A stretch of DNA of 64,000 nt from Anaerolineae bacterium (GTDB lineage Bacteria; Chloroflexota; Anaerolineae; UBA4142; SHND01): NCBI GenBank assembly GCA_020851635.1, contig JADZCJ010000084.1, positions 1 to 64,000 on the forward strand, given 5' to 3'. Made by a program: the position numbers and the translations under genes. How positions within the stretch are numbered: the first letter of the stretch is position 1; every line of letters starts with the position of its first letter. Below, piece by piece: positions 1-64,000 of the stretch. Below the pieces are notes generated by a model, which was not told the origin of the DNA, made no database searches, and was given only the letters and a program-made list of their open reading frames with translations.

Positions 1-456
1 ACATTTCCAGAACTGACACCCATGCAAGCGGATGTCATAGAACGGCTACGCTTCGCTCCGCCCCAAATAACGTTGATGCTTTCATGAAATTGTTAAGATT
101 CAGTCAACCCTTGAATACAGGCTAAAGATGCACTAATGTATCATTAAGCAGTTTGCGCGCATTATAATTGTCAAACGCTCGATCATGGCCGTGTTCGAGA
201 TAATCCGATTGACAAGGGCTTGATGATACACTAAAAGTCGAGGTGGGAACGCATTCCTATTGATAACCCGCCTCGAAGCGACTACAATTTTGCGCAGAAC
301 TCTGAAATTATCTCCAAGTGAAAGGCGAAAGAGTTCGAGTCCCGGCATTGCGGCAATTCAGTGCACAATCAGGGTGCAGCCAGCCATTCTGAGATAGTTT
401 CTAATATACAATCAGCTTCTCACGCCGGCCTGCGAGAGAGATGCTAGGGGAATATC
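1..456. other. Gene-free upstream stretch
   Basis: I see no gene that I can support here. A 71-codon frame on the minus strand has no recognisable family and no convincing ribosome binding site. The stretch is more AT-rich than its surroundings. It ends in a 17-base string, CCATTCTGAGATAGTTT (384-400), that recurs exactly at 38217-38233 in front of the nucleotide-sugar epimerase gene. This may mark a promoter or operator. No tRNA, terminator or repeat was otherwise found. Confidence 0.5.
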
Positions 457-852
457 ATGAAACGCATAGCTCTACTTTTGGCTGTTGGCATCCTGCTAAC
501 CTACTTTGCCGCCTTTGCCTCACCCGCGTATGCCGTGCCGGTTTTTGAAGACCCGCAGGTCTGTCTGAACGGCACGCTGTTGATGGTAGAGCCGACTACC
601 GAGCCAATCGAAGTCTGGGTGAGCGCCGGACGAAAAGTTGATGTAGATTTGGAAATCCTCAATTGCGGCGGCGACCCGAACCTGCCTCCGCTCCACCCCG
701 ACCATGTCTTGCATGTCGGCGTCGGCAAATGGGTCACCGTCATTGTGCAAACGGAAAAACACACCGACGTGTTGTTTCATTGGGGTGACGAGACGATTAC
801 CAAAAACAGCGGCAACAACAAATGGGTCGTTCTGGTCAAAAAGGCAAACTAA
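457..852 (+). CDS. Secreted hypothetical protein
   Basis: A 131-residue exported protein of unknown function. Residues 1-26 form a clear Sec signal peptide: a positive MKR start, a leucine-rich core and an A-Y-A cleavage site before residue 27. The mature part of about 105 residues is acidic to neutral and has two cysteines (near residues 36 and 70) that could form a disulfide. It carries a short His/Pro-rich turn (PPLHPDH) and looks like a small beta-rich domain. The ATG follows an AGGGGA Shine-Dalgarno at a normal distance. It is monocistronic and is followed at once by a strong terminator. I do not recognise the family. Export is well supported; function is not. Confidence 0.7.
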   Translation: MKRIALLLAVGILLTYFAAFASPAYAVPVFEDPQVCLNGTLLMVEPTTEPIEVWVSAGRKVDVDLEILNCGGDPNLPPLHPDHVLHVGVGKWVTVIVQTEKHTDVLFHWGDETITKNSGNNKWVVLVKKAN

Positions 853-872
853 AGCGATGAATGAATGAGCAA

Positions 873-913
873 ACAAAAGGGGCAACCAAAGAAAGGTTGC
901 CCCTTTTGTTTTC
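873..913 (+). terminator. Rho-independent terminator of the secreted protein gene
   Basis: A perfect 13-bp stem (arms 875-887 and 895-907, reading AAAAGGGGCAACC and its complement) has a 7-nt purine loop and is followed by a T-rich tail. It starts about 20 bases after the stop codon. It separates the secreted protein gene from the signalling cluster. Confidence 0.85.
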
Positions 914-1030
914 AAAAGTCGAATCCGAGCACACAAGCCCCCCGTCCGAGTCTTGTGTCTCAATGTCGAGAACATTCCCCGGGGCTATGATCTTGTTGTT
1001 CGGCAGAGAACTGCGCGAATCACACATTCT

Positions 1031-4000
1031 ATGATTTGTCCACAGTGCGGACACAAGAATCCGGCAGGCGTCGCCGTATGCGCCAACTGCGCGACGCCGC
1101 TGACCAACCTCTGCCCCAACTGCGGTTTTGAAAATCCGCGTGGCTTTAAATTCTGCGGCAACTGCGGCGTCAACCTGCTGACCGCAACGATGGCGCGCAC
1201 GTCGAACTCGGAGAAATTGAGACGAGTGCAGGGCGTCATGCCCGGACCCCTCGTTGACAAAATCCTCAACGCAAGCAAGCACATTGAAGGAGAACGGCGG
1301 ACCGTCACCATTCTCTTTTCCGACATTGTCGGCTTTACGAGCATTTCCGAAAAACTGGACCCCGAGACCGTTTATAACATTATAGACGCCAGCGTTTCCG
1401 CATTTCGCGACGAAATTTACGCGCACGAGGGCACGCTCGACAAATTTATGGGCGACGGCGTGATGGCGTTGTTTGGCGCGCCGGTGATGCACGAAGACGA
1501 CCCGATCCGCGCGGTACGGTGCGCGCTGGGGATGCAATCGGCGCTCAAGCGCATCAACGATGAAATGGTGACGCGGCACGGAATTACACTGCAGATGCGG
1601 ATCGGGTTGAATCTCGGGACGGTGGTGGTCGCGGACATTGGCGCGGACTTGCGAATGAATTACACCGCGTTGGGGGACACGGTGAATGTGGCGTCACGCC
1701 TGCAAAGCGTGGCAGAGCCGGGGACCATATTGGTGAGCCACGCGGTTTACGAGCAAACGCGCGCTCAATTTGACTATGCCGAACTCGGTTCGATTCGGGT
1801 CAAGGGGCGGGTGGAACCTGTCGAAATTTATCAGGTGACAGGGATGAAACGCGATTCGGGACGGGCGCGCGGGATTCCCGGGCTGGCGGCGCCGATGGTG
1901 GGGCGCGAACAGGAGCTGGCGCGGCTGCAGCATATTGTAGAAACAGTGGTGCGCGACGGGACCGGCGGTGTGGTCCTGGTGACAGGCGAGGCGGGGATTG
2001 GCAAATCGCGGCTCACCGGCGAGTTGAAACAATGGATTGCGCGCACGCCCGAATTGGCAACATTGAGCGTTTACGAAGGGCACTGTGTTTCTTACGGCAA
2101 GTCGGCGTATGACGTTCAAATCCAGATCTTGTACGCGCTCCTGGAACTTGGACCCGAAGATTCGGTGATCCTGCGGCGAGACAAGATCAAGACTCGGGTG
2201 CGCGAACTGGTGCGCGACGGCGCGCTGTTTGACGTGCTGCCGTATATTGAAAACCTGATGGGGCTACAGCCCAGCGCGCACGATGCGGCAGACAGGATTC
2301 GTCATCTGGAACCCGCCCAACTGCGTCAGCAGACGTTTCTGGCGGTGCGGGAGCTCTTGATGCATGCCGCGCGCGAACGCCCAACGTGCCTGATCTTTGA
2401 AGATTTGCATTGGATAGACAAGCCGTCGTTGGACTTGCTCATGTTTCTGTTCAACGCGACAGAGGATGCGCCGCTGGCGCTGCTTTGCTTGTCGCGCCCA
2501 ACCGACAACCAGGCAGTGCCGCAGATTCAACGCGTCGGGGCGGCGGCGTTGGAAAACCGTTTCGTCAATATCACGCTCGAACCGCTCTCGATGCAAGAGA
2601 GCACGACACTGATCGAACATTTGTTGACGCTTGGCGACCTGCCCGAGACATTACGACAGGTCATTCCGCAGCGCGCGGAAGGAAACCCGTTTTTTTTGGA
2701 AGAGATTCTGCGCGCCATGATTGACCGCAATATTATCCGGCACCGCATGGACCACTGGGAAGTGACGCCCGGCGCGGATATTCATTCGTTCACAATTCCC
2801 CGCACGCTGGAAAGTCTGATCATGACGCGCCTGGACCATTTGTCCGAATCCACGCGTTTTACCGCGCAGTGCGCGTCGGTCATCGGGCGCGATTTCAACG
2901 ATTCGATCTTGCTGCGGGTCGCCGACACCAGCATGGCGCGGATGGAAAACGATTTACAGGAATTGATTGACCACGAGGTTGTCTTTCAATACCCCGGCTT
3001 GAGCGACAGGGGCGCGCACGAACGCCATCTGGGGTTTCGCCACATCCTGATCCAGCAGATCATTTACAACAGCATCCTGCTGCGGAGGCGCGACCAACTG
3101 CATCACAAGATTGCAGCGGCAATCGAAGAATTGTATCCCGACCGGCTGGACGAGCAGGCGGAACGGCTGGCGTTTCATTATGGCGAGAGCAAAGATGCCG
3201 CCCGCGCGCTCCCGCACGTCATTCGTTCGGCGGAACGCGCCGCTTCGCGTTTTGCGAATGAAGAGGCGCTGGCATCGTATCGGCTGGCGCTGGAGATGGC
3301 GATACGGATTCAAGCGCCCTCTGAGACGCGCACGCAGATCCTGGTCGGATTGGGCGATTCGCAAACGCACATTGGGGATTTCGACGGAGCGGCGACAAGC
3401 TTGCGGGCGGCGTGGGATTTGGCACGCAGCGCCGCCGCCAGTCCCGCGCAGGCACGGCAGACCGCAGAGATCGCGCGGCGGCTGGGGCGCGGCTATGAGC
3501 GGCGCGGAAAATACGACGATGCGATGCAGTGGCTCGAGAGCGCGCTGCGCGAAATCAATCGCGATATATCTTCGGAACATGCGGTCGAACGGGCGCGGAT
3601 TTATCTGGATATCGGATGGGTACACTATCGGCGCGGCAATCTGGACGACGCAGAACACTGGCGGCTGCGCGCGCTTGAGATTTCGGAAGGGCTGGACTAT
3701 TATGCCGAAATGGGCTCTGCCTATAACGGGCTGGCGGCGCTCTATAACCTGCGCGGCGACCGCGTGCGGGCGATTGAATTTGCCGAGCGCGGGCTGCAAG
3801 TGCGCGAAATGATCGGCGACGTGGAAGGGATGAGTCGCTCGCACTCGAATCTGGGCGCGACGCTGCTGAACCTGGGTCGGTGGGACGACGCCCTGCCCCA
3901 CCTGGAGCAAAGTCTGGAATTTAAAAAGCGCATCGGCGACGCGAAAAATCTTGCCGCCGCGTATACGAATCTGGGGCATTACTATTTGTACAAGGGGGAG

Positions 4001-4588
4001 ACGGCGCGCGCGCGCGAGTATTTGCGGCTTGCGAAACGACATGCTGAAAAGATTCGCGACAACAGCATGCTCAGCTATACATTGAACGCGCTGGCGCAGA
4101 CGGACATCGAAGACGGCAACCTGAGCGATGCCGCGCGGCAGCTGGAGCAAGCGCTGGGACGCGCGCTGGAAACGGGGACGCGCGAGGCGCTGCTCGAGAG
4201 CCAATGGATGCTCGCCGAGACAGAATTGAAACTGGGTGACACGACGCGAGCGTTTCGTCTGGCGACAGAGGCGCTGGAAGGAGCGCGGGCGCACGGGCTC
4301 AAACAGGCAGAAGCGAGCGCGCTGCGAACACTGGGCGCGGTGGAACGGATGCGGCAGAATTATCAAGCTGCCGAAAGTCATTTGATCCGTTCGCTGGGTC
4401 TGTTTAGCGAGCTTCAGAACCCGTATGAAACGGCGCGCGCCGAGTTGGAACTGGGACAATTGTATTTGGACCGCGCGATGGAAAAAGAGGCGCGCGTTCA
4501 TCTGGAAAAAAGCCGCACACGGTTTGAAGCATTGGGGGCGCAAAATTACGCACAGCGCACGCGCGAGGCGTTGGGCGCGATGGTATAG
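1031..4588 (+). CDS. Zinc-ribbon adenylate cyclase with AAA ATPase and TPR domains
   Basis: A 1185-residue cytosolic signalling protein that most likely makes cAMP. Residues 1-50 hold two zinc ribbons (Cys 3/6/17/20 and 28/31/42/45). A class III cyclase catalytic domain spans about 85-265, with metal-binding Asp98 (FSDIVGFT) and Asp142 (GDG), an adenine-type Lys138, and the LGDTVNVASRL segment that carries the catalytic Asn and Arg. An AAA/STAND-type ATPase follows (Walker A GEAGIGKS at 319-326, Walker B-like LIFEDLHWID near 455). TPR repeats run from about 740 to the end. The ATG at 1031 is chosen because it starts directly at the first zinc ribbon; a TTG 78 bases upstream would add an unrelated tail. 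The next gene binds cyclic nucleotides, which suggests a functional pair. The input sensed by the TPR/AAA part is unknown. Confidence 0.9.
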   Translation: MICPQCGHKNPAGVAVCANCATPLTNLCPNCGFENPRGFKFCGNCGVNLLTATMARTSNSEKLRRVQGVMPGPLVDKILNASKHIEGERRTVTILFSDIVGFTSISEKLDPETVYNIIDASVSAFRDEIYAHEGTLDKFMGDGVMALFGAPVMHEDDPIRAVRCALGMQSALKRINDEMVTRHGITLQMRIGLNLGTVVVADIGADLRMNYTALGDTVNVASRLQSVAEPGTILVSHAVYEQTRAQFDYAELGSIRVKGRVEPVEIYQVTGMKRDSGRARGIPGLAAPMVGREQELARLQHIVETVVRDGTGGVVLVTGEAGIGKSRLTGELKQWIARTPELATLSVYEGHCVSYGKSAYDVQIQILYALLELGPEDSVILRRDKIKTRVRELVRDGALFDVLPYIENLMGLQPSAHDAADRIRHLEPAQLRQQTFLAVRELLMHAARERPTCLIFEDLHWIDKPSLDLLMFLFNATEDAPLALLCLSRPTDNQAVPQIQRVGAAALENRFVNITLEPLSMQESTTLIEHLLTLGDLPETLRQVIPQRAEGNPFFLEEILRAMIDRNIIRHRMDHWEVTPGADIHSFTIPRTLESLIMTRLDHLSESTRFTAQCASVIGRDFNDSILLRVADTSMARMENDLQELIDHEVVFQYPGLSDRGAHERHLGFRHILIQQIIYNSILLRRRDQLHHKIAAAIEELYPDRLDEQAERLAFHYGESKDAARALPHVIRSAERAASRFANEEALASYRLALEMAIRIQAPSETRTQILVGLGDSQTHIGDFDGAATSLRAAWDLARSAAASPAQARQTAEIARRLGRGYERRGKYDDAMQWLESALREINRDISSEHAVERARIYLDIGWVHYRRGNLDDAEHWRLRALEISEGLDYYAEMGSAYNGLAALYNLRGDRVRAIEFAERGLQVREMIGDVEGMSRSHSNLGATLLNLGRWDDALPHLEQSLEFKKRIGDAKNLAAAYTNLGHYYLYKGETARAREYLRLAKRHAEKIRDNSMLSYTLNALAQTDIEDGNLSDAARQLEQALGRALETGTREALLESQWMLAETELKLGDTTRAFRLATEALEGARAHGLKQAEASALRTLGAVERMRQNYQAAESHLIRSLGLFSELQNPYETARAELELGQLYLDRAMEKEARVHLEKSRTRFEALGAQNYAQRTREALGAMV

Positions 4589-4614
4589 CGATTTCAGCTC
4601 TATGATTGGCTGAC

Positions 4615-6294
4615 ATGCGCAGTGATCTCCGGTTGATTCCGTTTTTTAGCGAGCTGGACGATGGGGTGTTGAGCGCCATCGAAAAGTATTGTCGCCGCGA
4701 ACATTATGGACGCGGCGAAGTCGTGTTTGCCGAAGGTGACTTTGGGGACCGAATGTATGTGATTGAATCGGGGCAGGTCAAAGTCACTCTGGAACGGAAT
4801 GGGGCGGAAAAGATCTTTTCGTATCTGAATCCCGGAAACTTTTTTGGGGAAACGGCGCTGTTGACGGGAGAGCCGCGCAACGCAAGCATTCGCGTGGTGA
4901 TTGATTCGGACCTGATCTCACTGGGGCGGCAAGAGCTGCAAGAATTGGTGGAGGCGCATCCCAGCATTGCGGTCGAAATCAGCCGCGAGCTCTCGCGTCG
5001 AATCACGCGGCAGATTCAAACCCCCGTTCAGCAGGAAGAGCTGAATATTATCGCCGTAGTCGGGCACCAGGCGCCGGCGCTGGCGGAACAGATCGCCCGG
5101 CTCGTGTGCGAAGAAGTGTTTCTCTTTGACCTGGGGGGATTGGGGGGATTGCCCGTTGACCAAACCGCGCTCTCACAGGGGGGGGTGCAGTTGGCGCACG
5201 GCGGGCAGAACCTGACCGCCGACGATCTGCCGGGGCGGCTTTCGACGCTGGTGCAAGAATATTTTTGGGTGATCCTTGCAATCCCACTGCGCCCGTCGCT
5301 CTTGACCATCAAGGCGATTGACCTTGCAGATATGACGATCCAGCTGGCAGAGACACCGGAACGATGGCTGACACAGGCGGCGACGCGTTCGTTCAGTGTG
5401 GTCAAACCGGAACCAAAACAGATCGCGCGGTTGGCGCGCAAGATCACGCGGCGGCAGCTAGGGCTGGCGCTGTCATCGGGGGGGGCGCGCGGGCTGGCGC
5501 ATATTGGCGTGCTGGACGTATTCGAGCGCGAGCGAATCCCAATTGACATGATTGCGGCATCGTCCATGGGCGCAATTGTGGGCGCGCTGTACGCGGCCGG
5601 CGCGCCGTTCGATGAAATCACGCGCGTGGCGCAGCTGATGAAAAAGCAAACCAATTTCATGACCGGCATTGCGATGTGGGACGTGAGGATTCCGCCGCGT
5701 TCGGGTCTGGTGCGGGGCGCCCGGACGCTCGATTATTTCAAAAAGATTTTGCATGACCGCAAATTCGAAGAGCTGGAGACACCGCTCTCGGTCGTGGCGT
5801 GCGACGTGATTACGGGGGAAGAGGTGGTGTTTGACACGGGGGCCGTGGCGGAGGCGGTGCGGGCTTCGATGTCACTCATTGGCGTGTTTGAGCCGGCGCA
5901 CCTGCGCGACCACTATTTGGTGGACGGCGGCACGGTGAACCCGGTGCCGACTTCGATCTTGCAAGACAAGCACGCGGATATTGTTGTCGCTTCGAACGTG
6001 ATTCCCGGTCTGCCCGAACGCATGCACCGCCAGCAGCAGCTCAGGACGGGCAAAGCGCCGAATGTAATTTCGATCATTTTGGGCGCCATCGAAATTATGG
6101 AAAGTGAAATTATTCGCGCCCGCTCTGACGCGATTGACGTGATGATTGCGCCGGACGTGGCGCAGTTTACGACGCTGGATTATGACCGTGTGGACGAAAT
6201 TATCCAGGTGGGCCGCAATGCGGCGGTTAAGGCACTGCCCCAAATTCGGGAGATGCTCGCCCCCAAGCCACGCGTCAAAGCACTTGCGGTGTGA
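4615..6294 (+). CDS. Cyclic nucleotide-binding patatin-like phospholipase
   Basis: A 559-residue protein with an N-terminal cyclic nucleotide-binding domain (about 8-125) and a C-terminal patatin lipase domain (about 283-480). The phosphate-binding cassette FGETALL...GEPRNAS keeps the Glu and Arg that bind cAMP in this family. The lipase has the oxyanion loop SSGGARG near 289, a probable nucleophile Ser317 in A-S-S-M-G (the first Gly of GxSxG is Ala) and Asp437 in VDGG. The order resembles bacterial and eukaryotic neuropathy-target-esterase proteins, but without a membrane anchor. The gene follows the cyclase gene by 26 bases, so cAMP-gated hydrolysis of lipid or lysophospholipid is a reasonable inference. 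The start is uncertain: a TTG lies nine bases upstream, and neither has a good ribosome binding site. Confidence 0.88.
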   Translation: MRSDLRLIPFFSELDDGVLSAIEKYCRREHYGRGEVVFAEGDFGDRMYVIESGQVKVTLERNGAEKIFSYLNPGNFFGETALLTGEPRNASIRVVIDSDLISLGRQELQELVEAHPSIAVEISRELSRRITRQIQTPVQQEELNIIAVVGHQAPALAEQIARLVCEEVFLFDLGGLGGLPVDQTALSQGGVQLAHGGQNLTADDLPGRLSTLVQEYFWVILAIPLRPSLLTIKAIDLADMTIQLAETPERWLTQAATRSFSVVKPEPKQIARLARKITRRQLGLALSSGGARGLAHIGVLDVFERERIPIDMIAASSMGAIVGALYAAGAPFDEITRVAQLMKKQTNFMTGIAMWDVRIPPRSGLVRGARTLDYFKKILHDRKFEELETPLSVVACDVITGEEVVFDTGAVAEAVRASMSLIGVFEPAHLRDHYLVDGGTVNPVPTSILQDKHADIVVASNVIPGLPERMHRQQQLRTGKAPNVISIILGAIEIMESEIIRARSDAIDVMIAPDVAQFTTLDYDRVDEIIQVGRNAAVKALPQIREMLAPKPRVKALAV

Positions 6295-6308
6295 GGCGAC
6301 AGGTCCTG

Positions 6309-7508
6309 ATGAGCAAGCCCGAGAATTCCGGAAACGACCACAAACAACTGTTGGCACGAATCACGGCGCTGGAGACGCTGCAACAAGTCGCGCGTGACCT
6401 GACCGCCGAACTCGACCACGATGCACTGCTGCAAAAGATCCTGCGCGCGGCGATCACAGTTTCGGGCAGCACGGCGGGGTCGCTTTTTTTGTATGACCGG
6501 AGCACGCACGAGCTGGTGTTCAAGGTCATTGTGGGAGGGGGGGGGGACGCGCTCAAAGAACAGCGCATTCCCGCCGAAAAGGGGATTGCCGGGCAGTGTT
6601 TTACGCGGCAGCGCGCGATCATTGTGGATAATGCCGAGCAGGACCCGCGTTATTTTAGCGCGCCCGCTGTGAGCGTGGGAATGGTGATCCGCCAATTGGT
6701 CGCCGTGCCGCTGGTTGCGCAGGGCAAGGCAATCGGGGTCCTGGAAGTGATGAACAAGGTTACGGGCGAGGCGTATTCGCAGGACGATGCGGATTTGCTG
6801 ATGGCATTTGCGGGGCAGAGCGCGGTGGCGCTCGAGAATGCGCGGCTGTATGGTCAGGTGCTTGAAGAACGCGACCGCATTCTCGCGGTGGAAGCGGCGG
6901 TGCGGCACGAATTGGCGCGCGATCTGCACGACGGACCTGCGAATATGCTTTCGGTGCTCATCATGCAGCTGCGGTATTTGCGCGATGTGGCACAGCGCGA
7001 TCCCGGCAAATTGATGACGGAATTTGTGAATCTGGAAGCGGTGGCGCAAAAAGCCATGTACCAGACGCGCAATATTCTGTTTGACCTGCGTCCCGTGATC
7101 CTGGAGCAACGGGGGTTGGGTCCGGCGCTGGAACAGTATGTGATGCGACTGCGGATGGTCGAGCCGTTCCGCATCACGCTGGATGCCGCGACGCTCAAGA
7201 CCCGGCTGGACACCAAGATCGAGAGCGCGATTTTTTCGATCGTGCAAGAGGCAGTCAATAATACGAAAAAGCACGCGGGCGCGAAAAATCTGGAAATTAC
7301 CGCGGACGAAGAGGGCAATACGCTGACGATCACGGTGCGCGACGATGGACGCGGCTTTGATGTGGCGACAGTCGAGTCGCGCTATGAAGAACGCGGTTCG
7401 CTTGGATTGTTGAATATGAAAGAGCGCGCTGAAATCGCGCACGGGCGGTTCGAGCTGACCTCGACCATCAACGGGGGAACGACGGTGAGATTGGTTGTGC
7501 CACTGTGA
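6309..7508 (+). CDS. GAF-domain sensor histidine kinase (NarL-type)
   Basis: A 399-residue cytosolic sensor kinase. A GAF domain (about 30-170) would bind a small ligand or sense redox. It is followed by a HisKA_3 dimerisation/phosphoacceptor segment ending in ARDLHDGPANML (phospho-acceptor His207) and an HATPase_c domain with DDGRGFD and GLLNMKERAE, the pattern of NarX/DegS/LiaS-like kinases. There are no transmembrane segments. No response regulator gene is adjacent, so it is an orphan in this window. The gene is coupled to the patatin gene: a GTG at 6291 overlaps its stop codon and is the alternative start; I prefer the ATG at 6309, which has an AGG just upstream. It probably forms one transcript with the cyclase and lipase. 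Confidence 0.88.
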   Translation: MSKPENSGNDHKQLLARITALETLQQVARDLTAELDHDALLQKILRAAITVSGSTAGSLFLYDRSTHELVFKVIVGGGGDALKEQRIPAEKGIAGQCFTRQRAIIVDNAEQDPRYFSAPAVSVGMVIRQLVAVPLVAQGKAIGVLEVMNKVTGEAYSQDDADLLMAFAGQSAVALENARLYGQVLEERDRILAVEAAVRHELARDLHDGPANMLSVLIMQLRYLRDVAQRDPGKLMTEFVNLEAVAQKAMYQTRNILFDLRPVILEQRGLGPALEQYVMRLRMVEPFRITLDAATLKTRLDTKIESAIFSIVQEAVNNTKKHAGAKNLEITADEEGNTLTITVRDDGRGFDVATVESRYEERGSLGLLNMKERAEIAHGRFELTSTINGGTTVRLVVPL

Positions 7509-7520
7509 CTCGCCGACCGA

Positions 7521-9587
7521 TTACGGAGACTCGAAGACCCGGACCGCGCGAGGCGGAATTTTTTGCTCTTTATCCAGAGGCGCGCCGGTTTCGAGATCGC
7601 GCCAACCGCTCGCATTGAGCCAGACACGTTTTTCCTCGTCTGTAAAGTTCATCAAACCCCAAATCGTGTTTCCGGCGCGCACGCGGCGTCCGGTCAGCAC
7701 ACCCTGCGGAACAATACCGACCGGCTCGACCTGTGCTTCGGGCAGGAGCATCCCCACAAGCAGGTCCGTCTGCGCCCGGTCGGGCATCCAACCACAATAA
7801 AAGACGCGTCCCGCGCCGACTTGATTGACGGTCATTGCCGCGCGCCCTTGCAACTGCGGAGTGCTTGTGGTCTGCGCCACATACGCGGCGATGGACCCGG
7901 CTGTGTCAGATTCAACGTCAAGCGTTTCGAGCCAGCGCGCAGCATGGACACGCTGCCAGCCGCGCCACATGAGCGCGACGGGCATGGTGACGCCCGGAGG
8001 AAGGGATTGCCAGCTCGTGACAGCTGCGCCGACCAGCGACCGGAGCGGGCCCGGCAGGGGCTCGCCGGTCACTTTATTGCTCGGCGTTTTGAAACCGCTG
8101 CGAATGCCCAACACCAATAGACCGCCCGCTTGAACAAACCGGCGCAGATGCGCCGCGAGCGCATCATCGGCAAGATGGAGCGTGGGGGCAATCACCAACT
8201 TGAAGCGGGAGAGGTCGGCGTCTTTGGAAACCACGTCGCACGGGACACCCGCGCGCAGTAAAGCGGCATACCAGGCAAAGACCAGAGTCCAGTAGTCAAA
8301 ATCTTGATGGTGCGGCTGCAGCCCAAGCGCCCAAAGGTCCTCGTACGAAATCAAAAGCGCGACATTGTTTTCGACACGCGAGTCCCGGAGAGATTGCATG
8401 ATGGCGCGCTGTTCCGCAAACGATTGGAGGTCGAGATACCCCTGCGCGAGAGACCCGTCGTGATTGAGCAAGCCGCTGTGATATTGTTCGTGGGCGAACC
8501 AGGTGGCGCGCTCGCGAAAAAACACAGTCGTCTCGACTCCCGCAAAGAAATTTTGCCACAGCCAGAGGGACAAGACGCCCGGGCGCGGCGCAGGATTGTA
8601 TGTGCCCCAGTTGACCTGCCCCGCCTGCTGCTCCATGACCCAAAAAGGCGCGCCGTCTTTGGACCCGCGCACAACCGCATGTTCTAGATTGACCAGATAG
8701 GGATTGCCAACGTCATAACTATACGTGCCGTCGTCAGATTGCGCCACAAGGGCTGCGCCGCGTTCGGTATGTCCCGTCGGGTACGAGTCCCAGGAGACAA
8801 ACGAGAGCGGACGGGCGAGCGAATAGGCGTCCAAATCGGGAAAAAGTCCCATAAAGTTGTGGGTGATGAATTGACGGTCTGCAATAACCGCGCGCAGCGC
8901 GTCAATCTGGAGATGCTGGTAAGCGCGGAACGAATCGGACGCAAAGCGAAAATAATCGAGCGCGTGCGAAGGGTTGGGCGGATGAGCGCCGGGCAAATTG
9001 GGAGCGCCGATCTCTGACCAGTCGGCATACGTTTGCGACCAAAAGACATTGCCCCAGGCGTCGTTCAAAGCGTCAATGGAACCATATTTTTGTTCGAGCC
9101 AGACGCGAAAGGCGGTCGCGCAGTTTGGGCAATAACAGCGCGTCGTGTTGTCCGCGCCAAACTCGTTATCAATTTGCCAGCCAATGACGCGCTCATCCGC
9201 GCCATAGTGTTGTGCCATGGCGCCGACGATGCGCGCGGTCAAGGCGCGATAGACGGGGCTATTGGGACAGTAATGACGGCGGGCGCCAACATTTTTCACG
9301 CGCCCCTGCGCGTCCACCGGAAGGGTCTCGGGATGGGTGCGTGAGAGCCAGACGGGGGGAGCGGCGGTCGGCGTGCCGAGCACGATGGACTGTCTTTCAT
9401 TTGCAAAAATCTCGATGGCGCGGTCGAGCCATGCGAAATCAAACTCGCCCGGTCGCGGTTCGAGTTTGCTCCACGCAAATTCCGCCATGCGAGCGATACT
9501 CAAGCCGGTCTCGCGCATCAGTTTTGCGTCCACAGCCCAGCGGGATTGGGACCAGTGTTCGGGATAGTAGCAAACGCCGAGATTCAT
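7521..9587 (-). CDS. GH42 beta-galactosidase
   Basis: A 688-residue glycoside hydrolase family 42 enzyme that removes terminal beta-galactose from oligosaccharides. The TIM barrel begins with GVCYYPEHW. The acid/base is Glu142 in IGWQIDNEFG and the nucleophile is Glu319 in FWVMEQQAG. Cys107, Cys151, Cys153 and Cys156 match the zinc cluster of GH42 enzymes. The trimerisation domain and small C-terminal beta domain follow, and the length is typical. There is no signal peptide, so the enzyme is intracellular and its substrate must be imported. The start overlaps the stop of the upstream HAD gene by four bases (ATGA), which implies translational coupling. It converges on the histidine kinase gene with only 12 bases between them. 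Confidence 0.95.
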   Translation of the reverse strand: MNLGVCYYPEHWSQSRWAVDAKLMRETGLSIARMAEFAWSKLEPRPGEFDFAWLDRAIEIFANERQSIVLGTPTAAPPVWLSRTHPETLPVDAQGRVKNVGARRHYCPNSPVYRALTARIVGAMAQHYGADERVIGWQIDNEFGADNTTRCYCPNCATAFRVWLEQKYGSIDALNDAWGNVFWSQTYADWSEIGAPNLPGAHPPNPSHALDYFRFASDSFRAYQHLQIDALRAVIADRQFITHNFMGLFPDLDAYSLARPLSFVSWDSYPTGHTERGAALVAQSDDGTYSYDVGNPYLVNLEHAVVRGSKDGAPFWVMEQQAGQVNWGTYNPAPRPGVLSLWLWQNFFAGVETTVFFRERATWFAHEQYHSGLLNHDGSLAQGYLDLQSFAEQRAIMQSLRDSRVENNVALLISYEDLWALGLQPHHQDFDYWTLVFAWYAALLRAGVPCDVVSKDADLSRFKLVIAPTLHLADDALAAHLRRFVQAGGLLVLGIRSGFKTPSNKVTGEPLPGPLRSLVGAAVTSWQSLPPGVTMPVALMWRGWQRVHAARWLETLDVESDTAGSIAAYVAQTTSTPQLQGRAAMTVNQVGAGRVFYCGWMPDRAQTDLLVGMLLPEAQVEPVGIVPQGVLTGRRVRAGNTIWGLMNFTDEEKRVWLNASGWRDLETGAPLDKEQKIPPRAVRVFESP

Positions 9588-10396
9588 GTGTTCCTCGTTA
9601 AAGGGGAGACCAGGTCAAGGAGCGATTCGATCAGATAGGTGGGTTGAATGGCTGACTGCTCTGACATGGCGCGGGTGGTTGCGCCGGTCAGGGTCAGCGC
9701 GGTTGCCATGCCGACGTTCAAGCCCATTTGGATATCGGTTTCGAGGCGGTCGCCCGTCAGGAGACAGCGGTCTGCGGTGAGGCACACGAGATCGAGCACC
9801 GCATCAGCCATGTGGCGCGATGGCTTGCCCGCCACAAGCTCGACCCGGGTATCGGTGCAGGCCTCGATGGCGGCGATGATTGCCGCCGCGTCGGGTTCGC
9901 CGCCGCCGGGAACGGGGCAGTAACGGTCGGCGTTGGTGGCGAAAAAGCGCGCGCCGGAGCGGATGGCGTCAAACGCAAGCTGGAGTTTGCGATATTCAAA
10001 GGTGCGGTCAAAACTGGCAATCACCACGTCGGTCTCGCGCGGGTTTTCGGTCAGGGCGATGCCCGCGGCGCGCATTTCGTCCGAGAGTGCCGCTTCGCCG
10101 CACACCAAGACCTGTGCCGTGGGCATTGTGCGGAGAAGCAAGTCAATCATCACAGCCGACGAGTTGAGAATGTCGGTGACGGGCGTGGGCAAACCAAGAC
10201 CGTCGAGTTTTGCGGCATAGGCGGCACGCGACCGGACAGGATTGTTTGAAACAAAAACTGTGCGTTTGCCCGCCGCGCGGATGGTGGTGATTGCCTGCCG
10301 CGCGCCGGGCAAAAGCGCATCGCCGAGATAGACGGTGCCGTCAAGGTCAAAGATGTAAGCGTCGTACAGGCGCGTTGGGTGCGCGAGAGGGAGCAT
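9584..10396 (-). CDS. HAD-IIA family sugar phosphatase (NagD-like)
   Basis: A 270-residue HAD-superfamily phosphatase of subfamily IIA, related to NagD, AraL and p-nitrophenyl phosphatases. Asp17 (nucleophile) and Asp19 lie in IFDLDGTVYLG; the Ser of VFVSNNP is motif II; the LVAGKPS lysine is motif III; LTGDRLETD carries the motif IV aspartates. The large C2 cap lies between motifs II and III. Its substrate is probably a phosphorylated sugar or a nucleotide, which cannot be fixed from sequence. It is the first gene of a two-gene operon with the GH42 enzyme, so sugar-phosphate detoxification during galactoside use is a fair guess. Upstream lies the palindrome array at 10441-10650. Confidence 0.88.
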   Translation of the reverse strand: MLPLAHPTRLYDAYIFDLDGTVYLGDALLPGARQAITTIRAAGKRTVFVSNNPVRSRAAYAAKLDGLGLPTPVTDILNSSAVMIDLLLRTMPTAQVLVCGEAALSDEMRAAGIALTENPRETDVVIASFDRTFEYRKLQLAFDAIRSGARFFATNADRYCPVPGGGEPDAAAIIAAIEACTDTRVELVAGKPSRHMADAVLDLVCLTADRCLLTGDRLETDIQMGLNVGMATALTLTGATTRAMSEQSAIQPTYLIESLLDLVSPLTRNT

Positions 10397-10440
10397 GTGC
10401 AGAGAGTGATTCTATGTCGCGCGGGGAGAATACGCAACCG

Positions 10441-10650
10441 CGGCGAGAGAAGCCCGAGGGGGGAACGAAACGGCGTTCGTTCCTTACGGTCCAAATCTGT
10501 GACGCACGCGGCGGGGAGAACCTGGGGGGAACGAAACGGCGTTCGTTCCTTACGGTCCGAATCTGTGGCGCACGCGGCGGGGAGAACCTGGGGGGAACGA
10601 AACGGCGTTCGTTCCTTACGGTCCAAATCTGTGACGCACGCGGCGATGGG
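10441..10650. repeat. Tandem array of a 66-bp unit with a short palindrome
   Basis: Three near-identical units with an exact 66-bp period. Each starts with a 22-bp palindrome (arms GGAACGAA and TTCGTTCC around ACGGCG) at 10462-10483, 10528-10549 and 10594-10615. Each palindrome is followed by TTACGGTCC(A/G)AATCTGTG and a G-rich tail ending in GAGAACCTGGG. The same palindrome occurs at 30845, 30886 and 47933. The array lies between two minus-strand genes. Because 66 is a multiple of three, all frames stay open over it and produce spurious reading frames. It is best described as a REP-like intergenic palindrome family, locally amplified. Confidence 0.9.
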
Positions 10651-10655
10651 AATAG

Positions 10656-11240
10656 TCAGTCATGTGGGCCGAGTTTATGCCAGACCAGAAATGACAAGCA
10701 AGCCATGAGCGTTCCGAGAACACCCGCGACCAGAAACGTCACCCAGTCCAGCCACCAAAACAATTTGACATAGCTGATGAGACAAAAGAGCGCAAGACCA
10801 ATGCCAAACTCTATTCTCCGAACGACTGTCTCGGGAAACGGCACGAGCGCGCGTCGGACAACAAAATAAGTAAACAACAAGACGTGACCACTGAGCAGGA
10901 TGGCGGTCGCGATACGCATACTTGACAGCGTGACAAGGAGGGCGATCTGGAAGCCAAGTTCCAACGTCCGCAGTGAAGGACCTGTCCTGAGGAACAGCAA
11001 GACCAAGTCGGCGACCAACATCCCCAGAATAGGAAATGCCGACAGCATATACCACTCTGGCACGGTCTCGGGCAAGGGAAGGGTGCCTCGCATGACCGGC
11101 AGAGGACCTCTCTGGTTGAGCCAAACAACTCCGACCGCAGTGACCAGCAAAATAATCAACAACCGCACGGCGAGCGTCGCGGACCTCGAGGAAGGTGTGA
11201 GCCAATTCATTCGCAAGGTTGCCCAGAATACCTGAACCAT
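10656..11240 (-). CDS. Hypothetical multi-pass membrane protein
   Basis: A protein of about 194 residues made almost entirely of hydrophobic helices; I count five to six membrane segments (for example LLIILLVTAVGVVWL, ILGMLVADLVLLFL, IGLALFCLISYVKLFW and the C-terminal LVAGVLGTLMACLSFLVW). No family motif is recognised. The ATG at 11240 has a GGAGAG just upstream; a TTG at 11264 would add eight residues. Its 5' end faces the next plus-strand gene, so the two are divergent with a short shared control region. The stop lies next to the 66-bp repeat array. Confidence 0.6.
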   Translation of the reverse strand: MVQVFWATLRMNWLTPSSRSATLAVRLLIILLVTAVGVVWLNQRGPLPVMRGTLPLPETVPEWYMLSAFPILGMLVADLVLLFLRTGPSLRTLELGFQIALLVTLSSMRIATAILLSGHVLLFTYFVVRRALVPFPETVVRRIEFGIGLALFCLISYVKLFWWLDWVTFLVAGVLGTLMACLSFLVWHKLGPHD

Positions 11241-11335
11241 CTCTCCTATGTCAATTATGCCCAAATCGGGATATGATCTGCAAAAGTGCTGCGGACCTCA
11301 GCCACAATACTATTGCAGGAGCAGGAGCACAAGCT

Positions 11336-11737
11336 ATGAACTCGAAATTCTCGTCAAATTCCACGACGACAATGGTTCAGCCGCCAAAAACGGATGTATC
11401 TCGAGGCGCATTTACGGATGAATATGACGAAGCCGAAGCCAGAGCGTTGATTGGCAGGACAGTTCGAGTATTGAGACCCGTCAACGGCATCAAGGCGGGC
11501 ACGATTGGCCGCGTCGCAGATGCAGACAAGATTCGGGTCTATGCCGCGAAATCCAAGCCGGACCGCAAAGTCAAGCAAAACTCGCCGCTTGCCATCCTCG
11601 TCGAGGCGTGGCATCTCACCATTGAATGGCAAGCGGGCGCTCCGCAACGGGATGTCTTGCGAAAAAGCGAGGTAAGAGAACACCTTGCGCTGGAAACCTG
11701 CACTGCAGCTCTTGACGCGCGCGAAACGCATTTCTGA
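11336..11737 (+). CDS. Hypothetical protein with a KOW/SH3-like segment
   Basis: A 133-residue soluble protein. The start is the ATG at 11336, supported by an AGGAG Shine-Dalgarno eight bases upstream; longer versions of the frame have no such signal. The centre (LIGRTVRVLRPVNGIKAGTI GRV in two short blocks) looks like a small five-stranded beta-barrel of the KOW/SH3 type, and the C-terminal third is helical and charged. The first 25 residues are Ser/Thr/Asn-rich and probably disordered. I do not recognise a named family. The neighbours give no functional hint. Confidence 0.6.
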   Translation: MNSKFSSNSTTTMVQPPKTDVSRGAFTDEYDEAEARALIGRTVRVLRPVNGIKAGTIGRVADADKIRVYAAKSKPDRKVKQNSPLAILVEAWHLTIEWQAGAPQRDVLRKSEVREHLALETCTAALDARETHF

Positions 11738-11896
11738 AAATAGAACCCAAGGGAAAATAGGCATTTCTTGAAGTCGGCGCACAAAATCCGAGAAACTATC
11801 CTATACTGCAATCAGAGTTGACCTTGCCCAGAGCGGAGCGAAGGGGAAATCGGTTCCAAACCCCCCCAGGAATATACCGAAAGGAAACCCTTCCCC

Positions 11897-11998
11897 ATGA
11901 AATGGAGCGACCCGCCTCCTATCAAGGCATATCTTGCGTTGATGGCAGTAATGAGTTTGATCATCGCAGCCCTAGCACAAACCAAATGGGGTCCTTAG
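11897..11998 (+). CDS. Possible 33-residue single-span membrane microprotein
   Basis: The frame ATG...TAG encodes MKWSDPPPIKAYLALMAVMS followed by LIIAALAQTKWGP. It has one hydrophobic span (about residues 12-27) with charged or aromatic ends, the usual look of a small membrane protein. An AAAGGAAA Shine-Dalgarno sits about ten bases upstream. A promoter-like TATACT lies about 90 bases upstream, near 11803. There is no terminator directly after. Such frames also arise by chance, so this call is tentative. Confidence 0.35.
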   Translation: MKWSDPPPIKAYLALMAVMSLIIAALAQTKWGP

Positions 11999-12137
11999 AC
12001 TGAGTAAGGGGCAAGGTCGGCTCGAAGTTTGACCAGTTCTGTTGCCGAATTGAAACAAAACGGTTATGAAATGGGCGTCCGCCGGTCTCTTTTTCGATGT
12101 ATAGTATCGGAAATATCCTGTGGAGGGAGACCGACGG

Positions 12138-12275
12138 ATGAAGCTTGCGCTACGCGATAAAAAAGAAGTGCTGGAACTGGAACTTGTATTGACGGACATG
12201 ACGTCACCCGATCGCATATATCAACTGCTGGTTCAGGGGATAACCAAAACAATCGCACGAATCTGCAAGTTTTGA
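12138..12275 (+). CDS. Possible 45-residue small protein
   Basis: The frame starts MKLALRDKKEVLELELVLTD and ends ITKTIARICKF. A good GGAGGGAG Shine-Dalgarno lies ahead of the ATG and a TATAGT (-10-like) hexamer lies near 12110. The start codon follows directly after one arm of an inverted repeat (12079-12089 with 12127-12137, one mismatch), so translation or transcription could be controlled there. The protein is a charged amphipathic helix followed by a basic end. The tail faintly resembles a recognition helix of TrpR-type repressors, so it could be a shortened remnant; this is speculation. Confidence 0.35.
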   Translation: MKLALRDKKEVLELELVLTDMTSPDRIYQLLVQGITKTIARICKF

Positions 12276-12329
12276 AGGTCTTGGCGCGGCGCACGCGCGA
12301 CCGGAGGTGATGGATAGTTAACCGGTACT

Positions 12330-12414
12330 GCCCCCGCGTTCTCTTTGTGCGGGGCTAAAGTGCGTCATAGAGTAATTGTGAGGCCCCAACTTGCCATTTC
12401 AAAGGACCTCGGGG
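12330..12414 (+). ncRNA. Candidate structured RNA with a pseudoknot
   Basis: Two structures can be drawn upstream of the EthD gene. The first is a hairpin with arms CCCCGC (12332-12337) and GCGGGG (12349-12354). The second is a crossed pairing: GAGG (12380-12383) with CCTC (12407-12410), and CCCC (12384-12387) with GGGG (12411-12414), which is the topology of an H-type pseudoknot. A terminator follows directly. An aptamer followed by a pseudoknot and a terminator is the arrangement of many riboswitches, but I cannot match a known class. It may equally be the 3' end of the upstream small gene. Confidence 0.3.
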
Positions 12415-12449
12415 ACGCCGGCTAGAATGCCCCATCGGCGTCTCTTTTT
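12414..12449 (+). terminator. Rho-independent terminator upstream of the EthD gene
   Basis: The stem GACGCCG (12414-12420) pairs perfectly with CGGCGTC (12436-12442), with a 15-nt loop and a TCTTTTTG tail. It lies 132 bases before the EthD start. It either ends the transcript of the small upstream gene or works as an attenuator in the leader of the EthD-ribokinase operon. Confidence 0.7.
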
Positions 12450-12581
12450 GTTTGCGCTTGCGTCCGCCCGTCGAGCGGGGGATGGGTGCCGGCGGTTTGG
12501 CGATTATTGCGCAAATTCGCAGAACCGGGCAGGCGCAAGGCACTGCCCAGCTTGTCCACACGCACGCATGAGAGGGTTTCA

Positions 12582-13007
12582 ATGATCAAACTGATTGCTT
12601 TGCTCAAACGCCGCCCGGGCATGAGCCGGGAAGAATTCGCGGAGCGGTGGGTGAACGAACACACCAAGATTTCGTCCAAACTGCCCAAGTGTCGCGGCTA
12701 CTATATCAACATTTGCACAGCGCGGCAGCCCGAAGGCACGGGCGACGAACCGTTGTATGATGGCACCGCCGAACTGTGGTGGGACGATGTTGACACGATG
12801 GAGGCGTCATTTGACACCGAGATCGGCAAGATGGCAGGCGCAGATGGGGATGCATTTACAGTCGTCCGGATGCACCTCTATACCGAGGAACACACTGTCA
12901 TTCCTTTCAAAGGACATGTTCCGAAAGTAAAACCAAAGCGAGCTGCGCGCCCCAAACCCAAACGCAATCCGAAACAGAAAACGAAATCTGCACGCGCGAG
13001 GAGATAA
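12582..13007 (+). CDS. EthD-domain protein
   Basis: A 141-residue protein whose first 105 residues form a ferredoxin-like dimeric alpha/beta barrel of the EthD type (MIKLIALLKRRPGMSREEF, then ...ERWVNEHTKI, then a conserved Tyr/Asn region RGYYINICT). EthD proteins occur with degradation of ethers and other organics, but most members have no assigned reaction. The C-terminal 30 residues are a Lys/Arg/Pro-rich tail that may bind nucleic acid or be disordered. The ATG at 12582 has GAGAGGG just upstream. The stop is two bases before the ribokinase start, so the two are co-transcribed. Confidence 0.8.
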   Translation: MIKLIALLKRRPGMSREEFAERWVNEHTKISSKLPKCRGYYINICTARQPEGTGDEPLYDGTAELWWDDVDTMEASFDTEIGKMAGADGDAFTVVRMHLYTEEHTVIPFKGHVPKVKPKRAARPKPKRNPKQKTKSARARR

Positions 13008-13009
13008 AG

Positions 13010-13942
13010 ATGCCGCCCCCCCCCCTGATCTGTGTTGTCGGAAGTTCGAACATTGACCTGATTTCCAAAGTGCCGCGCCTGCCAAAATTGGGCGAGACGA
13101 TGATCGGACACTCGTTTCATCTCGGTTATGGAGGCAAAGGCGCGAACCAGGCGGTGATGGCGGCGAAATTGGGGGCGCGCGTTTCGATGGTGACCAAGCT
13201 GGGGCGCGATGTGTTTGGCGAAGGCACGCTCAAGAATTATCGTGAGCAGGGCATTGACACCACGCATGTCCTCTTTGACGACGCGTTGTTTTCCGGCGTG
13301 GCGCCGATCTTTGTGGATGACAACGCGCGTAACTTTATCGTCATTGTTCCGGGCGCAAACACGGGCTTGCTGCCAGCTGACGCGCAGGCGGCACGCGAGG
13401 TCATTCGGTCCGCCGCGCTGCTGGTGTGCCAGCTTGAGATTCCGATTGAAACAACGCTGGAAGCGTTTCGCATCGCCAAGACAGCTAATGTGCTGACAAT
13501 ACTGAACCCTGCGCCCGCGGCACAGCTGCCGGACGAGTTGTTGCAACTGACAGATATTTGCGCGCCGAACGAGACCGAGACCGAACTATTGACCGGCATG
13601 CCCGTAAACACATTGGAAGAGGCGGAAGCTGCTGCGCGCGTGCTCTTGGGGCGGGGTCCGAAAACGGTCATTCTCACCCTGGGTGAGCGGGGCGCGCTGT
13701 TGGTGGATGCGAACGCCGTCGAACACGTGCCCGCCATGTCGGTGGACGCAGTTGACCCGACCGGCGCGGGGGATGCCTTTATCGGCAGTCTTGCGGTATT
13801 TCTCGGTGAAGGGTTGTCTATGCGTGAAGCCATCCTGCGCGCCAATGCCGTCGCCGCTCTCTCGGTCACGAAAATCGGGACGCAGGTGTCTTTTCCCAAG
13901 CGCGCGGAGGCGGACAAGTTCCTAAAGGAACACGGTTTATAG
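13010..13942 (+). CDS. rbsK: Ribokinase (PfkB family)
   Basis: A 310-residue PfkB-family sugar kinase, closest in pattern to ribokinase, which phosphorylates D-ribose at O5 with ATP. The N-terminal signature GGKGANQAVMAAKLGA binds sugar, and the C-terminal signature DPTGAGDAFIGSLAVFL carries catalytic Asp255 and the anion hole. NPAPA and NETE motifs are as in RbsK. It is coupled to the EthD gene (2-bp gap) and converges on the zinc dehydrogenase of the large minus-strand cluster. A related deoxyribose or other pentose substrate cannot be ruled out. Confidence 0.88.
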   Translation: MPPPPLICVVGSSNIDLISKVPRLPKLGETMIGHSFHLGYGGKGANQAVMAAKLGARVSMVTKLGRDVFGEGTLKNYREQGIDTTHVLFDDALFSGVAPIFVDDNARNFIVIVPGANTGLLPADAQAAREVIRSAALLVCQLEIPIETTLEAFRIAKTANVLTILNPAPAAQLPDELLQLTDICAPNETETELLTGMPVNTLEEAEAAARVLLGRGPKTVILTLGERGALLVDANAVEHVPAMSVDAVDPTGAGDAFIGSLAVFLGEGLSMREAILRANAVAALSVTKIGTQVSFPKRAEADKFLKEHGL

Positions 13943-13950
13943 ACGCCTTG

Positions 13951-14973
13951 TTATGGTTCGATGGTGACCTTGCCCACGCGCTCGTTCGGATTGCTCGCCA
14001 AACTAAACGCCTTGAGGTATTCGTCGAGCGAAAAGGTGTGGGTGATGAGTTTGTCCGCATCCACCACCCGCCGCGCCAGCAGGTCGAGCGCGATGGGGAA
14101 AAAGTGGTTGGGAATGGCGTGTGACGCGCGCAGCTGCAGTTTTTGAAAGTGAAAGGCGTTAATGTCGAGCGGGATCGTCTGACCTGATTGTTCTTCCAAG
14201 CCAATCAGGGCGATGATGCCGCCAAAGCGACAGGCGCGGAGTGCGCCAGGAATTACAGGCGGCGGCGCAGTCACCAAAGCGCGGTCAATGCCATCCCTCG
14301 TGAACCGTCTCAGGGCAGCGGCGACATCCTCGTCACCGCCAATCGTCACATCCGCCCCAAATTCGTGCGCCAGTTCCATGCGAAATTGATTGCGGGTATT
14401 TTGTCGGGGTGAACCGACCAGAAACACCCGTCTTGCCCCGCGCAGTTTGGCGATCTTGCACGCCATGATGCCAATCGGTCCGGCTCCCCAGACGGCGACC
14501 TCGGCGTTGAGCGGGATGTCGGCGCGCAGCGCCACGTCAATCGCAACCGTGAGCGGTTCTGCCAAAGCCGCCTGGCGCGGTGTGAGGTCTCGATATTTTT
14601 GAACGGAGGTTTCCGCCACGCAGAGATAGTCGCCAAACCCTGCCTGATCGTTCATAAAGGACGAGATGTTGCGGCAGTAGCGGCTCTCTCCGTTTTTGCA
14701 CGCGTCGCAAACTCCACAGCCCGTATTGTTTTCGACAATGACACGGTCTCCGGTTTGAACGAGAGTGACGCCTTGACCCACTTGTTCGACGACTCCGGCG
14801 AGCTCGTGACCGAGTGGGGTCCAGTCGCGGTTCATGGCTCGCTGCATGTGCAAGTCGGTCCCACAGATGCCGCACGCGCCGATGCGAACAAGGACCTGAC
14901 CGATACCGGGTTTCGGCGTCGGGAGCTCACGCAGTTCGTATTGAAAAGGGGCTTTGCCCCAAAGTGCTCTCAT
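13951..14973 (-). CDS. Zinc-dependent polyol/threonine-type dehydrogenase (MDR)
   Basis: A 340-residue medium-chain alcohol dehydrogenase. Catalytic zinc ligands are Cys37 (CGICGTD), His56 and Glu57 (GHELAG); the structural zinc lobe is Cys86/89/92/100. The NAD(P) site is the AVWGAGPIGIMA loop in the middle. The pattern resembles sorbitol, L-iditol, galactitol-phosphate and threonine dehydrogenases. It is the last gene of the eleven-gene catabolic cluster and its start overlaps the lactonase gene by four bases, so it probably oxidises the imported polyol or sugar at a secondary alcohol. The frame stays open far upstream, but the ATG at 14973 is where homology begins. Confidence 0.9.
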   Translation of the reverse strand: MRALWGKAPFQYELRELPTPKPGIGQVLVRIGACGICGTDLHMQRAMNRDWTPLGHELAGVVEQVGQGVTLVQTGDRVIVENNTGCGVCDACKNGESRYCRNISSFMNDQAGFGDYLCVAETSVQKYRDLTPRQAALAEPLTVAIDVALRADIPLNAEVAVWGAGPIGIMACKIAKLRGARRVFLVGSPRQNTRNQFRMELAHEFGADVTIGGDEDVAAALRRFTRDGIDRALVTAPPPVIPGALRACRFGGIIALIGLEEQSGQTIPLDINAFHFQKLQLRASHAIPNHFFPIALDLLARRVVDADKLITHTFSLDEYLKAFSLASNPNERVGKVTIEP

Positions 14974-16016
14974 GATTCTACCCTCACGCCCGCAGCCGGC
15001 GGGTTGTTGGGAACAAACGCCAAGAAACGCGCCGGATTCGAGACGAGAATGGCGCGGGCCAGTTCTTGCCCCCCCATGTCTCGCAAACGCGGCACAAAGC
15101 GTTTGGCAAGATAGACCATCCCGGGCATACCGCCGTACGCGTGAAAGGCTGACCGTCGCGCCACATCTCCGCCCAACGTGAGACGCTCGGCGCCTCCGGC
15201 GGCAGCCACCCTGAGCAGACATTCGAGCAGCACCGAGTCGGGGAAATATTTGGTCCGCGCCATGCCATCGTATCCCAGATAAGCGCCTGCGGCGGCGAGT
15301 TCTGAATGCAAGCCCGGGTCGGGGTTGCGATCCACGTGCGCCAGCAGAACGCGATGATGCGGCACACCTGCCGCGCTCAAAATCCCGAGCACCTCCCACG
15401 CCGCCGTTCCCAGTTCGAGGTGACACACAATCGGCGCGCCCGTCTCGAGATGCGCCTGTGCCGCCGCGTCAAGGACGCGTCGTTCAAACGGCGAGATGGA
15501 CCAATAGCCGACGCCGACTTTGATTACGCCCGCGCGAATCTCGGTGGGTTGGGCGACAGGTCCAAGATCGGCGCGATCCGTAAATTCGCGCGAGACCTTT
15601 GAGGGCTTGACCTCGAAGGTCTTGGTCGCATCGCATCCCTCAAGAATATCTTGGACAAACCAGCGGGCGTATAGAGCAGGATCAACAGAATGAATCCAAT
15701 GGTCGGGTGGATAGTGCGCCTGACGATGGATACCGGTGGCAAGGACGATCCTGACGCCGCTGCGGCGGGCGATTTCTGCCACACCGCGCGGGTCGCGGCA
15801 GAGACCAATCGTCGTCAATTCGACAAGCGCGCTGATGCCCGCGTCGCGCAGTTCCACAACTTCAGCCAGCGAACGTTCGACGTCATCCAAATCGTCGCCC
15901 GGGAGCAGCGGGGAGCTGTGCAGGAGATGCTCGTGGACATCCGTCGGTCCGAGTTCAGCAGGGCTGATATCTCCAAGAACGGTCCTGACGATGGACTGGT
16001 CACCGGCAAGCGGCAC
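14970..16016 (-). CDS. Phosphotriesterase-family lactonase (COG1735)
   Basis: A 348-residue amidohydrolase of the phosphotriesterase-homology family. All binuclear metal ligands are visible: His28 and His30 (DVHEH), carboxylated Lys166 (VIKVGVG), His199, His227 (LLAHVDRN) and Asp284 (LGGDV). Some COG1735 members are known to hydrolyse sugar lactones, including 5-phosphorylated pentono-lactones. Being placed between an FGGY kinase and a dehydrogenase fits a role in opening a lactone made by sugar oxidation; the exact lactone is not known. The start is a GTG that overlaps the kinase stop by one base. No signal peptide is seen. Confidence 0.87.
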   Translation of the reverse strand: MPLAGDQSIVRTVLGDISPAELGPTDVHEHLLHSSPLLPGDDLDDVERSLAEVVELRDAGISALVELTTIGLCRDPRGVAEIARRSGVRIVLATGIHRQAHYPPDHWIHSVDPALYARWFVQDILEGCDATKTFEVKPSKVSREFTDRADLGPVAQPTEIRAGVIKVGVGYWSISPFERRVLDAAAQAHLETGAPIVCHLELGTAAWEVLGILSAAGVPHHRVLLAHVDRNPDPGLHSELAAAGAYLGYDGMARTKYFPDSVLLECLLRVAAAGGAERLTLGGDVARRSAFHAYGGMPGMVYLAKRFVPRLRDMGGQELARAILVSNPARFLAFVPNNPPAAGVRVES

Positions 16017-17545
16017 TATTTGACCTCATAGAGTTCGTCGAAAACGGGGACAAGCGCGTCGTATGTCTTGACGAACGTCGGATAGATTCTATTGTAGAGG
16101 GCGACGGTCTCGGGGTCCGGCATATGCCGATCAATAATCTCGATAGATTGACGCGCCATTGAAAAATCCTTGTACAAGCCAACGCCGATCCCTCCGGCAA
16201 TTGCCGCGCCCAACGAGGTGGCTTGTTCCAACAGCCGCGGGCGCAGCGTCGGTCTGCCAAAAACGTTCGCCAGAATTTGACGCCAGAGCGCGCCCCTGGC
16301 GCCACCCCCGATCAAAGTGACCTCCTCGATGCGCGCATCCGCGTCAAGGAACGATTGAAGGATCGTTTTGAGGTTGAAACTGATCCCTTCAAGCGTCGCG
16401 CGGATGAGATCGGCGCGGGTATGCGTGACCTGCAGTCCGATAAATCCACCTCGCGCCCTGGGGTTCCAATGGGGGCTGCGCTCGCCCTGCAGGTATGGCA
16501 AAAAGAGCAAGCCATGCGCGCCGGGAACGCTTTCGGAGGCGCGCCGGTTCATGATCTCGTAAACATCCTCGCCACTTTGCTCTGCCTGGCGCTCCTCGCT
16601 CCAACAGACCTGCTGTCGCAGCCACTGATACGAGCCGCCCGCCGCTTGCATCGTCCCACAGGGGCTAAACATGCCCGGGACCATATGCGCCCAATTGAAA
16701 ATACGCCTGCCCGGGTCAAAGATTGGTTTGCGCGCCGCAAAAGCAATCCACGAAGAAGAGCCGATATAGTTATAAGCGGGTCCCTCCACCACGGAACCGG
16801 CGCCCACCGCCGCGCTGGCGCCGTCTCCGCCGCCAATAACGACCGGAATGCCGGGAATGAGACCAAGCGCGTCCGCCGCGTCTCGGGTCAGTTCGCCGAT
16901 CACATCGGTGGAATCGTGCAGTTCGGGCAGATACGCCGGGTCAAGGCGGGCTGCATCCAAAATCTCGTCCGACCACGTCCCATTTTCGAGATGATAGAGA
17001 TTCATTCCGCTGGCATCGGAGCGGTCGGTGACAAATTTGCCGGTCATGCGAAAACAGATGTAGTCCTTGACGTGCAACACCTTGTAGAGATTGGCAAAAA
17101 CGTCCGGCTCGTTGTCGCGCACCCACATCAACTTGGACGCGCTATAAGTCGGGCTGATGCGATGTCCGGTGATGCGATAGACTCGCTCCTCACCGACGCG
17201 CTCGGCGAGCTGTGCCGCCTGTTTTACGCCACGCTGGTCCGCCCAAATGATACAGTTGCGCAGGGGTCGCCCCACCCTGTCCACCGGCAGACAGCCCATC
17301 ATTTGCCCGCTAAAGCTGATTGCCGCGAGCTCGTCCGCCGAGACACTTGCCGCGTTTAGCAACTGACGGGTTGTGCGGACCACCGCATCCCAATGATCCG
17401 CGGGGTCCTGCTCCGCCCACGTCGGTTCGGGGCGAATAACTTGATAGTCGCCAAACGCGCTCGCCGCGAGGCGCCCCTGTTCGTCAAAAAGGGTCGCCTT
17501 GTTTCCGGTGGTGCCGAGGTCGTGCGCAAGGACAAATCGTTTCAT
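16016..17545 (-). CDS. xylB: FGGY-family carbohydrate kinase (xylulokinase-like)
   Basis: A 509-residue FGGY kinase. The N-terminal phosphate loop is AHDLGTTGNKATLFD. Other elements are the substrate-side SGQMMG and IWADQRG, the catalytic base region GGGDGASAAVGAG, and the C-terminal TLIGGGARGALWRQIL signature. The overall pattern is nearest xylulokinase, which makes xylulose 5-phosphate, but FGGY enzymes vary widely in substrate and the other genes of the cluster do not form a classical xylose pathway (no xylA). The ATG at 17545 overlaps the AroE-like gene by four bases. The neighbours suggest a pentulose, a polyol-derived ketose or an aldonate as substrate. Confidence 0.85.
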   Translation of the reverse strand: MKRFVLAHDLGTTGNKATLFDEQGRLAASAFGDYQVIRPEPTWAEQDPADHWDAVVRTTRQLLNAASVSADELAAISFSGQMMGCLPVDRVGRPLRNCIIWADQRGVKQAAQLAERVGEERVYRITGHRISPTYSASKLMWVRDNEPDVFANLYKVLHVKDYICFRMTGKFVTDRSDASGMNLYHLENGTWSDEILDAARLDPAYLPELHDSTDVIGELTRDAADALGLIPGIPVVIGGGDGASAAVGAGSVVEGPAYNYIGSSSWIAFAARKPIFDPGRRIFNWAHMVPGMFSPCGTMQAAGGSYQWLRQQVCWSEERQAEQSGEDVYEIMNRRASESVPGAHGLLFLPYLQGERSPHWNPRARGGFIGLQVTHTRADLIRATLEGISFNLKTILQSFLDADARIEEVTLIGGGARGALWRQILANVFGRPTLRPRLLEQATSLGAAIAGGIGVGLYKDFSMARQSIEIIDRHMPDPETVALYNRIYPTFVKTYDALVPVFDELYEVK

Positions 17546-18507
17546 CGCGCAATCTCTTTGGCAATTGCGGACAGGCGTTCGAACAGCTGCCCCTCGATGG
17601 GCATGTGATACACCTGACCGATAACCTGAGTCCAACCATATAGAAAATAAAGCCAGCCATCCTCGACACGGACACCGCGCGTTTCCCTCTGACGCTCCGC
17701 CTGGCGCATAAAGTCAAGCTCGCCGCGATAGTTCAATTCCCACGCGACACTGTTCAGGGGGAACTGACCGTCATCCGTAATCGGCGAGCCGGGGAGGTCT
17801 TTGCCCATGCCCGTCGCGTTGATGATGATACTCGCAGGCGGCATCTGCGCCATGATGACATCATTCTGTGACGGCGCGCCGTTCAAAATGTATTCGAAGC
17901 GAATGTCCGTCGCGAGGGCGCCAAGCATTGTTCTCAACCGGTCGAGACTCGACTGCGAGCGTCCTACGGCGACAAAGCGGCGGGGGCGATCACCCGCAGC
18001 GGTCTTGTTGATGAGGTGGAGCGCAATCGCCGTGGTCGAGCCGCCCGGTCCAAAAGAGAGCACCTCGGCGCCGGTGCGCGCGAAATAATCCTTGCCGATC
18101 ACCGCATCAAGACTCGAACCCGCCGTGATGGGGTCTTTGGCGTGCCCTTGCAGACGACCGTCCAGTTTGGAGATGGAAGAAACCTCGCCGCAGATTTTTG
18201 CATAGGGGTCGAGGTCATCGAACAAGTCATGCGCCGCTTCATACAGACTTATTTTGTGCGCGGTGACGAGCGCGCCGAGCGAGTTGGGATCGCCCTTGAT
18301 CTGTGCGACCACTTGCCGGTACGCTTCTGTCGAGTCGTGCAGTTTCAGGTCTATGCCCTGGATGACAACGCGCGGGTGTCCCAACTCTTGCGTCCAGCGC
18401 GGGAAAATTTTCATGATGGACGATTTTGTCGTCGTCACGCCGACAAAGTAAAAAGTCGGCTGTTGTCTTTGCTCGATTGGATAATCTCGGATGGGATTTT
18501 CGCTCAT
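17542..18507 (-). CDS. Shikimate dehydrogenase-like oxidoreductase
   Basis: A 321-residue protein of the AroE/quinate dehydrogenase fold. The catalytic lysine is in VTAHKISLYE. The Rossmann half has LSFGPGGSTTAIALHL and the INATGMGKDLPGSP motif typical of this family. It is longer than AroE (about 270 residues) and lacks other shikimate genes around it. Within a sugar/polyol cluster it is more likely to oxidise or reduce a cyclic or linear polyol, such as a quinate- or inositol-like compound, than to make shikimate. The ATG at 18507 is where homology begins. The end overlaps the kinase start by four bases. Confidence 0.75.
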   Translation of the reverse strand: MSENPIRDYPIEQRQQPTFYFVGVTTTKSSIMKIFPRWTQELGHPRVVIQGIDLKLHDSTEAYRQVVAQIKGDPNSLGALVTAHKISLYEAAHDLFDDLDPYAKICGEVSSISKLDGRLQGHAKDPITAGSSLDAVIGKDYFARTGAEVLSFGPGGSTTAIALHLINKTAAGDRPRRFVAVGRSQSSLDRLRTMLGALATDIRFEYILNGAPSQNDVIMAQMPPASIIINATGMGKDLPGSPITDDGQFPLNSVAWELNYRGELDFMRQAERQRETRGVRVEDGWLYFLYGWTQVIGQVYHMPIEGQLFERLSAIAKEIAR

Positions 18508-18539
18508 GGAAGGATTTGTTAAATTAGAAGGAATTTGCT

Positions 18540-19526
18540 CTAGTTGATGACGGGCAGGGGCACGGGAAATTGCGGCGGCTCGCCTCTCAACACGGCGAGA
18601 CAGTCGCGGACCGCCCCCCACCCCATCGCATCAATCGCGCCATCGGTGTGCGCCCCCGCGTGGGGAGTCAAGAGCACCTGGGGCAGGTTGAGCAAGGGAT
18701 GGTCGGGGGGGGGTGGTTCTTGCGAAAAAGTGTCGAGCGCCGCGCCGCGAAGATGCCCGGATTCCAATGCTTGCAACAACGCCGCTTCGTCAATGAGCTC
18801 GCCGCGCGCCGTGTTGACCAGAAACGCGCCGCGTTTCATCGCGGACAGAAACGCCGCGTCCACCATGCCGCGCGTGGCAGGGAGCAGAGGGACATGCAGG
18901 GAAAGAAAATCCGCGCGTGAGAGGACCACTTTTGGCGACGCCAGCTCAATGTCGTGCTCTTGCGCAAATACCACATCCGCAGCCGGGTCGTGCGCGATGA
19001 GGACGCATCCGAACGCGCGCAATCGAGTCGCGACATGTCTGCCCACCGCACCCAGCCCGAAAAGCCCCACAGTCTTGCCCGACAGCGTAACGCCGGTCCT
19101 GCGGGGCCAATTGCCCGCCCGCGTCTCGCCGACCAGATCGGGAATCGAGCGCGCGAGGGCGAGCATGAGACCAATGGTCAGTTCCGCAACCGAGAGGGCG
19201 TTCGCGAGCGGTGTATTTGTGACGATGATTCCGTGCGTCGCTGCCGCCGCGAGGTCCACACTGTCCACACCGACACCATAGCGCGCAATGACGCGGAGTT
19301 TATCGGCGTCCCGGAGCGCGGCGGCGTCAATCTCATCCAGCCCCGCGATGTAGCCATCACAGCCCGGCAATAGTTTCTGAAGTTGATGGGACTTGAGAGG
19401 GCGCCCAAAGGGATTATAAATGACCTCCCCGACTGCGGCTTGCAACTCGGTGCGGACGCGGGAGTCACCCCTACCAAATGAAGTCGGAGTAACGAGCACG
19501 CGGCAGGCGCCCAGGTCCACCATCAA
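18540..19526 (-). CDS. D-2-hydroxyacid dehydrogenase (NAD-dependent)
   Basis: A 328-residue member of the phosphoglycerate/glyoxylate/hydroxypyruvate reductase family. The NAD loop is GLFGLGAVGRHVA. The catalytic residues are visible as Arg in NTARGELID, Glu in FSQEPPPP and His in LTPHAGAHT. There is no C-terminal ACT domain. In this cluster it could reduce a 2-keto acid such as hydroxypyruvate or a 2-keto-aldonate. Its start overlaps the cupin isomerase stop by four bases. Upstream and downstream genes are co-directional and nearly contiguous. Confidence 0.87.
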   Translation of the reverse strand: MMVDLGACRVLVTPTSFGRGDSRVRTELQAAVGEVIYNPFGRPLKSHQLQKLLPGCDGYIAGLDEIDAAALRDADKLRVIARYGVGVDSVDLAAAATHGIIVTNTPLANALSVAELTIGLMLALARSIPDLVGETRAGNWPRRTGVTLSGKTVGLFGLGAVGRHVATRLRAFGCVLIAHDPAADVVFAQEHDIELASPKVVLSRADFLSLHVPLLPATRGMVDAAFLSAMKRGAFLVNTARGELIDEAALLQALESGHLRGAALDTFSQEPPPPDHPLLNLPQVLLTPHAGAHTDGAIDAMGWGAVRDCLAVLRGEPPQFPVPLPVIN

Positions 19527-20110
19527 TCCACCTTTTCAAGATGCCAGCGCGGATTATCAATAATCACCGGTTTCGCTTGCCGCTCGACCACAAGTTTCCG
19601 CATACCCTGTCTTTCGATTGTGCCATAGTCGTGTCCTGCGTTGGCAGGATAAATGAACAGGGTGACGAGGTCCTCGACCGCGCTCGTATTGACCGAACGA
19701 TGCGCCCAGAGCGGGGGAACATAGAGTACCCGCCCGGGGCGCAGTTCCTCAACAGCCCATTCGCCTTCAGAGGTCTCCATGACCATGACCCCCTCGCCCT
19801 GCAGACAGTGATACACTTCTGCGGTATCGCGCACGGTATGAAAATGCCCCTTGGTCATATAGTATTCGTCGCCGACCTTGCCGGGATGCACCACCGACAA
19901 GCCAAAATACATTTCGCCCGGCAACTCGGGGCGTCGGAGCTCGTATACCTGATACAAGACCGGGTCATTGTCGCGCAACAACGCATCACACGCGCGCCGA
20001 TCTTGATACTGTTCCCGCATGGACGACAAGGTGCGGACGATGTGATTGTCGTACACCGAGAGCGTTGCGTCGGGCAGGCGGATCCCCGCCAGGAAGGGAG
20101 TTTGTCGCAT
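19523..20110 (-). CDS. pgiA: Cupin-type glucose-6-phosphate isomerase
   Basis: A 195-residue cupin phosphoglucose isomerase of the archaeal kind, which interconverts glucose 6-phosphate and fructose 6-phosphate with a metal ion. The metal ligands His89, His91, Glu98 and His137 (KGHFHTVRDTAEVYH and PLWAHR) sit at almost the same positions as in the Pyrococcus enzyme (88, 90, 97, 136). The ATG at 20110 gives a protein of the typical size. Being in a polyol/sugar cluster, it may act on a related phosphosugar. It follows the aldo/keto reductase gene by four bases. The family is rare in bacteria, so lateral transfer is possible. Confidence 0.88.
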   Translation of the reverse strand: MRQTPFLAGIRLPDATLSVYDNHIVRTLSSMREQYQDRRACDALLRDNDPVLYQVYELRRPELPGEMYFGLSVVHPGKVGDEYYMTKGHFHTVRDTAEVYHCLQGEGVMVMETSEGEWAVEELRPGRVLYVPPLWAHRSVNTSAVEDLVTLFIYPANAGHDYGTIERQGMRKLVVERQAKPVIIDNPRWHLEKVD

Positions 20111-20114
20111 ACGG

Positions 20115-21122
20115 TCACGTTCTCTTGCGAGTATATCGCGCGATAAAATTGTATGGCGAGGGGAGTGGAATCGCGCTCGCGGCGTCGAGTCGGGCAAGTT
20201 CTTGCGTCGTCAGCGTCCATTCGGTACTTGCCAGATTATCCCTGAGCTGCTCCAGTTTGCGTGCGCCGATGATGGGAGCAGTCACGCCCGACTGCTGGCG
20301 AACCCAATTCAGAGCGACCTGGGCGCACGACTTGTTTCGCGCGTCGGCAATCTCCCACAACGCATCAAGGGTGCGCCAGGTGAGTTCGCTCTCGCGCTGT
20401 TCCGGAAGGTCGTCCCAGCGGTCAGCGCGCCCGACGCGGCTGTCCGGGGGCGGTGGTTCGCCCCGACGATATTTGCCACTCAACCAACCGCCCGCCAGAG
20501 GAGACCAGGGGATCACGCCGATGCCTTGCTCGCGGCAGACCGGGAAAAGTTCCCATTCTGTGCTACGAACGAGCAAACTGTATTCGGGCTGGAGACAGTC
20601 AATGCGCGCCCAATGGTGTTTGTCGGCGAGCATGTTTGCGCGCACGAGGTCCGAGCCGGTCCAGTTGGATGCGCCGACATAACGAACCTTGCCCGCGGTG
20701 ACGAGGTCATCCATGGCGCGGAGCGATTCTTCCAACGGAGTCGAGGCGTCCCAGCAGTGGGTCTGGTACAAGTCAATATAATCGGTCCGAAGACGCTTGA
20801 GACTCTTGTCAATCTGGTCAAAGATATGTTTGCGCGACAGACCGGCGTCATTTGGTCCCTTGTCATCTGCCGAGAAAAAGACTTTGCTGGCAATCACATA
20901 GCGATGGCGGCTGCCGCGACTCGCGAGCCAGCTCCCCAGAATGCGTTCGGATTCTCCGTCATTATAGGTATTGGAGGTATCCAAAAAGTTGCCGCCATGA
21001 TCCACAAAGCAATCCGCGAGGGCATGTGCGGCGGTCTCGTCAGCGCCCCAACCAAAGGTCTGGCAGCCCAGCATGATCTCTGAAACTTTTAATCCGGTCC
21101 GTCCCAAATACCGATATTCCAC
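20115..21122 (-). CDS. Aldo/keto reductase
   Basis: A 335-residue AKR-superfamily NAD(P)H oxidoreductase. The catalytic tetrad is visible: Asp48, Tyr53, Lys80 and His122 (NFLDTSNTYNDGESE, IASK, LYQTHCWD). The C-terminal cofactor-binding region PIIGARKLEQL is present. The pattern is like YajO/IolS/MocA-type sugar reductases. It is the first catabolic gene after the ABC permeases (118-bp gap) and could oxidise the imported sugar to a lactone, which would feed the PTE-family lactonase. The start ATG is clear. Confidence 0.9.
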   Translation of the reverse strand: MEYRYLGRTGLKVSEIMLGCQTFGWGADETAAHALADCFVDHGGNFLDTSNTYNDGESERILGSWLASRGSRHRYVIASKVFFSADDKGPNDAGLSRKHIFDQIDKSLKRLRTDYIDLYQTHCWDASTPLEESLRAMDDLVTAGKVRYVGASNWTGSDLVRANMLADKHHWARIDCLQPEYSLLVRSTEWELFPVCREQGIGVIPWSPLAGGWLSGKYRRGEPPPPDSRVGRADRWDDLPEQRESELTWRTLDALWEIADARNKSCAQVALNWVRQQSGVTAPIIGARKLEQLRDNLASTEWTLTTQELARLDAASAIPLPSPYNFIARYTRKRT

Positions 21123-21239
21123 AGGCGTTTCCTCGTATCGTTCAAGTTATCGCAAAATAAAAGGCGAGGCGGGTTTTGCCATCAACTGCGGCTTGGCTTG
21201 CCATAATCCAAAAGCCGACAGCCATACCGGGCAAGTTTC

Positions 21240-22121
21240 TTATTTGATGGCGCCCACCACCAGCCCGCGCGTGATATAGCGCTCGACAAACAAAGTGATG
21301 AGAATCATCGGCGCGATCGAGAGCAACGACAGCGCCGAGAGATACCACCACTGGGGACCATAGGACTGAGTCCCTTCACCCGCGATAAACATTGGCAGGG
21401 TGCTGGCCCGGCTAAAGGTGAGCATCAGCGAAAAGAGATAATCGTTCCACGTAAAGACCAGACAAAAGAGAAAGGTCGCGATGAATCCCGGCGCGGCGAG
21501 CGGCAAGACAATATGACGGAACGCCTGGAACCGGTTTGCGCCGTCAATGAGCGCGCTTTCTTCCAGATCAACGGGCAAGCCCTGAAAAAAGTCGCGCATG
21601 ATCCACACCGCAAAAGGCATGTTAAAGACCGTGTATGCCAGAATCATGCCTTGATGGGTGTCAATCAGACTGAGGACGCGGAACATGATCAGGTAAGGAA
21701 TGATTACGACAACGGCGGGCAACATGCGCTGGGAGATAACATAAAAGGCAATGTCGTTGTTCCGCCAGTTGAGAATGGGCCAATGATAATGAAAGCGCGT
21801 GAGACCATAGCCCGCCATACCGCCGAGCAGCACGGCGATTGCCGAACTGGTCGTCGCCAGAATGAAACTGTTTATCCAACTGCGATAGACCGCAGCGGAG
21901 GTGGGACCCGTCAACAAGAAATTCCACGCATTCAGAGTCGGTTGAAAGTCAACCCACGGAATATATTTGGGTCCCTGAAAGACGGCGATGGGCAGTTTGA
22001 TCGAGGTGATCACGACCCAGTAGATGGGGAACAAGCAGATGAGCGTCCACAGGACCAAGAGGGAATACGTAATGACCTGTTTGATGCTGTGGGTCTGGCG
22101 CATGGTCAATTGCATCGTCAT
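21240..22121 (-). CDS. Carbohydrate ABC transporter permease (MalG type)
   Basis: A 293-residue inner-membrane permease of the MalG/UgpE/LacG type with about six membrane helices. The cytoplasmic EAA loop that docks the ATPase reads EESALIDGANRFQAFRHIVL P. It follows the partner permease gene by three bases. With the solute-binding lipoprotein and the partner permease it forms a CUT1-type sugar importer. No ATPase gene is present in the window, so the system must borrow a shared MsmK/MalK-type ATPase. Confidence 0.93.
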   Translation of the reverse strand: MTMQLTMRQTHSIKQVITYSLLVLWTLICLFPIYWVVITSIKLPIAVFQGPKYIPWVDFQPTLNAWNFLLTGPTSAAVYRSWINSFILATTSSAIAVLLGGMAGYGLTRFHYHWPILNWRNNDIAFYVISQRMLPAVVVIIPYLIMFRVLSLIDTHQGMILAYTVFNMPFAVWIMRDFFQGLPVDLEESALIDGANRFQAFRHIVLPLAAPGFIATFLFCLVFTWNDYLFSLMLTFSRASTLPMFIAGEGTQSYGPQWWYLSALSLLSIAPMILITLFVERYITRGLVVGAIK

Positions 22122-22124
22122 ACC

Positions 22125-23069
22125 TCAATCTTCTGCCTGAGCGGCGCGGCGCGTTGTGTTGATGAAAAGAGTGGTAAAAATGATCACCATGACGAGCAGT
22201 GAATAGGCGAGGGCGGAGGCGTAGCCGAGGTTGCCATTCTTCATGCCCACCGTATACGCGTACATCGTCACGGTTTCGGTCGCCGTCCCGGGACCACCGC
22301 CGGTCATGACCATCACGATATCAAAGAGCTTGAACGCTTCGAGCGCGCGAATCACGATGACGGTGATAGAGACGGGCGCCAGCATGGGAAAGGTAATGTG
22401 TCGAAAGATGTACCATTCCCCGGCGCCATCCACACGCGCGCTCTCGAACACCTCAGGCGGCAGCGCCTGGAGCCCCGCCAGGAGGACGATAATCATGAAT
22501 GGCACCCACTCCCAGGTATCGAGCAGAATCAAAGAGGGGAGCGCCATCGTCGGGTTGCTCAACCAGGGGATGTTCGGAAGACCGACACGCTGGAGGAGGT
22601 CGTTGATCGGACCCTGGCTCTCGTTGAAAAGCATCCGCCCGACATATCCGACCGCCGCCGGGGTCAACATCATCGGGATCAAGAACGCCACACGAAAAAA
22701 CCGACGCCCTTTAATGTCCTGGTTGAGCAGCAGCGCAAGCGCCAATCCCAAAAAGTACTGGAGAGTCACAGACGCCAGCACAAAAATCACTGTCACCCGT
22801 GCTGTATTCCAAAAGCGCGTGTCATTAAAGAGCGTCACAAAATTTTGCAGTCCGGCAAACCGAATGCCACCTTCGAGGCGACTGAGGTCCCAACTCAGAA
22901 AAACGAGGGCAAAGGAAAAGAGCAGGGGGAAAACTGACAGCCCGAGGATCAAGAGGACCGTCGGCATGAGAAAGGCGTAACTCGCCGCGCGGTCTCTTTT
23001 GGGCGTCACCTTGTGCAGGGTTGGACGTGGAGCAGCCGTGCCGGCTGCGGTGCTGGCGGCGTTTGCCAT
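22125..23069 (-). CDS. Carbohydrate ABC transporter permease (MalF/UgpA type)
   Basis: A 314-residue inner-membrane permease with six helices after a 40-residue cytosolic N-terminus that is rich in Ala/Thr. The EAA loop reads FESARVDGAGEWYIFRHI. It pairs with the MalG-type permease just downstream. Two long hairpin elements lie between it and the binding-protein gene, a position where hairpins often set unequal expression of binding protein and permease. Confidence 0.93.
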   Translation of the reverse strand: MANAASTAAGTAAPRPTLHKVTPKRDRAASYAFLMPTVLLILGLSVFPLLFSFALVFLSWDLSRLEGGIRFAGLQNFVTLFNDTRFWNTARVTVIFVLASVTLQYFLGLALALLLNQDIKGRRFFRVAFLIPMMLTPAAVGYVGRMLFNESQGPINDLLQRVGLPNIPWLSNPTMALPSLILLDTWEWVPFMIIVLLAGLQALPPEVFESARVDGAGEWYIFRHITFPMLAPVSITVIVIRALEAFKLFDIVMVMTGGGPGTATETVTMYAYTVGMKNGNLGYASALAYSLLVMVIIFTTLFINTTRRAAQAED

Positions 23070-23082
23070 GAGCGTCTATCCG

Positions 23083-23191
23083 TAGCGCAACAGCATGAGA
23101 TTGCGGCGATGAATTTTTCCGCGTCGTGTCCCGTGTATGATGGGTCGCGCGACATCACCGAATCCGGCAATTGCCTCATGCTGTTGCACTA
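23083..23191. repeat. Long inverted-repeat element, copy 1
   Basis: A 109-bp element whose ends pair: TAGCGCAACAGCATGAG at the left and CTCATGCTGTTGCACTA at the right (one mismatch). The next inner block pairs ATTGC with GCAAT, then CGGCGATG with CATCACCG, and the centre can pair again. The same outer block (T-A-G-Y-G-CAACA-C-ATG) and the inner ATTGCGG...GGCAATT occur in the elements at 31421-31542 and 38055-38145. It is a candidate MITE or structured intergenic element. No clear target-site duplication is seen. Confidence 0.8.
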
Positions 23192-23194
23192 TCC

Positions 23195-23295
23195 AGTTTG
23201 CATCCGAAAAGCCCTAAAACCCAGCTTTTCTTGGTGAGTATCCGCCTAAAAGAGTCGGATTCGCGGTTGTCCAGAACCCTTTTCGGATGCAAACT
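23195..23295. repeat. Long inverted repeat with 17-bp perfect ends
   Basis: AGTTTGCATCCGAAAAG (23195-23211) and its exact complement (23279-23295) bound a 67-bp centre. It starts four bases after copy 1 of the other long inverted-repeat element. Its ends differ from that family. It may be a separate small non-autonomous element, or an mRNA-stabilising hairpin between the binding-protein and permease genes. Confidence 0.8.
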
Positions 23296-23337
23296 ACCTG
23301 TCGAGTATTTTTGCTGATCGCAGTGATCAAACATTCA

Positions 23338-23367
23338 AAGGTGTGGACAGAGTCCCATCCACACCTT
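23338..23367 (-). terminator. Hairpin after the solute-binding protein gene
   Basis: AAGGTGTGGA (23338-23347) pairs with TCCACACCTT (23358-23367) with a 10-nt loop, about 14 bases after the stop of the binding-protein gene on the minus strand. The T-tract on the minus strand is weak (TTTGAATGTTT). It is likely a partial terminator or a 3' stabilising hairpin, which would lower permease expression relative to the binding protein. Confidence 0.55.
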
Positions 23368-23380
23368 GTCAAGACATTTT

Positions 23381-25027
23381 TTATTGTGCGGGAAGTCCCA
23401 GCATCTGACGATAGAGCTTTATCTGCTGGTCTCGTCCGAGGCGGTCGGTGATGGCATTCCATTGTTTTGCCACCTCGTCCAACGCCTCCTGGGAGCTCGT
23501 TTCACCTGCTACCGCGCGCGCCAACTGTGTGTCGAGCGCATCAAAGTACTCGGCTGCGCCCGTGATGCGGAGGTCAACCACCGCATTGGGGCTGTTGATC
23601 GTATCGCGGACGGCAGTGAGGTATTCTGTCGCCTGTTCCTCGCTCATGCCTGCGGCAACCCAGGGGGCGAGATCGTTCATGTCACTGTAAAAGTGCGGGT
23701 TGACACCGGAACCGGCTGTCGTGACCAGTTTGGCGCTCATGTTCTGACTGCCCATGAACGACAAGAAATCAAACGCACATTCCGGATTCTTGGTTGTTGC
23801 AGAGACACCACCGACCCAACCACCGAATGCCAGGAACGGCGCCTGATTGTATTGTTTGACCCACGCTTTGGTCTGCGAATCATAGTATTCGTCCACGCCC
23901 GGATGCGCTTGGGCGGACCACCCTTTTGTGACCACAGAAGAATTGGGGTCGGCTGACAGAGGACCTACATCACCCCAGTCAATTGCCAGGGCAAGTTTAC
24001 CCGCCGGAAATTCGCTCCGAATATTGCCCACATCCCAGTTCACGACGTCCGGGGGACCGACCGCGACCAGGGACGAGTAGAAATCCAGCGCCTTGACAAA
24101 GCCGGGGTTGTTGATGCGCGGTTCCATTGTCTCGGGGTCGAAAAAGTAAGCGGGATCGTTTGGCGCTTTGGCATACGGCGCGGCGATGCCGAGGTACGTC
24201 CAGTAGGATTGTGCTTTGCGCTTGAATGCCGTCCCGGCGCCATAGATCGTGTTGCCATCAATTTCTTTGCCGTTAAAGAACTCGGCAATGTCATGATACT
24301 GGTCCCAGGTCTTGATGGGCACGGGCAGGTCATAGCCGTATTTGGCTTTGAACTCTGCCATGTATGTGGGGTCAGTCAACAAGTCTTTGCGGAGATAGGT
24401 GTTGTGCGCATCGCCGTCATACGGTGTGCCATACACCTTGCCGCCCCACGACAGGATGCGATCGCGGTAGGTGGGAATCAGATACTGATAGCCCATCGCG
24501 TCCTGATTCGCTTGTGGGACTTCGAGGACATATCCTGCGCCCATGATATCGCCTGCCCAGTCGGAGGCATAGACGATAATGTCAAACGGGCTGGCGCCGG
24601 AGACATATCCGGCTCGAATCTTTTCAAAGAGGTCGCCAAAGGGGAACGTCTGCACTTCGACCGTCCCACCGGTCTTGGCGCTCCAGTCCTTCCAAAGGTT
24701 CTCCATCGGGCTTGCGATCTGGGGACCCGTTTGGGTGGCGACCACCAGATTGACGCCGTCACACTTGGCAGTGCCAATCCCGGCCGGGAAAAGGTTCGTG
24801 GGGTCTGCCTTGACATCAGCCACATCGCCAGCGGCAGGCGGCGCAGTGGTCGCAGCAGGGGCGCTGGTGGCGACAGGCGCGGTGGTGGGCGCAGGCGCGC
24901 TGGTCGCTGCCGGTGCGGTCGTGGGTGCAGGGGCGGGCGCGGGTGGCGCGCTCGCCGGAGCGGCGCACGCCGCGAGAAAAACCAAAACAGTCAGCACCGC
25001 AAAGGCGCTCAGTAGTTTTTTCTTCAT
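23381..25027 (-). CDS. Sugar ABC transporter solute-binding lipoprotein
   Basis: A 548-residue family-1 extracellular solute-binding protein. The signal peptide ends in the lipobox LAAC with Cys21 lipidated. A low-complexity Ala/Pro/Thr linker (about 22-65) spaces the domain from the membrane. The rest is the two-lobed MalE-like fold. The sequence is longer than average (420-450) because of inserts and the linker. With the two permeases it imports an unknown sugar or polyol. The start has GAGGAGAAG just upstream. The gene is the first of the transport block, next to the IclR regulator that probably controls it. Confidence 0.9.
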   Translation of the reverse strand: MKKKLLSAFAVLTVLVFLAACAAPASAPPAPAPAPTTAPAATSAPAPTTAPVATSAPAATTAPPAAGDVADVKADPTNLFPAGIGTAKCDGVNLVVATQTGPQIASPMENLWKDWSAKTGGTVEVQTFPFGDLFEKIRAGYVSGASPFDIIVYASDWAGDIMGAGYVLEVPQANQDAMGYQYLIPTYRDRILSWGGKVYGTPYDGDAHNTYLRKDLLTDPTYMAEFKAKYGYDLPVPIKTWDQYHDIAEFFNGKEIDGNTIYGAGTAFKRKAQSYWTYLGIAAPYAKAPNDPAYFFDPETMEPRINNPGFVKALDFYSSLVAVGPPDVVNWDVGNIRSEFPAGKLALAIDWGDVGPLSADPNSSVVTKGWSAQAHPGVDEYYDSQTKAWVKQYNQAPFLAFGGWVGGVSATTKNPECAFDFLSFMGSQNMSAKLVTTAGSGVNPHFYSDMNDLAPWVAAGMSEEQATEYLTAVRDTINSPNAVVDLRITGAAEYFDALDTQLARAVAGETSSQEALDEVAKQWNAITDRLGRDQQIKLYRQMLGLPAQ

Positions 25028-25176
25028 TCTTCTTCTCCTCGCGAATCTACAAACAGGGTTGAATCTCGATAGACGTACACTGCGATTTGGACGCCTGATA
25101 CCTCCTTTCGCCCGGGAGCGCGCTCAGAGTTACAAGAGAGCTCGCTCCGACAACGCGCCAACACATTCCTCAAAGG

Positions 25177-26004
25177 TCAACGCGAATACCCGAACCGCTT
25201 GGAGAGACGCAGGCCGACATCCCGCACAAGGGGTCCGAGCGCATGCTGCCGCGCTGAAGTCATGCGCGCAGCAGGTCCGGAAACACTAATCGCGCCAACG
25301 ACCCTGGCGCTGTAATCAAAGATTGGGGCGCCGATGCAACCGACGCCGATTTCATTCTCTTCCGAGTCAAAGGCGTATCCGCGGGTCCGAACTTTTGCCA
25401 GCTCTGTTTCGAGCGTATGCCGGGAGGTTATCGTGTTTGGCGTGCGGGGGACAAGCCCGGCGCGCACCACTTGATTCACCAGTTCGGGGTTTGAAAAGGC
25501 GAGCATGGCTTTGCCCAAGGCAGTGCAGTACATTGGCACTCTGGCTCCGATATACGAGAACATACGGAGCGAGCGCGGACTGTCCACCTTGGCAACATAG
25601 ATCACCTCTGTCCCCGCGGGGACAGCGAGATGGATGGTCTCGTGAGTTTGGTCGGCAAGTTCCTCGAGAAAGGCGCGACTCTGATTGTGCAAATCGTTTT
25701 GGTTGAGCGTAAAACCCGCGAGCTCGAGCATTTTCAAGCCGAGGTGAAAGTGGTCCCTGTCGTCGCGCTCTACTGCGCCGAGTCTCTCGAGCGTGACAAG
25801 ATAGCGGTGGGTGGTGCTTCGAGACATTCGGAGCTGTTTGGCAACATCGGTCAAACCAAGACCGACCGCGCCTTGAACGGAGAGGATATCGAGAAGCGAA
25901 AAGGCGCGCGCGACCGTGGTCGAGGTAGCATTCGGGTTGTTGTGTACTCGGATAGTCCCGCGACGTGCGGCTTTGGCTGGGGAAAGCTGCTTTTGCAGTC
26001 TCAT
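25177..26004 (-). CDS. IclR-family transcriptional regulator
   Basis: A 275-residue IclR regulator. Residues 30-90 are the winged helix-turn-helix (ARAFSLLDILS... LRMSRSTTHRYLVTLERLG). Residues 100-270 are the effector-binding GAF-like domain (including TEVIYVAKVDSPRSLRMFS and the GCIGAPIFDYSARVVGAISVSG end). It probably senses a metabolite of the sugar imported by the next genes. Its own promoter carries a perfect palindrome that is a good autoregulatory operator. The gap to the binding-protein gene is 149 bases, so that gene may also have its own promoter. Confidence 0.92.
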   Translation of the reverse strand: MRLQKQLSPAKAARRGTIRVHNNPNATSTTVARAFSLLDILSVQGAVGLGLTDVAKQLRMSRSTTHRYLVTLERLGAVERDDRDHFHLGLKMLELAGFTLNQNDLHNQSRAFLEELADQTHETIHLAVPAGTEVIYVAKVDSPRSLRMFSYIGARVPMYCTALGKAMLAFSNPELVNQVVRAGLVPRTPNTITSRHTLETELAKVRTRGYAFDSEENEIGVGCIGAPIFDYSARVVGAISVSGPAARMTSARQHALGPLVRDVGLRLSKRFGYSR

Positions 26005-26037
26005 CTTTGTTGGCGAAACGGCAAATGCGGAGAGCGA

Positions 26038-26098
26038 ATCCTAAAATTTAGGATCTCATCCTAAACATTAGTATACGCCTGAAAAAATAGAGTGTCAA
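26038..26098 (-). promoter_or_regulatory. Promoter and probable operator of the IclR gene
   Basis: On the minus strand, TTGACA (26093-26098), a 17-bp spacer and TATACT (26070-26075) form a near-consensus sigma-A promoter. Just downstream is a perfect 17-bp palindrome, ATCCTAAAATTTAGGAT (26038-26054), and a further half-site ATCCTAAA (26058-26065) lies between it and the -10 element. An operator that overlaps the start of transcription fits autorepression by IclR. I did not find the same palindrome between the regulator and the transporter genes. Confidence 0.8.
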
Positions 26099-26158
26099 GG
26101 AATTTTTGCCAAGATCCACAACCCGACAGATTGTCAGAGGTATCGTATGTGACGATGA

Positions 26159-27412
26159 TCAGACCAGCACAAGCGCGGGGGTCTCGATCAAGTGTTTGAG
26201 TTGCTGCAGGAACCCGGCGGCGGGCGCGCCGTCAACCAAACGATGATCAAATGAAAGCGATAGGGCGGTCATCCACCTCAACGCGAGCTGTCCCTGATGC
26301 GCGGCGGGTTTTTGCGCGATCCGCCCAATCCCAAGAATTGCCGATTCGGGCTGATTCACGATTGGAGTGAACGCGTCAATTTCGTATTGCCCCAGATTGG
26401 TGAGCGTGAACGTCGCGCCCTTGAGCTCGTCCGGTTGAATCCGTCCGCTTTGTGCCTCGTCACCCAAACGTTTCAGGTCGGCGGCGAGGAGACCCAAACC
26501 CTTGAGGTGTGCGTCCCGAATGACGGGCACCAGGAGACCGCGTTCTGTATCTATGGCGATCCCCAGATTGACAAAGGGATGTTGATGGATCCCGTCCGAT
26601 TGCAAAGTCGCATTTATGTAGGGGTGCTTGACAAGGGCGCGTGCGGTCAAAAGCGCAAGGAATACGGTAAAGCTGAATTTCTGTGCTTGCGCCGCGTTTA
26701 TTTGCTGCCGCAGCTCTACCAATGCGGTGGCATCTGCTTCTGTCGTCAGGGTGACGCGCGCCACCTCGCGCGCGCTCGAGCTCATGCGCTCAAAAATCAC
26801 CCTGCGGACGCCGATGACAGGGATAATCCGATCCTGCGCGGAAGGGGGCATGGCAAACGGCTCTGCGCGCGCAGAACTCTCTGCCACCGTCTGCGGCGGC
26901 GGGGCGGAAGCTGCAAGAGTCGAACGGTTTTGAAGGAATTTGACCACGTCCGCCTCGACGATGCGCCCGCTCTTGCTCGCCGACGTCACCAGAGCGAGGT
27001 CTATGCCTTGTTCCTCGGCAAGACGGCGCGCGCGGGGCGAAACAAACGGCTTGAGCTGTTTGCTCTGTGGCGCAGCGTCGGCATTCCGCTCGATGCGAGC
27101 TGAAGGTTGGGCTGCGGATTCGCCTGCTTTCGGGTCATCGGCGGGTCTGCCTCCGGGAACAAATGGCTCGTCGGCTGTGGTGCTCAGATATGCGACGATT
27201 TCGCCGACCGCGCGCGTTTCATTCTCGACGCAAAGCACCGCGCGCAAATAACCGCCGGTCGTCGCCTCGACATCAATGTTTGCTTTGTCGGTCAAGAGCT
27301 CGAACAACGGCTCGCCCTTGCGCACCGCCTCGCCCTCGCGTTTGTACCAACGCGTCAAAGTGGCTTGATCCATCGTGTCGCCCAGTTGTGGAAGAATGAT
27401 TGGGATAATCAT
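26159..27412 (-). CDS. Dihydrolipoamide acyltransferase (E2) of a 2-oxoacid dehydrogenase
   Basis: A 417-residue E2 subunit. It has one lipoyl domain (1-78, lipoylated Lys43 in LLTDKANIDVEA), a peripheral subunit-binding domain near 125-160 (SPRARRLAEEQGIDL) and the catalytic acyltransferase domain with His390 and Asp394 in SFDHRLVDG. E2 transfers the acyl group from E1-lipoate to CoA. It sits 11 bases after the fused E1 gene. The type (pyruvate, branched-chain or acetoin) is not fixed by sequence. No E3 gene is nearby, so a shared lipoamide dehydrogenase must serve. Confidence 0.92.
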   Translation of the reverse strand: MIIPIILPQLGDTMDQATLTRWYKREGEAVRKGEPLFELLTDKANIDVEATTGGYLRAVLCVENETRAVGEIVAYLSTTADEPFVPGGRPADDPKAGESAAQPSARIERNADAAPQSKQLKPFVSPRARRLAEEQGIDLALVTSASKSGRIVEADVVKFLQNRSTLAASAPPPQTVAESSARAEPFAMPPSAQDRIIPVIGVRRVIFERMSSSAREVARVTLTTEADATALVELRQQINAAQAQKFSFTVFLALLTARALVKHPYINATLQSDGIHQHPFVNLGIAIDTERGLLVPVIRDAHLKGLGLLAADLKRLGDEAQSGRIQPDELKGATFTLTNLGQYEIDAFTPIVNQPESAILGIGRIAQKPAAHQGQLALRWMTALSLSFDHRLVDGAPAAGFLQQLKHLIETPALVLV

Positions 27413-27423
27413 GAGTCCTGATC

Positions 27424-29481
27424 CTATTCCATCACCCTGCGAATCGCAGCCGCTATATCCCGGGGTTGTGGGATCGCATACTCTTCAAGCACGGGACTGG
27501 CAGGCACGGGCACGTCGGCGGATGCCACGCGAATCACCGGCGCATCCAACCAGTCAAACGCGTGATCGTTGATTGTTGCGACGAGTTCGGCGCCAAAACC
27601 GCCGGTGAGATATCCTTCCGAAACTACAACAACACGTCCGGTCTTTTTGACGGATTCTACGATTGTTTCGACATCCAGTGGCTTGAGCGTTCGCAGGTCC
27701 ACAACTTCGACATCGATCCCTTGTGCGGCTAATTGCTCTGCCGCTTCGAGTGCGCGCAAGACCATTCGTGAATAGGTAACGACTGTGACGTCCTTGCCCG
27801 TGCGCTTGACATCGGCGACGCCAAGGGGAATGATGTATTCTTGTTCGGGCACGGGTCCCGTTTCGCCATAGAGCATCTTGTGTTCGATGAACATGACCAG
27901 GTTATCCTCGCGAATCGCCGCCTTGAGCAGACCTTTGGCATCATAGGGGGTTGACGGCATGACGACGATGATTCCGGGAAAGTGAGTCCAGAGCGCTTCG
28001 AGCGATTGCGAATGCTGGGCGGCGATCCCGCGTCCGGCGCCTCCCTCTGTCCGAATGACAAGCGGCATGATGCTGTGACCGCCAAACATGTACCGATTCT
28101 TGGCGCCTTGATTGGCAATCTGATCGGTAGCCAACAAGGTGAAATCAATATACATGATTTCGTTTACGGGACGCATGCCCGTCATTGCCGCGCCCACGCC
28201 CACGCCCGCGATGGCGGCTTCGGAAATTGGAGTGTCGCGCACGCGTTCGCTGCCATATTTCTCTAAAAGCCCACGCGTTACACCGTACGCGCCGCCATAG
28301 ATGCCGATGTCTTCGCCCATGAGAAAGACATGTGGGTCGCGCGCCATCTCTGCAGAGAGAGCTTGATTCAACGCCTGCCAGTAGGTTATCCGTGGCAGCG
28401 TCTTGTCCTCCCGTATTTGTTGGCGCAGGAATCGTTCGTTCGCAATATCGCTTGCGGTTGTTTTTGACGGCGCCAAGAGACCGACATAAAGGTCGCGAGG
28501 GTCAGGCGACGCGCTCTCTAGCGCGAACTTGACGGCGCGTTCGATGCCCGCGCGTGCCGCTTGCTCGACCGTTTCCAGTTCAGCGACGGATGCCAGCTCT
28601 TGTTCGAGCAGTTTGCGTTTGAATTGTTCGATCGGATCAAGCGCTTTCCAACGGTTTTCTTCTTCGCGCGTGCGGTAGGCGCGGGGGTCACTCCGCGAAT
28701 GCCCATACCATCGGTATGTCTTGCATTCGACAAGCGTGGGACCCGCACCGCTGCGGGCGCGCTGTGCGGCTTGTTCGACGACCTCGCGGACGGCAAGCAC
28801 GTCCATCCCGTCAACGACGACGCCGGGGATGTCATACGCAGAAGCGCGCGCCGCCGCGTCGGAATGTCTCGAAACGGTGCGCCAGGGCGCGCTCATGGCG
28901 TACAGGTTATTTTCGACAATATAGATGACGGGCAAATCCCAGATGGAAGCCATGTTGAGCGATTCATGGAAAATGCCATTGTTGACCGCGCCTTCGCCGA
29001 AAAAACACATCACGACGCCGTCTTGGTTTTGCAGTTTGAGCGACAAACCCGCACCGGTGGCGACCGGTATGTTGCCGCCGACGATGCCGGTTGCTCCCAA
29101 GTTGCCGCGAACTGTGTCGGCAATGTGCATGGAACCGCCACGACCGCGCGAGTAACCGGTCTCTTTGCCCGCCAGCTCTGCCATCATCTTGTTGAGATGT
29201 GTCTGCCGCTCGGCGCTGTCGCGCGCGAGATGCGCGCCGTGCGCGAGGCAGTGACCATGCCCGCGGTGGGTGCTCGTGATATAGTCGCCCGCGCGGAAAT
29301 TTGCGATGGCGCCAACGGCGACCGCTTCTTGACCGGCATACAGATGAACAGTCCCTTTGATGAGGTTGCGCGTCAGCAGATCAAAGACGGCCTCTTCAAA
29401 CAGCCGAATCTCTAGCATCTGGTAAAGATATTCCAGCAAAGCGGGAGCGGGTGTAATTTGGGTGGATGATTGGATAAGCAT
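27424..29481 (-). CDS. Fused E1 alpha-beta of a 2-oxoacid (acetoin-type) dehydrogenase
   Basis: A 685-residue protein that joins the E1 alpha and E1 beta subunits in one chain. The alpha half (1-about 330) has the thiamine diphosphate site FFGEGAVNNGIFHESLNMAS...VENN; the beta half (about 345-685) has GEDIGIYGGAYGVTRGL and the PSTPYDAKGLLKAAI region. In most bacteria these are separate proteins. It decarboxylates a 2-oxoacid (or acetoin) and loads the acyl group on the E2 lipoate. It shares an operon with the E2 gene. Alpha-beta fusions are known but uncommon, and they are seen in some Chloroflexi. The start is the ATG at 29481. Confidence 0.92.
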   Translation of the reverse strand: MLIQSSTQITPAPALLEYLYQMLEIRLFEEAVFDLLTRNLIKGTVHLYAGQEAVAVGAIANFRAGDYITSTHRGHGHCLAHGAHLARDSAERQTHLNKMMAELAGKETGYSRGRGGSMHIADTVRGNLGATGIVGGNIPVATGAGLSLKLQNQDGVVMCFFGEGAVNNGIFHESLNMASIWDLPVIYIVENNLYAMSAPWRTVSRHSDAAARASAYDIPGVVVDGMDVLAVREVVEQAAQRARSGAGPTLVECKTYRWYGHSRSDPRAYRTREEENRWKALDPIEQFKRKLLEQELASVAELETVEQAARAGIERAVKFALESASPDPRDLYVGLLAPSKTTASDIANERFLRQQIREDKTLPRITYWQALNQALSAEMARDPHVFLMGEDIGIYGGAYGVTRGLLEKYGSERVRDTPISEAAIAGVGVGAAMTGMRPVNEIMYIDFTLLATDQIANQGAKNRYMFGGHSIMPLVIRTEGGAGRGIAAQHSQSLEALWTHFPGIIVVMPSTPYDAKGLLKAAIREDNLVMFIEHKMLYGETGPVPEQEYIIPLGVADVKRTGKDVTVVTYSRMVLRALEAAEQLAAQGIDVEVVDLRTLKPLDVETIVESVKKTGRVVVVSEGYLTGGFGAELVATINDHAFDWLDAPVIRVASADVPVPASPVLEEYAIPQPRDIAAAIRRVME

Positions 29482-29608
29482 AGTGTTGTTGCGCCGGGTT
29501 GCGAATTGACATGTTTGGCGGCTATCGGCAATAATTATACCATCGCGGCGGAATCGGGATTAGTTGCGGGCATGCGCCGGGTGTGCGTCACGATTTTGCA
29601 CGCGGCAC

Positions 29609-29700
29609 CGCCCCGAATGAATTCGGGGGCTCGATCAGCCAGATGTCGCCAAATGAATTTGGCGTCCGAGAGTGGTGAAAATCGGTTGCAAACCGATTTC
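29609..29700. repeat. Three tandem small hairpins with differing stems
   Basis: Three perfect hairpins lie in a row: CCCCGAAT-GA-ATTCGGGG (29611-29628), CGCCAAAT-GA-ATTTGGCG (29647-29664) and AAATCGGTT-GCA-AACCGATTT (29679-29699). The stems differ in sequence but pair fully, so the paired shape and not the sequence is kept. They lie between the divergent E1 and epimerase genes. They resemble REP-like repeats of variable stem that I know from Cyanobacteria and Chloroflexi. A role in bidirectional transcription control is possible. Confidence 0.7.
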
Positions 29701-29771
29701 GCCATGTGCCAGCGCCGGAGCCAAGCCCGACGCGAGATAGCTATCACCACACCAATGAAAGGATGTGAAAG

Positions 29772-30617
29772 ATGCCACAGTTTGGAGTCCACGCTTTTAC
29801 CTGGGATGGGGAATGGAATAACGCAGTGGCAGAAGATGTCATTCGGCGGACAGCTGAAGCGGGGTTCGACCTGCTCGAAATTCCGCTCCTCCGTCCCGCC
29901 GAGTTCGACGCCCCCAAGATCAAGCAACTCCTCGCCCGACACCATCTGCGCGGAGTTGTTTCGCTGGCTCTTCCCAAGTCGGCGCATTTGCCGTTTTACC
30001 CAGAGCGCGCGTTAGAGTTTCTCAAACTCGCGGTTGATCAATCGGCAGCAATCGAAAGCGATACGCTCACGGGCTGTCTGTATTGTAATCTCGGTACCTT
30101 GACGGGGCAACCGCCGACGCGTGAGGAGCGTGAGCGGTGCGCCAACGTGTTGGGCGAGGTCGCCATGTATGCCAAGCCGCGCGGCATTCAGCTTGGCATC
30201 GAACCGGTCAATCGTTACGAGTCGTATCTCTATAATGTGGGGAGCGATGTGATTGACTTGATTCGCACCATCGGCACGGGCAATCTGTTTGTTCACTTTG
30301 ACACGTATCACATGAATATCGAAGAACCGTTTGGACCCGCCATCCGGCAAGCGGGGGCACAACTGCGATACATTCATCTGTCGGAAAGTGATCGGGGGAT
30401 TCCGGGACAGGGAAATGTGAATTGGGATGCGGTGTTTGAGGGGCTGAAGGCGATTGACTATCGGGGACCGCTGGTGCTGGAAGCATTTGCCACGATCAAC
30501 CCGGATTTGGCAGGAGCGACGTGCATGTGGCGCAAGAGACCCTATGGCGCGCAAGAGCTGGTCTCGGAGGGGCTAAAGTTTGTGCGGGAGGGAGCGGCGC
30601 GGGTGGGGTTGGGTTGA
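29772..30617 (+). CDS. Ketose 3-epimerase (tagatose/psicose 3-epimerase family)
   Basis: A 281-residue TIM-barrel sugar epimerase of the xylose-isomerase-like fold. The manganese ligands and the two catalytic glutamates of D-tagatose and D-psicose 3-epimerases are visible: Glu in GIEPVNRYE, Asp in VHFDTYHMNIEE, His in IHLSESDRG and Glu in LVLEAF. It interconverts ketoses at C3. The start ATG at 29772 has AAAGGATG upstream. It stands alone between the E1 gene and tRNA-Leu, but its function fits the sugar cluster to its left. Confidence 0.9.
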   Translation: MPQFGVHAFTWDGEWNNAVAEDVIRRTAEAGFDLLEIPLLRPAEFDAPKIKQLLARHHLRGVVSLALPKSAHLPFYPERALEFLKLAVDQSAAIESDTLTGCLYCNLGTLTGQPPTREERERCANVLGEVAMYAKPRGIQLGIEPVNRYESYLYNVGSDVIDLIRTIGTGNLFVHFDTYHMNIEEPFGPAIRQAGAQLRYIHLSESDRGIPGQGNVNWDAVFEGLKAIDYRGPLVLEAFATINPDLAGATCMWRKRPYGAQELVSEGLKFVREGAARVGLG

Positions 30618-30640
30618 TTCGCACGCGCGCATCGCGTCGT

Positions 30641-30688
30641 TACAAAAATACGCGCCCACGAATCGAGTATTTGTTCGATTCGTGGGCG
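30641..30688 (-). terminator. Terminator of tRNA-Leu
   Basis: A 14-bp perfect stem (CGCCCACGAATCGA at 30653-30666 with its complement at 30675-30688, 8-nt loop) is followed on the minus strand by CGTATTTTTG. It lies 9 bases after the tRNA 3' end and also 35 bases after the stop of the converging epimerase gene. Confidence 0.9.
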
Positions 30689-30696
30689 TGAAATGA

Positions 30697-30779
30697 TGCC
30701 CTCGAGAGGACTTGAACCTCCACGTCCAATTGGACACAGGCCCTCAACCTGCCGCGTATGCCAATTCCGCCACGAGGGC
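30697..30779 (-). tRNA. tRNA-Leu (anticodon GAG)
   Basis: A class II tRNA of 83 nt on the minus strand. The acceptor arms GCCCTCG and CGAGGGC pair fully, with discriminator A. The anticodon stem GCAGG/CCTGT encloses loop TTGAGGG with anticodon GAG, which reads CUC/CUU leucine codons. The variable arm (TCCAATTGGA) and T loop TTCAAGT are present. CCA is not encoded, as in many bacteria of this group. Confidence 0.97.
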
Positions 30780-30844
30780 ATTTCGTAGCTCGCGGTATTT
30801 TATGCTATTCAGGACGGATGTCAAACAAGGGAGTGCGCGGGCGG

Positions 30845-30907
30845 GGAACGAAACGGCGTTCGTTCCTTACGAGGCACTGGGGGAGGGAACGAAACGGCGT
30901 TCGTTCC
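30845..30907. repeat. Two copies of the GGAACGAA/TTCGTTCC palindrome
   Basis: Palindromes identical to those of the 66-bp array lie at 30845-30866 and 30886-30907, with a 41-bp spacing. Each is followed by TTACG. They sit between tRNA-Leu and the next minus-strand gene. These and the copies at 10462-10615 and 47933-47954 form one dispersed family. Confidence 0.9.
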
Positions 30908-30994
30908 TTACGGTGTAAGGTATGTGGTGAAAAGGAATAATGAACCGCCATTCTGTGTGACGAATGGCGGTTTTTGGCGCGGGTGGAAAGTGAA

Positions 30995-31408
30995 TCAGGC
31001 GGCCACGACGCCGTCTCGCTCCATTTGAACGCTCAAGAGTTCTTTGAGGATTATCTGCGGCGAACCCTTTTTGATGCGCGCATGGATCTCTTCGGGAGAT
31101 TGGGGGAGATTGCCCGCCGCGATGAGCGCGCGGAAAATGGAACGCGTCAGCGGCATGTGCGGGTTGATAAAGTTGATGTCCTGAGAGCAGACATCGCTGG
31201 CGCAATCGAGCAGCACATCCATGCGAATGATCTCGCCCGTTTCGGGGTTGACATGGTCTACCACACGCTTGTCCTGGAGTGAATAGAGACTCTTGCATTC
31301 GTCGCAGAGCGCGTCATAGAGTTCGGCGCGAAAATCGCGACCTTGATTTTCCCAGTAGGAGACGTCAATTTTGAATTTTGACTTGATAGTCAGTCGCGCA
31401 ACGGGCAT
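30995..31408 (-). CDS. Hypothetical protein
   Basis: A 137-residue protein with no recognised family. It is predicted to be soluble and helical, with five cysteines or more. Two close pairs are visible (CDECKSL near 35-40, and C..VCSQD near 70), so it may bind a metal or form disulfides. The C-terminal half (SPEEIHARIKKGSPQIILKELLS) looks amphipathic. No ribosome binding site decides the start. It is separated from the next minus-strand gene by a copy of the long inverted-repeat element. Function unknown. Confidence 0.6.
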   Translation of the reverse strand: MPVARLTIKSKFKIDVSYWENQGRDFRAELYDALCDECKSLYSLQDKRVVDHVNPETGEIIRMDVLLDCASDVCSQDINFINPHMPLTRSIFRALIAAGNLPQSPEEIHARIKKGSPQIILKELLSVQMERDGVVAA

Positions 31409-31420
31409 CAGAACTCACCA

Positions 31421-31542
31421 TAGCGGCACAACAACATGGGATTGCGGCGATGTGATGCTTGGCGTCGAGTTTTGGGTCCGCGTGGCGAACGCGGCTCGCG
31501 CGTCGTCGCTCGACCCGGCAATTTGATCATGTTGCTGCGCCA
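31421..31542. repeat. Long inverted-repeat element, copy 2
   Basis: A 122-bp element with the same outer and inner blocks as copies 1 and 3. GGCACAACAACATG pairs with CATGTTGCTGCGCC (two mismatches) and ATTGCGG with CCGGCAAT. The centre differs in sequence and is G/C-rich (AACGCGG and CTCGCGCG tracts). It lies between two minus-strand genes, with no coding potential of its own. Confidence 0.8.
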
Positions 31543-31631
31543 GGTTGGGTTGACATTTCAACAGCGGGGCGTTCAATGGCACGCGCCGATGATGAAATGC
31601 CAACCGGCTTGAATAGTTGACCGGAAAAGAA

Positions 31632-33218
31632 TTATGCGGCTCTCGCCGCGGCTTGCTGTTGTAGAACGAAATAGCCGCCGCTGGTGAACGCAAAGGCGTC
31701 GCCGTTGACCAGCGCGCCGAAAACTGCGCGCGCGCCGACGCGTCTGGCAAAATTTGCGGCGCTATAGAGCGTCTTGGCGTGGATCGAAGCGCCGCCGCCG
31801 AGTTTGACCAGTTCCGGAAATATATCCATCAGAATCAGCTCGAGCGGGCGATCGCCAAAATTGGAGGATGCTAACTTGTCCAGCCCGTTCTGGTCTTCGG
31901 GAAGGATCAGCATCTCTTCGTCGTATTTGAAAGCAACAGGGCGCGGCGCGGTGCCAAAGGTGAGCCGTTGATTTTCAACTTTGGCAGTGCGCACCCACAA
32001 ACTCTTGCCTTCGCGGCGCGGCTGGAAACGGATCGCCGCTGTGAACGGCTCGTCCCGCGGCGCAAGTTCGAGCAGCGCGCCGGGGTTGAGCTTGTTCTTG
32101 TCAAACCAACTCTTTAGTCCATACACATAATTGTCATCGGAAACAATCCAGACAGGAATTCGCACATTGGATTCGTCCACCAGAGTGACCAGCATCGGCT
32201 TGTCCGCCGAGGGAAAGAGCGCGCGCACACCCACAGAATAGGGCAGACTGCCCGCGCGGCGGTGCGGATAGGTGAGCACCAGGTTGACGGGCGCGGGGGC
32301 GGTCTCGAGCTCAGATTCGTCGTTGTTGTCATCCTGAATTTCGTTCAGGATGATTTCGAGTTCAGGCGGGAGAGTTTGCGCGGCAGACGACGTGCGGGCA
32401 AATTGCAGGACGCGCGGAGTTGTGAGGACTTCGGGGGGGACGAGCCGATTGAGATACCAGCGCGTTTCATCGCGGGGTCCGGCATCAATAAAGCGTTCGT
32501 CACGGCGCAAGGCATAATCGAGAGAAAAGAGCGTGTTGTCGCGTTTGGGACCATCGAGATCCAAATCCATGCCCGCATCGTTCTTGAGCACACGCGCCAA
32601 TTCGAGCGCGGTCATGGAATTGTTGAGCTGCTCGATGGCGGCTTCGATAATGTTCAGCCCAAACTCGTCCACCGGCAAAATGGCATCTCGCAGGAGCCAT
32701 CTGCCGTCCTGTTCGACAAACTCTTTGTCGGCGCGCAAGCGGTTGGCGAGCGCGCGTTCGATGGCGACGCCGTAGCGGGCATAGATTTCGTCGGGAGACT
32801 CGTCGGCTGCGCCGGTCGCGACGGGTTTGATTTCGTTGAGCGGATGCGGCAGATCATACGAAGCGGCAAATTCTCGCATCATGCCATTCGGAAACTTGAT
32901 GGCGATGACCTGGAACTCGGCGAGGCGCGGATTCTTGGAAACGCGCACACCCGAGACAATCCCCTCTATGTCGTTCAGTGCCGAAAAGACAAGCCGTTGA
33001 CCGACCTCGTATGAGTTTTTGGGTTGATAAAGTTGAGCGGCGGAATTGAGCCGCGCGCGGCGTTCTTGTTCCTGGTGAGAGCGGGCGCTGATTACGAAGC
33101 GCGCCAGATCCGCTGTCCGGACGATTTCGCCTTTTTCCAGCAGGTACGCATACACACGTTCGATATCTTGATCGCCGACTTGGAAATTATTCCAATAGGT
33201 TTCACTTGCCGATGGCAT
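31632..33218 (-). CDS. Large hypothetical protein with winged-helix-like segments
   Basis: A 528-residue protein of unknown function. The ATG at 33218 lies about 50 bases after a good promoter. Two segments (about 15-55 and 195-260) look like winged-helix domains: helix-rich, with ALELARVLKNDAG and a following strand pair, similar to the HARE-HTH group. The middle (about 270-310) is acidic and Glu/Asp-rich; the C-terminal half is mixed alpha/beta and ends in an Ala/Gln tail. The lack of signal peptide or membrane helices suggests a cytosolic, perhaps nucleic-acid-binding protein. The small hypothetical gene downstream may be linked to it. Confidence 0.65.
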   Translation of the reverse strand: MPSASETYWNNFQVGDQDIERVYAYLLEKGEIVRTADLARFVISARSHQEQERRARLNSAAQLYQPKNSYEVGQRLVFSALNDIEGIVSGVRVSKNPRLAEFQVIAIKFPNGMMREFAASYDLPHPLNEIKPVATGAADESPDEIYARYGVAIERALANRLRADKEFVEQDGRWLLRDAILPVDEFGLNIIEAAIEQLNNSMTALELARVLKNDAGMDLDLDGPKRDNTLFSLDYALRRDERFIDAGPRDETRWYLNRLVPPEVLTTPRVLQFARTSSAAQTLPPELEIILNEIQDDNNDESELETAPAPVNLVLTYPHRRAGSLPYSVGVRALFPSADKPMLVTLVDESNVRIPVWIVSDDNYVYGLKSWFDKNKLNPGALLELAPRDEPFTAAIRFQPRREGKSLWVRTAKVENQRLTFGTAPRPVAFKYDEEMLILPEDQNGLDKLASSNFGDRPLELILMDIFPELVKLGGGASIHAKTLYSAANFARRVGARAVFGALVNGDAFAFTSGGYFVLQQQAAARAA

Positions 33219-33275
33219 GATTCTACTCGCGAGACAAAAAATTGCCGCGCATCTTGCGACGCGACAGCAAATTGG

Positions 33276-33304
33276 ATTATAGCGCGGTTTTGCTTGTATT
33301 ACAA
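33276..33304 (-). promoter_or_regulatory. Promoter of the 528-residue protein gene
   Basis: On the minus strand TTGTAA (33299-33304), a 17-bp spacer and TATAAT (33276-33281) lie about 58 bases before the start codon. The same short region lies upstream of the divergent glycosidase gene. Confidence 0.7.
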
Positions 33305-33377
33305 ATGAATGACAAGCGCCGCGGCGGGGCAAAAAAATTATGACCGTCATCCAATTCGAGTAGAATGGGGTGTCATT

Positions 33378-35744
33378 ATGCTGCGCTTTATCGCCAACCT
33401 GCTCCGCGTGTTTGGGCCGCGCTATCGTTTTTCCCCGATTGTCAGTGAGTATCTTGAACGTTCGGGACGTATTGGCAAGACAGACCAGATTCCTGCTGAA
33501 CTGATCCCCCTCGCCGCGCGTTTGTGGACGCGCGGCTGGTTCAATCGCCAAATTCTGGATACTGCGCGCGATTGGGTCCTGCCTTATTGGGCAACCCGAC
33601 AGCTGGACCCCAAAGACTGCGGTTTTATCGGTCGCGCCCTGCAGCCCGTTTTGATCAACGGCGCCTATCGCAACTGGACGGCGGTCGGCAACCCCGAGTC
33701 CAAATACGAAGCTATCGTAGACCCGCGCGGGCTGGTGACGCCCCAACCAAACGGTTGGGAATGGTCGCTGGACGTATGGGTCGAGGTGGACGGGCAGTTG
33801 TTTCTGCCTTCACGGAGCGCCGACGCGGAGGTTACGCAACAATTGCACGAGAACTTGCCGCTCGTACAGACCCGGTATGAACCGAAAGGACTGCGGACCA
33901 ATCAAAGAGTGTTTGGCGTCGAGGATGCTGACGGAGCTGATTGGGTGATTGCGGCAAACACGGTGGAAAATCCGCGCGGCGAAGCGCGCACGGCAACGCT
34001 GTATCTGGCACTGCGTCCGTTCAGCCCCGAAGGCGCCGCAATGGTCGAAAAGATCGAGCTGCGGACGCGGAACGAAACGAGCGAATTGTGGGTGAACGGC
34101 GAACTCGGCGCGGTGATTCCCACTCCCAGCACGTTTGGCACATCCACGAGCGCCCGGGGGGATGTTTATTTCCAACTGGGCGAGCTCAACCAGATTCCCA
34201 CCGTTTCGGACCCGACCGGCATGGCAACATTTGTTGCGGCTTTTCGCCTGGAACTGCGCCCTCACACGCATCAGAGCATCACGGCGGTCATGCCGCTTTC
34301 GAGCAAGCGCGCAAGCAGCGATGAGGCGGCAAAATGGACCCATCCCGACGCACTGTCGAAACTCGAGCGTGATTTTTCCAAACGCTGGCGGACGCTGTTG
34401 GCGCAAGGAATGAACATTCGCGTGCCTGACGATGCAGCACAAAATGCTTTCGACGCAAACAAGGCGCACTTGTTGGTGCTCCACGACGGCGATGCGATCA
34501 CGCCCGGTCCCTTTTTGTATCACGAGTTTTGGTTTCGAGACGCGGCATATATGCTCCACGCGCTGGGACAGCTCGGGTATCACAAGCAGGTCAAAGAGAC
34601 GCTGGCGACAATCCCGAAATTTATTCGCAAGGACGGATATTTGCAGTCGCAGGATGGAGAATGGGACTCGAACGGGCAGGCGTTGTGGCTGCTGGAACAG
34701 GATGCGCGCCTTTCCGGCGATTACGAATTGCTGCACAGCATGTACTGGCAAATGCTGAACATGGCGCATTGGATAGACGCCGCACGGCAAAAGACCAAAA
34801 AGAGGGGCGAACATTCACCCGAACGCGGGCTTTTGCCCGCAGGCATGAGCGCCGAACATTTGGGTCCCAACGATTATTATTATTGGGATGATTGGTGGGG
34901 CTTGGCGGGTCTGCGCGCGGCGATGTTTGCGGCGAAAACGTTCAACAGCCCGGACGATGAAAAGAAGCTACAAGCGAATTATGACGCATTTTGGAATGAT
35001 GTTGATGCGAGTTTGAAAGGCGCGGCGGAGCGAAACCACGCGGAATGGATGCCGGCTGCGCCGTCACGGCGCGCCGATTCGGCAATGGTCGCGAATTTGA
35101 CGGCGGCATACCCGCTCGGGCTTGTCACAGCCGACGACGCGCGCATCACGGCGACGATAGAGGAGTTGAAAAAAATCGCGTTTGTGGATGGCGCGTTTTT
35201 TCATCATGTCGGGCACGGGGGCTTTGGGACGTATCTGGCGCTGCATCTCGCGGGGACGCAATTGTTTCAACGCAACCCGGAAGCGTGGCAGGCGATGCGG
35301 TTTGTGCTGGCGAATGCGTCGCCGACATGGACGTGGGGCGAGACGATTCACCCGCAGACCAAGCGCGGCGGGCACGGCGACGGTCATCACGGGTGGGTCG
35401 CGGCAGACGTGGTCAGTTTTGTGCGAAACGCCCTGCTCTTTGAGGAAAGAGACCATCTCGTGCTGACGCCCGCCCTGCCCGACGAGTGGGTTTTTGAGAC
35501 GGCGAGCGTCAAGGTCGAGCGCGCGGCAACGCTGTTCGGGCAGGTGAGTTTCACGCTGGCGTTCGGAGACCACAACGTGACGTTGGTGCTCGATGGGAAA
35601 TGGCGCATGCCTCCGGAATACATCGAATGGAATTTGCCGGTCGAGATTCTGGATGCGGGCGGTGAGGGCAAGGGTGTCGAACGGGTGAACGCGCATCAGA
35701 TTCGCTTTCCGGCGACGGTGTCGCGAGTGGTCGCGACGTTTTAG
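33378..35744 (+). CDS. Six-hairpin glycosidase (glucoamylase/MGH1-like)
   Basis: A 788-residue protein whose C-terminal half (about 330-700) has the pattern of an (alpha/alpha)6 toroid glycosidase, with FLYHEFWFRDAAYMLHALGQLGYH-type helix ends (written here in parts), EWDSNGQALWLLEQD and the conserved GGHGDGHHGWVAADV loop. The N-terminal 300 residues are mostly beta, as in glucoamylase- and trehalase-like enzymes. Acid residues in WDSNGQA and GETIHPQ are candidate catalytic residues. The family is uncertain (it does not fit one GH family I know). No signal peptide is seen. It is followed by a GH2 mannosidase gene after three bases, so the two act together. The ATG at 33378 is the likely start. 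Confidence 0.78.
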   Translation: MLRFIANLLRVFGPRYRFSPIVSEYLERSGRIGKTDQIPAELIPLAARLWTRGWFNRQILDTARDWVLPYWATRQLDPKDCGFIGRALQPVLINGAYRNWTAVGNPESKYEAIVDPRGLVTPQPNGWEWSLDVWVEVDGQLFLPSRSADAEVTQQLHENLPLVQTRYEPKGLRTNQRVFGVEDADGADWVIAANTVENPRGEARTATLYLALRPFSPEGAAMVEKIELRTRNETSELWVNGELGAVIPTPSTFGTSTSARGDVYFQLGELNQIPTVSDPTGMATFVAAFRLELRPHTHQSITAVMPLSSKRASSDEAAKWTHPDALSKLERDFSKRWRTLLAQGMNIRVPDDAAQNAFDANKAHLLVLHDGDAITPGPFLYHEFWFRDAAYMLHALGQLGYHKQVKETLATIPKFIRKDGYLQSQDGEWDSNGQALWLLEQDARLSGDYELLHSMYWQMLNMAHWIDAARQKTKKRGEHSPERGLLPAGMSAEHLGPNDYYYWDDWWGLAGLRAAMFAAKTFNSPDDEKKLQANYDAFWNDVDASLKGAAERNHAEWMPAAPSRRADSAMVANLTAAYPLGLVTADDARITATIEELKKIAFVDGAFFHHVGHGGFGTYLALHLAGTQLFQRNPEAWQAMRFVLANASPTWTWGETIHPQTKRGGHGDGHHGWVAADVVSFVRNALLFEERDHLVLTPALPDEWVFETASVKVERAATLFGQVSFTLAFGDHNVTLVLDGKWRMPPEYIEWNLPVEILDAGGEGKGVERVNAHQIRFPATVSRVVATF

Positions 35745-35747
35745 GGT

Positions 35748-38054
35748 ATGCGAAAAATAGTCGGTCTGAATCATTCGAATTGGTTTGTGGGAGCGGTCGC
35801 GCCGCAGAAATTTCCCGCAGCGAACGATTTGGCGCAGGTCAGGGGGTGGCTGCCCGCCCAAGTTCCGGGCGACGTGCGACTCGCCCTGTTGAACCTCAAC
35901 AAGATTCCCGACCCGTTTCTTGGCAAGAACAACGAGGCAAGTCAATGGGTGGACGAGTATGATTGGTGGTATCGCTGTGATGTGCTTGCGTCCGAGCTGT
36001 TTCAAGACAAAACCGCGGCGAGCGGGCGGCGCACCTTTTTGATTTTCGAAGGGGTTGATTACCAGTGTGCGGTTTATTGGAATGACTTGGAATTGGGCAG
36101 ACATGTGGGAATGTTTTCGCGGCAGGTGTATGAGATTCCGCTCGAAAAAATCTTGGAGGGAGCCAATCGGCTTGCTGTGCGGGTGTCGGGCGGAAACCAG
36201 CTGCCGCGCATGAAACTCGAACCGCAAGAGAAGGTGTGGCGTCATGTCGCGGGACGGTTGCTGCCGCACGGGGCGCAAGCGGGTGAATTTCCCGACCGTT
36301 ATGCGACGTTGAAATGCCAAATGTCTTTTGGCTGGGATTTTGCGCCGCGCTTGTTGACGTGCGGGATTTGGGACGAGGCGTTTATTGCGCAGACACGCGA
36401 GGTGTTTGTGCGCGATGTGTGGGTGCAAGGTGTGCCGGACGGACGGGTGCGTGTGACGCTGGATGTGGACGCGAAAACGCCGCGCGAGCTGCGAATCCGT
36501 TTTGAAGCGCGACTGCGCGAAACCCAGCCGGACAAGAATCTCGCCAATTCGCTGCAGACGTTCGAGATGCCACTGCATTTGGAAGCGAGCGGCGCACAAA
36601 CGTTTGCGCTGGAATTGACCGAGCCGCGCGCGTGGAACCCGTGGGACCGGGGCGAACAGAATTTGTATGAGCTGAGAGTGACCCTGTTGGATGAGCAGGG
36701 TGAGCTGGATGCGGTCGAGACGCGCTTTGGACTGCGAACCATTGATCTGGACCGAAATGAGAGAGCGCCCGACGATGCCGCGTCATGGACTTTGCGCGTC
36801 AATGGGCAGCCGGAGTTTATTCGAGGCGCGAATTGGGTCCCGGCGGATGCAATTCCGGCGCGAGTGACGCGCAAAGACTATGCAGAGCTGTTGACGCTGG
36901 CGCGTCAAGCCAACATCAATCTATTACGCGTCTGGGGCGGCGGACTAAAGGAAAAGCGCGCTTTTTACGAACTGTGCGACGAGCTGGGGATTCTGGTGTG
37001 GCAGGAATTTCCGTTTTCGGGCGCGGGGGTGGATTATTTTCCCAGAGACCGCGAGTTTACGAGTCTGGCGCGGCGGGAATGTGATGCGATCGTGCGCGCG
37101 CTGCGTAATCATCCTTCGGTCGCGCTCTGGTGCGGCGGCAACGAGTTTATCCCGCGCGCCAACCGGCGTCTGATCGAGACACTGCGCGAGGCGGTGGCGG
37201 CGAATGATGGCACTCGACCTTTCAAGCCCGCGTCGCCGTCGGCGGATGAATCACACAACTGGCGCGTCTGGCATGGGATGGCAAACACGCGCGATTATGA
37301 AAAGGACACCGCGCTCTTTTTTGGCGAGTTTGGACTGCAAGCGGCGCCAAATGTCGAAACCTTGAACCGGTTTCTATCTGACGAGGCAGTTTACCCGCCC
37401 GATGAGAACTGGGAGTATCACAATGCCGAGCGCGAAAAACTCTGGCGCTATGCGCGCCCCCTGCTGGGCGACCACGACCCGGAAACCGTGTCCGCGGAAC
37501 AATTTGTGCGCGCGTCACAAGAGGCGCAGCTGCGCGGACTGCAAGTTGCAATCGAACACGCCCGGCGGAGCAAACCGCGCGTCTCGGGGTGCGCTTTTTG
37601 GCAGTTTAACGAACCCTGGCACTCGATCTGCTGGAGCGTGGTGGACTATACGCGCACGCCCAAACGCGCCTACGGGAAAATCAAAGAGCTGTATAATCCC
37701 GTCCTTGTATCCTTTGCGTTTCCGTATCGCATCCGGTCGGCGGGTGAGATTGTGAGCGGGCAAGTGTGGCTCGTGAACGACATGCTCGGCGAGCGGAAGG
37801 GGACGCTGCGCGCGTGGCACAACGAGACAGAGGTGATGGCGTTCGACGTGGTATTGCCTCCAAACGGGGCACACGCGCTGGGAGGGCTGGACCTACGACT
37901 GGAACCGGGAGCAAATTCTTTACGTTTTGAATTGCGCGGGAATGATTTTGTTTCGACCAACGAGTATGATTTGAACTATTGCGACGGTGGAGAAATCACC
38001 CTGCGGCGCGCGTTCCTGACGGATGCGGCGGCGTGGTTACGCACAAGCATCTAG
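35748..38054 (+). CDS. GH2 beta-mannosidase-like glycosidase
   Basis: A 768-residue family GH2 enzyme. It has the N-terminal sugar-binding domain, the Ig-like domain and the TIM barrel. The acid/base lies in ALWCGGNEF and the nucleophile in FFGEFGLQAAP, both glutamates, as in beta-mannosidases and exo-beta-glucosaminidases. It removes terminal beta-mannose (or a related sugar) and is cytosolic (no signal peptide). The start is three bases after the preceding glycosidase, so they share one transcript. It is followed directly by a long inverted-repeat element. Confidence 0.88.
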   Translation: MRKIVGLNHSNWFVGAVAPQKFPAANDLAQVRGWLPAQVPGDVRLALLNLNKIPDPFLGKNNEASQWVDEYDWWYRCDVLASELFQDKTAASGRRTFLIFEGVDYQCAVYWNDLELGRHVGMFSRQVYEIPLEKILEGANRLAVRVSGGNQLPRMKLEPQEKVWRHVAGRLLPHGAQAGEFPDRYATLKCQMSFGWDFAPRLLTCGIWDEAFIAQTREVFVRDVWVQGVPDGRVRVTLDVDAKTPRELRIRFEARLRETQPDKNLANSLQTFEMPLHLEASGAQTFALELTEPRAWNPWDRGEQNLYELRVTLLDEQGELDAVETRFGLRTIDLDRNERAPDDAASWTLRVNGQPEFIRGANWVPADAIPARVTRKDYAELLTLARQANINLLRVWGGGLKEKRAFYELCDELGILVWQEFPFSGAGVDYFPRDREFTSLARRECDAIVRALRNHPSVALWCGGNEFIPRANRRLIETLREAVAANDGTRPFKPASPSADESHNWRVWHGMANTRDYEKDTALFFGEFGLQAAPNVETLNRFLSDEAVYPPDENWEYHNAEREKLWRYARPLLGDHDPETVSAEQFVRASQEAQLRGLQVAIEHARRSKPRVSGCAFWQFNEPWHSICWSVVDYTRTPKRAYGKIKELYNPVLVSFAFPYRIRSAGEIVSGQVWLVNDMLGERKGTLRAWHNETEVMAFDVVLPPNGAHALGGLDLRLEPGANSLRFELRGNDFVSTNEYDLNYCDGGEITLRRAFLTDAAAWLRTSI

Positions 38055-38145
38055 TAGTGCAACAACATGAGATTGCGGAGTGGAGTATTGGGTTTTATAA
38101 CTCGCGTGCCGTCACTTGACTTGGCAATTTCATGTTGTTGCACTA
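38055..38145. repeat. Long inverted-repeat element, copy 3
   Basis: A 91-bp element starting right after the mannosidase stop. TAGTGCAACAACATGA (38055-38070) and its exact complement (38130-38145) pair over 16 bases; the inner ATTGC (38072-38076) pairs with GCAAT (38124-38128). It is the tidiest of the three copies. It could double as the 3' hairpin of the mannosidase transcript. Confidence 0.85.
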
Positions 38146-38248
38146 GAAATTGTCGAGTAAAAGACGAGCAAGGCGTGACATTGCGGCTGCGCAAAACGGC
38201 GTTCGAGCGCAAACAACCATTCTGAGATAGTTTTACAAGGGGGAGAAC

Positions 38249-39166
38249 ATGAGAATTCTGGTCACGGGTGGAGCGGGCTTTATCGGCTCGAACATTGCGG
38301 ATGCGCTCGTCGCGCAGGGACATGAAGTGGCAGCGCTGGACGATCTCTCGACCGGCAGAGAAAAAAATGTCTCGCCGGGCATCAAACTGTATCGCGTGGA
38401 CATTTGCGACAATGATGCGGTGGGGCGCGCGTTTGACGATTTCAAACCGGAAATCATTTCGCACCAAGCAGCCAAAGCGGATGTGCGCGAGTCTCTGCAA
38501 AAACCCCAGTTGTATGCCCAAGTGAACATTATCGGCTCGCTAAATGTGTTGGAACAGGCGCGGCGTGTCGGCACACGAAAGGTGATTTATGCGGGGACCG
38601 GCGGAGCAACCTATGGCGAGCCCAAATATTTGCCCGTCAGAGAAGACCACAGCATAAATCCGCTTGACCCATACGGCGCGAGCAAGCATCACGTGGAGCA
38701 TTACCTGTTTCTGTATAACTATAACTATGGTCTGAAATACACCGTCCTGCGGTATCCAAACGTCTATGGTCCGCGCCAAAACCCCTTTGGCGAAGCGGGC
38801 GTGATTGCGATTTTTACCTACAAGATGCTCAAGGGGGAAACGCCGACGATCAACGGCAAGGGCGACAAGGAGCGCGATTTTTGTTATGTCGGCGATGTGG
38901 CGCGGGCGAATGTGCTGGCGCTGGATGCGGGCGATAACGAGATCTATAATATCGGCTCGGGCGTTGGCACCAATATCAATACGGTGTATGAAAAACTGCA
39001 GCAGGCGACCGATTTCCACAAACCGGCAAATTATTCGCCCGACAAACCCGGCGAGGTATACAAGATTTTTCTCGACGCGACCAAAGCGGGCAAAGAGTTG
39101 GGCTGGAAAGCGAACGTTGGATTGGACCAAGGACTGCGGCTGACGGTCGAGTCGCTGCGCGAGTAG
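38249..39166 (+). CDS. NAD-dependent sugar epimerase/dehydratase (GalE-like)
   Basis: A 305-residue short-chain extended dehydrogenase of the UDP-glucose 4-epimerase type. GGAGFIGSN (7-15) binds NAD. The catalytic Tyr-x-x-x-Lys lies in YGASKH, with Thr in AGTGGATYG. It interconverts a UDP-hexose at C4 or makes a related nucleotide sugar. The start follows a strong GGGGGAG Shine-Dalgarno. It precedes a glycosyltransferase gene, so the sugar product may be used for a glycan or glycolipid. Confidence 0.87.
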   Translation: MRILVTGGAGFIGSNIADALVAQGHEVAALDDLSTGREKNVSPGIKLYRVDICDNDAVGRAFDDFKPEIISHQAAKADVRESLQKPQLYAQVNIIGSLNVLEQARRVGTRKVIYAGTGGATYGEPKYLPVREDHSINPLDPYGASKHHVEHYLFLYNYNYGLKYTVLRYPNVYGPRQNPFGEAGVIAIFTYKMLKGETPTINGKGDKERDFCYVGDVARANVLALDAGDNEIYNIGSGVGTNINTVYEKLQQATDFHKPANYSPDKPGEVYKIFLDATKAGKELGWKANVGLDQGLRLTVESLRE

Positions 39167-39176
39167 GCGATATGTG

Positions 39177-39215
39177 GTTCATGTCGCCGTTGACAATACG
39201 GGCGGCGACATGAAC
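39177..39215. terminator. Hairpin between the epimerase and glycosyltransferase genes
   Basis: GTTCATGTCGCCG (39177-39189) and its exact complement (39203-39215) pair over 13 bases with a 13-nt loop. The T-tract after it is poor (GTGGGTTTGG), so it may be a weak terminator or an mRNA-processing hairpin rather than a full stop. Confidence 0.55.
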
Positions 39216-39231
39216 TGTGGGTTTGGTTTCA

Positions 39232-40338
39232 ATGCGCGTTGCGCTGAACGGACTTTTTCTCGCCGCGCCCGCGACGGGCGTCGGACAATATTTGCGCGAG
39301 CTCGTCCGAGCAATGCGCGCACTCGCCCCGCAAGATGAATTTGTTTTTGTCGCCCCTCACGCCGACCCCACCGCCCCCGCCCCTGTAGACGTTTACCCCA
39401 CGCGCCTGTCACGCGACAATTTAGCCAAGCTGGAATTTGAGCAGCACACGTTTCCGCGCGCGGCGAAACGCGGATTTGACCTGGCGCATGTGCCGCACCT
39501 GGGTCCGCCGTTGTTTCCCACCCACCCCAGCGTTGTGACCATTCATGATTTGATTCCGATGACGCTGCCGGCGTATGGCGGCTCGACAGCGGTCCGGCTG
39601 TATACAAGACTCGCGGCGGCGGGGGCAAAACGGGCGCAGGCGATTTTGACGGACTCGCACGCGAGCGCGCGGGACATTGAACGGCTGATGCTGATTCCGC
39701 GCGAGAGGATTCACGTGGTCCACCTGGCGGCGGATACGCGTTATCAACCACCCAACGAAGAGGAATTGGCGCGTGTGCGGGCGAAATATAATCTCCCCGA
39801 ACGATATGTGTTGTATTTGGGGGGATTTGATGTGCGAAAGAACGTGCGGAGAGTGATAGAGACGTGGAAGAGATCCAAGTTCGGAGATTGGAGATTGGTG
39901 ATTGCGGGCAGGTTGCCTGATACCGAGTCGGATTTTTTTCCAAGCGTGAAACGGATGGCGACGGAAGCGGGAACGGAGCAGAGCGTCAAGTTTATCGGGT
40001 TTGTGGCGGAGAAGGACAAGCCGGTATTGTATGGGGCGGCGCGGGTGTTTTTGTATCCGTCACACTATGAAGGGTTCGGGCTGCCGCCGCTGGAGGCGAT
40101 GGCGAGCGGAACGCCGGTGATTGTTTCGAATGCGTCTTCACTGCCGGAAGTGGTTGGCGACGCGGGGATTCTGCCGGCGCCCGACGATACCGAGGGGTGG
40201 GCGAACGCGCTGGGCGAACTGCTGACAAACGAGAGGCGTTGGGGCGAGCTGCGCGAGCGCGGGCTGGCGCGGGCAAAGATATTTTCATGGGAACGCGCGG
40301 CGCGCGAAACATTGGCGGTGTATCGCTCCGTTGTATAA
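39232..40338 (+). CDS. GT4-family glycosyltransferase
   Basis: A 368-residue glycosyltransferase of the GT4 group with a GT-B fold. The C-terminal donor site has the EX7E pattern ([14 protein letters not shown], first Glu in HYEG), and [14 protein letters not shown] and the FIGFVAEKD strand are typical. It transfers a sugar from a nucleotide donor onto a lipid or polysaccharide acceptor. No membrane helices. The start at 39232 begins at the conserved MRVALNG; a short extension upstream has no signal. Confidence 0.87.
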
Positions 40339-40404
40339 TTTGACAGTGATCCAAGACCAGAGAGGGGAGATTGGCGGCGACATTTTATTCGTCAGGAAGG
40401 GTGA

Positions 40405-40902
40405 ATGATAAATTATCTCGAAAAGGTGCGACGAAATCACGGCATCGAACATGCGACCGTGCACGTTTTGTCCGAAGCGACGCCGAATCTTTCGTTGGTG
40501 GGACGCGCGGACGGGGGCGGATTTGCGATTATCGGGGACGTGGAGCCAGAGACACTGGCGGCTGCCGCACAAGAGGCGCTGCGACGGATGAAAGCGGGCC
40601 AGGGCGACCTGGCGGTGCATCCGCGCTGTGGAACGCAGTTGGTGACAATCGGCGCGCTGACGGCATGTGCCGCATTTTTTGCGCTGGGGCGACGACCGCG
40701 CCTCTCCAAGCTGCCGGATGCGATGATTGCGACGACGCTGGCGACGTTCCTGGCGCCGACTCTTGGAATGACCCTGCAAAAGTATGTGACGACTTCGCCA
40801 AATGTGTTTGCCGCGAATTTTGCGGGTGTGAGTAAAAGGGATTTTGCGGGGATTTCGTTCTGGCATGTGGATATTGCGTGGGAGGAAAATGGCGAGCGAT
40901 GA
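40405..40902 (+). CDS. DUF6391-like membrane-associated protein
   Basis: A 165-residue protein with a soluble front half (RRNHGIEHATVHVL and LVGRADGGGFAI) and a weakly hydrophobic centre (TIGALTACAAFFAL, ATTLATFLAPTLGM) that may form two membrane helices. The RNH(G/A)IEHAT start is what I recall of DUF6391 in Chloroflexi and Cyanobacteria; this is from memory. The role is unknown. It follows the glycosyltransferase gene by 66 bases and precedes the holA gene. Confidence 0.65.
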   Translation: MINYLEKVRRNHGIEHATVHVLSEATPNLSLVGRADGGGFAIIGDVEPETLAAAAQEALRRMKAGQGDLAVHPRCGTQLVTIGALTACAAFFALGRRPRLSKLPDAMIATTLATFLAPTLGMTLQKYVTTSPNVFAANFAGVSKRDFAGISFWHVDIAWEENGER

Positions 40903-40929
40903 ATGAGGGGTGATGAACCCGGTGTAATC

Positions 40930-41017
40930 GCAAATTGGCGCAAATCGGGAAATTTGCGGTCCCAGGGGGAGGGGCAAATTGGCGCAAATTGGGAAATTTG
41001 CGATCCCAGAGGGGGAC
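40930..41017. repeat. Two direct copies of a 44-bp unit
   Basis: Two units (40930-40973 and 40974-41017) with few differences. Each contains GCAAATTGGCGCAAAT followed by GGGAAATTTGCG, so each folds into a GCAAATT/AATTTGC hairpin, and each ends in a G-run. The repeat lies just upstream of holA and could affect its expression. Confidence 0.75.
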
Positions 41018-41033
41018 GCGGTTTTGTGGGCTG

Positions 41034-42041
41034 ATGATTTATATTTTTCATGGTGAGGATGATTTTCAGCGCGCTGAGGCGGTGCGAGAGCTGCGCGCGG
41101 GGATGGGTGATCCGCAGTTCGCCGAGCTGAATATGACGACGCTGGAAGGGCGTTCGTTGTCCGTCAGCGAACTGCGGCATCACGCGGATGCAATCCCCTT
41201 TCTCTCGGACAAGCGGTTGGTGCTGGTCGAGGGACTGTTGGCGCGTCTGGACCCGCGGCGCAAAGCTACGGAAGAGGGGGAGGAAACAGAGGAAGAAACG
41301 AATCCCGAACTGAAACAGGAGCTGTTGGATTATTTGCCAAATGTCGCGCCGACGACCGAGCTGGTGTTTATCGAGAACAAGAAACTGGCGGCAAACAACG
41401 CGGCGCTCAAGTTTGCGGAAAAGCACAAAAAAGATGTGCAGGTAAAATTGTTTGCCGCGCCGACTGCCGAGAAATTGATGGACTGGGTCATTGACCACGT
41501 CGAGAAAAAAGGAGGGAGCATCGAGTTTTCGGCGGCGAATGATCTGGCTCTATTTGTCGGGGCGGACTTGGGCGCGCTGGACCGTGAGATTGAAAAGCTG
41601 ATCGTGTATAAAAACGGGACGCAGATTCGACGGGCGGATGTACGGACGATGGTGGCTCCGGCGCAGGAACAGAGTATTTTTGAACTGGTGGACGCGCTGG
41701 GACAGAGAAAAACGACCAGGGCGCTGGAACTGCTGCACGACCAACTGCGACACAATGCGAACGAGTTTTATTTGCTGACCATGATCACGCGGCAGTACCG
41801 AATCATGCTTCAGGTGCGCGACCTGGCGACGCGGGGGATGCAAAACGATGCGATCCAAAAGCAGTTGGGACTGCAGCCGTTTATAATGCGAAAAATGTCG
41901 GAACAGGCGCGGAATTACTCGGTCGAGCAGTTGGAAAACATCATGGTCAAGCTGCTCGATACGGATGTGAGTTTGAAAACGAGCCAATTGGAGCCAACGC
42001 TGGCGCTGGATATGCTGGTGGTGGAATTGACGACGAGATAG
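41034..42041 (+). CDS. holA: DNA polymerase III delta subunit
   Basis: A 335-residue clamp-loader delta subunit that opens the sliding clamp. The N-terminal half starts MIYIFHGEDDFQRAEAV, the typical HolA opening, and the three-domain plan (AAA-like, then the helical C-terminal domain with DALGQRKTTRALELLHDQL) follows. An acidic/basic segment (about 85-105) is rich in Glu and Lys. The ATG at 41034 matches the family start; an upstream extension runs into the 44-bp repeat and is rejected. Confidence 0.9.
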   Translation: MIYIFHGEDDFQRAEAVRELRAGMGDPQFAELNMTTLEGRSLSVSELRHHADAIPFLSDKRLVLVEGLLARLDPRRKATEEGEETEEETNPELKQELLDYLPNVAPTTELVFIENKKLAANNAALKFAEKHKKDVQVKLFAAPTAEKLMDWVIDHVEKKGGSIEFSAANDLALFVGADLGALDREIEKLIVYKNGTQIRRADVRTMVAPAQEQSIFELVDALGQRKTTRALELLHDQLRHNANEFYLLTMITRQYRIMLQVRDLATRGMQNDAIQKQLGLQPFIMRKMSEQARNYSVEQLENIMVKLLDTDVSLKTSQLEPTLALDMLVVELTTR

Positions 42042-42076
42042 TCCATCGAGTGGATTTGCTACGAAAGGAACCTATT

Positions 42077-42757
42077 GTGAAGCTTTTACTTACTTCCGCC
42101 GGTATCAAAAACCCCAGTATTCATAACGCGCTCATCGACCTGCTGGGCAAACCCATTGCCGAGGCCAACGCCCTTTGTATTCCCACTGCAGGGTACGGGC
42201 ACCCCCGCGTTAATCCCACTATGGCATGGCAGTTTATTAGCGGACGAGAACCCCAAACACCAATGTGCGAATTGGGTTGGAAGTCCATCGGTGTGCTGGA
42301 ACTCACAGCACTGCCGACCATCGATAGAGAACGCTGGGTCGGCTGGGTCCGAGCGGCAGACGTGCTCCTGGTGAATGGCGGCGACCCCATGTATCTGTGC
42401 TATTGGATGCAGCAGTCCGGACTGGCCGACCTCTTGCCATCGCTCCCCAAGACCGTCTGGGTGGGATTGAGCGCCGGGAGCATGGTGATGACTCCGCGCA
42501 TCGGGGATGATTTTGTGCATGCGAGTCCGCTTACCCATGGCGACAGAACACTAGGATTTGTTGACTTTTCCATCTTTCCGCACCTGGACCACGAGATGCT
42601 GCCGCAGAATACCATGGCCGACGCAGAAAGATGGGCCGCCGGGATGGATGTGCCGGCGTATGCGATTGACGATGAGACCGCCATTCAAGTGGTCGACGGA
42701 ACCGTCCGGGTTGTCTCTGAGGGCCATTGGAAAAAGTTTACGCCCAAGCTGAATTGA
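42077..42757 (+). CDS. Peptidase S51 family protein (peptidase E-like)
   Basis: A 226-residue dipeptidase E-like protein. The nucleophile Ser lies in VGLSAGSMV and the oxyanion region in LLVNGGDPMYLCYWM; HLDHEMLP is near the family His. Peptidase E cleaves Asp-X dipeptides; cyanophycinase is a relative. The start is the GTG at 42077, preceded by AAAGGAA at 7 bases; an earlier GTG at 42050 has no such signal. It is followed by a terminator. Confidence 0.82.
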   Translation: MKLLLTSAGIKNPSIHNALIDLLGKPIAEANALCIPTAGYGHPRVNPTMAWQFISGREPQTPMCELGWKSIGVLELTALPTIDRERWVGWVRAADVLLVNGGDPMYLCYWMQQSGLADLLPSLPKTVWVGLSAGSMVMTPRIGDDFVHASPLTHGDRTLGFVDFSIFPHLDHEMLPQNTMADAERWAAGMDVPAYAIDDETAIQVVDGTVRVVSEGHWKKFTPKLN

Positions 42758-42836
42758 GCGCATGCGTGGCCCCTGCCTCCGGCATCCTGCGGCCACGGAA
42801 GGACGCGAACCGAATTCGCGACGAAACAAAATACAG

Positions 42837-42880
42837 AACTGCCACGCACTGAAAACAGGTGTGTGGCAGTTTTGATTTTC
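42837..42880 (+). terminator. Terminator after the peptidase gene
   Basis: AACTGCCAC (42837-42845) pairs with GTGGCAGTT (42863-42871) and is followed by TTTGATTTT. It lies between the converging peptidase and FtsK-like genes and ends the plus-strand transcript. Confidence 0.8.
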
Positions 42881-42892
42881 GTGTGATGTCAG

Positions 42893-44014
42893 CTACCTCA
42901 CGCGTTCGAACATGGCCTGGACGAAATTGGTGGCGCGGTGTGGGGTGGACGAATTGCGCGCAGAGGATGTGGGGCGCGCCTGCGCCGCGCTCAAGACGGC
43001 GGCGCGCAAGGTCTCGTAATCGTCGGCAGGGATGTGCGCCATCTGGACGCGGATTTTTTCGCCGTTGGCGATGAGGAGGAAATCGCCGCGCCCCATCAGT
43101 TTTTCTGCGCCGCTTTGTGCCACTCCCGCAGCGACGAGCGCTTCGTTTGCGCCGGTGACTTTGCCGACGAGCCGCACGGGGAAATTGGCTTTGACCAGCC
43201 CACCGAGAACGGACGCGGTGGGTTTTTGCGTGCAGGCGATGACCGAAATGCCCGCGCTGCGCCCGCGCTGGACGAGGCGCGCGAGATAGCTCTCGACCTC
43301 GCCCCCGCCCTGCACGAGGAGGTCGGCGAGCTCGTCAATCATGAGGACGATGCGCGGGCGCACGATCATTTGCTCCTGGCGGCGCATCATTTCTTCGACG
43401 AGCCATTCGAGATTGGCAACCGCGTCCTCGACGTTCTTGACGATGGGACACAAGAGATGGGGCAGCTGTTCGAATTGACGGAACTCGCTCGCCTTGGGAT
43501 CAATGATGATGACTTGGAGATCACGGGGACGTTGAAAGAGCATGAGGGAGGCGAGCATGGTGCGGGCGGCTTCGCTCTTGCCCGAGCCGGTGGTGCCCGC
43601 GATGAGGACATGCGCCACATCGGGCGCAGAGACGCGCAAGAGAATGGGCACACCGTCTACCGCCATGCCGAGCAGCATGGTGCCGGGCACGGCGAGGGCT
43701 TGCGCCATTTGCGAGTCCTTGCGGACCTGATCGCAGAGATCGAAAAGACGCAGGGGTTGAACGTCATCGCGCGGGATTTCGATGTTGATTTGACCGTTGG
43801 AACGGGAGATGCGCGCGGACGAGGTGTTGAGCGCGAGCGCGACTTCTTCGGCAAGTTTTTCGACCTGGGAGACTTTGGTTGTCGCAGAGGGCGAGACGTG
43901 GAATTGAATCGTGCGGGGGGTGACGCGGCCGCCGGTGACTTTGGCGGGCGCTTTGTGCGTTGCCAGCACGTATTCGATTTTATCTGCCTGATGGTGTAAT
44001 CGTTGGCGGTTCAT
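42893..44014 (-). CDS. SOS-controlled FtsK/SpoIIIE-type ATPase without membrane anchor
   Basis: A 373-residue protein with the motor core of FtsK/SpoIIIE. An alpha domain comes first (about 50-125); the Walker A is AGTTGSGKSEA (Lys146) and the Walker B is IVLMIDELADL. RasA/Walker-type GGLVKANFPVRL follows near the C-terminus. It has no membrane helices and no gamma (KOPS-reading) domain, unlike true FtsK (about 800 residues). It may be a soluble DNA pump or a diverged relative. The promoter carries two LexA boxes, so the gene is probably induced by DNA damage. The start is the ATG at 44014; the frame upstream is not coding. Confidence 0.87.
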   Translation of the reverse strand: MNRQRLHHQADKIEYVLATHKAPAKVTGGRVTPRTIQFHVSPSATTKVSQVEKLAEEVALALNTSSARISRSNGQINIEIPRDDVQPLRLFDLCDQVRKDSQMAQALAVPGTMLLGMAVDGVPILLRVSAPDVAHVLIAGTTGSGKSEAARTMLASLMLFQRPRDLQVIIIDPKASEFRQFEQLPHLLCPIVKNVEDAVANLEWLVEEMMRRQEQMIVRPRIVLMIDELADLLVQGGGEVESYLARLVQRGRSAGISVIACTQKPTASVLGGLVKANFPVRLVGKVTGANEALVAAGVAQSGAEKLMGRGDFLLIANGEKIRVQMAHIPADDYETLRAAVLSAAQARPTSSARNSSTPHRATNFVQAMFERVR

Positions 44015-44032
44015 GGCGCCTCGCTTGAACAA

Positions 44033-44076
44033 AGAACAGGTGTTCTGATTATACAGAACACCTGTTCTTATGTCAA
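44033..44076 (-). promoter_or_regulatory. SOS promoter of the FtsK-like gene, two LexA boxes
   Basis: On the minus strand TTGACA (44071-44076), a 17-bp spacer and TATAAT (44048-44053). Two LexA boxes of the GAAC-N4-GTTC type lie in and beside it: AGAACACCTGTTCT (44055-44068, in the spacer) and AGAACAGGTGTTCT (44033-44046, at the start site). The boxes are inverted copies of each other with an 8-nt gap holding the -10 element. Confidence 0.9.
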
Positions 44077-44090
44077 TAGCCCGAACCTTA

Positions 44091-44125
44091 ATAAAAAAAG
44101 CCAGATACCGAATGATATCTGGCTC
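44091..44125 (-). terminator. lexA terminator
   Basis: On the minus strand GCCAGATA (44116-44123) pairs with TATCTGGC (44100-44107), with an 8-nt loop, and a run of seven T follows (44093-44099). It starts ten bases after the lexA stop and ends lexA transcription before the next SOS promoter. Confidence 0.92.
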
Positions 44126-44132
44126 GATTTGT

Positions 44133-44795
44133 TCAGGCAGCGGCGCCGAGTTGGCGGATGACGAGGACGACTTTACCCTGAATCGAAACGTTGCGGGGGT
44201 CAACCTCGATAGTCTTGTAACTGGGGTTGGCGGGAACGAGTTTGATGAGACCCTTTTCACGGAAAAAGCGCTTGAGGGTGGTCTGTTGTTTGTCCTTGAT
44301 CCACGCGGCGACGAGGTCGCCGTTGCGGGCGGTTTCCTGATGTTTCATGACGACAATGTCGCCGTCGTGAATGGAGGCGTCAATCATGGAATCGCCTTTG
44401 ACATGGAGCGCATAAAGGTTTTCGTTGTCCGCGCCGCCCAAGAGATCACGGGTCAGCGTGACGCTTTCGTGGTCGGCTTCGAACGCCGAAGTGCCCGCTT
44501 CGGGGATTTCAATCGGTTTGCCCGCGACAATGCGCCCGAGCAAGGGGACCTGAACGAAACGGGGATCGGAGACATTTTTGCCGTTTTGACCAGTCAACCG
44601 CAGCCCCCGCGAGACTTCTTTTTCGCGCGCCAAAAGTCCGGCTTTTTCGAGGATGTTGAGGTTATAGTTGACGACGGAGGTGGACGAGATTTTGACCGCC
44701 TGCCCGATTTCGCGGATGGTCGGCGGGCGACCTTTATCCGCGGTAAATCGCTGGATGTATTTGTAGATGTCTTGTTGACGTTCGGACAGAGCCAT
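44133..44795 (-). CDS. lexA: LexA repressor
   Basis: A 220-residue SOS repressor. The N-terminal winged helix (RPPTIREIGQAVKISSTS) binds GAAC-N4-GTTC boxes. The autocleavage site is Ala91-Gly92 (LGRIVAGKP), the nucleophile is Ser136 (KGDSMIDASI) and the general base is Lys175 (TTLKRFF). When RecA-ssDNA is present LexA cuts itself and SOS genes are expressed. The start is the ATG at 44795 with GGGAGG in front. Its own promoter carries a LexA box. The adjacent SOS gene is the FtsK-like ATPase. Confidence 0.97.
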   Translation of the reverse strand: MALSERQQDIYKYIQRFTADKGRPPTIREIGQAVKISSTSVVNYNLNILEKAGLLAREKEVSRGLRLTGQNGKNVSDPRFVQVPLLGRIVAGKPIEIPEAGTSAFEADHESVTLTRDLLGGADNENLYALHVKGDSMIDASIHDGDIVVMKHQETARNGDLVAAWIKDKQQTTLKRFFREKGLIKLVPANPSYKTIEVDPRNVSIQGKVVLVIRQLGAAA

Positions 44796-44847
44796 AGGAT
44801 GCCTCCCGGACAAAAGGTGCTATATTTAGTTTAGCACGGATGTTCCG

Positions 44848-44876
44848 ATTATAAGCGAACACGCGTTCGGTGTCAA
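44848..44876 (-). promoter_or_regulatory. SOS promoter of lexA with a LexA box
   Basis: On the minus strand TTGACA (44871-44876), a 17-bp spacer and TATAAT (44848-44853). CGAACACGCGTTCG (44856-44869) fills the spacer and is a perfect match to the Gram-positive consensus CGAACRNRYGTTYG. A GGAACA half-site follows the -10 element. The layout matches the FtsK-like gene promoter base for base in spacing. Confidence 0.93.
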
Positions 44877-45095
44877 GTCCTTTTTGGAATTTTGCCAGAG
44901 TTGGCGCCAAGTCGGAACGAGAGGAGCGGGGGATTCGGACTGACGCCGTTTCTACCTTGACACGTTGGGAAGCACAGAATATAGTTGCTTTAGGCGCGCG
45001 GCCGGACGCATTTTTGCCGGGGCAATTTTCCGATTGAACACACGCACCGCGCCATTGTGACGCTTGCGGGTCATTATTGCAAAGGAGGAGCAACC

Positions 45096-46373
45096 ATGTC
45101 ATTCAATCGTTTTCTGATGGCAGCCGGGCTGGTGGCTGTGCTGTTGGCGGTGATGGGCTTTGTGATGTATACGCCGCCGCTTTCGGCGGCGAACGGCACG
45201 GGTGAGAACGGCGTGACGACGCTGAAACTGGCGCCGCCACAGCAAAACCCGACGCTATCCCCCAAAACAACACCCGATTTTGGCGACTTGCCGCCGATCG
45301 ATCTGGGGGCATTGAATGCGGACGAGACACCGGTCCCGACGGCGGAACCGAGCACAGGCGAGACGAATCCCGTGCTGGATATTACGTATGACGAGTGCAA
45401 ACCGATCGAGGACGACAACATTCTGATCGAATGCAAAAATGGGCAACTGAACTTTACGCGCAAGGATACCGGAGGCACGCGCTGGATCTATTATCGCCCC
45501 ATCCTCACCGATGCGGTGATCGAGCTGACCGCACGACTGCCCAACGCGGACAAGAATGCGCGCTATGGCGTGATGTTTCGCATGGACGAAGGGAGCAACA
45601 ACTATTATATCCTCGGGGTGACGAATCAAGGCAAATACGGGCTGTTTCGCTTTGCGGGCGACCACTATGAAACTCTTATCCCGTATACCGATTCGCCGTT
45701 TGTGGGCAATGCGAGTTTTCCGAGCCAGATTCGCATCGTGAACCAGGGCGACGTGATTGCTTTTCAGATTGGGGGGCAATGGATTGACAGCATTCGCGAC
45801 CCAAATTTGACCTCGGGTCAGATCGCGCTGTTTTTCGAGCCGGATGAGCCGAATCAAACGGTATTGTTTGACGATCTCAAAGTGTCGGAAATCTTGTCGC
45901 CCCTGCAAGTGCCGTCTCCGCGCGTGCTCGAGTCGGCGCCGACGCCGGAGCCGACAAGCGGGATCGAGATTCCCGTTTTTGATTTCCCGACAGCCACGCC
46001 TGCTGCGGCACAGCCCACCCAGACACCGTTCATTATTGTTGTGACGGCGACGCCGCTACCTCCGACAGCAGCGCCGACACGCGCGCCCACGCGACGCCCA
46101 ACCGAAGCGGCGAACACGTGTGATGCGCCCGCACATGAAGCGTTCTTTTATATCGCCAACAATTACAAGGGCACGTTGATGCGCTTTACGATTGGCGGCG
46201 GGGAGTGGGGCACACACGATTATGATGTGCCGGGGGATGACCAGTGGTACAGAATTCGGATGCCCCCGGGAAAATACACCTACACCGCTCATATTGCGGG
46301 GGTCGGCAAAGCGAGTGGGGAGCGAACTCTGTATAGCGGCGGACAATGCTATTCGGTGAGGTTCTCGCCGTAA
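45096..46373 (+). CDS. Secreted or anchored surface protein with LamG-like domain
   Basis: A 425-residue surface protein. The N-terminal hydrophobic stretch (about 7-28) is a signal peptide or anchor. Residues 35-90 are low-complexity Pro/Thr/Ala linker. Residues about 95-260 form a jelly-roll LamG/3-keto-disaccharide-hydrolase-like domain (NARYGVMFRMDEGSNNYYILG, IRIVNQGDVIAFQIGGQ). A second Pro/Thr-rich linker (270-345) leads to a small Cys-containing C-terminal domain. It probably binds carbohydrate. The ATG has AAAGGAGGAG in front. Confidence 0.8.
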   Translation: MSFNRFLMAAGLVAVLLAVMGFVMYTPPLSAANGTGENGVTTLKLAPPQQNPTLSPKTTPDFGDLPPIDLGALNADETPVPTAEPSTGETNPVLDITYDECKPIEDDNILIECKNGQLNFTRKDTGGTRWIYYRPILTDAVIELTARLPNADKNARYGVMFRMDEGSNNYYILGVTNQGKYGLFRFAGDHYETLIPYTDSPFVGNASFPSQIRIVNQGDVIAFQIGGQWIDSIRDPNLTSGQIALFFEPDEPNQTVLFDDLKVSEILSPLQVPSPRVLESAPTPEPTSGIEIPVFDFPTATPAAAQPTQTPFIIVVTATPLPPTAAPTRAPTRRPTEAANTCDAPAHEAFFYIANNYKGTLMRFTIGGGEWGTHDYDVPGDDQWYRIRMPPGKYTYTAHIAGVGKASGERTLYSGGQCYSVRFSP

Positions 46374-46416
46374 AATAAAAAAAATGACAGCGGATCACTC
46401 TGCTGTCATTTTTTTG
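46371..46416. terminator. Bidirectional terminator
   Basis: AAAATGACAGC pairs with GCTGTCATTTT around an 8-nt loop. A T-run follows on the plus strand (46409-46415) and an A-run precedes it (46376-46384), so it stops both the plus-strand surface-protein gene and the converging minus-strand amine oxidase gene. Confidence 0.9.
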
Positions 46417-46436
46417 TTTGATGAGCGTCCGAAACT

Positions 46437-47858
46437 CTATCGAAAACCGGAAGTGTGGATTTCGTTGGCGACGCGGAGACCGGACTCGATGGCGCCTTGA
46501 ATCCATCGGTGATAGACCGATGCATGCTCGCCCGCGAAATAGACGCGCCCCTCGTTCTGACAGATGGCTTGATAGAGCCGCGTAAATTGACCGGGTTCAA
46601 AGAGCGCGAACGCGCCGCCCGCGTATTCGTCGTCGTGCCACACTTTGGACGCGCCCACTTCAAATTCGTCAATGATCCGGGGATGGATGCGCGAAACATC
46701 TTCAATCGCCTGTTCGATGCGCGATTCGGGCGGGAGCGAGCCCCAGCGTTGGGCATCGTCCGCCCAGGTGTAACTGGCAAGCAGGACACCGCGTCCCGTC
46801 TCGCGCCCGTGGTCGGGATAATAGAGGTTGCGGATGGCGAGATCGGTGACGGTGCCGCCGCCATAGATGCCTTCGTCCTCTTCCCAAAAGCGACGGCGGG
46901 TCTGGAGCAGCACTTTGGTCGAGGCGTCATAGTGCACCTGACGCAGGGCGCGCTGTTTGGCGCGCGAGAAAGGTTTGAGAATTTCAATGTGCCGCATGAC
47001 GGGCAAGGGCAAGGTGAGAATAACATAATCGCCCGTGACAGCGGCGCGGGCGGCGCGCGTTTTGTAATGCACCGTCACATCGTCCGGCGACTGGTCGAGT
47101 GCGATCATTTTTGCGCCAAAGCGAATGTTGGCGCGGAGCTCGGGCAAAAAGGCGTTGGGGAGGTGGTCGGAGCCACCCACGAGCTCGACAAGATCCCGAA
47201 ACGAGCCGCCGATTTCGGGACGAATGATGTCAATAAAAGAGGCGTTCTGACGCGCTTCGTACCCGGCAAAAAGCCCGAACATTTCAATCGCGCCTTCGGA
47301 CCATTTGGCTTTTTCAAGAAATTCACGCAGCGAGTATTGGTCATATTGCTTGATAATGTCGTCCCACGCGTCTGGACCCTGCGTCCGCAGTTTTTGGAGG
47401 ATGGGTTCGAGGGCATGTTCCCACAATTCGTTTGCGGTCTTGCCGCGCTCGTTTTCGTTCAATTCAAATCCGAGAACGCTTGTGTTCGTGCGAAATTCGC
47501 TCAGACGGAGTTTTTTGCCGTTCATAAACACATAGCAGTTGAGGTTGCCCATGGTAAAGGGACCAGTCTCGAGTTTGAATTTGTTGACATAGCCCATCGT
47601 GAGCGTGTGGGATTTGGGCAGGCGCATCCCCCCCGCTTCGGCATACAAGCCGTCGCTGAAAGGTTCGCGCCAGGTCTGGAGGCGGCCGCCGACGCGCTGC
47701 TGCGCTTCAAGCAGGACGACATCGTGACCGGCGCGTTTTAGTTCGTAGGCGGCAGCAAGACCCGCCATGCCCGCGCCGACGACGATGATTTTTTTGGGAT
47801 TGGGCGTGCGTTCGAAACCGTCGTTGATGATAGAGAGGTAATCGGGTTGGGTTGGCAT
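46437..47858 (-). CDS. Flavin amine oxidase
   Basis: A 473-residue FAD-dependent amine oxidase of the monoamine/polyamine/L-amino-acid oxidase family. The FAD dinucleotide motif is [22 protein letters not shown] near residues 25-47 (in parts), then the GGRLQTW and AEAGGMRL motifs and the C-terminal [20 protein letters not shown]. It oxidises an amine to an imine with O2. The neighbouring agmatinase makes putrescine, so a polyamine substrate is plausible. The start is the ATG at 47858. A tandem 17-bp repeat with a palindrome lies just upstream. Confidence 0.88.
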
Positions 47859-47881
47859 ATGAGTGATGCTCCGTGTAGGGC

Positions 47882-47954
47882 GGAACGATACGGCGAACGA
47901 AACGATACGGCGAACGGAACGATACGGCGAACGGAACGAAACGGCGTTCGTTCT
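47882..47954. repeat. Four tandem 17-bp units ending in the palindrome
   Basis: Four tandem 17-mers at 47882, 47899, 47916 and 47933. Units 1 and 3 read GGAACGATACGGCGAAC, unit 2 differs by one base (GAAACG...), and unit 4 begins the GGAACGAA/TTCGTTCT palindrome (one mismatch in the last arm base). The element gives the HIT gene its stop codon (TTACG on the plus strand, 47955-47957). Confidence 0.88.
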
Positions 47955-48419
47955 TTACGTAAGGTTGGTTTTTATGCGTTCGGCATGCTTGGCGCGTTCG
48001 GCGGCAGGCATCAAGAATTTTTCATAGATGGTGTGATAAAAGCGGTCGTCCTTGAAACGCGGCGTGACGTGCAGATGATAGTGCCACACATCCTGGCTGC
48101 CGCCCGGCTCGTTGTGCTGTCGCGTGGAAATACCGTCGCAAGCATACGCGCGTTTGAGGGCAATGGCAATTTGCCGCGCGAGGCGTTGAATGTAAACCGC
48201 GAGCTCGGGGGGCAGGTCGAAAATGTTCTCATAATGCGCGTTTGGGACGATGAGAATGTTTGGCGTGTTGCGCGGGTATTGGTGTGATGCGACCAGAGCA
48301 GTGACATTTCGATCACGATAGACAATGTCGCCGGCGAGCGAGAAACGATTCGGTTCCTCTGCCGTGTGCGGGATATCGCAAAAAGGACAGCGGTAATTTT
48401 CGGGCGCGTGATTGTACAA
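47955..48419 (-). CDS. HIT-family nucleotide hydrolase/transferase
   Basis: A 154-residue histidine triad protein. The triad reads WHYHLHVTPR and a CPFC near the N-terminus (after the start) suggests zinc binding as in GalT-like and HIT proteins. The HIT fold hydrolyses or transfers nucleotide monophosphates. The exact start is uncertain: no ATG lies between the agmatinase stop and the CPFC motif, so a TTG at 48419 is chosen. The stop codon lies in the palindromic repeat. It is 16 bases after the agmatinase stop, so they share one transcript. Confidence 0.8.
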   Translation of the reverse strand: MYNHAPENYRCPFCDIPHTAEEPNRFSLAGDIVYRDRNVTALVASHQYPRNTPNILIVPNAHYENIFDLPPELAVYIQRLARQIAIALKRAYACDGISTRQHNEPGGSQDVWHYHLHVTPRFKDDRFYHTIYEKFLMPAAERAKHAERIKTNLT

Positions 48420-48435
48420 GTTCCGGATCCGGAAA

Positions 48436-49389
48436 TTATTTTTTGCGCGGGCGAAAGCGCGAGTTGCTGCCGATGGCGCGCGTTTTGGTGGTGATGAAAT
48501 CGAACAAGAGGCGCGCGCACATGATGACGGTATGACGGGGCGCGCTGTCAAAGAGAGGATTGAGTTCGGCAATGTCGAGCGCGTCCACATGCGGCGCCAG
48601 ATAACGTGTATAGTCGAGCAGCTGCTGGACGGTGAGACCGGCGGGCTCGGGCCAGCCGGTGCCGGGCGCTTCGCCGGGGTTTAGTGCGTCGGTATCAACG
48701 GTGAGATAGATTTTTTCCGTGCCCTGCCGCGCCCACGCCAGCGATTGTTTCGCCGCTTGCAGTGCGCCCATTTCCTCAAATGCGGGCGCAAGGATGCGGC
48801 GCACGCCATATTTCACGCCAACGCCCCACTGCTGGGTGGTGGCATAGCCGCGCAAGCCAACCTGCACCATGTTCTTGCCCGAGAGGCGCCCCAGCTCCAG
48901 CGAACGCGCCATGCCGCTGCTGCCCGAAATATTCCCTTGCTTTTCGGAAAAGTCGAGCATATCGCAATGGGCGTCGAGTTGAATCAGTCCGATGTTGCCT
49001 TGTGTCGCATTGTGCAGCGCGCGAAACGCGGGATAGGTGACGCCGTGATCGCCGCCGATGACAAGGGGAATGTAACCGCCCGCGAGGATTTCGGCGACCG
49101 CCGCCGTCACCTGATCAATGGCTTTGGTCTGGTCGTGAAACGACAGCGCCACGTCCCCAAAATCGGCGACCTCCACGCCTGTCAAGTCCACCACCTCCCC
49201 AAGGTCCATATCAGCCACCATCCCATCCACAACCCGTTTGGCAAGGAGCAGTTGAAAATGTTCGCGGAGTGCGGCAGGACCGAAACGCGCGCCGGGGTTG
49301 GCGATGGAGGTGGACGCGTCATAGGGAACGCCGAGATAGCCGAATTTGATTTTTGTTTCTCTGAGCGGGGTCAAGAGAGGTTGATTCAT
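48436..49389 (-). CDS. speB: Agmatinase/ureohydrolase
   Basis: A 317-residue ureohydrolase that cuts agmatine to putrescine and urea (or a close relative). The two-manganese site residues are visible: GGDHG, the LDAHCD strand and VDTDALNP. The size and the spacing of these motifs fit agmatinase. It is followed by the HIT gene and then the amine oxidase, all in the same direction, which suggests a polyamine module. Other substrates such as guanidinobutyrate cannot be excluded. Confidence 0.9.
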   Translation of the reverse strand: MNQPLLTPLRETKIKFGYLGVPYDASTSIANPGARFGPAALREHFQLLLAKRVVDGMVADMDLGEVVDLTGVEVADFGDVALSFHDQTKAIDQVTAAVAEILAGGYIPLVIGGDHGVTYPAFRALHNATQGNIGLIQLDAHCDMLDFSEKQGNISGSSGMARSLELGRLSGKNMVQVGLRGYATTQQWGVGVKYGVRRILAPAFEEMGALQAAKQSLAWARQGTEKIYLTVDTDALNPGEAPGTGWPEPAGLTVQQLLDYTRYLAPHVDALDIAELNPLFDSAPRHTVIMCARLLFDFITTKTRAIGSNSRFRPRKK

Positions 49390-49427
49390 GATGGCTCCAA
49401 AAGATGAGTTACAGGATGTTGATTAGC

Positions 49428-51236
49428 TCAGCCGCGACGTCCGAATTCGCGTTCGAGCATGGCAGTATTCATGAGAATCATGGTGGGGCGACCGTGCGGA
49501 CAGGTGCGCGGCGCGGTGGTGTTTTCGAGGTCACGGATGAGCGCGCGCATTTCTTGAAGGGACATGACCTGACCTCCTTTGATGGCTGCGCCTTTGCAGA
49601 TACTCATCACGAGGCGCGCCTCGGCAGTCGCCCGGATCGGGTTGCCGCCCTCATCAGTCATGTCGAGAATTTCGAGAAACGTTTTGCGAGGTTCCTTGTG
49701 TTCCAGCAACGAGGGAATGGCGCGGAGGAGAATCGTCTGGCTGCCAAAGGGTTCGAGGCGGAATCCCGCGCGCTCGAGGTTTTCGCGTTCGCTCTCGTAG
49801 ATTGCCCAGTGCATCGCCGAGAGTTCCAACGAGAGCGGCTCGAGCAATTCCTGAGTGGCGGGGCTGATTTCGCGCTCGTTCATCCATTTTTCATAGAGGA
49901 CACGTTCGTGCGCGGCATGTTGGTCAACCAGATAAAGCCCGTCGGGACCCTCGCAAATGATATAGGTCGAGAAAATCTGTCCCATGACGCGCAGCATGGG
50001 CAGTGTGCCGGCAGACACGGGACGCGGCGGAAGCGGTGTGCCGTCGGCGGCGACGGCAGGCAGGTGGAGAGGAGTTTGAGACGCGCCGCCGTCGGTGGGA
50101 GGGATGAGATCGAGCGCGGCAAGGGACGCAGTCGGCGACGCAGATAAGAAATTGTTTGGCGCGGTCAGAGGGGAAGCGGGCGCGACGGTCGGCACGGGGA
50201 ATTTTCCATGCAGAACGCGGCGCACGGCGCGCTGGACCGCGCGATAGACGAGGGAGGGTTCGCGAAAACGAACCTGCATTTTGGTCGGATGCACATTCAC
50301 ATCAACCGCATCAGGGGCGAGCCGGAGATCGAGCACAAAGACAGGATAACGCCCAACCATCAGCATCGTATGATATGCCTCAGTGACCGCGTGCGCGATG
50401 GAACGGTCTTGGATCCAGCGTCCATTGACAAAGAGATACTGGAGCCGCCGGTTGCCGCGATGGATGGAGGGAGGGGTGATATAGCCGTTGACGACAGGTG
50501 GCGCCAAAGGCGCGTCCGGCAGTCCGTCCTCCGACGCGGGCATGGCGGCGGGATCATCCGCCGAGTTGACCGCAAGCATTTCGCGCGCGGTCTCGCCGCC
50601 AAACACCTTGACCAATACGTCCATCAGTTTGCCGCTGCCCGGCGATTGAAATACCAGCTTGCCATCGCTGACGAGCGAAAAGCGAACGCGCGGGTAGGCA
50701 AGCGCATATGCGTGGACGAGCTCGGCAATGTGGGCGCTTTCCGCGCCGGGCGACTTGAGAAACTTGAGGCGGGCGGGCACATTGCGAAAGAGGTCCTCGA
50801 CCGTCACGACCGTGCCGCGCGGCGCGCCGTGTGGTTGATAGATGAGGGTCTGCGCGTTCTCGGATTTCCACAGCGTGCCGTTCATTTCGTCGGCATGGCG
50901 CGAGATCATGGTGATGCGCGCGACGGCGGCGATGCTGGGGAGCGCTTCGCCCCGAAAGCCGAGCGTCTGGATCGCAAACAAATCATCGGCGGCAAACAAC
51001 TTGCTGGTGCCGTGGCGCGCAAACGCGGTGGGCACGTCGTCATGCGGGATGCCCGCGCCGTCATCGGCGACGCGAATGAGCCGCTGACCGCCACCGCGGA
51101 CTTCGAGGCGAATATCACGCGCGCCGGCATCGAGCGCGTTCTCGGCGAGCTCTTTGACCACCGACGCGGGACGTTCGATCACTTCGCCGGCGGCGATTTT
51201 GGAGGCAAGGTCGTCGGAAAGAATACGAATAGGCAT
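49428..51236 (-). CDS. mutL: DNA mismatch repair protein MutL
   Basis: A 602-residue MutL. The N-terminal GHKL ATPase has IAAGEVIERPASVVKEL, DAGARDI and GFRGEALPSI. The C-terminal domain has the endonuclease motif DQHAAHERVLYEKW, CPHGRPT and a GQIFSTYI dimer segment, so this MutL should nick DNA itself, as expected where MutH is absent. A Pro/Ala/Thr linker joins the halves. The ATG at 51236 opens the conserved MPIRIL. It is divergent from the threonine dehydratase gene; no mutS is in this window. Confidence 0.97.
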   Translation of the reverse strand: MPIRILSDDLASKIAAGEVIERPASVVKELAENALDAGARDIRLEVRGGGQRLIRVADDGAGIPHDDVPTAFARHGTSKLFAADDLFAIQTLGFRGEALPSIAAVARITMISRHADEMNGTLWKSENAQTLIYQPHGAPRGTVVTVEDLFRNVPARLKFLKSPGAESAHIAELVHAYALAYPRVRFSLVSDGKLVFQSPGSGKLMDVLVKVFGGETAREMLAVNSADDPAAMPASEDGLPDAPLAPPVVNGYITPPSIHRGNRRLQYLFVNGRWIQDRSIAHAVTEAYHTMLMVGRYPVFVLDLRLAPDAVDVNVHPTKMQVRFREPSLVYRAVQRAVRRVLHGKFPVPTVAPASPLTAPNNFLSASPTASLAALDLIPPTDGGASQTPLHLPAVAADGTPLPPRPVSAGTLPMLRVMGQIFSTYIICEGPDGLYLVDQHAAHERVLYEKWMNEREISPATQELLEPLSLELSAMHWAIYESERENLERAGFRLEPFGSQTILLRAIPSLLEHKEPRKTFLEILDMTDEGGNPIRATAEARLVMSICKGAAIKGGQVMSLQEMRALIRDLENTTAPRTCPHGRPTMILMNTAMLEREFGRRG

Positions 51237-51281
51237 GGGAATTGGCTTGCAGAATTTTACCACAAAGAGATATCTAATTTT

Positions 51282-51310
51282 TTTGAATTTGACTGCCCAA
51301 GAGATACAAT
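51282..51310 (+). promoter_or_regulatory. Promoter of the threonine dehydratase operon
   Basis: TTTGAA (51282-51287), a 17-bp spacer and TACAAT (51305-51310) lie so that transcription would begin at or within a few bases of the ATG at 51319. No Shine-Dalgarno is seen. A leaderless mRNA is likely. Confidence 0.65.
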
Positions 51311-51318
51311 TGAGCTCT

Positions 51319-52293
51319 ATGTTTCAACGCGCCCCCACATTCGCCGAGGTTTGGCGCGCGCAAGAGCGCATCCGTCCATACGTAATGCGAACGCCGCTGA
51401 GGCATTCGGGCGCGCTCCCGACAAGCCGTAACACGCAGCTGTTTTTGAAATTGGAGAATTGGCAGCCAACCGGCTCATTCAAAGTGCGCGGGGCGTTCAA
51501 TCTGCTGATGCGATTGTCGGCTGATGAAATTGAGCGCGGGCTGGTGGCGGCGTCGGCGGGGAATCACGGCTCGGCGGTCGGTTACGCGGCAAAGCAGCTG
51601 GGAATTTCCAATGTAACTATATTTGTGCCGGGGACAACTCCGCGCGCCAAAGTGGACAAGATGAAGCAGTTTGGAGTGGACGTACGCGAGGTGGGCGTGA
51701 CCTATGATGACGCGCATCACGCGGCGGCGGAACATGAGCGCATGCGCCACGCGACGTTTGTACATGCGTATGACGACGCCAGAACAGCGGCAGGCGCGGG
51801 CACGGTCGCCCTGGAGATCTTGGAACAAGCGCCGGACCCGGATATGGTTCTCGTGCCGGTAGGCGGCGGAGGGCTGATTTCAGGGATGGCGGTTGCGCTC
51901 AAGCAGCTCGCGCCACAGATACGGTTGATCGCCGTGCAGCCCGAGGCATCGCCCGCACTGCGCGATTCGATGCGCGACGGCGTGTGTTATCAAGAGTACA
52001 CGGCGGGCGAGACGATTTGTGACGGACTCGCGGGAGGCATCGGGCAGATCGTGTATGATGTGGCGCGCCGAAAACTGATTGACGAGATCGTGATTGTGAG
52101 CGAAACCGCCGTGCGACGCGCGGTCGCCGATTTTGCGGCGGACGAGCAAATAATTGTGGAAGGTTCGGGCGCGGTGGGACTGGCTGCGGTGAGCGAGAAT
52201 CCGGAGATGTTTGCAAACAAGCGCGTGGCGCTGTTGATAAGCGGGGGGAACATTGATCGGGGACGACTGGCTGAGATTTTGAGCGAAAAATAG
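51319..52293 (+). CDS. Threonine/serine dehydratase
   Basis: A 324-residue PLP enzyme of the IlvA/TdcB group that deaminates threonine to 2-oxobutyrate (or serine to pyruvate). The PLP lysine is Lys55 in NWQPTGSFKVRG. The phosphate loop is VGGGGLISG. There is no C-terminal ACT regulatory domain, so it is of the short, isoleucine-insensitive kind. The start ATG lies a few bases after the -10 element. It begins a co-directional run of five genes (HAD, membrane protein, thioesterase, LCP) with gaps of a few bases. Confidence 0.92.
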   Translation: MFQRAPTFAEVWRAQERIRPYVMRTPLRHSGALPTSRNTQLFLKLENWQPTGSFKVRGAFNLLMRLSADEIERGLVAASAGNHGSAVGYAAKQLGISNVTIFVPGTTPRAKVDKMKQFGVDVREVGVTYDDAHHAAAEHERMRHATFVHAYDDARTAAGAGTVALEILEQAPDPDMVLVPVGGGGLISGMAVALKQLAPQIRLIAVQPEASPALRDSMRDGVCYQEYTAGETICDGLAGGIGQIVYDVARRKLIDEIVIVSETAVRRAVADFAADEQIIVEGSGAVGLAAVSENPEMFANKRVALLISGGNIDRGRLAEILSEK

Positions 52294-52299
52294 AGAGCT

Positions 52300-53016
52300 A
52301 TGATCAGATATATTCTATTCGATCTGGACGAAACATTGTATCCCGCGACCAGCGGGTTGATGCCCGCGATCGGCGAGCGGATGCGGATTTATTTGCAGGA
52401 GCGGTATCACCTGGACGCGGAACATGCGCACGCGCTTCAAAAGCGTTATTTCAATCAATATGGCACAACGCTGCGGGGGTTGATGCTGGAGCAAAAGATT
52501 GACCCGCAGGACTATTTGGGTTTTGTGCATGATGTGGATGTGGCGCAGTTTATCCATCCTGACGCGCGACTGCGCGAGGTGCTCGGCTCGATTCCTTTTG
52601 AAAAGGTGATTGTGACCAACGCCGACGCGCCACATGCCGAACGAGTGCTGGCGCGGCTGAGCGTGGCGGACGAGTTCGAGCAGATTTTTGATATCGTGTT
52701 TATGCAATTCGAGTGCAAACCCGCGCGCGGCGCGTACGAGCGCGTGTTGGAGAAACTGGGCGTCCGGGGCGACGAGTGCATCCTGGTAGAAGATATGGCG
52801 CGCAATCTGCCCGCCGCGCGCGAATTGGGGATTCGGACGATATTGTTAATGGACCCGCGCACGGCAGACCAGACGGGCGCATGGTTCCTCGATCCCGCAG
52901 CCGAGGCACGATCTCGCGAATGTCCGTCCGATGCCAATATGTGCATCAAGGAAATCTATGAGGTGGCGGACACGATTCAAAAGCTTGCCAATGCGCCCGT
53001 CCGCACGTCCAAGTAA
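52300..53016 (+). CDS. HAD-family hydrolase (pyrimidine 5'-nucleotidase-like)
   Basis: A 238-residue HAD phosphatase. Motif I is LFDLDETLYP (aspartates at residues 8 and 10), motif II is VIVTNA, and motifs III/IV lie in KPARGAYE and LVEDMARNL. The pattern is that of the pyrimidine 5'-nucleotidase and Sdt1-like group. It probably dephosphorylates a nucleotide or a sugar phosphate. It starts seven bases after the dehydratase gene, and its stop overlaps the next ATG. Confidence 0.85.
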   Translation: MIRYILFDLDETLYPATSGLMPAIGERMRIYLQERYHLDAEHAHALQKRYFNQYGTTLRGLMLEQKIDPQDYLGFVHDVDVAQFIHPDARLREVLGSIPFEKVIVTNADAPHAERVLARLSVADEFEQIFDIVFMQFECKPARGAYERVLEKLGVRGDECILVEDMARNLPAARELGIRTILLMDPRTADQTGAWFLDPAAEARSRECPSDANMCIKEIYEVADTIQKLANAPVRTSK

Positions 53017-55256
53017 TGTCCCTTTCCCCGCGGCGTCCTCGATTTTCCCGGTTCGAACACATTTTTGTGCCGGTCCTGTATTTGCTCATCGCCATTGTGA
53101 TGAGCTATCCGCTTGTCGCGCGGCTCGGAACCCACATTCCCGGTGTGGATGGGGATGTGTGGAGTTATTTGTGGGCGATGGGCTGGGCACGCACGGCGAT
53201 CGAGTCGGGCGCAAATCCGTTTCACAGCGACTATATCTTTTATCCGCTCGGCGGAGCGACCCAGTTGTTGTGGGGGACCGCGCTGCCGAGTTTTGCATCC
53301 ATTCCGCTACAGCTCGCATTTGGGCTGGTCCCCGCGTTCAACCTCATGTATCTGACCGCGACAGTGTTGACCGCGTGGGGCGGATATTTGCTCGGAAAAG
53401 AGGTGTTGGGCGCAAGCCGAACCAAGGGCGAGAAAGACGAGTCAAATATTCGCCGCGCGTCGTTCGTCGCCGGTCTTGTATTTGCGTTCGGGGCGCTGAG
53501 ACTCGGATACGGGACGGCGTTTACGAATCTGTATCATACCGAGTTTATGCCGTTCTATGTCTTGTTTTTGCTGCGTGCGACAAACAGGGCGGGCTGGAAG
53601 AACGCAATGCTGGCGGGGCTGTTTTTTGCGCTGAACGTATATGTGGATTTTCAGATTGCGGCATTTTTGGCGGTCCTGACCGGTTTCTGGTTTTTGTATA
53701 TTCTTGTCGGCGCGCTCAGAGGCGCGATGGGACGAGCGGCGCAGGCGCGGGATGGGCTGCGCGTCCGCAGCGCGGAGACCGCTCCCTACGCGCGCTGGGC
53801 GGTTACGATTGCGGTCGCGGGGCTTGTGTCGCTGCCGATGCTGATATTTGTGCTGCAGGATTTTGCGATAGAGGGAGGAAATTATATTCGCGTGTATCCG
53901 CTGCAATATTCGCAAGAGCGCGCCTATGATTTGTTGTCCTATGTCCTGCCGAACGCGCGCAGCACGCTGTATCAGAACCTGGGCACGCCGCGCGTGAGCG
54001 GCGTGAATGCGTCGGTGAATTCGGAGGGCGAGTCGGAATTGTCTCCCGACCGTCAGGCGTTTCTGGGGATCACAACGCTGGCGCTGGCGCTGCTTGGCGC
54101 GATTCGGTCGCGGCGGACGATGTCCTTTTGGATTCTGGCAACGGCAGCATTTGCGCTCCTCTCATTCGGACCGGTCTTGAGTTTTGCGGGAAACAGCACG
54201 GGCGTCCCAATGCTGTTTACGCTGGCAAATCAGATTCCGATTCTGAATCATGTGCGGATTCCGATGCGGTACGGGTTGATGGTGTTGTTTGGCGTGTCGC
54301 TATTGGCGGGCGCCGGCGCGCTTGTCTTGCTGCAGTGGCGGAGTTGGGTCGTTGTGCCATTGAGCGCGCTCATTTTGGTAGAAGCTGCCGTCCTGCCCTA
54401 CCCGACGCTCGAATTTCGCGTGCCCGGGGTGTATCAGGAAATTGCACGGCGAGAGGGCGATTTCACCGTGTTGGAGATTCCGAGTTTTAATTGGCGCTAT
54501 GCGGCAAGGAACGAGGCGTATCAGCCGTTTCACGGGAAACGCATCTTGCGCGCCTATACGAATCGGATTGCGCCCGACCTGGCGGACTATTTCCACTTGC
54601 GGCAGACGCCCATCGTGGTGCGAAGTCTGCGGATTTTGGAAGGCGCAGAGGAGGGCGTCCTGACACAAGGAGAGATTGCCCAGGACCGGGCGATGCTGGC
54701 AGACACGCTGCAATTTTTCGATCTGCGCTATGCCGTCCTCCATCGGGACCAGCTGGACGCGGCACGCGTTGAAACATTGGACGCGTATTTGCGCGACGTC
54801 ATGGGGGCAAGCGTGTTTTATCAAGACGGCGATGTGACGGGGTATGCATTTGCGGCGCCGCCGCCGCAAGCCAAAGCGTTGGATGCGGCTCTGGCAGACA
54901 ATGCCAATTTGATGTATCTTGGGCGCGGCTGGCAGACGGAACCGCTTGCGAATGTGAACGGCGAAACGGGACGCTATCCGGGGCGCGAGACGGCGGAATT
55001 GTATTTTCCATATTCGGGGACGGATGGGGTACGCGCAGAGCTCGGGTTGTGGAGCGCGAATGCGAACGTGCCCGTGAACGCGGAATTGAACGATGACGTG
55101 CGCGCGACGAACGAGGTTGGGATGGGCTGGACAGACGTTATTTTTAATTTCGGGACGGCGCGGCAACTGCCGGCGCTGAATCGTCTGAGAATCACATTCG
55201 AGGCAATGCCCGAGACGATTGCAATCGGTTGGCTTGGAGTCGGCGGGAGCGAGTAG
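53016..55256 (+). CDS. Multi-pass membrane protein (GT-C glycosyltransferase-like)
   Basis: A 746-residue integral membrane protein. About nine to eleven helices span residues 18-470, with an early acidic loop (HIPGVDGDVWSYLW) in the place where GT-C glycosyltransferases keep their catalytic Asp. Residues 480-746 are a soluble extracytoplasmic domain with mixed alpha/beta content. It may add a lipid-linked sugar to a cell-surface glycan. The start overlaps the preceding stop (TAATG). Downstream are a thioesterase and an LCP protein, consistent with envelope work. Confidence 0.78.
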   Translation: MSLSPRRPRFSRFEHIFVPVLYLLIAIVMSYPLVARLGTHIPGVDGDVWSYLWAMGWARTAIESGANPFHSDYIFYPLGGATQLLWGTALPSFASIPLQLAFGLVPAFNLMYLTATVLTAWGGYLLGKEVLGASRTKGEKDESNIRRASFVAGLVFAFGALRLGYGTAFTNLYHTEFMPFYVLFLLRATNRAGWKNAMLAGLFFALNVYVDFQIAAFLAVLTGFWFLYILVGALRGAMGRAAQARDGLRVRSAETAPYARWAVTIAVAGLVSLPMLIFVLQDFAIEGGNYIRVYPLQYSQERAYDLLSYVLPNARSTLYQNLGTPRVSGVNASVNSEGESELSPDRQAFLGITTLALALLGAIRSRRTMSFWILATAAFALLSFGPVLSFAGNSTGVPMLFTLANQIPILNHVRIPMRYGLMVLFGVSLLAGAGALVLLQWRSWVVVPLSALILVEAAVLPYPTLEFRVPGVYQEIARREGDFTVLEIPSFNWRYAARNEAYQPFHGKRILRAYTNRIAPDLADYFHLRQTPIVVRSLRILEGAEEGVLTQGEIAQDRAMLADTLQFFDLRYAVLHRDQLDAARVETLDAYLRDVMGASVFYQDGDVTGYAFAAPPPQAKALDAALADNANLMYLGRGWQTEPLANVNGETGRYPGRETAELYFPYSGTDGVRAELGLWSANANVPVNAELNDDVRATNEVGMGWTDVIFNFGTARQLPALNRLRITFEAMPETIAIGWLGVGGSE

Positions 55257-55264
55257 ACAGCAAC

Positions 55265-55666
55265 ATGAGATCCATCGAGACAAAAATCCGGGTGCGGTAT
55301 GCGGATACCGACATGAGCGGCATTGTTTACAATGCGAATTATTTGGTTTGGTTTGAAGTGGCAAGGGGTGAGTTTTTCTGGCAAGAGGGCAAGGACTATG
55401 GGCGCGATATTGAAGCGCGCGGTTATCACTGGCCCGTGATCGAAGCAAATCTGCGATATCACGCCCCCGCTTTCTATGGCGACCTCGTCACGGTGCGGGC
55501 ATGGATCGAGGACGTCAAGAGCCGCGCCATGACGATCCGGTACGAAGTTTGGCGGGATGAGTCCAAGTTGTGCTCGGGCTATACAAAGCACATGAATATT
55601 GACAAGCAGGGCAGACCCACGGCATTTCCAGAGGATATCCGAAAATTGATCTCGTCGGAAGAATAG
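55265..55666 (+). CDS. Acyl-CoA thioesterase (YbgC/4HBT type)
   Basis: A 133-residue hot-dog-fold thioesterase. The catalytic Asp16 lies in RYADTDMSGIVYNANYL (second Asp of DTD), the pattern of YbgC/4-hydroxybenzoyl-CoA thioesterases. It hydrolyses an acyl-CoA. In Proteobacteria YbgC sits with Tol-Pal; here it is between a membrane protein and an LCP protein. The ATG at 55265 is the likely start. Confidence 0.9.
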   Translation: MRSIETKIRVRYADTDMSGIVYNANYLVWFEVARGEFFWQEGKDYGRDIEARGYHWPVIEANLRYHAPAFYGDLVTVRAWIEDVKSRAMTIRYEVWRDESKLCSGYTKHMNIDKQGRPTAFPEDIRKLISSEE

Positions 55667-57712
55667 ATGAATATCAGACGCATTCCCATCGCGCTTGTCA
55701 TACTCGTCGGCGTCTGCGCCGCGCTCGCGTATGTTGTTGGTTCGATTCAGCCATTTGCGCCGGGCGCAAAATTTTCGAATGTCCCGCCCCCCGCGGCGAT
55801 GGCTGCGACGCAAGTCGCGCCAAGAGCAACCCACTCTTTTACGCGCGCCGCGCAAGCGGTCGCCTCTCCGGTCCGGTCCGATACGCCCACACGCGTTGCG
55901 ACAGCGCCCCCATCGCGCGCGTCATCCAGCACCTCCACGCGCATCGCGAAGGTGGCTGCATCGCGGGTCCCGTCCGAAACGTCCACCCGAGTCGCGACCC
56001 AAGTCCCGTCGCCCGCACCATCCAATACGCCCACACGCCTCGCGACCGTGACTGCATCCCGGACCCCATCGGATACACCCACCCGGGACGCGACGGAGAC
56101 GCCGTCACCTGTCCCATCTGACACGCCCACCCAAACCAGGTCGGTAGTCGCGTCCTCGATCCCATCCAAAGCGCCCACTCGGTTCGCGCAGGTGGTCCTG
56201 TCGCCTGCTCCGCCCGATACCCCCACACTCGTCGCACCACCGACGCCATCTGCTGCGCCCACCAACACCCCGGTCCGCGTCGCACAGGCGGTCTCGCCAA
56301 CCGCGCGCGTAAACACAGCCACGCGTATACCAACGCAATCCGTGCAGGTCACCCGGATCGCGCAGGCAACCGATCCGCCCACCCAAACAGCCGTGCCCGA
56401 TGCGACGAGCGAAACTCCGCCCGCGCAACAAACAGAGAACGCCGCCGCCACTATGACCTCGGCGCCCGCGCAAGAGACGTTGAACGCCATCTCGACGCGC
56501 GCATTCGCCACACCTGTGCCAAAAGGGACGGACCCCGAACGGGCGATCAACAACTCGACCAACTTTTTGCTGATCGGGACCGACTCGCGGACCACCGACC
56601 CAACGTGGGTGCCGAACACGGATGTGGTCATGGTGCTGTTTCTGGACACGGCAAACCAGCGCGCCGCGCTGTTGAGCTTGCCGCGCGATCTCGTGGTCGC
56701 CATTCCCGGGCACCAGGCATTCCGCATCAATTCGGCATATCGGCACGGGTGGGGGACGGGCGGCGTGGAGGGCGGGGTGGATGTGCTGAAACAGATTTTG
56801 CGGGACGATTTCGAGATTCGGATTGATCACTGGGCGCTGATTGATTTTGACGGATTGAGTCGGCTCATTGACACACTGGGCGGGATCGAAGTGAACGTGC
56901 CCTGTGCGCTGTCGGACACGATTGACGATCAGCCATTCACGATTCCGGCGGGTCTGGTGCAGATGGACTATTTGACCGCCAAACGCTATGTGCAATCGCG
57001 CTATACCACAAGCGACACTTCGCGCAATCACCGGCAGCAGCGCGTTGTCTGGGCAATGGCAAAAAAGGCGCTACAGATGAACGCGCCGGACCGACTGCCA
57101 CTGCTATACGAGACCCTGCGTGAAAATGTCGCAACGGATATGAATTTGTTCAACATGATCGGGCTTGTGCCTGCCGTGTATCAACTCGATTTGCAAAGTC
57201 ATCCCGAACGCCTGCGCGCGCGGGTGTTGGAGGCGCCCGCGGTCTATCCGTGGGTTTCGACGAGCGGCGCATGGTTGTATATGCCGAATTACGATTTGAT
57301 ACAACAAGAGTTGGACGAGATTTTCGAAGCGCCACAGGTGGCATTGGACGAGCCGACGCGCGCGGAATGTCCCGCGCCGATCGCCACACCACAAGCGACG
57401 GACGCGCCGACCGTCACGCCGTCAGCACAACCATCGCCGTCAGACCAGACAACTGCAACCCCGTCGCTTGAGGTCACACCCATAGAGCTGCCGACAACCG
57501 GACCGACCGATGCTCCGGCGCAAGCGCCGACGGAAATGCCGACACCAGAACCGGCACAAGCACCGACGGAAATGCCGACGGCAGAGCTGACGCAAGCGCC
57601 TGCGGAAATGCCAACACCGGAGCCGACGCAAGCGCCTGCGGAACCTCCGACAGAAACGCCGGAAGGAGAGGCGACTCTAAAAAGTTTTGCGAATTTGTCG
57701 CCCGCATGGTAA
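55667..57712 (+). CDS. LytR-CpsA-Psr (LCP) family protein with Pro/Thr repeats
   Basis: A 681-residue LCP protein that attaches glycans or polymers to the cell wall. Residues 5-27 are a single membrane anchor. The stalk holds nine 16-residue repeats (residues 71-214; consensus S-D-T-P-T-R-V-A-T-x3-S-x-x-P). The LCP catalytic domain spans about 285-500 (NFLLIGTDSR, LLSLPRDLVVAIPGH, RINSAYRHG and YVQSRYTTSDTSRNHRQQ). A second set of four 12-residue repeats (620-667, A-P-x-E-M-P-T-x-E-x-x-Q) ends the protein. It starts one base after the thioesterase stop. The repeats suggest a wall-spanning stalk that varies in length. Confidence 0.88.
   Translation: MNIRRIPIALVILVGVCAALAYVVGSIQPFAPGAKFSNVPPPAAMAATQVAPRATHSFTRAAQAVASPVRSDTPTRVATAPPSRASSSTSTRIAKVAASRVPSETSTRVATQVPSPAPSNTPTRLATVTASRTPSDTPTRDATETPSPVPSDTPTQTRSVVASSIPSKAPTRFAQVVLSPAPPDTPTLVAPPTPSAAPTNTPVRVAQAVSPTARVNTATRIPTQSVQVTRIAQATDPPTQTAVPDATSETPPAQQTENAAATMTSAPAQETLNAISTRAFATPVPKGTDPERAINNSTNFLLIGTDSRTTDPTWVPNTDVVMVLFLDTANQRAALLSLPRDLVVAIPGHQAFRINSAYRHGWGTGGVEGGVDVLKQILRDDFEIRIDHWALIDFDGLSRLIDTLGGIEVNVPCALSDTIDDQPFTIPAGLVQMDYLTAKRYVQSRYTTSDTSRNHRQQRVVWAMAKKALQMNAPDRLPLLYETLRENVATDMNLFNMIGLVPAVYQLDLQSHPERLRARVLEAPAVYPWVSTSGAWLYMPNYDLIQQELDEIFEAPQVALDEPTRAECPAPIATPQATDAPTVTPSAQPSPSDQTTATPSLEVTPIELPTTGPTDAPAQAPTEMPTPEPAQAPTEMPTAELTQAPAEMPTPEPTQAPAEPPTETPEGEATLKSFANLSPAW
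55877..56308 (+). repeat. Nine in-frame 48-bp repeats in the LCP gene
   Basis: The nucleotide equivalent of the nine 16-residue stalk repeats, each 48 bp and in frame. Residue identity is highest at S-x-T-P-T-R. Such arrays change copy number by slippage without a frameshift, so length may vary between strains. Confidence 0.8.
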
Positions 57713-57822
57713 AATTGCAGTGAAAAGAGGTGTAACCGGCGCAGTTCTCACAGCGTAAAAGATGTGGGATATTACATAGTGCTTTCGAATTCGATTCACG
57801 CGAAAGCGAGCGAGGTTCACTC

Positions 57823-58200
57823 ATGGCAGATTCAACCGGCAAGACCACTGCGGCAACAACAAAAAATACAGACCCTAGCGTCCTCTACGAGATCTGGCGG
57901 TCGCTGCAGCTTGTGTGGCATCTGATGGCAGACTCGCGGGTGCCATTTTTTCCAAAACTGATCGTCCCGCTAGTCATCCTCTATATATTGTCGCCCATTG
58001 ACGTTGTGCCGGATGTGCTGCTCGTGCTGGGGCAGCTCGACGATATCGCGCTCTTGTTCTTTGGCACCAAGTTGTTTATCAACCTGTGCCCGCCCGATAT
58101 CGTGCTGGAACACCGTCGCGCGCTGGGCGGCGGGCGCGAATTCACCGCGGATGATTATGTGGATGGCACATACCGCGTGATTGACGAGGATAAAAATTAA
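57823..58200 (+). CDS. DUF1232 (YkvA-like) membrane protein
   Basis: A 125-residue protein with the DUF1232 signature: FPKLIVPLVILYILSPIDVVPDV and LGQLDDIALL (in parts). The family is membrane associated with two short helices; its function is unknown. The first 18 residues are Thr/Ala-rich and polar. The start is the ATG at 57823. It precedes a MerR-like regulator gene. Confidence 0.85.
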   Translation: MADSTGKTTAATTKNTDPSVLYEIWRSLQLVWHLMADSRVPFFPKLIVPLVILYILSPIDVVPDVLLVLGQLDDIALLFFGTKLFINLCPPDIVLEHRRALGGGREFTADDYVDGTYRVIDEDKN

Positions 58201-58256
58201 GGATTAGGAATCACGCGTCCGGTGGCGGGGCGCTGATCCTGACTGATGTTTCCGCA

Positions 58257-58853
58257 ATGGCTGAAACCGCAACGAAAACTCAAACCGACCTTGCCGTCGA
58301 GTTGGCGATCTCGGGGCAAACCCTCAAGAATTGGACGCGCGATTTTAGCCCGTTCCTCTCGGCGCCGGGCGCCCTGGGGGATGCCAATCGTCGTTACACC
58401 GAGGACGATGTCTTTGTGCTGAAACGCATCAAGGACCATCTGGCGGCGGGGCTCACGTTCCAGGAAACCGCCGAAGAACTGCGCAACGATGGGTATGGTG
58501 AACCGCTGAATGGGGACGGACCGAGTGGCGCAATGATGGTCCCGAACCCGCAGCAGGGTTTTGGGGTGCTGACCGACACGCTGCGCGTAATGATAGAGAA
58601 CCAGCAGACGGTGCAAAACAGTTTGCAGGTCAATCGCAATCTGCTCGGCGTCATTATTCAAGACAACTTTAACCTCAAGGAAGAAAACGCCAAGCTCCGC
58701 GAGCGTATGCTCAAGCTGGAACAAGAAATCGGCGAAATGAAAAAGCGCGACCAGGACTATCGTCTGACCGTAGAGCAGCGCCTGATGCGCGCCGAAAATT
58801 CAATCCGCGCCGAGAGCAGCAAGAGCGTCTGGCAGAAATTGTTTGGCGGCTAG
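58257..58853 (+). CDS. MerR-like DNA-binding protein with coiled coil
   Basis: A 198-residue regulator. Residues 10-80 form a MerR-type winged helix (LAVELAISGQTLKNWTRDF then RRYTEDDVFVLKRIKDHLAAG and FQETAEEL). A linker follows, and residues 105-190 are a coiled coil (NLKEENAKLRERMLKLEQEI) for dimerisation. The effector domain of a classic MerR sensor is absent. It may control the neighbouring YkvA-like gene or itself. The gene lacks a clear Shine-Dalgarno and is followed by a strong terminator. Confidence 0.82.
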   Translation: MAETATKTQTDLAVELAISGQTLKNWTRDFSPFLSAPGALGDANRRYTEDDVFVLKRIKDHLAAGLTFQETAEELRNDGYGEPLNGDGPSGAMMVPNPQQGFGVLTDTLRVMIENQQTVQNSLQVNRNLLGVIIQDNFNLKEENAKLRERMLKLEQEIGEMKKRDQDYRLTVEQRLMRAENSIRAESSKSVWQKLFGG

Positions 58854-58871
58854 AATTTTTCACTGCAACGC

Positions 58872-58926
58872 ACGAGACCTGATGTCGGACAGGGGAATCC
58901 TGTCCGACATCAGGTCTCGTTTTTTA
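58872..58926 (+). terminator. Very long perfect terminator hairpin
   Basis: A 22-bp perfect stem (58872-58893 with 58899-58920), a 5-nt loop (GGAAT) and a seven-T tail. It is unusually long for a terminator and sits 11 bases before the hom gene, which shows no ribosome binding site other than GGAGG right after the tail. Confidence 0.9.
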
Positions 58927-58936
58927 CGGAGGAATC

Positions 58937-59959
58937 ATGCGGGTCCGATTGGCAGTCGTCGGTTTGGGAAACGTGGGCAGGCGGTTTTTGGAACTGGTGC
59001 AGAGCAAGCACGCCTTGATTCAAGAGCGCTTTGATTTGGACCTTGTTGTCACGGCGGCGGGGGACACGAGCGGCGGCGCCGAATATTTCAAAGGGCTGGA
59101 TATTGCCACGCTGTTGGAATTGAAACGCTCGGGCAAAGGCGCCGCCGCCTATCCGCAGTTGGGACGCGGCGAAGCGAGCATGGTCGAAATCGTGCGCTCG
59201 TCCGAGGCGGATGTGTTGGTGGAAAATACGCTTACCAACCTGACGGACGGCGAGCCGGGAATCTCGACGATGCGCGAAGCGCTCTTGCGTAAAATGCACA
59301 TTGCAACGGCAAACAAGGGACCGCTGGTGCTGGCATACCAGGAATTGTTCAAGCTGGCGGAAAAACAGCAGGTAAAAATTCTCCACAGCGCGACCGTCGC
59401 GGGCGGACTGCCGGTGGTGAATATCGGACGGCGCGATCTGAGCGCGGGCGAGATTACAAAATTTGAGGGCATTGTCAACGGGACCACGAACCATATTCTC
59501 GACGCCATGGCGCGGGGCGAAGCGTACGAGACCGCGCTGAAACACGCACAAGAGATAGGCATTGCCGAAGCTGACCCGACACTGGATGTGGATGGTTGGG
59601 ACGCGGCAAACAAGCTGGTGATCGTGGCAAATGCCTGTCTTTGGCGCGCGACGACGCTCAAGGACCTGACCGTCATAGGTATTCGCACAGTGACCCCGCA
59701 GGACCTGGACGACGCACGAGTCAACAACCAGGTCATCAAACTGGTCGCGCGGGCAGAAAAGGTGGGCGGAGAGTGGAATCTGACCGTGAAACCCGAACGA
59801 CTGGACATGTCGCACCCATTGGCGGGAGTGGGCGGCGGGTATATGGCAGTCTTGTATGAATCCGACATCAACGGACAGATTTTTGCGCGGATCAAAGAGG
59901 ACAATCCTTATCCGACCGCTGCGGCAGTGCTGCGCGATGTGATAAATATTTTCCGGTGA
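58937..59959 (+). CDS. hom: Homoserine dehydrogenase
   Basis: A 340-residue enzyme that reduces aspartate semialdehyde to homoserine, in threonine/methionine synthesis. The Rossmann loop is VVGLGNVGRRFLELV. The NKGPL lysine and the EGIVNGTTNHILDAM and EADPTLDVDGWDAANKL segments are the family signatures, including the catalytic Lys in DAANKL. No ACT domain is present, so it should lack threonine feedback control. The ATG at 58937 has GGAGG in front. A threonine dehydratase gene lies 6 kb upstream. Confidence 0.95.
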   Translation: MRVRLAVVGLGNVGRRFLELVQSKHALIQERFDLDLVVTAAGDTSGGAEYFKGLDIATLLELKRSGKGAAAYPQLGRGEASMVEIVRSSEADVLVENTLTNLTDGEPGISTMREALLRKMHIATANKGPLVLAYQELFKLAEKQQVKILHSATVAGGLPVVNIGRRDLSAGEITKFEGIVNGTTNHILDAMARGEAYETALKHAQEIGIAEADPTLDVDGWDAANKLVIVANACLWRATTLKDLTVIGIRTVTPQDLDDARVNNQVIKLVARAEKVGGEWNLTVKPERLDMSHPLAGVGGGYMAVLYESDINGQIFARIKEDNPYPTAAAVLRDVINIFR

Positions 59960-60846
59960 TGCGCGCGTTTATTCGCGAACGACGGGCGCTCGTGGGGCTG
60001 CGATCCGCGTCGGGTCTGGAACAAGTGGGCGATTCGTATTATGTGATCAGCGATGATTCGCCCTTTTTGTTTCGACTCGGGAGGGATTGGCAAGTCGTCG
60101 AGAAAACGCGCCTGTTTGAAATAGAGATGGGAGAAGGGGCGCGCATTGCCAAAAACACGAAACCTGACCTGGAAGCAACGTGCATGGTGGAATGGCAGGG
60201 GCGGCGCGAATTGTTGTGTTTTGGGTCGGGGAGCAAAACGCCCACGCGGGATGTGTGTTTTCGGGTGGACGTCACGGACGCACATGCGCCGCAAAATGTG
60301 CGCCGCGTCGAATTGACCGCGCTTTACGACACACTGCGCGCAAATTATGAAATCGTCGGAAGCCATACGTTGAATCTCGAAGCGGCATGTCTTGCATCCG
60401 GCTCGTTGGTCTTGTTTCAACGCGGGAATATTTCGGGGCGTAACACGGCTTTGGATTTCGAGTTTGGAGCTTTTATGGAGTATCTGGATGCGCCCAACTT
60501 GTCCGTGCCCTCTCCGCGTGTGGTTGCGTATGACCTGCCGAACATTCAGAATCGCCGCGCAGGTTTTTCCGCAGCGACGGATTGGCTGGGTTCGGTGTTG
60601 TTTTCGGCGGCAGTCGAAGACACGGACAATGAGATTGACGATGGGGCGAAATTGGGAAGTTTTGTCGGAAGGATCGTCGGGGACAAGTTGAGCTGGATTG
60701 CGCCGGTCTTGATTGGCGATGAAATGGCGCCGGTGAAAATCGAAGGAATTGCGGCGGTGTCGGCAAGCGAGGACCCGGTTGAACTGGTGGCAGTGACGGA
60801 TGACGACGAGGGTGTGTCGGAGGTGCTGCGGATCGAGGTGCGGTGA
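59959..60846 (+). CDS. Hypothetical beta-propeller-like protein (DUF6929-like)
   Basis: A protein of about 295 residues without membrane helices or signal. It starts with SASGLEQVGDSYYVISDDSPFLF and has KPDLEATC and FGSGSKTPTR motifs that I recall from DUF6929-like proteins, possibly a beta-propeller. The gene overlaps the hom stop (TGATG) so it is translated with it. Function unknown; the link to homoserine synthesis is only positional. A GTG three bases earlier is an alternative start. Confidence 0.65.
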   Translation: MRAFIRERRALVGLRSASGLEQVGDSYYVISDDSPFLFRLGRDWQVVEKTRLFEIEMGEGARIAKNTKPDLEATCMVEWQGRRELLCFGSGSKTPTRDVCFRVDVTDAHAPQNVRRVELTALYDTLRANYEIVGSHTLNLEAACLASGSLVLFQRGNISGRNTALDFEFGAFMEYLDAPNLSVPSPRVVAYDLPNIQNRRAGFSAATDWLGSVLFSAAVEDTDNEIDDGAKLGSFVGRIVGDKLSWIAPVLIGDEMAPVKIEGIAAVSASEDPVELVAVTDDDEGVSEVLRIEVR

Positions 60847-60934
60847 GAGGGATTCAAGAGGTTGGAGCGGGGTTCAAGCGTCGGGAATTCAAGACCTGCG
60901 CGAATCTTGGGGCATTGGGGCTCAAGGGAACGAG

Positions 60935-61807
60935 CTAGCCCGGTTTTGAGGCAAGCACTCCAAACGCGCGGGGAGCGGGTTTGATGCTCCTGAAACCGGC
61001 GGATTTGAGACGTTGGACGACGCCGCGAGTGGTATTGGCGCCGAACCTGGTTGCGGGGTCGCCGACATAATGAAAGAGTTTGCCGCCGCGTTTCAGGACG
61101 CGATAGAGCTCGACGTAAAAAGTCCCGGAATACAAGTCTCCCGCCAGGGACATGGTGGGCGGGTCATGGAGGATGCAGTCAAACGTCGAATCGTCAAAGG
61201 TCGGGACGATTTCAAGGGCATCGCCCATGCGCTGTGCGATGACGAGGTTGTCAAAGAGCGCTTGCGACCAAGGGTTCTGCCGGGCAATTTTCTGCGCGGC
61301 GGGATCGAGTTCGATGGTGATGACGTGACGGGCGGTCCTGGCAGCTTGAATCGCCGTATAGCCCAAGCCGGTGCAGGTGTCGAGCAAGCTGCCTCTGACG
61401 GGCGACAATGTTTTGACCATCGCGAGCGCGCTCGAGTACGGATCGCTCTCTTTGATACGGTGCATGGGAAATCCTGCAACGAGCATCGTCGGCGCAGTCG
61501 GAGTGGGACATAGCGAATAGGCGCGATTCGTAAGTTCGGAAAACGTCTGGATTTTTTCGATGCCGTCCGGGGTCAGGGCGTAGCAGGCATTTTCATTCCG
61601 AACGATTTTCGCGGCGTCGTCCCAACTCAGTTTGAGCAAAGGATATGCAGGGAAATACATCCCCGCTTCCGTCAATTCGGCGACAGTGGTCGAGAGCCCC
61701 AAATCGAGGGAGGTCTCGACCACTATTTTTTCCTGACCGCGCGCCTTGAGCAGGGGAGCAATCTGGAAATGCGATAGGACGAGTTCCCGATTAACTGTGT
61801 TGACCAT
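60935..61807 (-). CDS. SAM-dependent methyltransferase (COG2521-like)
   Basis: A 290-residue class I methyltransferase. The SAM site is LLDTCTGLGYTAIQAA, the acidic loop is ITIELDP, and the target-binding motif is LHDPPTMS (D-P-P-T in the place of NPPY). The N-terminal 110 residues look like a separate substrate-recognition domain. It resembles the predicted archaeal methyltransferases of COG2521. The target, RNA or protein, is unknown. It overlaps the upstream membrane-protein gene by 17 bases. Confidence 0.82.
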   Translation of the reverse strand: MVNTVNRELVLSHFQIAPLLKARGQEKIVVETSLDLGLSTTVAELTEAGMYFPAYPLLKLSWDDAAKIVRNENACYALTPDGIEKIQTFSELTNRAYSLCPTPTAPTMLVAGFPMHRIKESDPYSSALAMVKTLSPVRGSLLDTCTGLGYTAIQAARTARHVITIELDPAAQKIARQNPWSQALFDNLVIAQRMGDALEIVPTFDDSTFDCILHDPPTMSLAGDLYSGTFYVELYRVLKRGGKLFHYVGDPATRFGANTTRGVVQRLKSAGFRSIKPAPRAFGVLASKPG

Positions 61808-62792
61808 CCGATGCGGGTCCCAGGTCCGCCGGGACCTGCGCGTTCCAGCGTTTGGTCACAAGCCGATAAAAGTTGAGCACAACGTCTACCAACAGAATGA
61901 CGAGGACCGCAACCAGACCCAGCTTGACGAGCGGTTCCAGAGCCGCGGTTGCTGCCAACGGTTCGGTTGAGGCGAGCATGACGCAAATAATCGCGACTGC
62001 AAAAAGCCCCGAGCCGATTTCGATCACTCGCGTTGTGCGGCTCCACGTCCCGCGCAAGAGAACATAACCGGACAGCGCGATTTCAATACCGCAGGATAGA
62101 TAGACCAATGGCAAATATTGATTAAAGCCGGGACCAAAGAGCGGGACGGATTGCCAGTTCCCATCTTGAAAGAAAAAAACACCGCCGAGATTGAGCAAAA
62201 AATTGAGAATGGCGAGAACGACGATATTGCCGATAATCGTGAAAATCGCATCCGTCCGGTCCACGCGATTGGGGTTTTCGATCGCGGGCATCTTGAAGGG
62301 ATCCCATAGTTCCGCACCGGGCGCGGGTGGTTTCGTCAGATAACGCTCCATCACGGCAAAGATGATGACGATTAAGCCGAAATTGGCGAGCATTTGCCCG
62401 ATCAAACCGACAACGCTGTTCCACAGGACCGGCAGGAGGGGTTGAGTGGTCCCGCCGGAATTGGCGATCCCGACCCCAAGACCCACCCCCCAAACCACGA
62501 GCATGACTATCGCAACGATTTTGACCACAGTCGTAAAAATAGGGAGGTAGGCGGGACCGATCAGCGGGCGCGAGGGGGCGTAACGCTGCGCCACTTGCGC
62601 AGGATCGCCAAACTCGCGGAGCACGGCGACCGTCATTGCCTCGTCGGCGGGACGACCGTCTGTCTTGGAACGCGCGTCCAGCGTTTCGATCAAGAGTGAG
62701 CGCAGTTCTGCCTGAACATCGCCCCGCGATTTTTTGGGCAGGTGTTCGCCAACGGCGTTGACATAGCGGCTGATGAGGTCGGTGGGTTGCAT
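61791..62792 (-). CDS. HAAS-domain membrane protein
   Basis: A 333-residue membrane protein. Residues 1-70 form the HAAS domain (RYVNAVGEHLPKKSRGDVQAEL), a helical cytosolic domain often fused to membrane sensors and commonly next to a PadR regulator. About seven membrane helices follow (for example IVAIVMLVVWGVGLGVGIA, FGLIVIIFAVMERYL, IFTIIGNIVVLAILNFLLN). The substrate or signal is unknown. No PadR gene is adjacent in this window. The start is the ATG at 62792. Confidence 0.82.
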   Translation of the reverse strand: MQPTDLISRYVNAVGEHLPKKSRGDVQAELRSLLIETLDARSKTDGRPADEAMTVAVLREFGDPAQVAQRYAPSRPLIGPAYLPIFTTVVKIVAIVMLVVWGVGLGVGIANSGGTTQPLLPVLWNSVVGLIGQMLANFGLIVIIFAVMERYLTKPPAPGAELWDPFKMPAIENPNRVDRTDAIFTIIGNIVVLAILNFLLNLGGVFFFQDGNWQSVPLFGPGFNQYLPLVYLSCGIEIALSGYVLLRGTWSRTTRVIEIGSGLFAVAIICVMLASTEPLAATAALEPLVKLGLVAVLVILLVDVVLNFYRLVTKRWNAQVPADLGPASDGQHS

Positions 62793-62868
62793 CGCGGTGG
62801 ATTCCTTTTCATGCTTTCAACCAGCGGTCCATGGCGCAAACAAGATTGCTGTCCAACAAGCTCTGCGC

Positions 62869-64000
62869 TCAAGACGGTGTAAACGGGGGTGAGGCGAGCG
62901 CTTTTCTTGCCGCGTCCTGGTCGCTCCACGGATACTCGGTCGTGCCAAAACACATCGAGAGTTCGTGCCCCTTGCCGCAAATCATGATGACGTCGCCGGG
63001 ACGGGCGAGGCGGTTGAGAGCAAATTCGATGGCGGAGCCACGGTCATCCACAATAAAATAATCTTGGTCTTGGACGCGCCCGACCTTGTGTAACCCTTTT
63101 TGAATCAGGGCGTTGATGGCGGAAAGCGATTCGGTGCGCGGGTCTTCGGCGGTGACGACTGTAAGGTCCGCCAGCGTGCCTGAGATTTCGCCCATCCACG
63201 CGCGCTTTTGGACATCGCGCAAGCCCGCGCAGCCAAAAACGGCAATGACACGCCCCCGTGCGCTTGCCCCTCCCCTGCCCACGTTTGCGGGCTCGTCCGC
63301 CCCAGAGACCAGTTCGCGTGCGGTCTTGAGCGCGTTTTCGAGCGCAAAAGGCGTGTGCGCGAAATCTACAATGACGGTAAAGGGGTGTTCACCCGGGATG
63401 CGTTCCATGCGTCCCGCGATGCCGTGAGTGATTCTTACGCCCTGTGCGATGGCGTCGAACGGGATGCGCCGACCGACCGCCGCGCCCACTGCCGCGAGAA
63501 TGTTCGAGACGTTGTAACGTCCGATGAGCGGGGATTCGATGGGGAGGTCTCCGAACGGCGTCGAGATGGTGAATTTTAGCCCGGAGGGGGTGTGAGTGAT
63601 GGAATGGGCGGCGAGCCGAACGGCATTTTTGATTTTTTGTTCTTGATTTTCGATTGGCAGCGCAGTGTAAATTATTCGCTCATCACATGGGAGCGCAGCC
63701 AGATAGTCCAAGACACCGCGCGTATTGTCATCCGCGTTAAGGACGGCGACTTTGGGAGTGCGGGGCTTGCGAGCGGTGGAGGACAGAAAGCGAAAGAGCT
63801 GCGCTTTGGCGTCGCGGTAGTTTTCCCACGTGCCGTGAATATCCAAATGCTCGTGGGTGATGTTGGTGACGACGGCAATATCAAAATCTATGGCGTCCAG
63901 GCGGCGCTGATCGAGTCCGTGCGAAGTAGATTCGACGACCGCATATTCGGCGCCGCGCTCGACCATCCGGGCGAGATAGCTCTGAATGTCGGGCGCGTCG
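62869..64000 (-). CDS. murE: UDP-N-acetylmuramoyl-tripeptide synthetase MurE (5' partial)
   Basis: The C-terminal 377 or so residues of a Mur ligase; the ATP-binding GKT loop lies beyond the window. It adds the third residue to UDP-MurNAc-dipeptide in peptidoglycan synthesis. HEHLDIHGTWENYRDAK, NVSNILAAVGA, GIAGRMERI and GKGHE are the MurE signatures, and VIVDFAHTP and FGCAGLRDVQKRAWMGEI are in the centre. The residue-selecting motif reads EDPR where meso-DAP enzymes have DNPR. The gene is cut at the window edge and reads DAPDIQSYLARMVERG at the border. Confidence 0.93.
   Translation of the reverse strand, partial: DAPDIQSYLARMVERGAEYAVVESTSHGLDQRRLDAIDFDIAVVTNITHEHLDIHGTWENYRDAKAQLFRFLSSTARKPRTPKVAVLNADDNTRGVLDYLAALPCDERIIYTALPIENQEQKIKNAVRLAAHSITHTPSGLKFTISTPFGDLPIESPLIGRYNVSNILAAVGAAVGRRIPFDAIAQGVRITHGIAGRMERIPGEHPFTVIVDFAHTPFALENALKTARELVSGADEPANVGRGGASARGRVIAVFGCAGLRDVQKRAWMGEISGTLADLTVVTAEDPRTESLSAINALIQKGLHKVGRVQDQDYFIVDDRGSAIEFALNRLARPGDVIMICGKGHELSMCFGTTEYPWSDQDAARKALASPPFTPS

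Follow-up and report, generated by a model that had tools for sequence, protein, structure and literature searches.

What is the 109-bp inverted repeat that lies between two transporter genes of an Anaerolineae bacterium (assembly GCA_020851635.1)? By "the window" we mean the whole stretch of 64,000 nucleotides that was analysed (contig JADZCJ010000084.1, positions 1 to 64,000), and an earlier reading of it had offered three options: a MITE, a structured regulatory RNA, or an mRNA stabiliser. The first of these is the one that stood. The repeat very probably belongs to a non-autonomous MITE family of the IS630 type, related to Tc1/mariner, because there are about 50 copies without coding capacity, bounded by inverted repeats and CTAG/TA flanks, with an empty orthologous site for one copy and a transposase gene in the same genome whose element has related ends. 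On the sequence comparisons described here, the family has spread within a single Chloroflexota species by insertion at the rare tetranucleotide CTAG, and a larger IS630-type transposon most likely supplied the transposase.

Copies in the window and in the genome

The element under study, copy 1, occupies positions 23083-23191 on the forward strand. Its left terminal inverted repeat (23083-23099, forward) and right terminal inverted repeat (23175-23191, reverse) are arms of 17 nt that are 94% complementary, and it sits, as had been proposed, between a permease gene (22125-23069, reverse strand) and a binding-protein gene (23381-25027, reverse strand). At two loci where the permease is 74% identical at the protein level, no element was found between the same two genes. 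Copy 1 does not have clean CTAG flanks; TATCC is present on either side (23077-23082 and 23189-23193), which reflects either chance or an unusual insertion.

Two further copies lie on the forward strand of the window. One, at 31421/31424-31542, is 119-122 bp long and the most diverged of the three; the other, at 38055-38145, is 91 bp long with perfect 16-nt ends and has CTAG on either side (38051-38054 and 38143-38146). When up to three mismatches are allowed, the end motif TAGTGCAACAACATGA is found five times in the window, where 0.29 occurrences would be expected by chance, and none of the shuffled sequences reached five.

The sequence-only reading had described three elements with common ends and had called for a search of the genome; the elements are confirmed, and the genome has many more of them. 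We extracted about 50 distinct full-length copies (54 rows, some of which are duplicates) from the 5.8 Mb genome, which is spread over 144 contigs. The named relatives of a neighbouring permease point to an Anaerolineae-like Chloroflexota host. With at most one mismatch, the end motifs occur 50 times in forward and 51 times in reverse orientation across the whole genome, compared with none in either orientation for the reversed control; with at most two, the counts are 60 and 62 compared with 26 and 28. Most copies are 94 bp long, with variants of 91-93, 101, 109, 111-112, and 119-122 bp, which often have a small additional hairpin at one position. Copy 1 groups with the 109-bp variants, and its centre has diverged. 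No protein is encoded by the family, and its copies end in terminal inverted repeats whose outer 16 nt are near-invariant (96% of cells paired); the inner ATTGC/GCAAT block that had been pointed out in the window is common to the family copies.

Outside this species the family is next to absent. A BLAST search of 59 relatives did not find it, and neither did a pattern search of 297 other genomes of the class, save for single near-matches in three; at least two of these distant hits seem to be fortuitous occurrences of the end motif in coding DNA. The congener G005 holds one decayed fragment (locus L139), and the viral contigs gave no match to TGCAACAACATGAGATTGC. Please note that the assembly of this genome is a draft, in which repeat-rich regions may be missed.

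Target site, empty site, and gene ends

CTAG is scarce in this DNA: the masked window has 13 occurrences, whereas base composition would predict 229 and a Markov estimate 31. With every copy oriented alike, 22 of the 54 extracted rows (about 50 distinct copies) show CTAG at the left flank and 34 show it at the right junction. In one tandem pair (C80:3578-3766), a single CTAG is common to two copies. In many copies only one side has CTAG, the opposite side having CTAT, CTAC, or CTAA, so we prefer a TA duplication over a 4-bp duplication of CTAG. The flanks fit better with a duplicated TA and an adjoining G that is part of the element, as in C-TA-[GTAGTGC...GCAC]-TA-G.

This pattern also bears on whether another CTAG-targeting transposase, of the IS5, IS1182, or IS4 type, could have moved the family while duplicating all four bases. 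Other CTAG-flanked elements do occur in the genome (an IS4-type element, and an IS1182-type element adjoining the IS630 copy), and duplication of CTAG is known for MITEPsy1 of Pseudomonas (PMC3189936). Against this, one-sided CTAG sites are a misfit to a 4-bp duplication, and MITE-like ends were found only in IS630, those of the L145 element, family-B, and L161 being no better than background. We regard such a mobiliser as improbable.

For the copy at L041/L180, the congener G003 provides an empty orthologous site. Both flanking genes align in order (query positions 58-802 at 73% and 903-1801 at 72%), and G003 has a 19-base spacer where L041/L180 carries a 94-bp element. The upstream gene ends in TAT-TAG in L041/L180 and in TAT-TGA in G003, which places the insertion in the stop codon and leaves the protein unchanged. 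G002 is also without the element at this site. In G005 (C207 near 38762, locus L181), a different insert, starting CTAGTGCATCATTAAACAAG, is found at the stop codon where L041 has the MITE.

By a codon-based gene call, none of the roughly 50 copies lies within a gene, and their gene contexts are tandem, divergent, and convergent. A bias in orientation relative to transcription looked suggestive at 30 copies; with more copies and the codon-based gene call it was not significant, and it weakened further once duplicate rows were removed (19 opposite and 10 same). About 15 of the roughly 50 copies sit exactly at a TAG stop codon, including the one at 38055, which adjoins the stop codon (38052-38054, forward strand, within the CTAG target) of a 768-aa ORF at 35748-38054. 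These cases show that a CTAG-targeting transposon can be placed exactly in stop codons without a change to the protein.

Is this a special affinity for gene ends? Because 6 of the 27 CTAG sites that lie outside coding sequence and belong to no MITE are themselves stop codons, special targeting is not needed, and the observed proportion cannot be distinguished from that expected of CTAG availability. The availability of CTAG, together with selection against gene disruption, would suffice to explain the positions. It is conceivable, but in our judgement doubtful, that the family has become adapted to life at gene ends, with the CTAG target and the G at its tip allowing it to enter and rebuild TAG stops, and that gene ends are safe havens common to it and to a second, unrelated CTAG-targeting MITE family.

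A candidate source transposon and known systems

The mechanism that we favour would begin with an IS630-type transposase binding the inner block of the end repeats in trans, after which it would excise the MITE and insert it at the TA within CTAG. Since the element starts with a G, the junction of TA and G would restore a TAG stop, and insertions at gene ends would thus leave the protein unchanged.

The earlier reading had advised a search for a transposase with matching ends, and a search for DDE transposases turned up a candidate for the source of this enzyme. An IS630-type element lies between CTAG sites at L154:968-2143, a location that L148 and L160 also represent. IS630, DDE_3, and helix-turn-helix domains are matched by its two reading frames, with 116.7 bits to the NCBIfam IS630 model (NF033545; cut-off 100) and a match above cut-off to Pfam DDE_3 (PF13358); its length of about 1.1-1.2 kb and its TA-flanked inverted repeats agree with membership in the IS630 family. 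The transposase ORF is split at a run of seven A residues and needs a -1 shift to join the two parts into a frame of 375 residues; the sequence across the join is typical of IS630. The frameshift may be programmed. G005 carries an element with the same ends whose transposase segment is 89% identical to that of L154 and which has, when read by eye, an apparent stop after the shift site.

The ends of the L154 element, GTACACTAACTTGATGAGAATGCGGGGTTGAG and GTACTCCAACATTATGAAATTGCGGGGTCA, have about 20-25 bp of sequence in common with the MITE, in the correct left/right order. Comparison of left with left gave a score of 17 and of right with right 18; the highest background scores over 2640 TA-anchored windows were 13 and 14. 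The outermost 10-13 bp differ, with GTAGTGCAACAAC in the MITE and GTACACTAACTT at the resident IS630 tips; the L154 copy may therefore not be the mobiliser of the family, and the actual one may be a relative that has been lost or was not assembled. Among the 298 genomes of the class, no autonomous element was found with better-matching ends than L154, and six other DDE_3 matches in this genome were set aside as sources since their ends are unrelated to the MITE. Related IS630 elements in the class lie in CTAG and start with GTGC or GTAC, after which comes a CAAC-like sequence. None is identical, but they have the GTGC..CAAC tip style in common, which puts the MITE tip, GTGCAAC, within the variation of the IS630 group.

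Homology to IS630 ends is likewise relevant to the thought that the family consists of REP/BIME-type palindromes moved by a RAYT (Y1 tyrosine) transposase. The copies are indeed dispersed, intergenic, palindromic, and numerous. Two matched terminal repeats, TA/CTAG flanks, and IS630-like ends are not REP features, and we give this possibility hardly any credence.

How, then, does the IS630-derived MITE compare with those already described? The closest precedent is RUP, the repeat unit of pneumococcus, in Streptococcus pneumoniae, a MITE of about 107 bp with about 108 intergenic copies that is linked to IS630-Spn1, has ends like it, inserts at TA, folds into a hairpin, and clusters with other repeat families (PMC2229807; PMC3049150; PMC10969869). 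Our family resembles RUP in its size, intergenic copies, likeness to the ends of a resident IS630, TA insertion, hairpin, and clustering with other repeats. It differs in its sequence, in a host from an unrelated phylum, in its strong CTAG preference, and in outer tips that differ from those of the resident IS630.

IS630 itself is described as targeting TA in 5'-CTAG-3' (Tenzen & Ohtsubo 1991, as cited in PMC2170065). Like IS630 of Shigella and ISY100 of Synechocystis, the system here would involve a Tc1/mariner-type DDE transposase and TA duplication, and IS630, according to the same source, prefers TA within CTAG (PMC2170065); those elements are autonomous and about 1 kb long, whereas the MITE family has no gene. 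MITEPsy1 of Pseudomonas syringae, a MITE of about 100 bp that inserts at CTAG or YTAA (PMC3189936), is similar in size and target and differs in its IS5-type link and 4-bp duplication. Correia/NEMIS elements of Neisseria (about 100-155 bp) also have TA at their ends and form a hairpin (PMC2229807), but their ends and host are different, and an integration host factor site and RNA processing are known for them. On these comparisons, the family appears to be a new IS630-derived MITE of a well-known kind. The Chloroflexota thereby gain an IS630-type MITE family, one that has expanded at the level of a species and whose source transposon probably lies in the same genome.

Hairpins, transcripts, and neighbouring repeats

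The strength of the hairpin is what makes a conserved structured regulatory RNA, or a leader of the riboswitch kind, worth considering. Folded as single strands, copy 1 gave z = -5.6 for one strand and -6.3 for its complement, and the copy at 38055 reached -8.9, so that folding is strong in copies with intact ends. For the 28 pairs that were named, 94.7% of cells are paired. It had been remarked that pairing is kept in spite of base changes; this is weakly true, in that changes on both sides were seen in 12 of 1370 cells, slightly above the 5.3 in shuffles, with most arm columns near-invariant. Eight of those 12 changes, or two thirds, fall at a single pair; unpaired and wobble combinations occur there about as often.

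Pairing is explained mainly by the near-invariant end repeats, and covariation is weak; such arms are to be expected of repeats retained as binding sites for a transposase, and they make no good case for a function as RNA. An Rfam scan of the window returned tRNA only and no match at any MITE copy. With varied gene contexts, no significant orientation preference, and near-restriction to one species added to this, the regulatory RNA is not supported, and we consider it very improbable. The long hairpin would instead be a consequence of the inverted repeats of a MITE. We would caution annotators that such hairpins should not be taken as regulatory RNAs.

A narrower proposal concerns copy 1 alone. 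In Escherichia coli, a REP hairpin between malE and malF stabilises or attenuates the mRNA, and by analogy the MITE between the binding-protein and permease genes might now do the same for the transporter transcript. The gap holds a second inverted repeat that adjoins copy 1 (23195-23295), with perfect 17-nt arms (AGTTTGCATCCGAAAAG) separated by 67 nt; no further copy of it was found in the window or in the fetched loci. The orthologous gaps at L116 (about 3290-3335) and L117 (about 4797-4842) are without the MITE and hold a different strong hairpin (TCGGTAGTCAGTAG...CTACTGGCTACCGA). The family overall does not have such a position preference, and the centre of copy 1 has diverged. A role of this kind is possible, if unlikely, and any effect of copy 1 on the transporter operon would be secondary.

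Other repeats are found alongside the family. A second MITE family, with about 38 copies that are 98 bp long and have ends TAGCAGGTTGTCGGAG...CTCCGACAACCTGCTA, has CTAG on both sides and lies nearly always at that target (L086-L115 and others, genome G000). At least 13 of its copies abut the first family with a CTAG in common, so that two MITE families with one target stack side by side. Its ends resemble, by eye, those of the IS1182-type element adjoining the IS630 copy (TAGCAGTCTGTCGGAGAGG), and it is probably linked to an IS1182-type transposase. The IS4-type element at L145:966-2151 lies between CTAG sites, and another element end (TACTACAACGTTACTTTGG) adjoins it at a common CTAG. Finally, L002 and L073, at the ends of contigs C5 and C108, both break directly after a MITE copy in a repeat starting CTAGTGCATCTTTAACAAAGTGATT, which is probably an unassembled insertion sequence.
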